A stretch of 64,000 nt of DNA from Cinnamomum chago (Eukaryota; Streptophyta; Magnoliopsida; Laurales; Lauraceae): contig CP142451.1 in the NCBI GenBank assembly GCA_038049695.1, positions 9,112,001 to 9,176,000 of the forward strand, written 5' to 3'. The position numbers and the translations under genes are program-made. The notes beneath the pieces are model-generated. The model did no database searches. It had not been told where the DNA came from and worked only from the letters and a program-made list of their open reading frames with translations. Shown here piece after piece: positions 1 to 64,000 of this stretch. Numbering within the stretch: the first letter of the stretch is position 1; each line of letters opens with the position of its first letter.

Positions 1-297
1 AGAGAGAGAGAGAAGAGAAGAGTTTGGAGGAAAAGTTGATGCCTCAATAGAGGATCAACCAACCATTTTATAATCGTATTTACCCTAATCACATGCTATT
101 AATCAGCAGCAATTACAATCTAATTACAATCAGAAATTAAAGAATAAAAGAATCCTAATCTCTATACATAGAAGTATATCCATAATACAAGCTGTATAAG
201 GCTTAACCTAGTCCCACACGTGGGATATTCTACATGGGCCTAGATGGGCCAAGATTAGTGTACATGGGCCTATTTAGTTCATGGGTTATCTTCTACA
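1..297 (-). repeat. 3' LTR of the Copia element (partial)
   Basis: Matches 4865-5184 almost base for base. It ends at 297 with TCTACA, the inverse of the TGTAGA start of the LTR on the minus strand. About 25 bases of the outer end lie before the window start. A GA microsatellite stands at its outer edge. Confidence 0.93.
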
Positions 298-2235
298 CTC
301 CCCCTCAAATTGATGTGGTAAGGCAGAAAACATCAATTTGCATGTAAGATCATGATGATGTGTTTTGGGAAGAGCCTTGGTGAATATATCCGCCAACTGG
401 TTAAGAGTAGAGACATGAGGAAGGGATTTCTTCTCAGTAACGACATGCTGACGGATGAAGTGACAATCAATCTCAATGTGCTTCGTCCTTTCACGAAAGA
501 CCGGATTGTTGGCAATTCTGATAGCACTGGTGTTGTCACCATGAAGAGGGGTAGAACGACCAAGAAGAACACCGAATTCACACAGAAGATGGTGTAGCCA
601 GATGATTTCGGCACTAGCGGATGACATTGCCCGATATTCTGCCTCAGCAGAAGACTTCGAAACGATGGTTTGCTTCTTGCACTTCCACGAAATCAGAGAA
701 TCCCCAAGAAACATACACCAGCCAGTAGTAGAGCGCCGAGAATCTGGACAACCAGCCCAGTCGGCATCAGCATAAGCAAATAAGCACAAAGAAGTACCAG
801 AATGGTAGAAGAGACCATAGTGAAGAGTGCCTTTAATATAGCGGAGTATGCGTAAAGCAGCAACAAGGTGAGGTTTGAAGGGATTGCTAACAAACTGGCT
901 AACCGTATGAACGGCATGAGAAATATCCGACCGAGTCATAGTTAAGTAGAGCAAACTACCAACTATCCGCCGGAAAATAGAGAGATCATCCAGGGGAGGG
1001 CCATCATTCGAACTGAGTTTGTTGTTCAATTTCATAGGCGTATCAACAGTGTGAGCATCATCAAGCCTTGCCGAGTTAATCAAATCTGTAACATATTTGC
1101 GCTGATGGACCCGAATGACAGATTTGTTATGCACAAACTCAAGCCTCAGAAAGTAGGTGAGAGGACCAAGATCCTTCTTTCTAAAGTGGCGAGTAAGATG
1201 AAGTTTGAGATCCGTAATGCCGGCAACATCATTGCCACTAAGAATCATATCATCAACATAGACTAAGAGAAATGTGTAGCCTTTCGGTGTCCATCTGAGG
1301 AAGAGGGAACGATCAGAGTGACTCTGGCGAAAGCCAGCTTGAAGGATTGCTATCCGAAATTTATCAAACCAAGCCCTGGGAGCCTGCTTAAGTCCATAAA
1401 GAGCTTTCTTCAATTTACAAACATGTTGTGGAGGACAAGCATATCCCGAAGGTGGTTTTAAATACACAGTCTCACACATGTCGCCATGAAAAAAAGCATT
1501 TTTGACATCCATTTGCCATAGGGGCCAGTTGCGGGTTGCAACTACACAAAGGAAAGTGCGAACAGTTGTCATTTTAGCCACTGGTGCAAAGGTCTCCTCA
1601 TAGTCAATCACATATTCCTGCTTATAACCCTATGCAACCAATCTGCCTTTGTAGTGGTCAAGACTCCCATCAGAGTGAACTTTTATGGAATAGATCCATT
1701 TACTGACGATTACAGATGCACCGTTAGGGGCCGGTACCAATTCCCATGTTTTGTTTGCTTCCAGAGCAAGCAACTCCTCAGTCATAGCATCCTGCCAGTA
1801 AGCAATCTTCGAGGCCTGTGAATATGAGGTGGGTATAGGAGCACTATCCAAATAAGTGAAAAGAACAGGAAAGCCATAACGGTCAGGGGTAACTGAAGGA
1901 TGACTAGAGCGTCGCAGGGGTATGATACTATTAGAAGAAGCATTAATACCTGAGGGTACAGTAGGTGGCACTGGAAGAGGATCAGGAGAAGGAGTCCCCA
2001 CAGGAGGAACCATGTTACGCCAGACATAGACATTGGTAATAGGAGGTGGAGAAGTTGCGGGGAAGTGCGGCATATAAGACACAGCAACAGGGTGATTATC
2101 CAAACGCAAAGAAAAGAAAGGAATGTTTTCCAAGAAGATCACATTACGAGATATTCGCATGCGTTTTTCGAATTGATCATAACACAGAAATCCCTTGTGT
2201 TCAGTACTGTAACTAAGAAAGATACATTTGGCAGC
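286..2235 (-). pseudogene. Copia reverse transcriptase and RNase H (broken)
   Basis: The minus strand encodes the variable integrase C-terminus, the RT with its YVDD active-site box (about 1250-1262), and the RNase H with the ADWAGCPDSRRSTTG and KSSAEAEYRA signatures. It closes with the ADIFTKALP motif typical of the Copia pol end. An in-frame amber codon at about 1630-1632 separates the RT start (ending KGRLVA) from the remainder. A second amber at 2236-2238 cuts it from the integrase. Both sit in otherwise open frames, so they look like simple point mutations. The product cannot be made as a single polyprotein. Confidence 0.92.
298..309 (-). other. Polypurine tract of the Copia element
   Basis: On the minus strand this reads TTTGAGGGGGAG immediately before the LTR start TGTAGA, the usual plus-strand priming site of plant Copia elements. 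Confidence 0.85.
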
Positions 2236-3148
2236 CTAAGGAGACAACTTAGTGCGCTCTGTAGGTGAAAGATGAACAAAGCACAGGCAGCCAAAAACTC
2301 GTAAGTGAGAATATGAAGGGGCATGACCAAAGAGAGTTTCATAAGGAGTAGTCTTTCCTAGAACGGAGCTAGGATGACAATTAAGGAGATAAACAGCAGT
2401 CTGTGCAGCATCACACCAAAAGGTGGGAGGAACTAAGGATGCAAGGAGGAGAGAACGAACAGTTTCAAGAATATGTTTGTTCTTCCTCTCCGCAACACCA
2501 TTTTGTTGTGGAGTATCCGGGCAGGATTTTTGGTAAAGAATTCCTTTATCAGAAAGGAAGGTAGAAAAATCATGGGACATGTATTTTCCACCAGAGTCAG
2601 ACCTAAGAATTTTTATTTCTTTCTGAAATTGTGTTTGAACCATTTTGTAAAACTTTTGGAAAAGAGAAAAAACTTCAGATTTGAAGCGCATGAAATAAAT
2701 CCAATTGAAACGAGAATGATCATCAATAAATGTCACATAATACTTAAACTCAGTCCTACTCAATGTGGGTGCAATTCCACAAACATTGCCGCCCCTGTAT
2801 GACAGAACTAGTGGAAGAAAAGTTAACACTGTACCTATCATCAATAAGTTGTCCTACAGAAAGTAAATTGCGTGATAATTTGGGAACAAAGTAGACATTG
2901 GGAATGCTGATAGACTGGCCAGAAATACTGGATAAAGTAATGGTACCAATACCAGAAATGGGTAATTGGTCGCCATTAGCAGTGGTGATTTTGTCTTTTC
3001 CAAGGTAAGGTTGAGAGTTTGTAAAGCTACCATTGACAGAAGTCATGTGGTTCGATGCTCCTGAATCTAGAAACCATGTGGATGTGGTGATAGATGAAGA
3101 CTCAGAGAGTGAAGAATGAAATGCAGGAAATGCGATAGGAGAATGAGT
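2236..3148 (-). pseudogene. Copia protease and integrase core (internal deletion and frameshift)
   Basis: The protease active-site motif DSGAS is encoded at about 3055-3067, followed by the gag-pre-integrase segment to about 2780. The reading frame then switches to the integrase core (FIDDHSR, LRSDSGG, NGVAERKN). The expected N-terminal HHCC zinc finger and the stretch carrying the first catalytic Asp are absent. This indicates an internal deletion near 2770-2800, roughly 100 codons judging from the family. The integrase would be inactive even without the stop codons. Confidence 0.85.
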
Positions 3149-4174
3149 TTAATACCGACCACCAGTAAAGCCCATAGATGCGTATGCCGAGGTAACCGTA
3201 TTCTGAATTAGATCTTGAATCTGGGCAGGAGTCATGGAGACGGACCCAGAAGAGGTGCTTCCTATATCAGGGAAAGATGCTTGAACTTGGAATGCAGCTG
3301 GAGCATTTTGTCTGGGAAAGTTGGAAGGATTCTGCTTCTGCTGGGGCCCATTCTTTCGCTGTAAGCTCCGACAGTCATCAATAAGATGACCAGAGCGTTT
3401 GCAATATATGCACACCGATTTCTTACGACAATTCTTGGCAATATGACCGAAGACTTTGCATTCATAGTATTGAGCAAGCTTCTGATTGGGGGTTGCCAAG
3501 AGAGCAGAATCAGCCAGAAGAAGAGCTAGAAAAGCCTTTGGGTCTTCAACAATGGCACGCTGTGAGTTCAAGCGAAGTTCTTCTCGAATGACCTCTTGGA
3601 AGCAGGTATCGAGGTTCGCAGATACTTCTCTATTCATGAGAGCAGACCGAACCGATTCAAATTCGAGTCTGAGGTTCATAAGGAACTGGCTGATGTGAGT
3701 TTCCTCTTGTAATTTGAGAGCCTCAAACAAAAATCCAGAAGAAACAAATTGAATGATCATGGCATCCCGCTCAGTCCATAAGATGAGAAACCCATTAAAG
3801 TATTCTTGCACAGATTTATCTCCTTGATTGAATTTAGCAATTTCACTATCCAAGTGAAATTTGCGTGCTTTATTCGTTTGATGATAAATTTTCTTGAGAT
3901 GTGACCACATATCAGCGGCAGCAGTATATGCTTGAAGAGCAATGGAAAGAGAAGGATTAATGGAGTTAAGAATCCAAGTGATCACCCTAGCATTTTCTTT
4001 GGACCAAGTGGATAATGCTTTTGTGTCAGTAGCACTTACAGTAGTAGGTTTAGTTATCGATCCATCAAGATAACCAAACAGTCCTTGGCCTTCCACAAAA
4101 TTCTTGAGATGAAAAGACCAGGCCGTATAATTATTCCCATTAAATTTAACTGGAATAACGTCATATTTTTCCAT
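3149..4174 (-). pseudogene. Copia gag, 341 codons
   Basis: The ATG at 4174-4172 opens a typical Copia gag (PVKFNGNNYTAWS near the N-terminus). The upstream in-frame extension to 4321 begins at a TTG and is not the start. Two zinc knuckles stand near the C-terminus. The second is intact (CX2CX4HX4C). The first has Tyr in place of its first Cys. A TAA at 3151-3149 ends gag, but the same frame continues directly into the protease motif, so this stop is probably a mutation in what was one long frame. It could instead be a gag/pol boundary. Confidence 0.85.
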
Positions 4175-4847
4175 TGTTACTGAATGCAGCAGAGACCACA
4201 CAGAAAGCAGTAGCAGTGAACAGTAACAGAGAAGAACAGCAGCAGTATAGGAGCAGATCCCAGTGAACAGCAAAGCACAATGTAAAGAACGAAGTAATAT
4301 GCTATGATTTTCACTAACCAAGCATGAAAGATGCGATCAGATTTGATGATATGTGAATGCAGGAGAAAACACCACAAAAAATACCAAAAACAAGAGCCAG
4401 ACGAACTGGATCTTCAAGGCAGAAGTGGTGCGTGGGGCCCACAATGGTGTCCAATCTCAGATCAGAGTATATAATCCTGGAAAGGATCAAAAGTATGTCC
4501 TCCAGTCCAAGTTTGAGGAAATTTGGATAAAGATCCACAAATTTGGACTGTGGTGATGAAATCTTTTTGAGAAAAAGGACCCAAAACCGTCAGATGAAGA
4601 AGGGGTTGAACAGTACCTTAATCGATGAGTAAAAAATCCAGAAAAATCTTCAAAACATCCCTGAAGACTAGTCGATCAGAACAATGGGTGTTGCTGGCGA
4701 CAAGTGATTGATCAGAGGTGGGCCACCTTGATCAGAGAACTCCAGGCAGAGTCAGCAGAGAGAAGGAAGAGATGATACACCAGGGAGAAGCACTCGATGA
4801 TGTTTTTGGAGAACCTCTCAGACTTAATGAAGGAAATATCCTCATAA

Positions 4848-4864
4848 CCTTAGCTCTGATATCA
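4848..4864 (-). other. Primer binding site, tRNA-iMet type
   Basis: The minus strand reads TGATATCAGAGCTAAGG, one base away from the usual plant Copia primer site TGGTATCAGAGC, directly abutting the right LTR. Confidence 0.85.
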
Positions 4865-5184
4865 TGATAGGATATGAATGATCATGCACAGAGAGAGAGA
4901 AGAGAAGAGTTCGAAGGAAAAGTTGATGCCTTAACAGAGGATCGACCAACCATTTTATAATCGTATTTACCCTAATCACATGCTATTAATCAGCAGCAAT
5001 TACAATCTAATTACAATCAGAAATTAAAGAATAAAAGAATCCTAATCTCTATACATAGAAGTATATCCATAATACAAGCTATATAATGCTTAACCCAGTC
5101 CCACACGTGGGATATTCTACATGGGCCTAGATGGGCCAAGATTAGTGTACATGGGCCTATTTAGTTCATGGGTTATCTTCTACA
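4865..5184 (-). repeat. 5' LTR of the Copia element, 320 bp
   Basis: Bounded by TG and CA (plus-strand TGATAGG to TTCTACA). It lies between the primer site and non-element sequence starting at 5185. Nearly identical to 1-297. Confidence 0.95.
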
Positions 5185-5189
5185 AGAAC

Positions 5190-5449
5190 CTCCAAATGCC
5201 ATTGCTAAGATAGATGCAACATTGAACCAGCAAATCCCACTGGATTTCAAAAAGCTAAAAGAAGTCCCGGCCTTTTCTTGTAAATGGACAATGAATTAAA
5301 AGAACTGGCACATCTCCACATCTTGAAGCCACAAGCTAAAAGCATTAACCAAAACCTCATTATGATTCCAGGGTGTCATTTTCACAATCAGAATTATAGT
5401 AGGGTATGATAACCACCCCTCATATCATCCAAACGAACCCTTAACAAAA
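5190..5449. other. Short spacer, nothing identified
   Basis: Between the two Copia copies. AT-rich, no open frame and no recognisable motif. Confidence 0.5.
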
Positions 5450-6029
5450 TAAAGAAAGAAGAGAGATATTTTGCATAATATCGTGGCATTCTTCCATTGT
5501 GGTGAACCCCTTCTTTATATCGCAATGTGATTTCCTTCAATACAAAACATTACAGCCATCCAATCCCTTGATTTAGGGTTATCTAATCATCTAGAGATCT
5601 TATCTACTTATACAGAGACTTAAATGGATGACCAAGTCAACCTTGACTCAGTCTAAACCCAGGCCACCTGGACTTGACCCAGTCTCACGTTATACATATT
5701 TAATCCCGCTCACCCTCTCTCCCTCCTCTCCTCGTCCTCCTCCTCCTACTCCTACTACTACTACTCAAATTGAAGTGGGTAAATCAACCAACATCAATTT
5801 GCTAACAAAAAACTGATGTTTAGCTTGCAGAACGGCTTTATTGAGGATGCCTACAACTAAGAGGTCAATGGTCACATGGGGAAGAGTAATTAGCTTGTTA
5901 TCAAAGGTCGCACAGATGTAGTGTCAGAAACAAGTAACGTCAATGTGTTTGGGACGTTCATGTAAGACATGATTGGCGGTAGTTTGAATTGTACTTGTGT
6001 TATCTGCATGAAGAGTAGTAGCTTGTTTT
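5450..6029 (-). mobile_element. Older Copia remnant: RNase H end, polypurine-like tract and LTR
   Basis: The minus strand of about 5830-6020 translates to a recognisable Copia RNase H C-terminus (LHADNTSTIQTTANHV, then HERPKHIDVTC), with a stop inside. It is followed towards lower coordinates by a TTTGAG-type tract near 5766-5775, then by LTR-like sequence with a TATA-like stretch near 5510. The fragment resumes at 9859 on the far side of the LINE insertion. Confidence 0.7.
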
Positions 6030-6189
6030 GTTTTCAAATGGTGACTATATATTACTCAAAAAAGATATACAGTATAAGAGAGCTATACTGGTCACAAATA
6101 GCCCCCAACAAAAAACATAGGGGAAAGCATCTAAATCAAAAAAGAGCCGGAGCCTCAAGTGGTAAAAAAATGAAAAGGACATAACAGCT

Positions 6190-6731
6190 TAAGGAGGGAT
6201 AGAAATTATCAAAGAAAGCTTAATAACTCCCTCTTTGGCAAGTAGGTCCGCCTCCGCATTGGCAGATCTCATAATGTGATGGAAGGACACATTCAAATCT
6301 CCCGACAACTAAAGCACCTCTTCTATAATTCTGCAAGATTCCAAGGTGGGGGAAGAAGACTGAGTTGCCCATTGGATAACACAAGAAGGATCTCCTTCTA
6401 CAGGGAGACGCTGAGGTAGTAGACAGGACGCTTCCCGCAGACCTATGTTCAATGCTAGGAGTTCCGCTTTGTTGATTGAATGAACACCTGCTGGGCCAGA
6501 GTAAGACAGAATTATGTTCCCATCTTCATCACGGATAAGACCACCAACACTTTCCATGCCTGGATTACCAGTAGCGCTCCCATCAAAATTAAGCTTCAAA
6601 GCTCCATGTGGAGGTGGGTGCCATCTTGGATAGATGCGCCTCGAAATAGGGCAAGAAAGAGCCACTACATCCCAATTGAGAAGAATGGTATTTGCCGAAA
6701 TACCTTTAAATATTTGCAAATGAGAGACCAA
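6190..6731 (-). pseudogene. LINE-encoded RNase H domain
   Basis: The minus strand shows the plant L1-type RNase H pattern: LNFDGSATGNPG, GGLIRDEDGN, then the NKAELLAL segment and the SANAEADLLAKEG end motif (about 6210-6260). This group of plant L1 elements carries an RNase H downstream of the RT. It is part of a dead element. Confidence 0.8.
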
Positions 6732-7899
6732 AGGGCCATGAGATGTTTCATGTTATCTGCAATCTTGTTCGCATCTAAGGATTTTCCTTCAAAGCACCTG
6801 GAGTTTCTTTCTTTCCATAAGGACAAATGGCCTCTAAGAATAAAAGTTTCCACATCATTCGTCCTCTTTTTTAGCCTACCCCCAATCTCCAAAAAGTCAA
6901 ACAGAGAAGGGATAGAGTTTGGTAGAGGACCACATAAGTGGAACCAAGTAAAAATCAATCTCCATATGCGTTGGGCAATGGAGCAATTAAGAAGCAAGTG
7001 ATCAATTGATTCCTCATTTGTGAGGCACATTGGACAAGCATTAACAATATTCACTTTCCGTCGACGTAAATTGTCCATGGTCAGTATCCCACCAGACAAA
7101 ACATCCAAATGTTGTTACATGAGGTGGTGTTTTCATGCTCCACAAGCTGTCCCAAAAAGAATGACTCCACCTTTGCAGACAATGAAGAAAAGAAAGAAGC
7201 CACCGAAAAGAGGCCATCAGATGACGCCATCCAGATTCTTCTATGTCTGCCCTCCCTAGGGATGAAGACACCCCGAGGACTATCAACAAAGAGCGGATTT
7301 GGGACTCCTCCACATCTTTTAAATTCCTCCTAAAAGCAGGCCCCTAACTGATGTGATCACCTATCCTCTCCATGTATTTGATAAATTTGGCTTCCTGGTT
7401 AGTAGCACAACGAAAAAACGCTAGGAAAGTTGATGCCAGTGTGTTTTCTCCAACCCAAAGATCAGCCCAAAAATAGATCTTGTCCCCCTTCCCCACACGA
7501 AACTTGAAATGTTCGTAAATGCATCCTTTGCAGCAAGAATGCCCTTCCACATCCCAGAATAGCAGGCAGATGGATCTTTTATAAGCCACCAATCCCTAGA
7601 GATGTCGTATTTAGAGGTAATGACCTCCTTCCGCAGCCCCTCAGTCTCATCTCTTAACCTCCATAACCATTTACCAAGAAGAGCTAAGTTTATCTTCTTT
7701 AGAGCTCTGATCCCCAAGCCTCCTGCCTTTTTTGTTTTACACACTTGGGACCACTTAATCAAGTGGGATTTTTTCTTCTCCTTGTTGTGCCATAGAAAAT
7801 CGCGTTGCAGCTTCTCAATTCGATTTATAACTTCCACTAGACAATTGAATAGAGACATGAAATAAATTGGAAGATTGGTCAAAGCAGTTTTAATTTAAG

Positions 7900-8900
7900 T
7901 AATTCTCCCACCAAGCAACAAGTATTTAGCCTTCCATAAGGAGAGTTTTTTCTCCATCCTCTCTAACACCGGAGACCATAGGGAATTGGTGGTTGTCCCA
8001 CCACAAAGAGGGAGGCCCAAATAAGTGGAAGGAAGCCGACTAGCCTTGCATCCAAAGATATTGGGCATCCTATTTAGTTGGTCTTCATTCACCTTTATAC
8101 CAATCAGCTAACTCTTGAAGAAATTCACTCGGAGACTTGAAACAGCTTCCAAACACAGAAGAATAGCCTTGACACTACGAAGTTGATCCTCATCAGCATT
8201 GCAGAAGATAAGCGTACTAGAGGTGGGAAATAATCAAATTTTCACTGGCTGGTCAAAAAGCTTCGCATTAACTCCTACATGCAACATACGACTCAGTGCT
8301 TCTCCAATAATGACAAATAAAAAAGGGGAAGAGGGGATCCCCCTGGCGAAGACCTCTAGAAGCAGAAAAAAAAGCCTGTTGGAGATCCATTAATGAGGAT
8401 TGAAAAGGTAGCTGATCTCAAGCATTCCGTGATCCATGCCCTCCATTTTACTACAAAACCCATCCGTCTCATTATGTATTATAGAAAACCCCACTCCACT
8501 ATGTCATACGCCTTCTCTATATCTAGTTTACAAATGAGGCCGGACCATTTCTCCTTCTTCCTGGAGTGGATGCATTCATTTGCAATTAGGACCCCATCAA
8601 GTATTTTTCTGCTATGTACAAATGCCCCTTGAGCCACCGAAATTAATTTTGGAAGAATTTTTTACAACCTACTGGCTGATACCTTAGCCAACACTTCGTA
8701 GCTTGAACCAATGAGACCGATAGGTCTAAAGTATTTAATGCTTTCAGCAACTACCTTCTTAGCTATTAAAACTATGAAAGAAGCTCCAATCTGTTTAGAA
8801 AGTTTACCTCTCACATGAAATTCCGTCATAAAGTCCATAACATCCACCTTAATGCCCTCCAGCTGCCCTCACCTCCTCTTCCTCAAAAGGCTTTTCAAGC
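7900..8900 (-). pseudogene. LINE reverse transcriptase fragments
   Basis: Minus-strand pieces include FRPIGLIGS (RT block 2), KLDIEKAYD (the first catalytic Asp region), GLRQGDPLFPL and the LGLP block. They are separated by stops. The YXDD-equivalent box is missing, so the enzyme is dead. Confidence 0.85.
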
Positions 8901-9100
8901 TGGTCTGCGTGAGCTTCATCAATCAATATGAACTCCAAATTATCAAGAGTAGGGCGATCCCAGTCCTCTTTAGTGAAGAGGTCTTTATAAAAGGCTAATA
9001 TGTGGTCTAAGCTTTCCTCTTTCCTCTCTAATCTTCTATCACCATCCATAAGTATAGAGATTATGTTAATCCGGTTCCTATGGGAAGCAAAACTGTGAAA

Positions 9101-9186
9101 GAATTTTGTATTCATGTTCCCCTCCTTTAGCCATAGAGCTATGGAATTTTGTATTCATGTTCCCCTTCTTTAGCCATAGAGCTCTG
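9101..9186. repeat. 43-bp tandem duplication inside the LINE
   Basis: The unit 9101-9143 is repeated at 9144-9186 with two mismatches. Because 43 is not a multiple of three, the duplication shifts the LINE reading frame. This explains why the linker is encoded in two overlapping frames here. Confidence 0.9.
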
Positions 9187-9858
9187 GATCTTTGCCTCCA
9201 TTTAATTTCTTCTTCCCTTGCTTTACATGGGAATTTATCTTTAAGCTTCTGGCGAAGCTTGAAATCACTCTCTAATAGAGGTCCACTTTCTTCCTTAGAG
9301 TCAATCTCCTTGATACCCGGCAATAAATCAGCCATAGTAGCCTCCGCCAACATGACATTGGCTTTTACCTATCCCTTGATATTGCCTTTAAGCTTCCGAA
9401 GCTTGGACGTTAACCTGAGAACCTTGCCCAACCTTGAAATTGAAAATCAGACCACCACGAGCAAATAAGATCACTAAGCCCCTTTTCTTCAAGTCATATC
9501 CGCTCAAAACAAAAAGGCCTAGGACCCCAATAATCCAGCCTCGAATCTAAGAGAATAGGACAGCGGTCAAAAGTAGGTTTAGGAAGCACCACCTAGTATG
9601 AGGATATATGTCAGCCCACTCCCCTGAAATCATAAACCCATCCAACCAAGACAAAATAGGCGGCACCTGGTGGTTAGAACACATGAAAGAAGCCTCGTTT
9701 TGCAGCAAATCTAGCAAACTCTGATTGTATATCCAATCTAAAAAAGCAGTCATCTCTGGTGATATCCGACATCAGCCCAATTTTTTCATCTGGAAATCAA
9801 ATAATGTTGAAATCTCCCCCAATAAACCATGGGCCACCATCTAGGAATAGCTTGTTTT

Positions 9859-10111
9859 TACCGAGATGTTTAGCTCATTGTATTATTATTGGTTTTTTTT
9901 TTCAAAATATAATGTTGAGTATGGGACAGAAATGATGAGCAGAAAGTAAAAAAAAAATGTTCAGTAGTTTTGTTTAGTTTCGTTCCACGTCAGGACTCAG
10001 TTTGCTTTCAGTTGGATTTGGTTTTTTAATAAAAGTTAAGCTTTATTTGATTTCAGATTATTTAGAATTTTTGTATGAAAATTAAAAAAAGTTACACAGA
10101 TTTAGCTATGC
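9859..10111. other. Continuation of the Copia remnant, then unassigned AT-rich DNA
   Basis: The first 30 bases or so appear to continue the minus-strand Copia RNase H across the LINE insertion. Beyond that I see only T-rich sequence without features. Confidence 0.4.
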
Positions 10112-10119
10112 TCCGCTAT

Positions 10120-11113
10120 CTGGGAAGCACAGACACGCTCTGGACACGCTTGGACACATGTCGGACACGCCAAAAAAGAGTATCCTATTTATTTTTTTAT
10201 ATTTTATAGTCCGGACATGCTTGGGACACGCTAGGGAACACGCTGGCCTCTTTTAATTGGAAAAAAAAATTAAAATTGAAGTCAAAAAAAAAAGGGGGCG
10301 TTGTTTGTAAAAAATTATAACTTAAGAGGAAAAGGGGGCTATTTTAATTCTTCCATCCAGTGCCAGCCCTAAACGAAAGAGAGAAAAAAAACCCCATTCG
10401 TTCGTCCAACCCTAACGAAAGAACAAGAAGAAGAAAGAAAAGAAAGAAGGAAGAAGAAGAAGATCTGCTATGGTACTGCTTCTGCTTCCTTTTTTCGCTC
10501 GTGGTACTGCTTCTGCTCATCAGGTACGCTAGTTTTGTTTTTGCTACTGCTCTTTTTTTCTTTCTCTGCTGCTGCTTCTTTTTTCTTTTTCAATTTTTGC
10601 TGCGAAAAACATTTTTTTGTTTTTCTTTCTTAGTTTTTGCTCATGCTGTTTTTTTTTTTTTTTTTTTGGCTCATCAAATGTCCTTGCTGCTAATGTTCTT
10701 TACTTTTTGCTGCTGTTGTTTATATCAAATAATTCTTTTTTTATTTATCAGCTACTTCTTCACCTTTGAAATTTAGGAATATGAGTTCCATTTCTGGCTT
10801 TAGCTCACACCTTTCCAATGAAGATATAAATAAGCCTCTGTGGAAATATGTAACCAATTTTGAGAAACTTAATAAAGGAGGGGGAAATATTACAGTGGTA
10901 CACTGGTACTTGCATTTTTATTTATTTGATTGCTAAATTGATTACAAAGTCAAAATGATATTATCTTTTAGTATATGATTAGATTTATTATTATTAAATA
11001 TTAACATGTCCCCGACGTGTCCGTGTCCTACTTTTTTGAGAAATGTCGTGTCAGTGTGTCTGTGTCGTATCGTGTCCGTGTCCCGTGTCCGTGTTCGTGT
11101 CCGTGCTTCTTAG
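10120..11113 (+). mobile_element. Non-autonomous hAT transposon, 994 bp
   Basis: Flanked by a perfect 8-bp direct repeat TCCGCTAT (10112-10119 and 11114-11121), the hAT target size. The terminal inverted repeats are CTGGGAAGCACAGACACG (left) and CTAAGAAGCACGGACACG (right, reverse complement). Both ends carry dense subterminal GGACACG-type repeats, as plant hAT ends do. The interior holds a pyrimidine-rich leader and the start of a BED-finger transposase (10781-10936), so it is a deletion derivative of an autonomous copy. Confidence 0.88.
10781..10936 (+). pseudogene. Truncated hAT transposase N-terminus (BED-finger start)
   Basis: The ATG at 10781 opens 51 codons containing KPLWKYVTNFEKLNKGGGN. 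This matches the beginning of the BED zinc finger of plant hAT transposases, where a W-x-Y/F-V-T-K motif precedes a Gly-rich turn and the zinc-binding Cys pair. The frame leaves the family pattern right after GGGN, before any zinc ligand, and stops at 10934-10936. It is therefore a remnant of transposase coding sequence, not a functional protein. The sequence upstream (10360-10776) is low-complexity leader and is not coding. Confidence 0.7.
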
Positions 11114-11121
11114 TCCGCTAT

Positions 11122-11313
11122 CATACAATATGTGATTTCCACTGCGTGATCAAACTCATGCTTACTATTGAGTCTGCATTGCAAAATTCGAGGCGTTCAG
11201 ATTTTGGGACATGATAAGTTGGATGTTGAAGATTGAAAAGGGGTGATGGAAATGAGAGGGGTTTGTGTGAGGAGATGGGTTCTCGAATGTAGGGTTAGGG
11301 TTTGGCTAAGAAT
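11122..11313. other. Spacer between two hAT elements
   Basis: 192 bp between the two target duplications. No gene recognised. Confidence 0.4.
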
Positions 11314-11321
11314 GTTTGAAG

Positions 11322-12202
11322 CTATGATACCCAGATACGGCAAATTACTTGCGGTACCCGTACCGATACGGTCCGATATGGATACCGGTACGAGATACCG
11401 CAAGATACGGCTTGGATACGAGGGGCCAATTTCAGGATACGGCTTGCGTTATTTTTCGACCAATATTTCGGCAGATTTTCCATTTCAGCCAATTTCTGTC
11501 TCACTCTTAGTTTGATCAAAAGGAAAACAAAGAAGAAGGGGACGAGGAGGAGGAGAGGAGGAGGAGACCCACCTGCTTTGACTGGGGCTCCAGCTTCGAC
11601 TACTTTCCATTCATACTTCGACTGTTGCTGCTTCGACCTCTAGGTGTCAAGTATTCCTCCTCCTCTTCTTCCTCCGTTCTTTTTTCTTTCTTTATTTCTT
11701 TCTTCTTCTTTCTTCGTTTTTTTTCTCATTCGTTCGTGCCCTAGAGATGCCAACAAAAGGGGAGAAAGAATCCATCGCCCTTATAAACGAGTATGGGCCC
11801 GTTGGGCATGTTTTGTTTCTTTCTTTTTTTAATGTTAGGCTATTGAGCCCGTCAACCACTCAGCCTATTTTTCTTTTCTTCTCTTTTTAATGTTGGGCTA
11901 CTGATCCAATCAGCCACTCGGCCCACTTTTCTTTTTTTCTCTGTTTTCTATGCTGAGATATTGTATTGTGAGGCCCACCTCATTGAAAATTTGAAACAAA
12001 CTGTGGACCTTGTAATATTTGAGCTCTAAATAGAGATAAAATAAGCATTCCACCTAAAATAAATCCCTAACCAAATATTTATATTTATATATTTCTAGGA
12101 ATGTCGTACCCGTATCCGTATCCTAAAATTTTGAAGTTGACATATCGGACGCTCGTTCCCGTGTCCCGTATCCGTACCCGTGTCCGTATCCGGGCATCAT
12201 AG
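11322..12202 (+). mobile_element. Non-autonomous hAT transposon, 881 bp
   Basis: A perfect 8-bp direct repeat GTTTGAAG (11314-11321 and 12203-12210) brackets terminal inverted repeats CTATGATACCCAGATACGG and CTATGATGCCCGGATACGG (right end, reverse complement). Subterminal GATACGG / CCGTATCC repeats are abundant at both ends. The interior is pyrimidine-rich with no transposase. A stretch containing CATTCGTTCGT is shared with the leader of the hAT element at 10120-11113, suggesting kinship. Confidence 0.9.
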
Positions 12203-12210
12203 GTTTGAAG

Positions 12211-12574
12211 GTTCAAGAATTTGGGGACAGTGGATTTGGGTTTTTAAAGGGTAGTGATAATGAGGCATTGGAGAGGTGGGATTTGGTTGGTTGGGGATTG
12301 AAAGGGTTGGATGCAGGTTTTAGGTTAAAGGTTTAAGAGTTTGGAAGTAGGGTGTCGATAGGGTTACAAATGTATAACAGTATAAGCCAGTGGGATTAGG
12401 TAGCAGGATTGAAGAGGTTAGGGATGGTGGTTTAGGGTTGATGGGGGATTTGAAGGTGAGGGTTAAAATGAAGAAATAGGCAGTAGATGATGAATCGAAA
12501 AATAAAACAACGAATGTAATACCACTAAGAAGTGAGTCCTGACTCCAGAGTACCTGAGCAGGGATGGATCGTTT
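12211..12574. other. Unassigned intergenic DNA
   Basis: G-rich on the plus strand with short imperfect repeats of the GGTTNAGGG type. No convincing reading frame or element ends. Confidence 0.4.
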
Positions 12575-12586
12575 GCTCTGATACCA
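12575..12586 (-). other. Primer-binding-site-like motif (tRNA-iMet)
   Basis: The minus strand reads TGGTATCAGAGC exactly, the standard primer site of plant Copia elements. It lies at the edge of the duplicated block that follows, hinting that this block is LTR-derived. No gag-pol is seen next to it. Confidence 0.5.
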
Positions 12587-12599
12587 AACTACTGCAGCA

Positions 12600-13985
12600 C
12601 CAATCCCAGTACGAAATAGGCAAAACTACTAAATAGGGCAGACCAAAAGAATTCCAAGAGAGATAGACCAAGCTCCTGAATAGGGCTGGCCAAATCCTCA
12701 AAGGATTCACACACACACACAAAGAAAATTCTTTTTTGAAGTAATGAAGGGAAAAAAAAAAAAACTTAACACCCGACAGTAATATTAAAATAACGATACC
12801 ATGTTGAGGTTGAACTTGACTAAAAAGTTCTAATGCTTATTGGATAATTAGGGAAACCCAATGGATAGAATGCCTACAGTTATCACAACTCCTACTCCAA
12901 CATCATACCGATAACTCCCATGGCAACATTGATCATCAATCTCACAATATTCACCACCACACAAATACTGTTGTGGGCCCCACACATTGTTCAGTATAAT
13001 GATTTCAATTTGGATACCACACTAAAACTTCCACTTTAAAGTTCAAACTCCAAGAGTTCTTGCATATATGCTTTTGGTCAAGTTGATGAATGATGATTTC
13101 CAAAGGCCCCCCATGTGATTCCTTGGTTCTACAGGCAAATACAAGCATTGGCATCCTATTGCGTAGGTTGCCTAAAAGAATCTAACAGATGTACCCTTGC
13201 TTTCTATGAAAATTATTGGCATATGATGGCATGTAGAATAGTTGTTGCTGAGAGCTTCTATAAAATTGAGATACGGAATATCATCAACTTAGTACAACAG
13301 TAGGGGATAAATAATTAAGAAAATTTAATCACAAAATTGTAAATCGAAAATTATAAAAGGCAAGACTCCTAAATAGGGGCAGGCCAAAAGAATTCCAAGA
13401 GAGAGATAGGCCAAGCTCCTGAATAGGGCTGGCCGCCGAATCCTCAAAGGATCACACACACACACACACACACAAAAAAAAAAAGCAACCACAATCAAAG
13501 AGAAATGGAAAATTCTTTTTTGAAGCAATGAAGAAAAAAAATAACCTTAACACCTGACAGTAATATTAAAATAACAAACCAAAAACAATAATATTAACTA
13601 AGGTTTCGATACCACGTTGAGGTTGAACTTGACTCAAAAGAGTTCTGGTATATATGCTTTTGGTCGAGTTGATGAATGATGATTCCAAAGCGCCCCCCCC
13701 CGCCCCCCCCCCCCAAAATAAAAAAAAATGTGATTCCTATGTTCTAGGAGCAAATGCTAGTATTAGCATCCTACTGCGCAGGTTGCCTAAAAGAATGTAA
13801 CAGATGTACCCTTGCTTTTTTATGAAAATTGATGGCATATGATGGCATGTAGAATAGTTGCTGCTGAGAGCTTAATAAAACTGAGATACAGGATATCATC
13901 AACTTATTACAACAGTAGGGGATAAATAATTAAGAAATTTTAATCACAAAATTATAAATCAAAAATTATAAAACCAGTTTATAAA
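12600..13985. repeat. Tandem duplication of a 0.6-0.75 kb unit
   Basis: Copy 1 (about 12600-13345) and copy 2 (about 13350-13985) share the same succession of segments: a GACC/GGCC-AAAAGAATTCC block, a CA microsatellite, a TTCTTTTTTGAAG block, TTGAGGTTGAACTTGACT, TTGATGAATGATGAT, and a 3' block ending in ACAACAGTAGGGGATAAAT. Copy 1 holds about 225 bp (about 12830-13055) that copy 2 lacks. Identity is high but clearly not complete, so the duplication is not recent. Copy 2 has a C-rich tract at 13691-13714. Confidence 0.85.
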
Positions 13986-14141
13986 TTTTTCGCAAAAAAA
14001 TAATAATAATAAACATTTATTACTCAGGATGTCACATTGCAAAGAATTAACTGATGCCAAAGAATAAAGCAACATCAGATTATGAAGAGTTCATGTTTGC
14101 AATTCGAAATTTAAATTAAATAACAAAATCCAACATTTTAC

Positions 14142-16519
14142 CTGCACCTTATCACTTCCCAGAAAACGTGTGATTCTTCCAGACCAATAGCAACCCTCGT
14201 ACCACCAATCAACTAAATCACCCACCTTCCATTCATCAACAACTATTGCTATTACTCCAGATATATTATGAAGATTGACCATTTGGCTCTCACTGTAATG
14301 AGGAGGAAAGCAAGGGCGCAACATCAAGTGCGATTTCTTCTCATGTGGGGCAGAAAGCCTATCATATTTATTCTTCTGATATAATTTTGTGCATCTTAGT
14401 TCTGCAAAAAATGCCAAGACATAGGACATCAAATAATCAGAAAGAGAAGAAAATCTCAACCAGATGAAACAAGATCTTATGCTATAAAAAAAATAAAAAG
14501 TAAAAACACTCAGAGTGCTGCTTGGCCTTCTTTTTTACCTTTGGGCCCCATTTTTCAATCCAAAACAATCCTCACCAGATAGATAACAAAATTTTGGCAT
14601 AAGAAAGGAAATCCAAGCAAAGCTCACATGTAAAAGTTTCTCAATCCATATGATCTCTTCACCACACCTGCTAAAGTGGAAACTTGGCTTTTGCACAGGT
14701 GCAAAAAAAAAAAAAAAAGAGGTCCGAGAGTTTGGAAAATATTTCCCACTTGAAAATACCTATCCAAAATAATGCCACAAGCCTCCACATGAATCTTATT
14801 CCATGGATTTGTATAAAGCCTCAAGACGCAGAAACTGAAAACAGAGCCCATCTAATACTAGCCATCCATGCATTCCAGCAATGGTTCCATCCTCATCACA
14901 GCAAGAATTTGGAAACAACTAAAACAAACCTTCCCGCTTCTGCACATCCCTTCTATTCATGGGTACTTTAAACCAAAGCGGAAACTCCAATGAGACAAGT
15001 CATCCAATGTAATGAAGGAATTGTCTTAGAACAGAAGTCCCAAAATCCTCTCAAAACTCATCATACAACCAACACTTTGGGCTTGTTTGTGCAGCAAGAG
15101 GATTCCATCCTCCGTGGATTTCTCTTTCCATGGGAAAGAGGAATCCTGCAGTCCTTCCCCTGCCATAGGAAATTGAAATCCTCTATCAAGGAAAATTAGC
15201 CCTTCTCCGTGAGGAAAATGCGTCGCACCAAACAACAAACTATTCTGATTTTCCTCTCCTCTCCATTGTGGAATTCTCCCGTCATATCCTTACGGATGAG
15301 TTATAATTCCTATAAATAGGTTTTAACAGAAAAATACTAAACCCAATTCCATTTTATTTACAGAACAGTCTTATTAGCATGTAAAAGTCTAAAATGCTCT
15401 TTTAACTTCCAATTGAATTATGAGAACTTTTAGTTAAATCAAATTAATAAGAAAAGCACTCTAAGAATTTAGGAAAATACATGCCTATCCATGAGATTGG
15501 ACATGTGGACATAAGTGGGTCAATTGTGCCACTTTTAATCGGTGCATGATCCACCATGGGCCCACACTTGCTTTGTGGGCCTTTTACTCTATTTAGATCC
15601 AATTAGAGATCCCAAATCCTAATGTAAATCAGCACTCTCCATAAGCTCAAATAGAGTTGTACATTCTGTCCACATGACCCATGGTCATCAAGCAATCTTC
15701 CAACACCAGAGTCCCGTGGATGAAGGGTCCAACAGCAGTCACCCTCCAAATTCTGAAGAAGAGGAGGAGGAGGAAGAAGAGGAGGAGCAGGAGGCAGTTG
15801 ATCTTGACCATTTGAATTACATAAAATCACCAAATTGTCTAAATATGAACCCATTGCCTCAATCAAGATGATCAATGACCAATATGGCCACAGTGGTGAT
15901 CCAATCTTTATTGATGCAGCCTACTTTACTCCCTTTTATTATTGTATTATGCTTTCTGAGCTCATTAGGTGTAACAACCTTGAAAGTGCAGTTTCATGTA
16001 TCATGCAAAAGATGACATTAATTACCAGTTAGACAGACTTATTGGGAGATGTAAGAACACTGTAAAAGATTTCATGTTATATTCAAAATCTACATTATCT
16101 GGGAAAAAACTATGGCATAAATCACTTGAAAGATAAATCAAAATCTATAAATAAGATTCCCTAGCATCAAATATAGCAAAATAAATGCAGGCTTACTCTC
16201 ATCTGGAAAGTCAAAATACTCCAAGGTATGCATAAACTGTCCGTTTTTTAACTTTATCTCCTTTATCTGGTAAAAAATAAAAAATAAAATTTGCATAAGG
16301 GCAACTAAAACACAAGGTATAGAAATCATTCACAGCCAAAATGAATACACAGTTTGTTAACAGCAGGTCAATCTTCTATGACAGATTTGAGATTCTAAAT
16401 TGAACTGTAAGTTCTAGAGCTACCTTGCATCGGAACCATGCAGCACGAAAACCAGGAATGAAGGATCTGGACTCAGCTAGTTGACCAACCTTAAAGGGCA
16501 GGCGAGGATTTTTGTCCAT
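14142..16519 (-). CDS. Agenet (plant Tudor-like) domain protein, 5' exons only
   Basis: Three minus-strand exons join in phase: 16519-16424 (ATG at 16519), 16266-16197 and 14401-14142, all with GT-AG borders. They encode 142 residues. One Agenet-type module starts at FKVGQLAESRSFIPGFRAAWF and a second at WKVGDLVDWWYEGCYWSG; the second has the Trp/Tyr cluster expected of Tudor-like folds. Agenet proteins are nuclear and thought to bind modified histones or to link chromatin with transcription. The last exon ends with a good donor (CAG/GTAAAA at 14142/14141), so the gene should go on. No next exon is visible between 14140 and 9860, where transposons have accumulated. It is either truncated or continues after a very long intron. 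Expression is unknown. Confidence 0.72.
15077..15239. mobile_element. Possible MITE in an Agenet-gene intron
   Basis: About 160 bp with loosely inverted ends (TTGTTTGTGC left, and TTGTTTGGTGCG as reverse complement of the right end) and internal complementary AGGATTCC / GGAAATCCT segments. No clear target duplication. Confidence 0.3.
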
Positions 16520-17112
16520 TGTGATCCATCCAATAATGTTATACCACAAAAGAGTTCAATACAAACATCTCTCTAAGAAAGAGAGAACGGAACCTCCTAC
16601 AAGAAAAATATCTGGTTGATAATGGAAGACAACAAAACAAATTAGAAAAGATTTCTCTCCAATAACTAAACATTTCATACGCAGAAACTAACAGTTGAAA
16701 GTGTCCAAAACCATTTCAAATAAATGTCCAAAAAACTTGCAACAATCTAATTGAGCTTCTACATCGAAGAGCAGAGGAAATCCCCAAACAACATAGAGGA
16801 AAAAAATTATTTTTTCCGTTCACAAATTATGAAGTCCTTTTTATTTGACAATAAAAAGGATCAGAGGTGCACTGCAGTGCAACTTCATACTCTTGTGCGA
16901 GGCATCATTAATCCAGTATTTCCAATTAACCATGTCCATACCCGAACTCAAACGCTCTGTACATAATTTCGAATAAAAAAAGAACATGTCGACTGGTACT
17001 TATGAACAGAGAGACTCTAACCCCTTTAGAATGTTTGAACCTGATGATTTTATTGACAAGTTGAGCAAACAAAGAAAACAGAGTTTTCAGAGTGACTGGC
17101 TGATTTTGTGTG

Positions 17113-17115
<3 letters not shown>

Positions 17116-17150
<35 letters not shown>
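17116..17150. repeat. (GA)n microsatellite
   Basis: Uninterrupted GA dinucleotide run. Confidence 0.95.
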
Positions 17151-17155
<5 letters not shown>

Positions 17156-17770
17156 ATAGGTTAATAAAACTCAAGAAGGTAAGGTTTTACACATCTTATT
17201 GCGAAAATAACTTCTCTGGACATTATATGGGGAAAATTACTTTTTTCCTTTTACCATTCAAAAAACACTTGTTTTTTGAATGAAATCAAAAAAAAAAAAA
17301 AAAAAAAAGTTTTTTTGAATGAATAATTGTAACCGCTTGGTACTAGGGGTCTCATGATTCATCACAGTGACCTCTAAGTTGCCAAGATTCAAGCCACCGC
17401 AAGTGTTAACTTGCACCGACTCTTCACCAGTTTCCAAACATCCACTATGACACAGAATTGTGAGAGTGGGAAGTGCAAAGATTCCGAAAGGAATCCAAAG
17501 GGGCCGCACAGCTCAATTGTCCACACCCACGAAATGGCACAAAACGTGAAGACATCTTTGATGCACAATGTGGTGGCAAGAGTGACACCTCTTTGATGGA
17601 TCGAAGAGAATGCTGATTCCCATCCTTGTTCATTCTAGTTTCAAAAGGAAATTGTTTCTATCAAGCCAAATTTCGTTCTGATTAGATTCTTGAATTAAAC
17701 TTTTCTCTATCACTCACACCCAAAGTCTGAAATCTTTTTTTTTAACACATGTAAAAATATCTATCTCAGA

Positions 17771-18099
17771 GGCCTGTTCGTTTGCATGGAATTGAATTCC
17801 TTGGTATCCGTGGTAAAAACGGTTCCGACAAAAAGGATTATACAAAAAGGATTATCAAAGTGGTGAAAAGCAAAGGACGTAAGGTGGAGAAGTAGCCAAG
17901 ACTCAAACTTTCCTAGGTTTTGATTTACTCGAGTCATAGCTTCGTATTCATTTACCATCTCCGCTGAATTAATTTCCCATTAAAAAGAGATTATTCGATG
18001 GCCATCTACAGATCTTCACTTTCGTTTCTTCAGTTTTAGTTACTTTCACAAATGCATTTCTTAGAATTCCTAGGAATCGAATTCCATTCAAACACCACC
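17771..18099. mobile_element. Possible MITE, about 329 bp
   Basis: The left end (GGCCTGTTCGTTTGCATGG) and the reverse complement of the right end (GGTGGTGTTTGAATGG) can be aligned over about 30 bp, both continuing into GAATT-rich sequence. No convincing target duplication, so the family is not assigned. Confidence 0.35.
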
Positions 18100-20400
18100 T
18101 TACAATGGTTTCTTTTCTCGACCGCTTGTTTCCAAAAAAAAAAAGAATCCCTACAACCCTAGAAGATAAGATACACTCGAGCCAAACAGACAACAATATA
18201 TAATGATGAAGTCACACAAAAATACGAACCCATAAAATAAACGCACCTTTTGGAGGGTATCACTATCACCACACCCTTGTAACTCATTACCCAGATTTAA
18301 AACACCAATGCATTGCATACTCATATAAACACCAACAGAAATCTCCTATCCGCTTCTTTCTGATTTCTGTGTGTGTGTGAGAGAGAGAGAGATTAGAATG
18401 AAATGAAGTATAACTTTATAAGCCAAATGCCATTTCAAGTCGAATGAACGGCCATTGCTGAGAGTCCCGCTAAAGCTGGTAGAACCCTAGCGCATTTGCA
18501 GTTGGGACCACCGACAGACTTATATCTGTCTTTGAATTTGTAGGACGGCTGGATTGGAGTCTATCCAGTGGTAGTGGGCCTTTTGTCATGCTGATGCAAA
18601 GCCGGTGGGCCAATGCAACTACACTTGTGGCCCATATTTTGGGGTCTATATGTAAAACATATTTTCTAAAGAGAAAAAGGATTTTTAGAAATCAAGAAGG
18701 TGTCATATGTAAAATTCATAAAAAAAATTCTAAAGAGAAAAGGGATTTTTAGAAAATTTGGAAGGGCTATATGTAAAAATCATAAAATCTTCTAAAAAGG
18801 GGATTTTCAGAAATTATGGGAGAGCCATGACCGCCTCCTAGTACCTCGTGCTTATTGGATGCATCTAATGTGGTGCTCAGGTGAATATCATCCCTGTTTT
18901 TTTATGTATTTGGATGTTACATGGGAGAGAGATTTAGAGTTGAAAATTAATAAAATGTTATTTGTCTTGGATTTTACTTATCATTGTGAGACTTTATTTT
19001 ACATGAGTTTCACTTTCGGTATGCTCATCCTTTATTATTAGGGTCTGTTTGGCAAATTACCATGAAAGTAAAAGTGATGTAAAGCATTAAATAAAGAGTG
19101 AATAAAACATAAGAAAAATATGATGGTATTTTATCTTTACCATATTGGTACGGAATCTCTTCGACTATTTGTGTAAAATGTTCGTGTTTTTCAATTAGTG
19201 GAGAAAGGAGGTTGTTTTTCTTACTTTATTTATAAAAAAAAAACAAAAAGAAGTGAATTTTGAAAATATGTTCTTTTGATGTGATCCCTTGTATGAAAAA
19301 TAGAGGCTTTTCATTACTTTTATTAACCTAATAAATTGCCAAATGAGGTAGAGCCAATCCTTCCCTTGAGTTTGCATCATATGCATGGTCCCAGCTCACC
19401 CCAATAGTAATTGTGCTAAAAACTCAGGGCACATGGTCAGCCCACAGGTGGTAAAGATTTGCCAATATCCAACCCAAAGAGTGGCACTGGGCCTCTGACT
19501 CATTGAGAGATCTACTATTCTTGATAACCTTTTTTTTTCTTGAAAGCCTCGATTTTCTTTCTGGGGTCTTCTGGCTGAAATCAAATTGAATAAAAAATTT
19601 GGATTTTCGTATGTAAATCAAACGTATAGATTAGGATTATGCATGTGGACATCTGTAAATCTTACCTTGTAAAAAATTTATGCCCATTTTCCATACTCTA
19701 TACTGCTAGTGAGACCAATTATATAAAGACATTCAAGCAAATACAAATACTCATCCTAAGATGCTGCTTAGTCAGTCAGGAACATATGTAGTGTGAATAA
19801 GCGTGTGAATTTGGATCCCCTTATTAAGGGGGGAAATTTACAAACCCTCTCCCACAATCCTTACAACTGCACTACCAGCCGAGCTAATATAGCGGAAAGA
19901 AAACCCTCTCGAATGACTTGGAATCCAGCGGATCACTATTTTCGATTTAAAAAAAAAAAAAAAAAAAAAAAACACTCCAAAGGCATAGGTAATTTGTGAT
20001 CAAGGGTGAAAAAAATTAATAATAATAACCCCAATGAAGCCATGAAACAAAGGTAATGAAACTAACATTCCAAATGGACAAAGAAAGTCTTTTCTCATTA
20101 CCCATTTGATTGCCTTAGATCATAGAGCATCTTATAGAACCAATACACCAACCATAATGTCATACTTCTAAGCTGGCTATTTGTGTCCTCTGGTTACCTC
20201 TAATTGATCTTTTCAAAAAACAAAGGCCCCCCCAAGAACAAGCAAATAAGATTATCAAAATGCAGAACCTGTAGCTTACAACGAGTTACCTGCACTGAAG
20301 GTAGCAGATCCAACACACTACAACTGTCAAATGCACAATACAACTTGGAAGGAAAGGAATAACTAGACACTAGTTTGGAAAGATTCACTCTCTCTCCGAG

Positions 20401-20739
20401 TAAGGAATATTAGCCACATAGAACTGCTATTCTACACTGTTGAACATCCATCTTCACAGGATGGAGCCCCAACGCTAACAGAAAACAGCAGAGAATCGTT
20501 AAAGCTACAGATGAAATGGTTATATAATACACAACAGACACTCACAGTATTAAGGTCATGTAATTCTAGTCACATGTTCGGTCAAATCTATACAGATATG
20601 ACAGTGGAATTCACCATTTTACAAGCATAAAAATGAATGATTTGCATCACCATCCAAGAATTTGCACTTCACATACTCAAAACCCAACGACCTGCCAACA
20701 GAAAGAGCCCTATAGAAGCCTCGGGAATAACAGAAAATT
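20401..20739 (-). other. Presumed 3' UTR of AUG3
   Basis: Non-coding sequence directly after the stop codon. No canonical AATAAA was pinned down, and the UTR end is not determined. Confidence 0.4.
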
Positions 20740-23700
20740 CTAAACTTGCAAGGCATTGACTCGAGCAGTAAGTTCTTTAACTTGGTTCCTTAGGCGGTCA
20801 GGATTGCAGAAGAAATCAACAAAGACCTGCCTTTCTCTCCCAACCTCATGTGGATGGTGCTTCACAATCTGCATCAGATTTTATGTAAAAAAATTTATGA
20901 ATGGACGGATTTATGTAAACTAAGCACTAACAAATATCACAAGCATGACAATGTAAATCCTACCTGACAACTGGAGAGAAACTAAAGTGGCACCATTTGT
21001 ATTTTTTATTTCTTTCCTTTTTTAAGAATGAATGGCACGTTTGTGTAATGTGTTGTCAGTGGACGAGGAAAGAACAAGCGGTCAGGTTATCTACAGACTT
21101 GATTTTTCCTCATTTGGTACAGATAGTTTTCCGTGGTGAAAAGTGTCTTTCTTGGCATGATTTCCTGCGGATCCATGGAAAAGCCTCTCTGATGGGGGGT
21201 ATAGGAAAGTTCGAGTGTTTCTCAAGAACGCGGAAACTACATAAATGTGCCCAAAGACAGCATCAAATACAAATCACCTATATAATAGAGTGAGGAAAAA
21301 TAAAGATTGGGATGATACTAGAATCAACCATCCATCAAGGAGAGAAGTGATAGAAGCATCGAATTAAACCCTGATTTTCGGTGTTTGACTTGATAGCCAC
21401 TGAAACTGGTACAACTCCTTTCTTTTCTTTTTTAATGGTAAAAACTGGTACAACTCGACAGAGACACTTGACTCAATAAGTACCAGCACCCCTATGACTC
21501 TGTCTGGCTGTCTCAGTACCAACTAGGATTTGATCAATTGATTTCATAATAGAATACAGAAGCTAAGACATGTCTCTTCCATCATATAACATGATCATCC
21601 TTCTGCCTCATTTGGCCACCTAGCTGCCAAAGAAGTTACTTGCCTTGGCAGATGAAAAGCGGCATTTACAAATTACAACCACACTATCCACATATCACTA
21701 CATACTGCACTAAAGCGGGCACACAATGGAAGACATAAAAGTAATGCGTCACTCTGGGACCTACATAAGTATTTCCTTTCTGACTGCTAGTGAGAAGATA
21801 TAAATGATAACAGTCATATCTTCTGGATTTTTTGGGTACGTGTATTTGACATGGCAATACTTCCAGAAAACTGAAATTTCTGCACAAAGTTCCGACAACA
21901 GAAAAGAAGCTTGCAAAAGAAGACAAACAGAGTAACAGAAAGCAAGAGATACCTCAGCCTTTTCACGATGTGCACGTGTCACCTCTTCAACTGCAGCAGA
22001 GAGTTGCGCATTGATCTTTTCCATTTCGGCAAGCTCTTTCATTAGTGGCTGGTAGATATCAACAGTTGAAGGGTCAAATACATTTCATTTTAGAAAATCC
22101 ACCGGAGAAAAGCACAAAAGAGAAAAGAAACATACAATAAAGACACTATTATGGCATCATAAGGTGCTGAGAAAGTTAAAATAATGAATTATAAAAAGAA
22201 ATATCTAAACTAAGTTGTGCTGATCAAGAGGCCGTCTGTAGCATATTTTAAAATAAGGAAGCTACAAGGTGGTTGTCTTATCATATTTGCAACTTTATAA
22301 ACTTTGTTGAATCAAAGCACCAAAAATTATAAGAGTTTGCTTTCTTCCTTTTCTTTTCTTTTTTTCTATTTGCTGCCATACTGGCCAGTGGGTGGTTAAA
22401 GTGTATCAGGGGCCACCATAATGAGCTTCAACCTCATACCTCTCCATGATGGAGGGTACAGGTTACCTTCATCCCAAGCACAGGTTGGAAAATTAGTACG
22501 GAGATTGGTTTCAAGACTTGAACGGGAGAATAAAGAGAATCAAATTTAAATCTCCTCGAAAACTATGACCTTCCAAGAAGAAATACTTCATATTTTACTG
22601 TGTAAACAGATGAAAACTGAGAACTATATTAATAGAGAGAAATCATAATATACAGCATGCCGTATCATAATTTTTTATACAACCCAGTGGAATCCATACA
22701 ATAACCATCTTTTTTGAAGTGATGAAGTGAAATCACAACAGCCCCAACACCCCCCCACCCCCCCCACCCCCCCAAAATTATCCGTCAAGTATCATATAAT
22801 TATTTAATTCAACCCTACATCAAAAGTAGGCTCAGTGTTTTTCTGGGATGTGTCACAGGTCACAACTGTCTGTAGACAACTAAGACAAGCGTATAATCAT
22901 TCCCCAAATAAATAAATAAATAAATCATGATAATTGTGGACAGTATCCTGAAAACCCTTCTCCGTGTATAGCCCTTTGAACACTTGATGCACACTGTACC
23001 ACCCTAAAGATGTGGAGTGAACAAGGTTTAACAAATAACCACACTAGAAAAGTCAAAACATGCTGCTTCCAGTTACTGCTAAAATACAAGTGATGTACAT
23101 GGAAAATGACTCTGGGTTATTACCCGTCTTATTGTCAGGCACATGCTTATTTTGTTGCATTTAAATTTTCATCTCAGATACATCAGAATATGTATCAAAC
23201 CAATAGTATGATAAAGAGGGAAAAGAAAAAAAGCTTCATGTTAAACTAGCAATCAACACTATTTGATGCTATGGTTTCAAGAAACATATATTGCCCCCTC
23301 CTCAGGGGATGCTCATAATATATTTTGAGTAATACCGAATGATAGATAGCAAAACAAGCAGAAAAGGGCCGTATAAAATAAGAGACTGGAGAAGTGTGTA
23401 CCCAAGGCGTCAATATCGGCTGTGCAGTTGTTGATGATGCAAATAGCAGCTGCTGCAAACTCTGAATAAGGGCGCACCTGATCAGAACAAAAAATAAGAA
23501 CATCAAATAGTTGTGTTGAATTTGAAATTTGCCAATATCGCAAAAACAAAGTATTGCATTGGTAAAATAGAGAAAGAAGGGACTAAAAAGTTGATGCGGT
23601 TAAGAAACGCTGCACAGTCATCATCATTTAAGTTGACATAGCTCATTAAATGAGCCAGACCAGAACATAGAATGGTTCTCAAGATCACACAGTTTAACAA

Positions 23701-26700
23701 TCAGGTGTTAATTTTGACTCTCATTAATAATTTTTAAATGTAAGGAGGAGATCAGTTATAAAGTGAACATTAAGATCCTTTCACTTCTTATTATTTTAAT
23801 TTCAATGTTAGATGTGCAAGCATTTAATGGTTTTATCTCAATATCAACACTGAAACTATAAAAAAAGGAAGTTATATCGACAATTATTGTGAAAAAATTC
23901 CAGCAATTATGGGTTGGTTGGTTTTATGCAAAGAAAAATCATGAAAAAATAATTTTCCATGGCAATTCGACTATCCCTAATAACCTAAGCTCCTGCCCTT
24001 TCATCAATAGTTGTTGCTTCTTCACCCACCATCAAGTTCTTATAACCTAAAAGTCAGCATCATACCCAGCAGTCAGATGCTCTTGTATCCTCAATGTGAG
24101 ATAACAATGAATTAACTAGAGGGGATCAAACATGATGTGCTCAACCCTCCAGGGAATTCAGATACAATGATTACGAAAAATGCAAAAACTCAATTGACTT
24201 TCTTTGCTCAATATTTACAAGATATAGCCCTAGCATATTGAGAAAATGTTGATTGTGGCAGGGATCAACCATCTAATAAAAGAAGGAATTTTTTTCAAAA
24301 CACCAAATATTTTTCCTTTCTCTTTTTTTACTGGCAACATGAGTTGAACCCACACAACCTCAAAGATGCAATAGTGAGCACCATCCACTTTTCCATGGGC
24401 TCATTTTTTTAACGTATTTAACAAAGAATCACTTACAGTTCATTTATACATCTGTTTCTGTCCTCTGGAAGTGAATTTTCAAGGTCAGATTGGAGAGACA
24501 GCAAGTCTGAATGCAGGCCTGATATTTGCTGAACAATACCAGGTGCTGAGACATATGTTGGTAATCCACCTTGACTGTCTGGATGGAAAACATAAATAAC
24601 ATGAACCACAATTGAAACATATGGAAGTGTCGACTAATGCAACAAGGGGATATGCATGTTTTTTTTTATAACAAGGGGATATGTATGTTTACTTGAATGA
24701 ATACTTAAAAGATCTCTAACACCATGTAGAAAAGTGTCTCGATCGTCAACTGCTCCTTGTTCATGTACTTCAGATGCAGCTTGCATCAATGAGAGGCAGC
24801 GACCCTACAATGATAGCAAAAAACGACACTAAAATCAGATAGACAAGGTTCAAATGTCAATAACTAAATCAAACATATCATTTAAGAACAGTCACAATTT
24901 GGCTACCATATGGATACATAGTTCAGTCGGGCAAAAGGAACGACTTTAGTGAAAATTGATGTTCTAATTTCAATCAAGTTAAACATGGTATAAAATGAAT
25001 AACACGAATAAATGAAAGTCATATAAATGATCATAACCAGATGAAAGGGAAAAGAGACATTTTAAATGTATTGCGCTGGTATCCTAAATTTCCTACATGT
25101 GATGAAAATGACAAACAGTTATCATGCGTGAATGAACCTTAAGCTAGAATTACCAATCCAATAAAACATATGATCAAGAAAGGTAACCAGGTAGAGCTGC
25201 ATACCACACGGCCACTGGTGGCTGATAAATAACCTTGCAACTCTGATTCAATAACTTTAAGTAGGGAATATGCTCCAAGCATAGTCTTGCGCTCTAGTTG
25301 GCAAGCTATTTTCAAAAATTGATGCCTTGAGAGCTGATTGATTAGATGGTTTATGAACTGCAAAATAGAAAGATTAGTCTCGATTAAGCTCTAGCAACTG
25401 GTTTTTTATATAAAAAAAATCAATTATTATAAATGAGTTCCGCCATAATTTACTCAATTCAATGATATGATTAACTTATCCATATGATATTGGCATAAGA
25501 AACAGAACGAAAACATTTTGGAAAGAGAATTATATTTATGCATCGATTGTAAGCTCTTAAGGCAAGAGAGAGGGCTTCACTCTTAGGGTAGAGGCTTGAA
25601 GGGGCCATAAGTATCAATCATGGATACAAGACATAGGAAAGAAAGGATTCTGTTCAATACGTACATATATATATAAATATATATATATATATATGTATGT
25701 ATGCATGTATGTAAAACATTTTTTGAATAAACAAGGGTGTAACACACCAACACCTAACCGCCAAACCCCTGCCGTGGGGCACTGCAGGGGAGAGTACATA
25801 TCAAATAGTAAAAACAAAGGTTCTCTCACTGGACAAAAGATTAAAAAATCTAAAAATATTGATGCCATAAAATAGTAACTTACAGCTACATTCCTGTTTA
25901 AATTCCAGCACTTTCACTAAAGAAAAGAAACTGACGTTTAAGTATCCTTTTTTCTTCAATATTAAGCTCCATGCATTGAGAGTTATCCAACACCCAAAAG
26001 CCGATGAACTTCAACCAGTTATATCAGGCAGTGTTTTCTTATTCACTAGACTTGTGATTTCACCCTAATCACCATCAATGATGAAAAACCCCAATTCCAC
26101 ATTTTTTTTCCAATAAGCATTAAGTACATGACATGCAATTTGACATTGTCATGTATTTTGGGCACTACAAAACCACTTAGCCTATTTGACACTATATATG
26201 GTACATTAAAATATACATACCAATCAATGACGGGTAGCGAAATCTCAGTGAAAGTAGGTTCCTAATCTTCTTTGGGACTTGGGCAAACTAGAGACTGGCC
26301 TTGTTAATAACAACAGAGAGCAGGAAAGGAGCTAGAATTTTCTTCTAGTGGGGGCAAAGTTGATTGACCAATAATATTAGTTGGCCCACTTATGAAAAAA
26401 CTAAACCAGTTAAGAAATGACCCCTTCCTTTATTATTTACATAAAATTCACTTAACGAAAAAATTTATGTTACAAGTAGATCACATGTAAAGTCCAACTC
26501 TATGGGCCCTACTTGAGCCAACCTTTGATCAATTTAGCTCCTTCCATACTTATATCCCCACCTTGATTTAGCACCATGCCAAGTTTTAATGCTCATCCAT
26601 CCTGTACCCACTATTAGATTGGATCTCATAAAAAAAGAGATAAATTATTATTGAAATAGTAGTAGACTTTAAGGTTGTTAAATCAACAGCAAGGATAATT

Positions 26701-29700
26701 TTAATGTCCTTGGATGCCATCTACACAGTAGAGATGGTAAAAAGAGAAAAGAAAAAAACAACATGATAGAAGAGTTCCAGGACAATAGGCCCACTTATAA
26801 AACATCTAAATTGTTGAAAGACAACCTCCTCATATAGTGTATAGACCTTATCAGATGTCACTCAAATGACCCAATAAGATTGTTAATTTAAAAAATATAT
26901 ATATTCCATAAAATTCTAATAAACAAAGTTAATTTTTTTCATATAGATCAATATGACTTGGGCTCATATCATATTGAGTTATATTTTTCATAGAGTTAGA
27001 GCATTTATTTTATCGGGTTTATGTTTTTCCAAAGTATGCCCCACTCAAGAGCATCGGCCTAAAATGATCCACATTCTGAACCTGTTTAATTTTATTAAGT
27101 GGGCTCCACTCAACAGCTTCATTAAATACTCTCTAAACATGGTTGGATGCGGGCAATGGATGGGATGAGAATGATGACATTGCAAAGAGAGAGATAACCA
27201 TAAGTTTCTATCTTTTAGGAAAAGAAAAGGTCAATAATAACCTTACTAAGACAAGAATACCCTTGTTACTCTCTAAAGTTCTCAAAGAGTAGAGAAAGTT
27301 GAGGAGGGGCAAAAGGGCATAAAATCAAAATGCCTAGATACACTTCTATATTTTCTCTTTTTTATCAAAGATGAAAGGAAAATTGAGTGGGGGCAAGTGC
27401 CCTCACTCGACCTTCCCTCCCTCCATCCTTGACAGAGAGGAATCATCAACTGTAGTCTGCATGACTGCACCTTGATCATGGATTTTTTAATAGACTTGAG
27501 ATTATATCAAAAGTTGTTGGAAAATTTATCTATTTGGCAATCACTTGCTTAGATATCTTCTTTGCTGTTAGTAGTTAGCTCGTTAATGCATGCTTCTAAG
27601 ATGTCGCCTAATGCAGTTTAACATGCCATGGATATCTGAAGTATTCTCCTAGAGGCAGCATTTGTTACTTTTATATGGTATGCAATTGTCTTAGGTTAAC
27701 ATTTAAATAAGCCGACATGGTAGGAAACAAACAACTGTGACAACACATAGCTATAATAAGCATTGCAATATAAGGCATGTGTTAGATCTTACAAAATATG
27801 ACCAATAAATGAAATATACCGTCTTTTGTTGAGCAATATAGTATTCCTGACGCATCACCTTTAAATCATAATCACCTGTGGATCCAAATGTTGGAAAGCA
27901 CTTTTATTTTAGTATCAAGATGAACATGTGCTTTGTCTTAGTTCAGAATAATTACTGACATTGTTTCTATACCTTGCAATATATAGGTGTCTTGGAGTTG
28001 AGCAAGCTCCCAACACAAAGATGGAATAGTCTGGAACATGAATGATTTTGGAAAGGAAAAGATAGTTTCATTTATCATCATCATTAAAGACCACAAGAAA
28101 GCTTTAAAAGAACATAATGGAGAAATCTTTGCAGCAGTGAGAGATGAGAGACACAAAGTTGTAAAATTTTAGATTTCGTCAACTTTCATAGTTGTCAGTT
28201 ATGCTGTGTTGCATCTGAATAGCAGAGAATTTCTGTTCTAATTGATGGATTAAAAAAGAAATAAGCATATGAAGTTTTCATTCAGGGTTTTGGCCTTCTC
28301 AAGCCGAAAATACTAGCTGCAACAAGCCTATTTTTGGCACCTGGACAACTTAAATCGTGTACAGATCAGGGTTTTGATTTTTTGTTTTCCTCAACCCATA
28401 TGTCATAACCAGGTTAAGAAACATTATTTCTGACAAATCTTCACAGTTGTGGCAGCCTCAAGATCCTCTTTGGCTAAAAACAATGTCATTTCAACTGTTT
28501 TGTACAATGGGAGAAAGGCAAGAATTAAAAGTTGATTTGGTTGATTTTCCATTTTTTTAATATATTTGTAAAAAGGAAGTGGAAGTTTAAAATAATTTCT
28601 GCACATGAATGCCAACCATTTGACATGTAGCACAGTAGAATTGTAGTGTAGAATTTTTTTTCCTACGCTGATTTAGCTTTCTATTTATTTATTTTTCAAA
28701 TTCCTATGCTAATTTAGCATTCTACTATTTCTTCCTTGAAAAAAAAATCCATGTATTTCCAATAATAGAACACACTCAAGGGCATGTCTGCATAGCATAT
28801 GCGGAAAGGGAAGTCCGTGTTTTTCCGCGGAACGCTCTGCCTTTCCTACAAAATCAAGGCCAAAACTACACTTCTCCTCACAGAAAACTGCCCACATCGA
28901 GTGAAAGAAAAAGAAGTGCTAAAATATATTACACAAATGTGCCCTAAACATTAAACTCCAGCAGGTAAAATGAGACATCTGTTGAATCAGAATTGACATT
29001 CATGCCAACTTCATCAAATTACAAATAAAGGAACAAAAATATTTTACCAGATCTGAAAAAAAGTTGTTTCCCAGAAGGCTGAATCTAGAAGGTTCAAGAT
29101 TTTATATCAAATTGTGCAAAGAAACATTGCTATAGAAAGATGTCATTTAAGCAATGGCCAACAGCAGGAGGTACAGGATTTCGCATAATAATAAAAGCAT
29201 ATAATTACATTGTTTAGCAATGAAAGCATTTTATAGAAACACAATGTCAATTTACTCAAAGAAGAGAGTACAAAAATGAGAGTGAGATCCACCCACAAGA
29301 CTGATGAAAGATGAGCAGCAGTCTCCTCAAGGAGAAAAGACAAACAAAAAAGGAGGATGAAAATGAAAAGAAACTCCAACTGAACAAAAAATAAACTGCC
29401 TTAAAGACCCAATCAACAAAAGAAGCCCAATTCTCCAACACTTAATTAGCAACATCTGGCAAACCTTGTTACATAAAGCATATATGGGAAAAGTAAAAAT
29501 GGTTGTGATCAAATTTGCTAGATCCAATAGAAGAATCTAAGTTAATTATGGACAAAAGAAAAAATTATTTTGTTGGTTATTGAATTAAACTATTAGGAAC
29601 AATGGCCGGGAGCTATGATTTCTAGATATGGCATGCATACAGCTGGGACACACCATAGATACAGCAGGGACACGGATTTTACTCATAAGTGAAGTATTGG

Positions 29701-32058
29701 ATATGATACAATGCGGAACTTTGCCTAGTTTGAAGTATCCATGCAACATACGGCGGGAATCCTCTCCCTAGAAATTTTAAGGGCACAAACAAAATGGAGT
29801 GTTCCCAGATATAACCCTCCAATCTTTAGACTTATCTCCAAATACGACAATAAGAATTGTTTTGGACTAAATAAGATTTTAAGTATATGTGGTCTCTAGG
29901 CCCATGGTTTCTTAGCAACTGAAGTTTGAAAGTCCAATGGGCATGGAAAGAAAAGCATTACAAAGGTAATAGGCAACCACACCTTACTAGGGTACATTTT
30001 CCAGGGATAGACAGATAGTAAAATAATGGAGATTCAAATAAGAATGGTTGCACTTGCAATAGGGATCCCCAAACACTTGCTTATTAGGGTACACTTTCAA
30101 GGATAAACAGATGGAAAACTAAGAGAGATTCAAACAAGACTGGTTGCAATAGGGATCCCCAAAACACTAGCTTTATCAATGTGAAAATAAGGATGCAGAA
30201 AATTACCAGATAGATGAAAACTAATTTGTGCAAACAGTAACTCAACTTATACAATAATGGCGGCAGGGGATGCGTGGATAAACATAATCAATAAACTGAA
30301 ACTGTTCAAAGTAAAATCCATATAAAAAAATTCTGCAAGATTCTTTTCTTTGTTAATCTCATGTGCAGTGGAATCTTGATTTGCAGCTCAACAAACCAAA
30401 TAGGTAGTGTTGGGAACCAGAAGTTTGCCAGGCAATCACAGAAAGCATTAGTTATCAGTGCAAACCTCAGATAACAACTTCTGCTCTTTCCGGTATAGAT
30501 TTGAATGTTCCACAGAATATTCAGATTGCTTCCTCCTGCTTGATGACAATCGGTTCAGTGTGATTCATAAAAAGTATAACCAAACTAGATTCAAGTATTT
30601 GTGAAAAGGATGGTTTAAACAAAAGGGTACATCATCAGAGTACCAAAATAAAAGAAGTGACTTAGAAGCAAATATACGAAGTGTAGACAATCATCATTTA
30701 AGATTGTAATTTACCATTAAAGTCTAAAGAAACAAATTAGATTGTCAAAGAGATGCATCGTCCGAAACATTGTTAAAAATCTCAGCCAGTAAGTATCATA
30801 TTGGCCAATATTTATCTATTATTCACGGTCCAGATTATGATAGCATGGGTAAGTAACAGAAGTCAAGGTACAAAAATAGTGGAAAGAAATATAGATTAAC
30901 AAAGGAAGAATACTACCGAAGAGAATGAAGATCAAGATGAATATGAGCTTCATCAGATGAAACTTGAGATTTAAGTGCCAAGAGAATAGCTTGCTGCTTA
31001 GCATTCTCAACTTGTGCTTCTACCCATTGTCTCTCACTTGTTCCAAATCTGTTGTAGTACTAAACAGTAAGTAAAACAAAACAACATCCGCAGCTATAGC
31101 TCAGCCGGTTAGGGCGAGGAGTATGAGAGTGCAGGAGTTCGAGTGTATGTAGCAAAAGAAAAAAGGTAAAACAAAACAATATAACCAAATGTTATCATAG
31201 AATAACTCGGTGAGATTGTGTACCATAAAGAGAATTGTCTTTTTTTTCTTTCCTTTTGTTAAATGATCCTAAACAGAATTTTTTTTTTATGATCATAAAC
31301 AGAATAACATTACCTAAAAGGAACTATAACAGAGTTTTCTTTTAGATCACACCCTGGCATCACTCTGCAATCTTGCTTTTCTAGAAAACAATACCAAAAT
31401 AATCGACTGACGGAAAATTGACAAATTGAGCCTGAATTCACATGCAGAGGGCAATGGCGCTTCACCCTATTTTTCCAGCCACATGGCCCACATCTGCTCT
31501 TTGTCCTAAGCGCCGCCGCCGCCACCCCAAAAATAATGGTGGGCCCACCACCCAGATGATTACATCACAGTGGGCCATCCAACCATGTCTTTTAATCTAT
31601 TTATTTTGAATGGCAACCATGTCTTTTAATCTTATTACATAGATAAGATCCTTGTAAATTAAGGACTTAACATGTTAAATTATATGATATGTACTTGGAT
31701 CCTAGCTGTTAATGTAACCCACCCAACCACCCAACACGATCATCTGTTTATCCTAGTGGTTTCCATCCTGCCTTAGGTCACATTTGGCAACCAAATCCGG
31801 GGAAAAGATTTCTGCTTTCCACAAAGACATGGAAAACCCATGTTTGGCGATTGCAAATCCTCAAAGATTTGGACAAATGGAAATCCTGTGGATTCACATT
31901 CACACCGAAACCAATTTTTCTAAGCTATATGCAGCGATATGCACGGATATCAATGTGAAGTCCTCAGCGAGGAATCCATGTTCCAGGGGCATTGAGGAAT
32001 CCTCAGATCTGCGGATTCCTCACCCGTTACATGCCCTTACTGGTTAACGTAACAATAA

Positions 32059-32112
<54 letters not shown>

Positions 32113-35100
32113 AAAAACAAAAAACCCAAAAAAATAAACACATACGCAGAGGAAGAACTGCAGAACAGTGAGGAGAGAGAATGCAAGGAGAAAGAAAAGA
32201 GAAATAGATGGAGCTCTGATAACCAGACACTTGTACATGCCCAGTGTACCCAAATCCTAAGGAGATGGTACTGGTACTGGTACCCAGATACTTGTATATG
32301 CCTAGTGACTAGTGCACCATTTTCGAAATTACCAAGGTCTCCTGTATAGTAGCTGACATAAACAATGTAAATCATACTATTACTTTACCAGGTTTTCTTC
32401 TTCATTTCTTATAAATTTTCAGATACATCAATTATATTTCATTTCGTGTTCTCCTTTCCAGAACAAAAGCTCAAAGGTATTAATTTGTGAATATATGAAA
32501 AAAGCATCTATAATAAGATCATTACCTTGAAGTAGAAGTCCCATGTACATGATAGAAAAATTGGTAAAAAAAGGAAAGAGAAAATAAGAATGTCCATGGC
32601 TAAAAAATTTACATTGATCGAAGCCGTTGCAGCTCGGTTATACGATGATGTTGGGACTTTTCCGAATCACCTGTAATTGCAACAAAAAAAAAAAGTCAGA
32701 AGGGAAGAAAAGGACAAAACCTCTCAATCCTCATTAATATTAGCATATATGATTCAGTTTATCAAAATTCTAATACAATTTAAAGGAAGCATTGAAAATA
32801 TATGCATTTGGACTCCATTAATCTATTGAAGACAGACAAATGATTGAAATGGTAACTGGTCATGCTACTAAGCAAAGACACAAAAACAGATAACAGGAGA
32901 ATGAAACATCAAAGGATTAATATTACAAAACCTAGTCTCAAGTGCTTTAAAACAATATCACCACACCACACTTTCCAACACTGCCAAAGATCAGAAGCTA
33001 TCAACCCCCAAAACTGCTCCATGGCAAGGGCTCAATATATAACCTTAGTCTGAGCATTATTTGCCACCCCAATAGTTGAGTCCAATCTATTGGTGAATAT
33101 ACAATTGTTGCACTCAAGGCACAAAAACCATAAAACGGCCATAGGAGTGAGCCACCACAAAATAGAACATCATGCATCTCATAACCCATACCACCAAGAC
33201 CAGGGATTAAAAAGTCGGACTCGGACTTGAACTAACTCTGTGCCAAATCCGAGTCCGATTCGACTTGCGACTCAGCTAAACTTTTTTTTTTTTTTTGTGT
33301 GTGTGTGTGTCTGTGTGTTTCTGCATTGCTGAGGGAGAGAGAGAGAGAGAGAGAGAACACCTCTTGTAAAGCAATTTGTGATGTCGTCAAGACTAACCCA
33401 TGAACATTTAGATTTACCTTCCTCAGCAACAAGACGGAAAGGACCCTGATTAAAAGTACAAAATGCCCCCATAAAAAAATGAATATAATGAAGTAAGCAA
33501 GACAGGTAAATGGAAAATTCATAACGCAGCTCATTTTCCATTGGAGGACATCTGGATGAATAGAAAAGGTGTGAAGCATATCCTATTGCAGTTCGCATAT
33601 AGATCTAACCTATGTGTTCGAAGAGCATCCAGTGCAAAGAAAGTATAACTCAAATCATGGAAATAGAACTACCTCTCTACATTTGACTAGATAAAGCCAC
33701 AAATGCATTGATAAGTGCATAATTGTTTACAATCTAAGCCCTAATATTTGATTGATATTATGCTAGTTAGAGTCGTTTTATTTTATTTTACATAGTCTTT
33801 GTTAATTTTTTATTCAAAGGTAAAGAGGAGAAAAAAAGAGAAGAATTAAATCATCAATGAAGAAAAAGAAGACAACTCCAAAGTGTGTTACACGCCCAAG
33901 GGGGGTCCACATCCATTGCTAAAGGTAGAATTTCAGAATTCAGGAAGTCCTATTCAAGTTAAAAGAGGAGTTCAAGAATGGAGAAAAAGAAGGAAAGTCA
34001 AAGGAAGATTTCAAGTTAAGATAGAAGTCCAAAAAGAGGGGTCTCACATTCATTGTGCACGCACCAAATATGGGCCCACTTTTATTCTCAAGTTTCCGAT
34101 TTAATTCCTTGCAATTAAAATTCAGATTGGTGGGCCACATATGAGGAATTGTCAAGAAGATACAAGTAAGATCAAAATTAGAAAGTGTTGCTAATTAAGA
34201 AAAGAAGACTCCTATTCTAATCTAATTAGGAAGCATACTTAAAAAGAAAGATGGAGATCTAATCATACAACGAGAGAAGCCTAAAAAGGAGGAGATTCTT
34301 CACAAAAGAGGGTTGTTGCAAGACTTATAAATAGAAAAAAAAAAAACTAGCCACGTCCATCAATAATACCAGCCATAAAACATCACACAAACTATCCACA
34401 AATCAGCTACAATCATCCACAAACCCTAGCAGCCATATAGCACTATTGGGAGCACCTTTGGATCATCTTTTGGAGAGCTTTTGGAGCAAGGAAAAGGGAA
34501 AAAAGCTGCTAGCAAAATTCTTCTTCTTCTTCAATATTCAGAGTTCTTCTTATGGCTCTATTATCTATTTTGTTTTCAATTCCAGACATGAGTAGCTAAT
34601 TTTTTTAGGGCTAGGGTGTAGTTGAAACCCTAGCCTAATCTATGTAGTCTCTATTGGCATCTTTTAAGTCAGATTTCAGTTTTATTAGTTGAGATTCTAA
34701 ACCATGTTATTAATTGATGAGTTGTGTATATGCCCTGCCAACCATGCCATGTTCAATTAATTTTAATAGTAGCTAACTTAATTTTGATTGATCTTGATGT
34801 TAAGCATCTAGAGTTTAGAACCATGAATAATCTAAGTATATGCCATGCTTAGACTCATGCATTTATCTTTCCCATTGTTTTTAAACATTATGTGTGTTTT
34901 GACTAATACATATGCCATGCTTAGTTTTTGCATCATAATGAATAATTCATGCAGTATGCCACTCATGAATTGGGTTTAGGGGAATAGTAATCTAGACGCA
35001 AATGCCATGGTCTAAGTTGATAGATGTCACTAATAAAATTTGATTTTTTTTATTAAAAGATAATAAGGGACATGCATAGGATTGGTTAGGGGAGTAGATG

Positions 35101-38100
35101 AAACCCTAGTTCATTCATTTTCATTGTTTTTAATTCTAATATTAGTTGTGTGTTTTAGATTAATTTTCATTTAGCTTTTGATAGTTTAATTTACTGTTTT
35201 TAGTAGTTTAATTCAACCTCTCATCATTCAATTGTTTCTTTTAATATTCTGATTTTTAGTTGCTTTTGACATTTTTTTATCACAAGTCTTTGTGGGATCG
35301 ACCTCGTACTTACAATTCACTACACTACATAGTGATCTTGTGCGCTTGCGAGTTTTAATTGTGTGCATGCTAGTAGCTTATTTCTAGGTTGCTTGGTGCA
35401 TACCATGCATCTAAAAGTTCATGTCCATTTTGTGGTTATGGTCAAAACACATTTTCAGACTCAAATTTTTTATGACATCTGCTCTGTTTCCACTTTCCAA
35501 TATCACAATCTGCTAACCAAGACTGAAAATTCATCATCAACCAAGATTGAAAACAATATATATATAATTTATTTTATTTCTTTTCTGAAAACTAGATATA
35601 ATTGATGGTGACTAGCAAAAACTAGGACTTGTTCCCCAACGGAACAAAGTCGGACAGATTACTATATATACTCAAACAACTTAGATCTGCAAAAAATTGT
35701 GTCACAACTCACAACTACTGTGAGAACAACCAATTTCAATAATCAATACTATGTTAAAACCTCCCAATCACAAGAGGCGTTTGAAGTATAACTCATACTG
35801 TAGGTCTCAGTTCTCTCCTCTCATAAATATGACAAGATTTTGAAAGCAAACAGATATCCCGCAGGTGCACTTCTATAATAAAATACCGTGTCAAACTGCT
35901 TTTCAAACCACTGGTTTATCTCCTTTGTACAAGCTGAATCTCCAAGTAAGTATGAATGGAAGTCAGAGTAAGCTAAGTAGATGCCATCCTCTACAAAACC
36001 AGATTATTGTGAAAGTCATCAAATAGCTCAAGAAAACCAGATTTATAAAAGAAATGAATAAACAAAAAAGAAGAGTAATCAGAAATTCATGTCAAACCTA
36101 AGCAATAGTTCCCATGTGTAAAATTTAAATAATAACTTTTATTTTTTCCTTTAAAATAGAATTTATAAAAAAAGAAATATGATACTTGTTAAAATATCCA
36201 TCCAGACAAAAGAATTGAACTTTTAGTGATGCAGCTGTATTATGACATCAGGCTTCAAGTAACATGAAAAGGAAGAATTACCATCCCCAGAATGGTAATG
36301 AGCCAGCTCCTGCGCAGTGGAAGCAATTTTTCCAAGAACAGCATTCATCTGTATTGTAGAGAAACGAATCACCACAACTTCCATAATGTCCAAAAAAGAG
36401 GAGGATTACTTCATCCTCCATAAAAAGAAGGAAAGCGAAATTCTTTAAGGAGAAAAGTAGTAATAATACAATAACATCCAAAAAATCCATGCACAAATTA
36501 ACACAAACACTTCCATTCTTAAAACAAACTTGAACTATAACCTGTATTAGGTAACATGGCTTGGAGTTTTTTACTAGAAGCTTTGATAATTAAAGTCACA
36601 TTATGTTTGATAGCATGTATTACCAATCTTGCTAACAGAAATATGTGCACAAGTTATAGATAAGCAATTTAACAAGATGGGATAAGGTTTTGATGATGAC
36701 AATGATCAATAAGGATGAATGTATTTTGGAGGTGGATGCCTATAGATAATGAAGGTGTATCCAGATATGCTGTTGTTTTGGAGGCACAGATCAGTTGATG
36801 TTTTCATTTAGCCCGTAATAGAATCCCGCAACCATTTTCAGTAAAATAATAGTAAGTAAACATCAAGGAGGCTCATTAACAAATGCCTTAATGCGGTAGC
36901 TATAAATTAGTGAATCCTTTGATGCCACAAACAGTACATTAGTATACCTCCAAATTTCTTTCAGAAAGTTTCTCCTCCAGTAAACTGAGTTGATCGTTGA
37001 TTGTAGATGTCACAGCGGCACGTGCCTTTCTTCCTTGGATTAAAGATGAAGCTTGGCCCACAAGCAAATCAAACTGGGACTGTAGATGTTTAAGCTGTTT
37101 CTGTAATTCTGAAGCTTCCTTCTTGCATAACATTGTTGCCTTCCTAAAGTCAATAAGACGTGCATCACTAAATAACAACTACAACATAAACATCATTGAT
37201 TAAGAACTGTGCCCTCGCTCCCTCATCATGATAAGAAGCACCCCCTCTCACTGGGACTGTAAATGTTTAAGCTGTTTCTGTAATTCTGAAGCTTCCTTTT
37301 TGTATGCCACAGTTGCCTTCCCAAAGGTAAGACATGCATCACTGCATAGTAAGAACTATCACACTGTGGCACACTGTCTCTCAAGCTGGGACTATAGATG
37401 TTTAAACTGTTTCTGTAATTCTGAAGCCTCCTTTTTATATGACGTAGTTGGCTTCCAAGAGCCACTTAGACATGCACACTTAGTCATGCACAGTGCATAC
37501 CCAGAAAATCTTCCATTTTTTCATTAGACTGTTTCCTGTCATTTGGGGCAATAACAGGAGTAGCAGTTTTATTCAGTTTTAAAGGATAGAGAACTTCCGC
37601 TTTCCTTTTTCCCTTTTTCTATTTTGGTTTCAGGTAGTTGCCACAATGCTTCATTCATAACCTAAAATTGTATGATAAAGCACCATATAAAGAAAAAAAA
37701 AAAAAACTGTAACCAAGCAAATATTAGGAGTTGAGAAACAAAAAATGAAAGCAGAATGTAATTTTATAACCTGATATCATTTAATCCTTCTTCAGTCCCA
37801 AAACCCGCCCCTTGACTGTCTCTCCTACTTGAGAACGTTGAAATGCTGTCATAAGCAAAGTCCAAATCCTCACCCTGACATCAGATTTATATTACGCACA
37901 TAATTAAATCTGTGAATGGAAAATGATGCAGCATTTTGCAATAAAAACTAATATTTTAATTACTAAATTGTTATCACCAGCAGCAACAGGATCGAAAGGA
38001 CAGTAGAGAGGAGACCCAATCATTGCTACATGAGAGAACATATAAATGGAATTTGTTTTAGTGATATTCTAGCACTTCATCCCAAATGTCAACACTTTTT

Positions 38101-41100
38101 CATTTACATTTGGGTGTTCCTTATAAGCTCAGCCTCTCCGCCTTTATGCTACAAAAGGTAACTGCATTTATTCTGAAGATGAGGCTGCTAGGTCTTTTCA
38201 CCTAGAAATTGTTGAATTTTTTTATTTTTTTTTTAATGTTAGAAATTGTTGAAGTTTGTTCAGAAATAATACTTTATCAAAATATATTTATTTTTTTCTT
38301 TTATTATCAGACTGTATCAAGAATTGCTACTACCTAAAAATACTGAGACAGCTTTTGTTGTAAAAAGATTATTCCAAGAAAATTAGCACAAGTTACTCTA
38401 AGATATGACGCAAACTGGCCTTGGGTATGCCAGAACTTGCATGCAAAATCCCAAAACTTAGTTGAATTACACATCCATACACAATGAAATAAGGGAGATG
38501 CATTGAACCCTAGTTGCCATATTTTTAAAGACAAATTTTGAGAAAATAATAATAATAATAATAACAGGATGTCAAGCCCTATTGTGTTCTTTTATACTGT
38601 TTCCAAGAAAGGCCAAAGCCCTAGACAGCATCAAACCATGAAAAGCAGGCGAGGTGTTTAAATTTCAACAATCAAAAACATAATAAAGGGAAAATATCCA
38701 TACCACCCCTGATGCATAGGTGAAAACTAAAACCAAGCATAAATCCATAATTGATCAAATCAAAATAGGACTGAGCCATCAGACCCATTGGCTAGGGATG
38801 CCCAGAGTTAGAGACATGCACACGCCTGGGAATCGTACACATGCACCTCTCATGCAACCTACCAATGGATAATATCCCTTTGTGTGCAAACTGTGGGTAT
38901 TCACTTTAGCCAACCCCTCACATCTTTCTATCTTTCTTGGATCTTTTGAACTTGACCAAATAATCCTCAGGCACTTGTAACCAGAGTCAAACTGGATGTC
39001 ATGCAGATGATTATTTTCGGCTCTTCCATTTTAAGCAGAAATACAAGGAAGGCCACTGCAACTTCAAGTTGCATGGTAAGTAATTGTCTAGGGGGAAAAA
39101 ACTTAATCCCATTTCCTTAACGATAACCAAAAATTACAGCCATAATCTAGATATCATTACTTCTTAAGTATTGTAGGATGACAATAATTATGTTCAGTGT
39201 TGTCTGACACATTAATCTAGATGATAGTACCACTAATTTGTGGCCATAAAACAGACAATTGAAAAGAAGTCTATCAGTGATATAAATGAGAAAAAATTGG
39301 AAGATTAGGATCGTCCAACCAGCATGACTTCTAGGCTCTACACCAATATTCTGGACATACACCAAATGCACAGTGCATGAGTTGCTGCCTGTAACTCTTT
39401 ATGAGTTCTACAGTACTGTATTGTAGGTGAAGTAATGGCAATACCTAAACAATAGCTAGAAGTTCCTTAATTTGATGCAACCAATAAAAAGAGCGTGCAT
39501 AATGTCAGAGATCACATTGAAGTTCATAGGAAGGTATCTATAAGTAAATGTGACAGAAATTTGGAGCATAATAAATTAAAACATCTGGCACTAAGTACTG
39601 TACAAAATATAAAAGGCCAACTCGCACAGAGATGTACAAGGAGAAGGAACTAATGATACCTCCAAAAGCTTCCCTTCCTGCAGAAATTGCTCGTACCTGC
39701 CAAACAAATTCAAGAAAATTACAAGAAACTTAATAAAAATAACCAAAGTATTGATGGTGGCAAATAAACAAGGAGAAAACATTAGCCCAAAACCATACCT
39801 TGAGGAAAAAATTTGTAAAATCTCTGACATCAATGCTACCTAAAGTATCAGCTTTGATTCAAGGCCATAGGATAAGTAGATTCGTTTATTGTGGGAAGGA
39901 ATTCTTTGTAACTTTTTCATATTCCCAGCATTTCATTCTGGGGCATTGGTACGTGGAGAAATACATGTGTAGGGAGTCAGAAAGTCAGATACATTTTATG
40001 GGTATAGTAGAGAATATCTCATACAAAGCATATCATTGTCACCGTTGGCATCATCATTATCACCAAAGTAGTTTATTCCAAGTCTATATTGTTAAACGGC
40101 CCCTTCCCCTAGTTCCCTGAACTAGTAACTCAATACCTCTCTAGTCTTATGTATGCCTGCCCAAACCATCTTTAGATGAATGAACCGTTGCTCCAAGAAA
40201 GATACTGTTTGTTCCTATCATCAACTACATCTCAGCAGTCTTATCATTTGGATTATTCAAGACAACCGTTCACTAGATAATTTCTTTCTTCATTGTACAC
40301 TTGGTCGGGTTTAGGCCAAAAACTGGTTTTCGTGGATTTACTCCCATAATACTTTATTTGAGCTTGGAATTAAAGGAGACTAGCTATTTTTGCCTACCCT
40401 TTTATACAGTATAGGTCAAAAGGCCACTGTTTAAGTGGGGATTTGTACTTCAAATGCTTCAATTATACTACTACTGGATATATTTTTCATGTTCTTCTCA
40501 TTTGTATTTCCTAAAATTGGTGCCAGCGAGCTGCAATGGGAATTGAGAACGAGAAGCTTGAATATTCCTTGTGGGTCATCTAGAAATGTTGGATGTGATT
40601 CACTAATTTACATATCAGACACAACACCATGTAGCATTCTTCATTCTTTGTGAATTCTCCTATGACTAATTAAAACCTTGGTTTTAAAGTAGATAAAAAG
40701 TATTATCAGGCTTTAAAAAAAAAAGTTACATCAAGTCCAAGAATCTTGAGATCTGCCAAATGGGACATCTCAATCTCATACAGATATTGCATATGACAAA
40801 TGTGCCAGCCCATTTACTCCTGCCAACCAACTTAGGTTTATGGCTTAATTCAATGTTTTCTTTAGTTTTACAAATGCTTTTGTAAGGAGTAGATTAGATT
40901 CATTTGGGGGGGGAATCAGAATCATCAGTTGAACAAAAACAATCAATTAAGATGTTTATAGAGAAAGTATAAGAAGATCTGCATCAACGAAGAAAGAAGA
41001 AGAAGATGAAGAAAGAAGAAGAAGGAGGCAATGTGGGTGGAAGAGATGAGTAGTACTGACTGGGAGAGCTCGGTGGGGGAGAGAACATTGGCGGGGCGGA

Positions 41101-41232
41101 GACTGGAGCAGATCCAATCGAGGAGAGGGCGAGCTTCCTCGTACTGAAACGGCCATTCGAAGCTGTCTGGATCCAGCGATTCATGCCCTTGGTAACCCAA
41201 TTCACCCAAAACCCCACAAAGCCTTCCACCGC

Positions 41233-41236
<4 letters not shown>
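20740..41236 (-). CDS. AUG3: HAUS augmin-like complex subunit 3, complete, 18 coding exons
   Basis: Exons on the minus strand: 41236-41061, 39696-39660, 37874-37771, 37143-36948, 36348-36282, 35990-35887, 33445-33361, 32670-32613, 31048-30917, 30535-30466, 28030-27973, 27875-27820, 25357-25205, 24804-24693, 24578-24437, 23477-23402, 22048-21953, 20868-20740. All introns are GT-AG and all phases match, giving 1851 nt and 616 residues, close to the 617 I recall for Arabidopsis AUG3. Diagnostic stretches are [20 protein letters not shown] near the start, [21 protein letters not shown] and [16 protein letters not shown]; the rest is mostly coiled coil. Augmin recruits gamma-tubulin to existing microtubules to nucleate branches in the spindle and phragmoplast. 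The start is the ATG at 41236; the in-frame GA-repeat extension upstream has no ATG. No exon is damaged despite the TE-loaded introns, so the gene is probably functional. Confidence 0.97.
26321..27431. mobile_element. Non-autonomous hAT transposon, 1111 bp, in AUG3 intron 12
   Basis: A perfect 8-bp direct repeat ACAGAGAG (26313-26320 and 27432-27439) flanks short inverted ends CAGGAAAGGAG (left) and CAAGGATGGAG (right, reverse complement). Just inside both ends is a GTGGGGGCAA-like motif, as in many plant hAT/MITE families. No transposase remains. It lies between coding exons 12 and 13 of AUG3 and leaves their splice sites intact. Confidence 0.8.
29613..29770 (+). repeat. Isolated hAT-like terminus in AUG3 intron 10
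   Basis: CTATGATTTCTAGATATGG here matches the end of the hAT element at 11322 (CTATGATACCCAGATACGG) at most positions and is followed by GGGACAC-type repeats. The other end and a target duplication were not found. Confidence 0.35.
29988..30172. repeat. Tandem duplication of about 90 bp in AUG3 intron 10
   Basis: The unit beginning with AGGGTACA and ending near GGGATCCCCAAA occurs twice back to back (about 29988-30083 and 30084-30172) with scattered differences. Confidence 0.75.
31090..31165 (+). repeat. tRNA-like SINE head in AUG3 intron 8
   Basis: TAGCTCAGCCGGTTAGGGC matches a pol III A box and GGAGTTCGAGTG matches a B box, about 30 bp apart as in tRNA-derived SINEs. An A-rich stretch follows. 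No acceptor-stem pairing, so it is not a tRNA gene. It lies about 40 bp upstream of the exon 9 splice acceptor. Confidence 0.55.
32058..32109. repeat. (CT)n microsatellite in AUG3 intron 8
   Basis: Uninterrupted CT run of about 50 bp, followed by A-rich DNA. Confidence 0.95.
33285..33356. repeat. Compound T / GT / GA microsatellite next to AUG3 exon 7
   Basis: Poly-T, then GT repeats, then GA repeats, ending a few bases from the exon 7 donor at 33360-33359. Confidence 0.9.
33709..35367 (+). mobile_element. Probable solo Ty3/gypsy LTR in AUG3 intron 6
   Basis: The segment starts TGATAAGTGCATAATT and ends GTGTGCA. Its 3' part (GTGGGATCGACCTCGTACTTA, then CTTGCGAGTTTTAA) is the conserved LTR end seen in plant gypsy elements just before the primer site. 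A TATAAATA box lies near 34326. No internal coding region is attached. The flanking pentamers (TGCAT and TGCTA) do not match exactly, so the outer limits are uncertain. Confidence 0.6.
36675..36712 (+). repeat. RTE-LINE-like 3' tail in AUG3 intron 4
   Basis: GATGGGATAAGGTTTTGATGATGAC resembles the 3' terminus of the better preserved copy near 52450-52480. Only the tail is recognisable. Confidence 0.4.
37251..37500 (-). repeat. Two extra, decayed copies of the 5' half of AUG3 exon 4
   Basis: The segment from the exon 4 acceptor through [17 protein letters not shown] (exon copy about 37074-37143) recurs at about 37251-37325 and 37386-37460, inside intron 3. The flanks, with GACATGCATCACT and AAGAACT motifs, are repeated too, so this is a genomic tandem duplication of exon plus neighbouring intron. 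In copy 2 the acceptor AG is GG but the frame is open to a stop after LQSQ. Copy 3 has lost the AG and carries an internal TAG. Neither extra copy should be spliced in normally. Confidence 0.88.

Positions 41237-41295
<59 letters not shown>
41237..41295. repeat. (CT)n/(GA)n microsatellite abutting the AUG3 start codon
   Basis: About 58 bp, GA on the coding strand, running directly into the ATG at 41236. It would form the last part of the AUG3 5' UTR. Confidence 0.95.
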
Positions 41296-41298
<3 letters not shown>

Positions 41299-41396
41299 CG
41301 ATCGATCGAAAGCTCAAACAAGGAGAGGATGCTGCTGCTTGGGCAAAGGATCAGAACAAGAAGAATGAAAGATGTGATTTTTTTCTTCTGCTTGCT

Positions 41397-41407
41397 GGGC
41401 CGTTGGA
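41397..41407 (-). promoter_or_regulatory. MSA-like mitotic element upstream of AUG3
   Basis: The minus strand reads TCCAACGGCCC, 10 of 11 positions of the M-phase-specific activator consensus YCYAACGGYYA bound by three-repeat MYB factors. It lies about 160 bp upstream of the ATG. It overlaps a TGGGCC site II-type box on the other strand. A mitotic promoter element fits the role of augmin; function is inferred. Confidence 0.45.
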
Positions 41408-41658
41408 TATGGAGAGTAGAGGGAGGGATGGATGGATTTTTGGGCCGGCCGAATGGCGGGGAAGGTGTTTGAGTAAATGACGCGCGATCCACGTGATTTA
41501 GGGTGTTCATGGGCTGGTTTCGGATTTTGGGTTTTAAATTCGGTGTGGCATTGGACCTAAGATTTTGGCTCATTAATGTTTGGGCCAAGATTGGACTAAG
41601 TGATAGAAAGATCTAGGCCAAGCCCCGCCCGGCTAGAATAAATTGTGTTGTAATTTGG

Positions 41659-41838
41659 TTTTTTTTTTTTTTTTTTTTGGCTATCGAAGGTTCCCAATCC
41701 TTTAGGGTTAGACTAGTCGGGCCCAAAGGGAAGTTGTGTAAACTCCTTTTGTAGTCCTAGTGTGGTAATGCAGTTTCAAACATACAACCTCCGGCCTTCG
41801 TTTGCAAACCGTAGTCCTGAGCCAACTGAACTACCCAT
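41659..41838 (-). mobile_element. tRNA-derived SINE, about 180 bp
   Basis: The minus strand starts GGGTAGTTCAGTTGGCTCAG (A box) and has a B-box-like GTATGTTTGAAAC about 40 bp further on. It ends in a 20-base poly-A (poly-T on the plus strand, 41659-41678). This is the layout of a pol III SINE. No target duplication was identified. Confidence 0.65.
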
Positions 41839-42912
41839 TCGAATTGATTTAGTGATTAATTTTGCTAAAATAAGTGAGAGAAAAAGGATGGCTGGCATGG
41901 CCAATTGATTAACTGGGTGAGCTCAGGCGTATCATGTTTGATGTGGGTCAGGCTTGGTCCATGCGCTTAGAGTCGGGCGAAGCCTGTATATGCCTTAGTC
42001 CAAGCCAACCGACCCATGAACACACCTGGCTGGTGCGAGTGGATCTGTCTTGCTCTCCCTTATGCTCAAATGAACTTTATTTATTTATTTATAATTTTAC
42101 TAATATATAGGCTACTAGCCATAGAGTGATATTTTGAATATTTGCTTGTGAAACAAGGTGCCCACACCATTCAGCGATGAGTGTGTGTTGGCATTCAAAA
42201 GAACTATTTATTTACATAAAATAAAGAGTAATTGAATTACTAGGGTAATTATCTGTATTTCTATTTCACTAATTTTACTTTTCATGAAAACGGAGTTTAT
42301 TTTAGTCATTTTTTTATATTAATTTTTTTTTTATATTCAGTTTTAACCACTTTTTAAAATAAAGCTAAGTTAAAGCCCGTGTAATGCACAAGTTAAATTG
42401 CAAGTAAATTAAAGAATAAAATAAAATTATTATCAAATTAAATACTAATTAATAAAAAATACATGGTTTGATTGAATGATAAACTGGCTTTAGACAATCC
42501 TTCGCCCAGTCTAACCCAACCCACACCCACCCCATCCAAAATATCCCCCTTTCGTGAAGATTCTGTCAAGTTCGACTGATGGCCTTGTGGCATTCACCTC
42601 GAAAGTGGGTCCCACTACACGATCCTTCCAGTTCTTCACCCACCAAGTCACTCTCCCTTGTATCAAGAACGTTCACCACTACAGTCTTCACTTACCATTT
42701 ACTACACGTTGCACGTCCACAGACCCTTGCATGACACATGTATCCACACACCCAACACTAGGCACTAGATCATCAACAACCACCCTCCCAAGAAGAAACA
42801 ATAAAGCAACAAACACTTGGTTTTACAAACTATACCTTTAAGCCTTTTACCTCTACATTCACAGAAGTTAAAGAAACCGAAAGATTCGAAGTTTGAACGG
42901 TGAAAAAAAACA
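41839..42912. other. Intergenic region and presumed H2B.8 promoter
   Basis: AT-rich sequence with no coding potential. No canonical histone octamer (CGCGGATC) or clear TATA box was seen close to the histone start. Confidence 0.45.
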
Positions 42913-43728
42913 ATGGCTCCAAAGCGCTCTGTTAGAGTAGTAGGCAGCAGCTTCGTGAGAAAGACCACAACAGAGAAAGTTGTCCAAGAGACCATCAATG
43001 TCACAGCCGCTGTGTTCGACCCCAACAACACAGAAGAGGAAGTAGAAGAGCTAAATGATAGTCTTCCCACCCCCACAACCAAAAAAGTAATAGTAGTTGA
43101 AGGACCAACCCAAACAAGTGTGACTACTCCTCAAGAAGAAGAAAATGACACAAAAGAAAGTACCCCACATTCTCAAGAAGAAGAATATGACACAACAGAA
43201 AGTACCCCACATCCTCAAGAAGAAGAAAATGACACAACAGAAAGTATCCCACCACAAGTAGAGAATCCTCCACCCCCAACAACAACAACAATAGAAGAGA
43301 AGGTGAATAAGGAGAAGAAGAAGGAGAAGAAGAGGAGGAAGAAGAGGAGGAAGGAAGGGGTTGAGGTGGGGTACAAGAGGTATGTGTTTATGGTGTTGAA
43401 GCAGGTGCACCCGGGCATGGGGATCTCGTCCAATGCCATGACAGTGTTTAATGGGCTCATGAACGACATGTTTGAAAAGCTGGCAGCGGAAGCCAGCAAT
43501 CTGTGTCTGTACACGAAGAGGGCGACTATGACGTCGAGGGAGATACAAGGAGCAGTGAGGCTGGTGTTGCCTGGTGAGCTTGGGAAGCATGCAATTGCAG
43601 AGGGGACTAAGGCTGTCACCAATTATGATGGGTCAGGCCCAAATGACTCGGTCCGTAGTGGCAGATTAGGCCCAAGTGGCCCGGTCCACGATAACTGGTC
43701 AGGTCAAACTGACCTTAGTCCATTGTGA
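42913..43728 (+). CDS. H2B.8: Histone H2B.8-type variant with long disordered N-terminus; C-terminus altered by LTR insertion
   Basis: One intronless frame of 271 residues, starting at an ATG in good context (AACAATGGC). Residues about 1-150 form a low-complexity, Glu/Thr/Pro-rich tail that begins MAPKRS, holds three 14-residue repeats (about 73-114) and ends in a Lys/Arg-rich block. Residues about 154-238 are an H2B histone fold: [20 protein letters not shown], then [11 protein letters not shown] and [19 protein letters not shown]. This matches the H2B.8 (HTB8, also called H2B.S) variant of flowering plants, known in Arabidopsis to compact sperm chromatin through its disordered tail. From residue 239 the sequence is encoded by a solo LTR (43626-44165), so the final 33 residues are foreign. 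Without the insertion the frame would end at a TAG at 44199-44201, giving 247 residues; Arabidopsis HTB8 is about 243. The fold itself is undamaged. Confidence 0.92.
43129..43254 (+). repeat. Three 42-bp tandem repeats in the H2B.8 tail
   Basis: Each unit encodes 14 residues of the form P/S-QEEE-N/Y-DT-T/K-ES-T/I-P-H/P. The copies are in frame and nearly identical, so repeat number can change without breaking the gene. Confidence 0.95.
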
Positions 43729-44165
43729 GCCCGGGTCGTCATCTACTCGTTAAGGGCCGGGTTCGGATCCACTGAAGGAAGAAGTCATCATGTCGTTTCA
43801 CCTACCTGCTTTTACCAATTCCCGCGGAGGAAATCTTATATGCTCATCTGTTGAGGAGAGTTCGGAAGACTCCACTAGACTGAAGCGTACATCATTGGAG
43901 ATCCCTGGAGAATCTCCCCATCCGTTGGAGAAAGAGTATAAAAGGAGGAGTCCTAGCAAAGGAAAGGAGATCTCTCGAATTCTACACCTCATTATTGTAT
44001 CTGACTACTTTGTAATCTCCTCCCCAGAGCAATAAAGCAATCACTTGAAGTGGACGTAGGTCATCCAAACCGAACCACTATAAACTCTCTCTCTCTTCAT
44101 TAACTTTCACATTTATTACATATCACTTGACCGGTGGTGCCCGAAACCACTTTTTGGCATCATCA
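43626..44165 (+). mobile_element. Solo LTR, 540 bp, inserted in the H2B.8 coding end
   Basis: Begins TGATG and ends CATCA. It is flanked by a perfect 5-bp target duplication AATTA (43621-43625 and 44166-44170). A TATAAAAG box at 43937-43944 and AATAAA at 44031-44036 lie in the order expected of an LTR transcribed on the plus strand. The 3' part (GTGGACGTAGGTCATCC, then CCGAACCACTATAAA) resembles plant Ty3/gypsy LTRs. There is no internal region or second LTR, so it is a solo LTR left by recombination. It has the same orientation as the histone gene and may now supply its polyadenylation signal. Confidence 0.93.
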
Positions 44166-44201
44166 AATTACATGACCAATGACCGGGCAACATCCCCATA
44201 G
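44166..44201 (+). pseudogene. Displaced native C-terminal codons of H2B.8
   Basis: After the second AATTA the original frame resumes and encodes the displaced tail MTNDRATSP followed by TAG at 44199-44201. It is separated from the rest of the gene by the solo LTR and is no longer in the open frame. Confidence 0.85.
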
Positions 44202-45808
44202 TGGCCTTCTGTAGAGATTTATGCAATTTCTAGTTTGTGATGAATCTCACTCTCTCTGTCTCTAGGTTTTTTTGGATATGGGAATTGTGGCCTTCTATTT
44301 TGCTGTTAGTTGAAAGAAGGTTCCTGAAATTGGGTTTACTTTGTAAGGTTGTGGTTCAAGGGTATTGTTGTATTTAATGTGAGTAGTGCATGGGTGTATG
44401 TGATTATGTTTCTGGACCAAGTGTACTTCGGGACCGTTTGGGTTGCTTGGAAATTATTTACACGTAAATGGAGGTAATGATTTTGTAGAACCTGAATTAA
44501 CCTCAAGTGACTCATTAAATTATTTACCAAATAAAGTGACTGATTATATGTTCTGTGAAATTCAAACCACTTGTATCAAAATTTATGTGTTGATAATTTC
44601 CTTTGAAATGATCATTTTTTCTTAATTTCCTTCCAATATGATTGTATTGATTTTCTTTTCCACTTTGAATGTTTATTGATCATTATCTTCTCTTGCTTTA
44701 ATCAGAAGCCTAAAGAATAACATATGTTATATATTAGTACTTTTAGAATCTATATTATATTATTTTTCTCATTTGTTTTTCCTACTAATTGCTACTTTTC
44801 TATCATGTGTTTTTTCTACTAATAGCTACTTTTTTTTTTTTTTTGGCAAAAGGTAGGATAAATGGTTCTCACCTCAAGTGGTGGTCAAAACACCTTTTTC
44901 TATAATGAGAAAGATTTTATCTAATCGCAATTAGGTGGCATTTAACCATTTAATAAGTAATTTCTCCTTACATGTCTTTCACCATTTTACTCCAAGCACA
45001 GTGGAGAATCACTGCTAGGAAAATATGGTGAATTTCCCCAAGGGGATTTTTCACCTTGAAATTTCTCTTCTACTGGGAAGAGATGGTACATTTCCCCAAA
45101 GAGGATTCCTCACCTCGAAATTTCTCTCTTTCATTTCTCCACCTAGTGAACAATTGTTTCCATTCAGGGAGCAATGGGGGTACCAAAAGATGAGCAGAGT
45201 TGAATGCCGGTTTTTATTTTGATGGTAACCAAATTAACAATGTTGGCTTCAGATGATGTTTCTAAAAGATTGCTTGTTTTAAGAATGTTTACTACAGAAA
45301 GGCTCATTATACACCATTCACCAACAAAACAAATCATGTCTGAAGAAGATTAATTCTCTCTACCTTTGCAGCGGTACAAGTAGAACAGCATCACCATTGC
45401 GAAAAAAAGAGGTTGCACTAGTGATACAAAGAACTACATTGAAGAATCAAAGAACTTTTAGTAATAAAAAATAGTTCTTCCTTACAGTATACAAAATTGT
45501 ATGAACGATAGAATGAAACAATGGAAAATCTGAATACATGTAACTTGTTCAAAGTATAATAAGCACATAAAGCTTCAATAAATTTAACCACCTCATTTTT
45601 ATCCCTTCTTTTTGTTACTTTTATTATAAGAATCTCAAGTCTCTTCAAGGGAGCCTGCTAACCTCAACAGAGAGAGTTGCCATTTGAATGGTAACCATCA
45701 CCCAGCAGCCATCACCTGCAAGAAAGCTCAGTTTTGAGCCCCCTAAAAACTGTACCATCTCCAAACATCACCATGTAAATCATCAACTCTATCATCTCCC
45801 CAGTGTAA
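44202..45808. other. Intergenic region between H2B.8 and the ArfGAP gene
   Basis: AT-rich. Two imperfect copies of a CCCC-AAGAGGATT-C-TCACCTCGAAATTTCTCT block lie at about 45030-45070 and 45090-45130. No coding sequence. The ArfGAP 3' UTR should occupy the right end. Confidence 0.45.
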
Positions 45809-48789
45809 TCAATCCCATCCAGCCCACTCACTCTTACTATGGGAATTCTTAGGTACATCATGCCCTTCCCCTTCTCTTCCCTTGGCAGAAGAAGCTACAG
45901 GACTACCCGAATCCCAGTCATCCCATCCTTTGAAGGATGAGTTGCTGCCTTTATTCTCCTGACATGGTCCGCCATTACCACAAGGAACCGCGGTTTCTAA
46001 TCGATGATGAATGTATGGTTCTGTGCTATAATCGGTTCCATCTCTTGCATATTCCTCCATCTTCTCAGATGCCATTGCCATCACACCTCTCATGATTCCC
46101 CAAGTCATATGTCCAAGCTCTGAAGTCCTTGAAGTTACCACATTAACAGTGTCATTCACCTTATCATCATATCCAGCTTCCATTACCTGCCAAATATTCA
46201 TAACATGTTCCACGTGATTTGTGCTATATATTTTATTTTTGAAAGGTGATTTGTGATATATTATTAGAGAGAAATTATTATATAGTTTCACTGTCCCGGA
46301 ATAGTAAGTGTGATTCAGTTAACAAAAACTCTACTGTATGCCTGCATCCCATCACATTAGACCTTACATCAATACTGCCACCTTCAAATTGTTACAGCCA
46401 TGAATCCTGCAAATCAGAGTAATCTTCTGTTTGATCGAAGTCACTTCTTCATATAATGATCCCACTTTTCATTTTGTGGGTGAGAAAGATCATTTCAATG
46501 TAGTGGTGAATATTACTCTGATCTGAGTCGAACTCTGGTCGATAGAGAAATTAGAGAGAGGGTCAGTTTGTTCCAAGGTCTAATTGGACAAGAAATGGAC
46601 CCTGCAATGCAGATTTTACACGTCTATGATCATAACTGGACATATTGGCTCGGGTAAAATAATCATCATTCATTTTCCAAAGGACTTGTAGCCACTCTTA
46701 TGTAGAACCAGAGACAAGTTTATATACCATATCCGACAGTCAAATATTGTAAAGTGATTCAATCCCATTGTAGTTAAAGAGTAATCAAACAAAGTAGAAA
46801 AAATGACAATGCAGCCTCTCACTAATCTATGGGTACAATTTCTGTTGTTGGACCTGCAATGCAGGGATTAAATATTTTGAGACCCAATTAAAAGGTTTAA
46901 GTCTGGATAAAATAGAAACATAAGCTATATGGCCAACGTAATGTACGTAGCTGTCTAGATAGATGGCGCTTGTGCAATTACCTTGGAAGTTAGCTCTTTG
47001 GTACCAGCTTGGACAGCATTAGCTGCAGACTGAACAGCAGATGTTGCAACAAAAGAAAATCGACCTAGGCCCTGATGACACAATGAAAACAACAGAAAAT
47101 ACAATCAGAATTAAGATCGTATTGTTCTCTGCTCCATAAACAACTCAGAGCAGTAGCTTGTTATAGAGAAAGAACTGTATAAAGAATAAAAAACATTCTT
47201 GTTTTTATAAATATTACTGATCTAGAAAAGGAGAAAACCAAGAATCTGAAATGACTAGATTGGTTGTCAATGGATTCCACCTGTTGTGAAGTCCCACATC
47301 GCCTATGTCCTGAGTTGGACATGTCTTCATATACCTGTTTGGGCCTTCCACCTATCAGCTTAAGCTTTTGGGTTGGTATATGGTTTCTTATATGGGCTAC
47401 TATCGTTCTTGTGTAGCCCATGTGGCAGGCCCGTCCATAAAATCCGTTGGGCCTGCACATGAGGGGGAATGTTTCATATACCTATTTGGGCCTTCCAACT
47501 ATCAGCTAAAGTTGTTGGTTTGGTAAACAGAAGATTGTCCACCCATAAAAGACCATAATGAGAGGACAAGTTCATCTACGGCCAGTGGTGAATTACTAAA
47601 TATCTCTATGTTGGTGAATTCTTACAAACCCATACAAGACCATAATGAGAGGACAAGATCAATGGATAGGTAATTGACAACAACCTTCAACACATGTAAA
47701 TATGACAATCTCTTCATCATCATATTCAAAACAGGGCTAAGTTGTACAATCTATACTTCCTCTCAAACTTAGAAGAAAAAAAAAAGAAAGAAAGAAAAAA
47801 CCACTAAACTCACCTCAAACTAGTGCAAACTAAAAGTACTCTCTCTCTAAAAAAAAAATGGCTGGGGTCAGGTCAAGTTGAGTCAAGTCCCTACATGGTG
47901 ACCAGGCATTTTTGGCAAGATAATGTCCCCCATTCCTCTTACGGTAAAAAACATCCATGTAGTGTGTATCACCCAATGCACTCCCAGCATAAGAAACTTG
48001 AAAACAAGCAGAGAGCATTTTAGGAGTGTGAAAATAAGTAAAACTTCTGCATTTACCTTGTCTGTTCCACTTCCTCTGCTTTGTCAGTACGAATATGCGA
48101 GGTTTTCATTTCATGCAAAATTTGTGGGCCCTTGTGACTTGCCTATCTAAAATCTAAACCACAACAATGCTATAATATCATCATCTAGAAAAAGGCTATA
48201 TGCAATAACCCCGTGCACAACCCCGTCCACTAGGAAGAGGTTTGAGATTGGAGGAGGGGTAATTGAAGACATGGGTTTGGGGGTAGAGGTGAAATTGGGG
48301 CAAGTACTTTGTTGATCAGGAGGTGGGTGGGTTTTGAAGGAGAGATGTTGGGCTTTGATAAGGACTCAAGACTGTTTGGATTGAGGGATGCCTCTACTAG
48401 TAAAAACAAGGAGGATTTCTTACCTCTCAAAATCTTTAAATACATGATCAGGGTGCTGAATTGATGAAGTAGGAGGAGAAGAAGAATAAATGGGGTTTAG
48501 AGATAAGAGAGAGGTTAGAGGGGGTCTCCATTTCCTTCCTCTATGAAATAAAGAGAACCAAAGTGAAAAGGAGAGTGCGGTTTTTTAAGGGATAAAGCCG
48601 GGGAAATGTGTGTGATTGATCTAAACATGTGGGCCACCTTTGGTTTGTAATTTGTGGTCTTATGGGATCCCCATCCCTCAAGACGGGTGAGGTTTGAAGA
48701 GAGATCTTTGATGTGCCTCTTGCTTTTGAAGAAAGGGATTTAGGATATGGGGTTTTGATGGGTGTAGTGTGTACTGTGGAAGGTGAGCT

Positions 48790-48863
<74 letters not shown>

Positions 48864-51381
48864 CTAGGATATGATACCCAGTTCAAAACTACTCTCTTAC
48901 CACAAAATGATATACCTACATATCACCATTGCTAAAATGGGTTTCTTCTCATGTGAAGTTTTCCTCAATGCATTACTGTCGGTACATGAGGGTTTCACTC
49001 CAAATCGTATGAGTAGTATTATGCAAAGATTGGCAGCCTTGAGATATATTTGATGGTAATGCTGATTCAAATGAAATTATGTGAGTAGAAAGTTCTTTAA
49101 TTGATCATGTGGGTAGAAACTTACGTAAATTGGCTGATCTCACAGGAAAGTAGTCTCAAATTCCCTTTAGACTTTGTAGCTGTTTGCTAGTAACTTCTTC
49201 CCATGCAATTTATATGGTCCACTAGAATGGAGAACAATCTACAAGTTTTATTATTATGATAAAGTTTTCAAGTGGAAAAGTCTCTAGAAAAAAAAAAAAA
49301 TTACCCGTAAAATGGAGTTCATATCCAATAAAGTGAAGGTGTAAAGATGCAAGCCTTTGAGAGGGATCGGTTGGGATTCAATGATTCTAATACAAAAGTG
49401 TGTAGAAATAGAATTACTTTAAGTAAAGGACTCCGCTAGTGGAATTTCAGGATATAAATGTGAATGATACCTTTGCAGGTAATCCACAGGGATCCGGTTT
49501 GGGTGGGTCTTTGGATATGTTAAAGATGAACTGACCTAAGTAGTTTCTGGCCACGCGGTTCAGGTGACTGTAGTTGAAGCAGAAATCTTCATTTGCTTAT
49601 AGGTTTGAAACTTTTTAAAGAGAATGTTAAGGGGCAAGTGATTGTGGAACGTGAAGTTAAGGATGCAATCACATTCACATGTGCATCCAGAAAACAAATT
49701 GAACCTTGACAGTTCATCATTGATGAAGACGACTTAGCCACATCTGTAAAAGCCTTGATAATATGACCTGTGAGGAAAATAAGTTTGTAGATAACCTTTA
49801 TATGGAAAAAGTAATCTATTTATCTTCTGTGTGGGCTTTTCTTATTGACTGCCCCGATAGACAGTGGACAGATCTTCTCTTATTTTTTGTCCTTTTTTTT
49901 TTCTTTGTAAGACAGATTTTTTACATTTCAAAGAGCAAAGTAAAAAACTGATAAAAAGGGAAAGAAAGAAGAGAAGAAGAAAACAAACAAAATCAACAGT
50001 ACAAAAATACACTTGATTCCTACCGTCAGATAAGATGGGTTATGAGTTAGTAATAAATTGTGCTTGTTTGCCATGTTGACTTACAAGTTACGAGTCAATA
50101 TGAGATTAGCATTTAACTGACATTGGCATAGAACATGCTCCTTCAACCAACATACACTGTCCCATTAATAGAAAGAAAGAAAAATCAATTCCAAACTAAA
50201 TGTTCCCATTGCCACACTACCAATATTAATTAATTTCAAATGCTAAACACACACACAGAAAAGACATATATATATATATAATTTGTTAAGCCAACACTTA
50301 ATTGCAGTTTCATTGAGGCATTAACTGAGCAATCATTTACAGATATGTCGTGGAACAGTGTTATCAGGAAATATGTGTTGTTAACGTTTCAATGCGACTA
50401 CTTATCATTATCATCGGGCCTAAGCCTAATCCTATCTACTTATGGCCTGAATCAATGTGACTCGATAGTAGATAAATTAATAATGCGGGGCAAAATTGCA
50501 TCCAAAGGAAACAAAGATAATTAAATTTTGCAGAGAATATGAAAAAAAGGGAGCTGAATTTGTATGATCAACACCTGAGAAAGGGCAGAAACTGCATCCA
50601 TAATCAAATCGCCCTGGGAATTATTGTGTGAGATCGGACTCGTCCCAGTGGATCCGAACCCAACATACTTCCCACCTTGAGAAGGTGGGATCCCCTCCTG
50701 TCTCCCCTCATTCTCTGCCATCTTCCTTGCAAAGTAGTTCTCTTTGTCAGCGGCCGAGGCAGCCATCCTCCCATAAATATCTGTGGAAGAATAGGAGCGG
50801 CTCGGGCACGTCCCTGCCCCTGATCCAGCTCTCATGCTCCCAACAGAATGATTTCTCCGGATACCAGTGCCAGCACCCCCTCCATTCTGATCCCATTCAT
50901 CCCAATTCCCGCCCCAATCAGAATTAGCATTTGAATTTGAATTTGGCTTCGAACTTGGAGACCGGTGAGGAGGGGGTCTGGAGGCAGGGAGGGATTCTCG
51001 GACAACAGCGGGCTCCTGCCATGGGCGGTTTTCGGCGAGGGCCTGGACCATGTTGCGGAAGTGGGCAGCGGCTTTGGTGTTATATTTGATGGTAATGTCT
51101 GTCTCCTTGGGGATGCCACGGGCAGAGAGGAAGGTGTTGAGGGCTTGGTTGCCTGCGCAGTTGGCTTCCATCTTCCGGAGGTGCACTTCAGTCCACAAGT
51201 CCATAGTCACGGAGCGCACGAAGCTGAGGTGGACGCCCAGCCCCCGGTGCTTGCCGGAGCAGTCTAGGCACATGAACACACCATATGATACCGATGCCCA
51301 CTGCGGGTTCTTCTGGGTGCAGTCCACACATGTGCGATTCCCCGGAAGGGATTGAAGCTCCCGCAGACGATGAGAAGCCAT
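45809..51381 (-). CDS. AGD7: ADP-ribosylation factor GTPase-activating protein, AGD6/AGD7 type, complete
   Basis: Three minus-strand exons: 51381-50575, 47071-46982 and 46186-45809, with GT-AG borders and matching phases; 424 residues. The ArfGAP zinc finger is at residues 18-41 (C18-X2-C21-X16-C38-X2-C41), followed by the catalytic Arg in SGKHRGLGVH (R46). The middle is Ser/Asn/Gly-rich. The second and third exons encode the conserved FSFVATSAVQSAANAVQAG amphipathic segment and the GYDDKVNDTVNVVTSRTSEL motif of the plant AGD6/7 group, ending with a Trp-Asp-rich tail. These proteins stimulate GTP hydrolysis on ARF1 at the Golgi and help control ER-Golgi traffic. Assignment to AGD6 or AGD7 is not resolved, so the symbol names the group. 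A GA repeat runs straight into the ATG. Confidence 0.93.
47265..47535 (+). repeat. Retroelement fragment in ArfGAP intron 1
   Basis: GAAGTCCCACATCGCC is a phrase common in plant LTRs. A GAGGGGGAATGT polypurine-plus-LTR-like junction lies at 47461-47472, and a 50-bp segment (CATATACCT-TTTGGGCCTTCCA) occurs on both sides of it (about 47328 and 47475). No coding part remains. Confidence 0.45.
48789..48860. repeat. (CT)n microsatellite in ArfGAP intron 1
   Basis: About 72 bp of uninterrupted CT. Confidence 0.95.
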
Positions 51382-52140
51382 CTCTCTCTCTCTCTCCCTC
51401 CGTCCCTCCTCACAGAAGCAATCTCACAAACAGATGGTGGGCATCATGATGGGGGGAATCAAAGAGAGGGGATGGATAGAAAAGAGAAAATGAGGGGGAA
51501 ATGCAGACAGATATCTGGTGTTCAGGGTAGTTAGTTAGTTATTGGCTTTCCATGGAAAAGGAGGGTAATAAGGTAATTTCATATGTTTACGTGGAAATGT
51601 AACGGAAAACAAGGCGTTTCCTGCTTTGGGCCTTTCATTTCTACCCAAGAGGAAAGAAAATCCCCTCTGCGAAGGGGAGGACAGGTTCATTTCTTACATA
51701 CATGTGGGACCCATGTGGGCCCATCTTCCTTGTTTCCTAAATCAGCCCACATCTTCTTTGCTCATCAATCTATGATATTATTATGGTGGGGCCTATTCTT
51801 CCTCATTACTAATGATCCATTTTTATCCTAATTTTTGATGGTGCTAATTTTTCAAATATATTTTACTTAGAGATTTTTTACGAAAAAAATATATATCTAT
51901 TCTATTAAAATATGGGGAAGATAAAAAAATTTAGAAATTATTGATAGTGGTATAATTGAAGTGGAGATTTGCTTCCAGAGTACTTTTTGTGATTCATGAA
52001 TGTCAACGTGCCAAATAAGATTGATGAAAATATTTTATAGGAGATCGGTTAGACCATTTAGATATATGGTGCACAATGCTGGTCAATCAAGAAACAACAT
52101 ATGTACAAAATAGACATGGCAGGGATGAAAATGCCATGTG
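51382..52140. other. Upstream region of the ArfGAP gene
   Basis: Starts with GA/CT-rich DNA at the ATG. No confident TATA box or other element. The rest is unassigned. Confidence 0.4.
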
Positions 52141-52149
52141 AATGTGTTG

Positions 52150-52480
52150 TAAAAATAAGAAAGATGAAATTAGACATTGGCGCTTTCAATAGCATGTAGG
52201 GTAGCATCAATAAGTAATGAAATTAGAGAAAATCCATTAGAGATGGTTTTGAGGATGTCCAACATAGGCCGGCACGACACCAGTTTGACTATGCAAGTTG
52301 CTAGCCCATTAAGGAAAAGGGATAGGGTGAAGAGGACGTCAATGGAGATGGTTAAAATATAAATGAGAAAGTGCAACTTATATATGGATTTGGCTCATGA
52401 TACATTGAAATGAAAAAAAATAAAATTCATGCAGTCGACCCTATATAGATGGGATAAGGCTTTGATGATGATGATGATTG
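52150..52480 (+). mobile_element. RTE-type LINE, 3' end only
   Basis: The plus strand translates, with stops, to the C-terminal pattern of plant RTE elements (RENPLEMVLR, then KRDRVKRTSMEMVKI, then LAHDTLK). It ends in GGGATAAGGCTTTGATGATGATGATG, the ATG-repeat tail typical of this clade. 5'-truncated and inactive. Confidence 0.7.
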
Positions 52481-54290
52481 GCAGAGGCATATAATGTCAT
52501 TTTTTTTTTCTTTCTAACATCATGTTTGAAGCACTACGTTGATGCTTTAATAAAAAAAATTACTTGGCCCTTTTTAGAGTTTAAATAAAAATTTTACTAT
52601 TTTACGAGAATGATCCTATGTGGGATTTGCAATTAACTACTACTACATTTGTGGTGGGCCCACTTTTGTTTGTTTGACCTCTCAGTCGGTCAAGAAAATT
52701 TTAGAGTAAAAGTAATTTACACAACTAGGATGATCATGTGAATCAAGTAAAGTTTTCAAGAAAAATGGGCGCCTTATTTGTTTATTTATTGGAAGAAGGT
52801 ATTTTTTTTATGGCCCGCCTATGATAACCGCAAACATCAACACATGCATTCACTCCATTTTGACATTCATCGGACTGGTATTAGCCGTTAGATTTAAAAA
52901 TAAAGAAATCTATCCAAATGACATTAAGGTGTTCAAAATGTATCAATCCACCAGCCACCCGCTGGTAGACTCTATATATTTATAAAATGTCTGTAGTTTA
53001 TGGGGCCAATTAGATACATGTCTATTAATTGGAAATGGTAGATTGAAAAGTCTCCTTATATAAGGGGGAGCCGAAAAATAAGCCCCATCAAATTTCTAAC
53101 TCTTGATTTGACAAAAGTTGAATGGTGTCTTAATTGTTATTTTTTTAAATTCAATCCAACGGTGAGTAAAAGTTCAATGAGTGTAAAATTGGGCCTAAGT
53201 GGATGCACATGTCGACTCATAGGAAGACATTGTTCAATAAGGTATGTAAGTTGTTAAAATTTTGGAAGGCTGGTCTATGTGGACCCATAGAGCTGGAATG
53301 CACATGTCCACTTACATGGAGAACATTATTCGTTAGGAGCCCGGATCCACAATCATCAATTGTAAAGTTTTATACCAGCTAATGCACCATCTTAATTGCT
53401 TTCTTGAAATAAAAATAAAGAAGCTAAAGATAAGATTTTACACCGTTGGTGATTGTGGACTCATCAATTAAGGTATGTAAGTTGTTATTATATAGAAATC
53501 TCTCATCCCACTTGCTTTATTAGTTGGAAATCAAATGCATTGCTCTTAAAAGACAAATTATTTATTTATTTTACTATGATTTAGTTATAAAACCTGGAAG
53601 GTTTTACTCCAAAAAAAACACTTAATGTGCCCATTTGACCAAATCTAACATCAATGAATCCGGATAGGGCAATTCGGTGGATGAAGAGGGAACGACCTCC
53701 TCAAATGGACTTTAAAGACAATAACCCATTTGCCGCAAAACAGTTTTTGGGGCCTTCGGAGATATGTGATTGAATTATTTGGACATGAAATATGTGACTT
53801 TTTCGTGCTATGTTGGCCGAGAATTTACAATAGAGCATCAATGAATCACTATTGGTAGCGTTGAATGTTGATGACCGTCGTTTCTCTTATTCTTCATTTC
53901 AAAATAGCACAAATCCAAATAGGCCCCAAAAACTGTTTTCTCCATTATTAGATTGGGTTTGAGGAAGAGATGGAGAAGGAATGATAAGAGGAAAATTGTT
54001 TATTTTTGTTTGCCCAGGGTCAATATCGACCCCCAATACTTAAAATGAGGGTCGATATCGACCATCGAAAAAAGTAGTAAAAAAAGTGGGTTTTGGGGTG
54101 AATTGCCCTATATTTTATGCATGTTATATTTTATGCATGTTTAAATAATTTGTCTGATTCAATCCAATGGCCACACTAAGTGTTTTTTCGGATAAAATCT
54201 TTTAAAAACTATGTAATCTCAAACATAGCTAAATTGCTATTCTTTTTATCATTGTAAATGTTCGATTATTATATGATGATTTGTCAAAAT
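52481..54290. other. Intergenic DNA, nothing identified
   Basis: AT-rich, no gene, no bounded element. A 17-bp motif TTAAGGTATGTAAGTTG recurs at about 53460 and in near form at about 53240. Confidence 0.4.
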
Positions 54291-54600
54291 TTTCATATAT
54301 ATATATATATAGGGGGTATTCAAGTGAGGAATTTCCTCACCATGTGTGGTGAGGGACTCCCCTTTTTGGAAGATTTCAAGTACATGATGAGGGAATCTCT
54401 CCCTTGAATATTTTCCATATATATATATATATATGTATATATGAGAGATGCTTATATGAGAGATATCTCTCATCTTATATGAGAGATAAGAGTGGGAGAT
54501 GGATATCTCTCGTCTTATATGAGAGATTGAGTTGGGGCCCTCGCAATTATATTTAATGCCAACCACTTAATTATGAGTTCCTCACCCTTATATCTTATAT
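54291..54600. repeat. Palindrome-rich block flanked by AT repeats
   Basis: Two (AT)n runs (54292-54312, 54417-54440) enclose back-to-back hairpins GTGAGGAATTTCCTCAC and CTCACCATGTGTGGTGAG. To the right, TTATATGAGAGAT occurs three times, one of them within an 18-bp perfect palindrome ATGAGAGATATCTCTCAT (54456-54473). GTGAGGAA on the left and its complement TTCCTCAC at about 54580 could be the ends of a MITE. Confidence 0.6.
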
Positions 54601-54748
54601 AAAGTTACATATATCTCTAGTAGAAATGACATATTCCATGTAAATAATACTCTCTTCATCCGTTGAATGACATAAATGATAAAAAAGAATATTGATATTA
54701 AATGAATGGAATTGAGATATAAATGAAATGTTGGGATATGGAAATTCA

Positions 54749-54762
54749 ATGCCACGTGGCAT
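54749..54762. promoter_or_regulatory. Palindromic G-box upstream of VPS37
   Basis: ATGCCACGTGGCAT is a 14-bp perfect palindrome around the CACGTG core bound by bZIP and bHLH factors, 245 bp before the VPS37 start codon. Function is inferred from the motif and position. Confidence 0.5.
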
Positions 54763-55006
54763 TTGAAAAATTCCCAGCAAACACGAACCCCATTCTTACC
54801 TTGTAGTTGTAATAATCAGTCACGTCTTTGACAACTACGATGAAAACGATCGGTCATTTCGTTGCACATAGAAACCAACGAAGTCTTCCTTTTTAAATTT
54901 CGCAAGAACCACAGAGAGAGATCAGAGAACGAAGAACCCGTATCCATTCATTTCCAATCACTAGGGTTTTTGCTTTCCAAAGCAACGACGAGACCCTGTC
55001 AGCACC

Positions 55007-58000
55007 ATGTTCAAGTCCTTTTGGTATTTCTTCATCTTCTTCTTTTCGTTCTCTTTCTTTTCGATTTTTTTTTCGCGGAGGTAAAGCTCCTATTTGCTCG
55101 GAACTTGATTTCTACATAGGAAAAGAGAATCTTCTTATTATCATTGGATGCATTTGAGATCGATCGATCGATCGGATTGGATCGGATCGGATCGGATCGG
55201 ATCGGTGTTGTTTGATCTTCGAATTTCAAATCATCTATCGATCTACATGTAAATCTGGAATTAGGACTTTCCTTCTCCAGAATTACTGGAATCATGGAAT
55301 GGATTGGGGATGGTGATGGTGATGGTGATTTTTATGTTGTTGAGTTTAACTCTGTTTGGCTGATATGGAAAGTTATCTGTGGCCTTTTTTGTGCTCTCTG
55401 TGTGTGTGTGATTTAGTTCTAAGTTCTAACCTTTTGTGTATATATGAATAGGGGTCGTTCTCAAGAGGCGCAGCAGATTTCTGCCCAATCTCCGCTTGCT
55501 GGACAACAAAGAGCTTCAGACCCACCACCTTCTCCATCACCATCGCATGGTCGAATTCCCCCCACCGAGACTGCTGGCATAATTGATCTTTTAAAGAATA
55601 AGGAGTATGGCTGTTGGCATTGAACTTTCAAATTTTGTTATGACTGCTATAGTTTTGTCTATGTTTTCAATGCTTTTGCCTTTGATGTCCATCCATTTTC
55701 AACTTGTTGATAGGGAGTATAACATGTGTGTTTTCCTTAATTGGTTATTTGAAACTAGCTTTACTAGTTATTATTTGAGTAATGAGAGCATTTCTTTTCA
55801 GTTTTAACATTGTTGGAAGTTAAGTGGTGAGTTTACTGAAGACCTTTTTGGGACAAATGTATCTAATTAATTAGTCCTATCAGTTCATTTATTTTCAATT
55901 TTTATGTTTTCAAGCCATAGGTGAAAAGAAAAATCCTGAAAGGACCATTGGAGGGTTGTTGGGCATCAGCATATGCATGCCTTTTGCTCAAACAGGGGTC
56001 CTTGTGAGTGTCGAGCGAGGACATTCATATTCTTAGTGATAGAAACTACCCACTAGTCGATGCTGGTATCATATTTCAAAAATGACCTAAGGTCTTCGAA
56101 TATGGGTATGGTATTGAGGGATGTCTGAGGATCTGATGTAGGATAGGAGAAATATTGAAGAAAATCCGAACAGAACTAACGGGTGGGTGGGTGACTGGGT
56201 GTACTGGTGAGGAGTGAGAATTTCTTTTAGACTTGGCATTTTATGGCATTTAGCTGATTGCTACACAATGCCAAGTCCATCTTATGGGGATGGAGGTGAT
56301 GGCTTTGACATTGCAAATGAAATATAGCACTATCAACTGTATATATGATGGTGACAATGTCAAGAATTTGAAGGATGGTTTGATTGTCAATCAAGGAGAC
56401 AGTTGCTGGTCTTTCATGTTGATGCCATGTGCTCCATTAAGAGGTAAAATCGACGTCTACCACACAAGGCGGCCGTCCCATGTGGAAGTGTCAATGTAAT
56501 TTTCGATAACGGTAGTGATGAGAACATGAAGAACGTGCATGGATGGTCAGGTTGCTGACAATATTTTGGTTAAGTACTATTTTACTATGGACATTATAGT
56601 AAGGGCTGCTGGATAAGATATTTTGCATGCAGAATGCATGCCACATCCACTGAAATAAATTTACTGATAGCTTGAGAGGCAAACACCATTAACTCAACAG
56701 GGTTCCGTGGTGGACTTGAATTATTGGAGTTAAAACCATCTTCAATTGACCTGTTGTCTTTATCTATAGTGGTAACTTTGGAATCATTGCTTGGATTTAC
56801 TGCTCAAAAAGTACAGTTGAAGGGGCTCAGGAGGGCAAGAAATCCAAAAGAAATGATTTTTAGTGGTTAGCTATGCCAGTGAAGACGCCAATACTTGTTC
56901 CTAAAATAGCTTGGATTACATATTATGTTTGTTCTACATTTAGAATTTTCATTCAGACAGATGATATGTGTATGTATCTTAATGATTTTAGTTTGTTTTT
57001 ATTTTGTTTGTTGAATATTGTGCTGACATTTGGATGTTCTGCAGTGTAGATGAGTTACAGAAGCTTTTAACTGACAAGGGTGCTTACAAAAAGTTCTTGT
57101 ATTCACTTGATGAAATAAAAGATCAAAATAGTGTAAGTTGCAAAGATCACTCATCCTCTACACATTTTTTTCTTCTTACACTTGATTTTCAAGCGCATTG
57201 TGCTTTGGAGTTTGGTAATGTGATATATTACAACTTTTTTTTTAGTATTTTGATTGGCTAATGACACTAGAATGTTTGATTGAATCTCAAAAGATGAAAT
57301 ATCACGAAAGTTACAAAGATTACATTTTCTATCTTATTTGTTTCATGTTAGATTTTCACGTGCTTAATCATTCCAAACCAAATATTGGTTTAGACATTCA
57401 TTAACCATCATCAATCCTTGGAGCCATCCCACCCTTACCAACAGGAAACTATGGTGCAGCAGACTCCTCCACTACCAAGTATCCTCACGAAGCTTAACTT
57501 GGTACCTAGTGTCTCCCCTAAACCTGGTCCCTTCACAATACATCCTATTAGACAATCCCTTGCCCTCCCTATTTGAAAATCTCTCACGAGATACTTTATA
57601 AGATGATCCTTTGACCTCCCTATTTGAAAATATCTAAACTAGTAATCTGTGAATCAGTGGGCCCTATTCCAGAAATCCTTTACATCCCCAAGTTCTGCCT
57701 TCTATAATGTCAATCCTCCACAAAGCTAGCACTTCTCTCAGTATTTTTACCATCCTCTACTATGAAGGTCCCTGTTCCATTATTTAAGCCTTCTCAGTTC
57801 TCACTGTGACGGCATCCTGCAGTATTGCTGTAGTTTATATTATTTTGTGTAAAGTTCTAATCATGATTTTTACATATTCCATTTATCATTAAATTCCGGT
57901 CAGTAATTGTTATGTACTTACTTGTATTGTCTTTCTTCAGCTGCAACACGAGCTCTGCAAGGAGGCAGCACAACTTGCTCGTGAGTATATACGTTGCCTG

Positions 58001-58125
58001 TGCATGGATACAAAGTTATTGGCTTGTCCAGTTGATTACAAACGCTAATTGTAAATGATGCATCTGTCAAATAGGGGGGAATTTGGAGAAAGAACCTCAA
58101 ATCTTGGAGCTTAGGAACCAAGTAA

Positions 58126-58176
<51 letters not shown>

Positions 58177-58978
58177 ATATGTGTAGCATGTAGACAAATG
58201 CATGCATATAGTAGGGCTGAAAGTTGATTCCTGACTCTCTGCTCTTTTCTTTTTTGAGCTTAAAGTGTAGAATTATCGAAACTACTGAGCTGCTTGCTGC
58301 CCGGGAAAAGCTAGAGAAACTAGAGAAGGAAAAGGATCAAATTCTAAATTCTTATGCTCCTGCAATGTTGCAACAAAGGATGCAGGGTAAGTGTATGCTT
58401 GAATTCCAAATGTAGTTGTGGACACTTGTGGTGACAGTGCATTAACACTCCAATATGCCTGTGGTTGAGTAGAATAGAATCATATCATGACTTAGAACTT
58501 AAGGCACTAAATTGCAAATATCTAGATAGTTGCATATGCTTAAGAAGCGCACTGAGAATTTAGGATCCATGAACAAACATGGGAAATGATTGAAATTCTT
58601 CATAGGTTTATTCACAGAGCCTCTTAGTGTTGTGACACGGAGGTAGTTTTACTAGGATATATGGTCATATTTTTCTTTCGATTATTATTTTTGTGAATAA
58701 GGCTAAGATGATTATGATTAGCAGTTTAGTGGGATATTTAAAATGAGAATGCAGAGGTCTTACACAGTTTATTTTTATTTTTATTTTTATTTATTATTAT
58801 TATTATTTTTTTTTTTGCAGATGCAATGGACAAGATTGAAGAGGAGTCTCAAATGCTTGATAGGCAGCTTCTGGACAAGGAGATTGATCTGGCAGTTTTT
58901 GTGCAGAGGTATATGAGGCTTCGGACGACTTATCACAGACAAGCTCTCCTAAAACTAGCTGCCCCGGCAATCTACTGA
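55007..58978 (+). CDS. VPS37: ESCRT-I subunit VPS37, complete, 7 coding exons
   Basis: Exons on the plus strand: 55007-55023, 55452-55604, 57045-57132, 57941-57980, 58075-58121, 58266-58386, 58821-58978. All phases join (624 nt, 207 residues; Arabidopsis VPS37-1 is about 217). The N-terminus MFKSFWGRS and a Pro/Ser/Gln-rich linker precede the Mod(r) domain (about 45-205), which contains VDELQKLLTDKGAYKKFL, ELRNQCRIIETTELL and the C-terminal helix FVQRYMRLRTTYHRQAL. VPS37 is a core stalk subunit of ESCRT-I with VPS23/ELC and VPS28, sorting ubiquitinated cargo into multivesicular endosomes. The tiny 17-nt first exon is fixed by splice phase and by the conserved MF-FWG start. A CT microsatellite begins just inside the exon 5 donor. 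Confidence 0.96.
55157..55205. repeat. GATCG/GGATC pentanucleotide repeat in VPS37 intron 1
   Basis: Several GATCG units followed by four or five GGATC units. Confidence 0.9.
58126..58175. repeat. (CT)n microsatellite next to the VPS37 exon 5 donor
   Basis: Starts five bases after the donor GT at 58122-58123. Confidence 0.95.
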
Positions 58979-60064
58979 GATTCATCCCTTTTGCAGTATT
59001 TTGTCCTGCCCTTCTAAGTCAGTGTCATAAATCTTATTTGGAATTCTATATATCTCCATGTTTTTGAAATTTGGGTATTTTTTTTTAGGCATATGTATCA
59101 GTGAAATCATAGTTAATAGTAACTATTGTACAGGTTATTTGCTGTTTTTATCTTGATACATAAACTACAGTTCACATTGGTGAAACCAGCACTCTGAATG
59201 GTCTTGTTGTGCAATTTATTTTTCATGCATTTATGCAGAAGCTTTGTCATGGGAAAGGGAAATCAAGAAAGGGAGGAGATTTTGAAACTAACTGGCAACC
59301 ATGATATATCAAGTCAGCAGCACATCAGCAGGGTGTAAAGGCTGTGTCAACCTTATCCCAGGCCCCAGGCTCAACTTGTCTAAGTGGGCTTATAATTTGA
59401 AGCCTATGTCCCAATGTCAGGCCTAACTAATAAGGCCTGCGTGTGTTACAATTTTTACTTGGCTTGTTATTTCAACGAATGCATAATACTAAAGTGGCCG
59501 TGTGGTGTTTCTATTGTTAATGAAGTCAGACTATCAGGAGTCCTATACAAGGGCGGTGTAGATTTTCAGTCCCTACTGGCCACAAAGCAGGACTCACCCC
59601 TAAAGGGAGGCACCAAATTCCCCAAGGAGAAAATCCTCTTTGAGGCCCTAAAGGGTTTGGCCTACGCCTAGTCCACATCAACCCCTGCCTACCACAAGTG
59701 TCATTCATGCATTCAGGTGGGACCGACAAAATTTCTATCAACCCATAAGTTGGTACTGAGATGCTACAAGATGTTTCTTGGGTGGGAGTGCTGAGCAAGA
59801 GTAAGACAGTCATCTAAATAAATATAGCATGTGATACAGAGGCCTCCCCTCCAAAACGATCTATAAATCATATTCATTGATGGATCTATGATGTGATTCT
59901 CATTTACATTTGATGTTCCCTCATGGAAAATTATGATACAAATGTCGCCCATTGAAAAAAAAAATATACACCTTTAATCATATTATCTCTAAACAAGAGG
60001 ATATCTAATTTATAATACACAAAAGAATTGAGGGGCCTTGAGATATGAAGATGATATACAATGC
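58979..60064. other. Convergent 3' region between VPS37 and VPS50
   Basis: Holds the 3' UTRs of both genes. No coding sequence. Transcription from both sides meets within about 1.1 kb. Confidence 0.5.
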
Positions 60065-62760
60065 TCATACGGTGACTGCTTCAATCTTTTCCAGAACCTC
60101 CAATCTTGTCTTCCGTTTCCAACCTTTCATGGTAGCAACAAGATTGATCAGCCCTGTGATTTGACTTCGACTGTATTCCTGCAATGGGAAAGGGAATCTT
60201 AGGCTATAAATTAATGGTGATATTGCAATGATGTAAGAACAATTATTGTTAAGCATCTCACATACCGGATGAGAACGTGCCCAGTGTACATACTCAGTTT
60301 CCGGAAGATAGTATGCCTGTTTTGGCATGAAAAGAGGATGTCAGGTAGAAACTAGATTGTAATGTAGCAAGTGAAAGAAAGTCACTGAAAGGGGACAAGC
60401 ATATTTAAATAAAATAGAGCATGAATCTCATTTGTTTTGAAGAGCAGATGGACAAATTCAGGATATGATAGCTAAAAGGAGAGAGCTTGAAGAAGATCTT
60501 CAAGGATCCCCAAATGGTTCTAATGGCCGAGTACAAAATCCTTAAAAGAGTGAGTTCCTAACAGGTTCTAAATTAAATGCCCTTCCGCCCTCATAAAAAT
60601 AAGGCAAGTGAATGAGATCTGATTGGAGGCAACGTCAAAGGCTCTCCACATGCACTGAATTCCCAAACCCCTAATATATGTAGTCCAACCTACCCTAGTT
60701 TGATAGCAAAAATTCTATCACGGTATTTACCTTTGGTGGGATATTCTCACACATCATCCAAAGAAGAAGAAGAATAGAAATTCTACCTTGGTAGCATAGA
60801 AATTCTCGAATATGTAAAATCAAATGTTCGAATCAAACCACTACCTGTGAGAACTCGCCAAGCTAAAGATAGGTTGCATCAGACTGTCGGTTATAAATAA
60901 TTGCCCCATTCTTTATTAGTTCTTCTCATATATAGTTATATTTTAGCCAAACCCAAATTAATGGCATAAGCCTTTGATGCTGATGACAACTAGTGAGGAC
61001 TCTCCATGGTGGGCATGCCTATGAAGATGTATGCCTCTTGAAGACCCACATCAGGGCCCCCACGAACATGTGTGATGAAGCCCGCCATGCTGATGGGTGC
61101 ATCTCCACCCATACATACTAGCTAGGACCCACCACTGGTAATGCATGAGGGGTCGTAGGGGCCCATCAGCGGTGACATTTGCAGGGAGCATCACCCCCAA
61201 TGAAGATATGGATGGTAGGGACCACACTAAGTAACATGAGAGTGGATAGGCCCCACCTGAGACTTGTATGGTGGCCCCCAACCGTGAAACCTACAAATCT
61301 CAACATTCATGACTTTCAACGAATACTTGCTACCAAATGCCGCCCCCCCTAGGTGACATGAATGCATGCATCATAGAATTAATAAGCAGATGCTCCAATC
61401 ATGAAGCATAGATGCTTATTGCATGTTAAATGAAAAGAAACGTGTGTAATATATGCATAAAGGAAATAAGGTGGGACACAAATTCATGCAAGGGGGAAAA
61501 TATCAGTGCGTGATTTTTTTTTTTTTTTTTAAGAAATGTCCCCTAAAAAAATTTCATTGTGGGAGCTATCAAGGACCTGGTGCATATGTTTTGATTGTGT
61601 ACAGCCATTACAAGCAAGCTGGATGAGTTGCCACGATGTTGACTTTGTGGAAGAAAAACATAAAGTTGCTTAAGGGAGGGCATGAACCAGCGACAATACT
61701 AATATTCTATCCAAAAACATCTCATGAAAATTATATATTGACAACAATAACCATGTAAAATACCACCTCTTTGTTCAACAAATGGACGATTGTTGCTTGG
61801 GAAACACCTTCAGATTTCTAGCTTTTGTTATCATATACATTACAGGGTATGTCTTCCTTATCTTTCAAGTGAGATGAACATTGAACACTCCATTTGCAGC
61901 TAAATTACTGTTCATTCTATTCTTAATGAGTTTTAGTAGCGTATTAGAGGTAGGGTGGGAACTCAAAGTCCCATCAGTACTTGCTTTAAGAATTTATGAT
62001 TAAATTGAAGAATTTAGTAGCTTACTGAATTTTCCACCTAACATATCATTTTCCAACTTAACTTTTGCACTGTACCTGCATAGGTTTCTCATCTCATTTA
62101 TCATTCCCTGGTGGAGCACAGTTAGCACTGGGGAAATGTTCTCCTGTGAGCACTGCATATAAGGTATATGCAGTCCAGCTCATGGGGCCCGCTTAGATGC
62201 AAGTTTATTGAGGGGAGAAGGGTAGATAGAAAGGTGTCCTCATGGACAAGAGCGATCCAAAAACTTAGCCCCACCAGATTAGCCTAGCCCTTGATTTAAC
62301 AACTTTAAATTTTAATGGCATCTTAACCATAGATTTTCTTGAGATTCAATCCAAAAGTGAGTGAAAGGTCAGTGAGTGTAAAATGTTAAGTAGTTGTTTG
62401 TGTAGTTTCCTATCACCAATTGGTTTTGGAATTTTATTGACTGGCAACTTTGAGATGGTTTCAGAGAACATGTCCCGGGTTCGAAACCACGCAAGGCAAA
62501 AATGCCTCATGCCATATTGTGTGTTTGTGTGGACACAAGTGCACAGGACAAGAAGGCCCCATGCCGCGTTGTAGTCTTGTGCGGGCATGTGCTTCGGGTC
62601 TGGGCGGTGTTCCACCCGAGGGGGATGGGGGGTGTTAAGTAGTAGTTTGTGTAGTTTTCTATCACCAATTGGTTTTGGGATTACTAGCTAGCAACAGTGA
62701 TAAAATTGGGCGTGATGCCAGATCACGGGAAGGGGCTGCATTGATGAAAGGTGGGCCCAA

Positions 62761-62796
<36 letters not shown>

Positions 62797-63221
62797 ACAC
62801 ATTTTCATACACACTAAAAATCTTTATCTCATATTAAGATCAAAATTAAATGATAAAAATATGAAAAGACAGAATCTCAAATCCCATCTTGCATCACAAT
62901 TCACGCCTCCAAGCTATTTGAAGTGTAGTGTTAATTGTTACCTTGATAAAAGCTTCGACAACTTGGAACTTTGGTTTGACATTTATGGAGACAAAGTGTT
63001 GTAGACCATTGATTAAGACCTGTAAGAAAAATAGGAATTACTCATTTCAACCTTGCAGTCACAAAAACAAATGAACATTTTAGATGTCTTGGTATGGAAA
63101 CCTGAAGGTCTAATGACATTAGGGCCCGTCCTTCATCAGTGCACTTCTTCACTCTTGATAGACCTTCAATGAGTGTTTCAGCAACATTTTCAACTCCATA
63201 TTCTAAGAGGAGGTCTTGAAT
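60065..63221 (-). CDS. VPS50: Syndetin / VPS50 (CCDC132), C-terminal four exons, gene continues past window end
   Basis: Minus-strand exons 63221-63102, 63019-62942, 60316-60266 and 60178-60065 (TGA at 60067-60065) join in phase and give 121 residues: IQDLLLEYGVENVAETLIEG, then GRALMSLDLQ, AYYLPETEYVHWARSHP and MKGWKRKTRLEVLEKIE. They match the C-terminus of syndetin, where the order RVKKC...EGRAL...FIKAYYL...EYS is conserved between plants and animals. Syndetin is the specific subunit of the EARP tethering complex (with VPS51, 52, 53) acting in endosomal recycling. The next upstream exon was not found before 64000. The 2.6-kb intron 62941-60317 holds a TRIM-like element. Confidence 0.88.
60447..60545 (+). 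other. Orphan coding-like segment inside a VPS50 intron
   Basis: The plus strand reads DGQIQDMIAKRRELEEDL and continues to a TAA at 60543-60545. It looks like a coiled-coil C-terminal exon, with a possible acceptor (AAGAGCAG) at 60440-60447. Its protein is not recognised. It could be an alternative or captured exon, or chance. Confidence 0.3.
62384..62697 (+). mobile_element. TRIM-like miniature LTR retrotransposon in a VPS50 intron
   Basis: Two direct repeats of about 65 bp starting TGTTAAGTAG (62384 and 62633, both containing TATCACCAATTGGTTTTGG) flank about 180 bp of non-coding DNA. A tRNA-iMet-like primer site TGGTTTCAGAG lies at 62456-62466 and a polypurine tract GAGGGGGATGGGGG directly before the right repeat. 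No coding capacity. A GGTTCGAAACC stretch inside resembles a pol III B box. The target duplication is unclear. Confidence 0.6.
62765..62794. repeat. Poly-C homopolymer, 30 bases
   Basis: An uninterrupted run of about 30 C in a VPS50 intron. Shorter C-rich runs occur at 13691-13714 and 22751-22772. Exact length may be a sequencing estimate. Confidence 0.9.
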
Positions 63222-63721
63222 CTGGTATAGCAGAAATGTTTATGGTTTATTTGATTACTATACATAAGTACTGATAAACATGCACACATGCAAGACATTC
63301 TCTTGCCATTTTCTGCTGAATGCTGATAGAGCTCTTATTGTGACTGTTTCCACATTAAATATTTATGCAAGACATTATTATTCAATAAGTTTAAGGACCA
63401 GTGCTATCTTATTGATAAAAAAAAATCAAGTAAAAATTGGGAAAGAGTCCTTCGATAGTCCAACAGATGGAATTTTGAAAGGTCACAGATGGATATAAAT
63501 ATTGTAGAACTCATGAATGATTCTCAAGAAATCAGAAACGCCATATAATACACAGCAAAAAAATTAAATATGATGAATTTCATTTAATTTTCTTGGAAAC
63601 TTCCCATCTGAAACGGTGAGCCTTATAATGTTTTTCCCTTTTTTAAGCAGCAGCCGTAAAAGATTATACCAGTATGACAAATTTTTACATAGAAGAGCAG
63701 TCTATTAAGGCAATAGACAGC

Positions 63722-63765
<44 letters not shown>

Positions 63766-64000
63766 TGTTTTGTTTGATCAGTAATAGAAAGCCGCCTACA
63801 AAAAGAGACGAAAGCTAATTAAATTACAAAGATCTTCCATTCCAATCCCAAGCTCTGATATCAGCACCCTGCCTTTGCCTAAGTATCTGCCTTCTCATTC
63901 CATTCTCTTGGGATAGGGTTTGGAAAAGTCACTCTTCATCTTCAAATAGTAAAGAACGAAGATGGGTCTTTGAACAGTTTCAATCACTCGTTTATTGTCA
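63222..64000. other. VPS50 intron sequence to the window end
   Basis: Contains a CT microsatellite (63724-63763). No exon could be assigned with confidence. Confidence 0.45.
63724..63763. repeat. (CT)n microsatellite
   Basis: Uninterrupted CT run of about 40 bp. Confidence 0.95.

Follow-up and report, generated by a model that had tools for sequence, protein, structure and literature searches.

Does a histone gene remain usable when a long terminal repeat (LTR) lands in its last codons, and if so, what protein and what mRNA does it make? The question is raised by a locus in a 64,000-nucleotide stretch of Cinnamomum chago DNA (here called the window), which corresponds to C1:9112001-9176000 in an assembly of 1,061,006,199 bases (1.06 Gb) and 14 contigs. 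A preliminary description of this DNA had placed a solo LTR within the final codons of an H2B.8-type histone gene, and we confirmed that observation; the gene has a single exon.

Judged by its sequence, the host gene is of the H2B.8/H2B.S type, as had been proposed. Its native coding part (42913..43625, + strand) starts with an ATG at 42913, comprises codons 1-237 plus two bases of a Tyr codon, and encodes an H2B histone fold (Pfam Histone, 1.7e-19, with matches to H2B chains in PDB). The sections of PMC7410336 that we consulted define this class by a greatly expanded N tail with a KVVxETV motif, a slightly extended C tail, Arg152, Met179, and an Asn replacing the ubiquitinated Lys. In the C. 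chago protein, the N tail is expanded, with the core beginning near residue 153, and KVVQETI at residues 22-28 fits the motif at six of seven positions, the last V being an I. R156 and M183 show a spacing of 27, equal to that of Arg152 and Met179 in Arabidopsis, and N237 (in KAVTN) occupies the site of the ubiquitinated Lys, where 8/8 canonical copies in the assembly read KAVTK. By published residue numbers, the apparent offset relative to Arabidopsis is 4 for the R and M and 3 for the Asn (N234/N237). Once the LTR is removed in silico, the C tail is extended as well, with 10 residues after the Asn versus 4 after the Lys in the eight canonical copies. The gene thus resembles the Arabidopsis HTB8 class, as presented in the parts of PMC7410336 and PMC9668745 available to us, in its long acidic N tail, KVVxET motif, extended native C tail, equally spaced core R and M, and Asn in place of the ubiquitinated Lys, and it differs in reading KVVQETI rather than KVVxETV.

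Three tandem 42-bp (14-codon) units occupy part of the acidic N tail (43128..43252, + strand; Tandem Repeats Finder, 3.0 copies, 92% matches), and the disordered N region of this H2B.8 seems to have been enlarged by in-frame duplication. A single-sequence structure prediction was too poor for use (mean pLDDT 46.6); this low-confidence model puts the last helix at 222-236, followed by coil. In the 1 kb upstream of the gene, uncontrolled pattern searches found a single RY-type TGCATG at 42728, CACGT cores at 42705 and 42712, and no DUO1-type core.

What exactly has been inserted, and where? Read directly, the sequence shows a target site duplication, AATTA, at 43621..43625 (no strand), overlying the Asn237 codon, and its second copy at 44166..44170 (no strand). 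Between them lies an LTR of a Ty3/gypsy element (43626..44165), placed in the gene's orientation (+ strand), which opens with TGATG at 43626 and closes with CATCA finishing at 44165. The earlier claim of a 540-bp solo LTR with TGATG...CATCA ends and a perfect AATTA duplication was therefore upheld by direct reading, and genomic copies, described below, support it too. The reading frame runs into the LTR. Tyr238 is retained because its TAC codon turned into TAT at the junction, after which the LTR encodes 33 residues and a stop (43627..43728, + strand; TGA at 43726-43728), which makes an open reading frame of 271 codons plus stop (42913-43728), the last 33 codons being LTR-derived. This LTR-encoded tail is, as described beforehand, rich in Gly, Ser, and Pro (16/33), and its computed pI of 4.56 is acidic. 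The displaced native end, MTNDRATSP followed by a TAG at 44199-44201, resumes directly after the LTR (44171..44201, + strand), also in agreement with the initial description, and rejoining the flanks by script gives ...KAVTNY-MTNDRATSP-stop, a protein of 247 residues. Unlike the rest of its class, this gene therefore has its last nine native codons displaced by the LTR, with 33 foreign residues encoded instead.

Ends and a short duplication would be poor evidence of an LTR if taken in isolation. We counted eight pairs of 5-bp repeats with 5-bp inverted ends, 200-1200 bp apart, in the window, and each of 20 shuffled controls (6-base blocks) contained 5-12 of them. The signature is thus at chance level, and we rejected it as sole proof and let genomic copies decide. 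The LTR has at least 41 matches in its own assembly, 40 of them at 94-100% (its own place counted) and a further one at 76%, a lower bound given that the best 40 of 1798 first-look candidates were scored. The 39 other copies at 94-98% were all fetched, and both borders were common to 37 of these 39. Sorted by position and flanks, the 40 listed places fall into 16 pairs (32 places), six solo LTRs including that of the window, and two unpartnered 5' LTRs, for which no partner was scored among the matches listed. Within the same set of matches, a perfect 5-bp duplication surrounds 14 of the 16 pairs and all five other solo copies, a primer binding site (PBS)-like GTTTGGCGC directly follows the 5' LTR in 14/16 pairs, and a polypurine tract (PPT)-like GGGGCAAA or AGGGCAAA stands just before the 3' LTR in 16/16. 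The two pairs without the PBS-like sequence, L059 and L068, have an aberrant LTR 3' end. When we looked beside the window LTR, neither PBS nor PPT was found. Since the family shares borders, 5-bp duplications, PBS, and PPT, and the window has one LTR with the family borders and a target duplication, and no adjoining PBS or PPT, this LTR is solo. The inserted element would have been reduced to this state by LTR-LTR recombination, the route suggested by established knowledge.

The same comparison bears on whether a repeat was misjoined into the gene during assembly. Repeats are frequent misassembly points, but here the exact family borders lie inside a perfect 5-bp duplication, just as in the five other solo copies, and a native tail typical of the class resumes in frame past the LTR, which makes an artefact barely credible.

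As to the source of the LTR, a 5-kb internal piece of one copy (L069) encodes reverse transcriptase, RNase H, a second RNase H located after the first (RVT_3, 4.5e-26), an integrase zinc finger, and an integrase core. Going by this domain set, with reverse transcriptase and RNase H ahead of integrase in that one piece, the parent is a Ty3/gypsy element, and the LTR family has the 5-bp duplications, TG...CA ends, PBS, and PPT of such elements. We provisionally call it Tat-like, a label that rests on the two-RNase-H layout of that lineage; the likeness consists in finding all of these domains within one internal piece of one copy, and the difference is that the window carries a solo LTR alone. 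Among the matches listed, LTR pairs are spaced 3.4-4.6 kb (eight pairs), 10.1-10.9 kb (seven), or 13.95 kb (one) apart, and since these spacings fall into distinct size groups, the LTR is common to short and long elements. Near-identical LTR pairs are present in both the short (3.4-4.6 kb) and the long (10.1-10.9 kb) elements, and the short form may be non-autonomous and depend on the long form for its mobility. Long open frames also occur on the opposite strand of L069, downstream of the integrase (3147-5000, - strand), one of which has a Transposase_28 match below the curated cut-off.

How old is the insertion? The 14 LTR pairs measured, out of the 16 listed, show 0-3 differences over about 540 bases (L059 and L068 were left out because of their aberrant 3' ends), and the family has therefore been active recently. 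Among the matches listed, the window LTR has one private base when compared with 37 other aligned copies, and its nearest relative is L030, also solo, with seven mismatches. Substitution rates in use for such dating are 1.3e-8 and 6.5e-9 per site per year, with which one private base translates to about 0.14-0.28 My, and the upper limit lies near 0.8-1.6 My. Based on this single base, the insertion probably took place about 0.1-0.3 My ago, with a rough upper limit of 1.6 My; the estimate is rough because the copies compared (the best 40 of 1798) were picked by similarity.

This age changes what the open frame can tell. The histone fold had been described as untouched, and the coding part indeed has no visible decay. 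A neutral coding copy would, however, still be intact with a probability of about 0.83, or 0.36 at the upper age limit, when indels are set at 10% of substitutions. The insertion is thus too young for decay to have set in, the intact fold is poor evidence of a live gene, and we rejected the intact reading frame as proof of one.

Whether the plant could rely on another gene was assessed in the same assembly. A protein search yielded 15 H2B matches. One is this locus, eight are canonical H2Bs of full length, and the remaining six are fragments that, judged by position, combine into three broken copies. All eight canonical H2Bs end in KAVTKFTSS, and for one of them the matched stretch includes a stop that precedes the ATG. 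Among the broken copies, one has KAVTN and is otherwise of the canonical type. The preliminary description had named a second intact H2B.8 copy, with this locus silent and accumulating stops, as a finding that would refute it. None of the 15 H2B matches is such a second copy, which removes this objection as far as the assembly goes, itself perhaps incomplete and with one haplotype visible, and the gene is therefore apparently single copy in this assembly. When the gene together with its upstream sequence served as a DNA query, the assembly yielded the locus itself plus five weaker places, of which three are canonical H2Bs (67-69%) and the others short matches (76-83%); this search found no close duplicate or empty-site copy in the assembly. 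The three broken H2Bs (L024/L025 at C5:42.07 Mb, L026/L029 at C4:26.3 Mb, and L027/L028 at C5:9.17 Mb) are all split near query residues 190-195, with related inserted sequence, and are possibly duplicates of one broken copy.

An insertion this young may segregate within the species. In that case an empty allele would supply normal H2B.8, and the filled one would be tolerated and inconsequential. We rate this as a real possibility somewhat short of even, and it is compatible with the explanation that we prefer for the locus: the probable age of 0.1-0.3 My would be short enough for polymorphism, while the assembly, possibly collapsed to one haplotype, contains one copy of the locus.

The next question is what the filled gene encodes and where its mRNA ends. 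Among the matches listed, the 33-codon frame is open in 37/38 aligned LTR copies, that of the window included, and the tail is therefore a property of the LTR rather than something selected at H2B.8; in L036, no stop occurs within the 180 bases read. By pattern match, the LTR has a TATAAA (43937..43942, + strand) and, as stated in the preliminary description, an AATAAA in the gene's orientation (44031..44036, + strand), with TGTA at 43996 and 44011 and a predicted mRNA 3' end near 44050. Farther on, an AATAAA at 44530..44535 (+ strand), the sole one in 44171-45170, is the candidate native poly(A) signal, and an ATTAAA is found at 44514. With cleavage placed 20 nt beyond the signal, the 3' UTR is predicted to be about 323 nt via the LTR signal, about 349 nt in the empty gene, and about 822 nt on read-through to the downstream AATAAA. 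Transposable elements (TEs) located in 3' regions often terminate plant mRNAs; in Arabidopsis, the consulted part of PMC10241880 reports poly(A) sites in 420 of 599 TEs tied to alternative termination.

Could the native tail still be made, with the LTR spliced out or bypassed? The same source describes resistance genes from which TEs are often removed by splicing, and isoforms of RPP4 in which the original downstream exons are retained. Here, however, there is no AG dinucleotide between 44059 and 44201, and a standard acceptor that would restore the nine native codons to the mRNA is therefore lacking. By rough ad hoc weights, the acceptors with the two highest scores are at 44265, past the native stop, and at 44027, within the LTR, and a ribosome reading through the in-frame TGA would meet more stops in the LTR. 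We therefore rejected splicing-out for lack of a usable acceptor and consider it, together with bypass, very improbable.

On balance, the locus is probably a still-usable H2B.8 gene with a recent solo LTR, whose mRNA ends at the LTR AATAAA and whose product keeps most H2B.8 function. According to this explanation, a Ty3/gypsy element inserted lately in the last codons of the one H2B.8-type gene that was detected, and transcription started at the H2B.8 promoter would continue into the LTR that it left. Translation would replace nine native codons with 33 LTR codons and then stop, and cleavage would occur near the LTR AATAAA, the LTR serving the gene as a 3' LTR serves its own element. The resulting 3' UTR would be close in length to that of the empty gene, and the longer one produced by read-through could invite decay.

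Silencing or decay is the main rival to a usable gene. The LTR might draw H3K9me2 and methylation of DNA, or the mRNA that joins gene and LTR might decay; in either case the gene would be inactive, and plants with the filled allele would have no H2B.8 from it. Because its family was recently active, the LTR would be a likely silencing target, and, in the part of PMC10241880 that we consulted, methylation of DNA and of H3K9 is frequent on TEs within transcribed 3' regions, and many transcript-ending TEs bear repressive marks. Read-through mRNA would have the long 3' UTR given above, and at this age the open frame is no counter-argument. Against such a loss, the LTR supplies a poly(A) signal in the gene's orientation and keeps the 3' UTR short, the same source reports that TEs of this sort can be actively transcribed through, and the coding part shows no visible decay, which is weak evidence. 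Incipient loss appears unlikely to us, though far from negligible.

If, as we favor, the gene is usable, would its new tail matter? The consulted sections of PMC9668745 record H2B.8 in all flowering plants with a published genome except Amborella and show that it condenses sperm nuclei in Arabidopsis. There, an intrinsically disordered region (IDR), the disordered N tail, is required for H2B.8 function, and C-terminal Myc and eGFP fusions rescue the mutant. By analogy, since the N-tail IDR is essential and the C terminus tolerates fusions, the C. chago protein would keep most H2B.8 function; the Arabidopsis fusions, however, kept their own H2B.8 C tail, whereas here the native tail is replaced. 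An effect visible in pollen had been suggested earlier. Because of the rescue by C-terminal fusions in Arabidopsis, this suggestion is weakened, and a pollen phenotype is not the default expectation. The seed is at least as relevant, since, in the text of PMC7410336 available to us, the class is seed-specific in rice and maize, with pollen or sperm expression not evident, and is expressed in mature embryo and in sperm in Arabidopsis. A bolder possibility is that the LTR tail is a working C terminus, and the LTR a working 3' end, of the plant's only sperm- and seed-compacting H2B, such that an acidic Gly/Ser/Pro-rich tail right after the last histone helix alters H2B.8 chromatin condensates, and the degree of chromatin compaction in pollen or dry seed varies between natural alleles with and without the LTR. 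We find this improbable: in the portion of PMC10241880 that we used, LTR/Gypsy elements are under-represented in most TE splicing events, and, for the resistance genes examined there, TE sequence is suggested to be a minor contributor to novel protein-coding functions. Both points count against bolder readings and also weigh on the explanation that we prefer.

Provision of both stop and poly(A) signal by an LTR is an ordinary, already known kind of event. The closest likeness that we found is Arabidopsis RPP4-ATCOPIA4, which, as described in the consulted part of PMC10241880, also has an LTR element in a coding exon that truncates the native C-terminal part and offers poly(A) sites. It differs in that the element is a complete Copia, the host is a resistance gene, and the transcripts have been measured, whereas here a solo gypsy LTR sits in a histone variant gene known from its sequence alone. 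A literature search for a TE in an H2B.8 gene found no report, which does not establish that there is none. What distinguishes this case is which gene was hit, that the gene is apparently single copy, and that the insertion is young. Its value is that of a natural allele, not of a new system, and it could test the importance of the extended C tail, the use of an LTR as a histone-gene 3' end, and the response of a plant when its only H2B.8 is hit.

Elsewhere in the window, an ArfGap gene (45809-51381, - strand; match of 8.1e-31 for 50521-51378) is convergent with the H2B.8 gene, and the frame ending at 45809, which has no Pfam match, presumably represents its last exon. Since the TATAAA of the LTR points that way, LTR-driven antisense RNA on the ArfGap gene is conceivable. 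At the other end, 3-5189 (- strand) contains a Copia-type element with 300-base terminal repeats that are 96% alike and with RVT_2 and gag-type matches in separate open frames. Finally, 6309-7882 (- strand), which we take to be a remnant of a non-LTR element, has a reverse-transcriptase-like RNase H match (RVT_3, 2.9e-10) beside more open frames.
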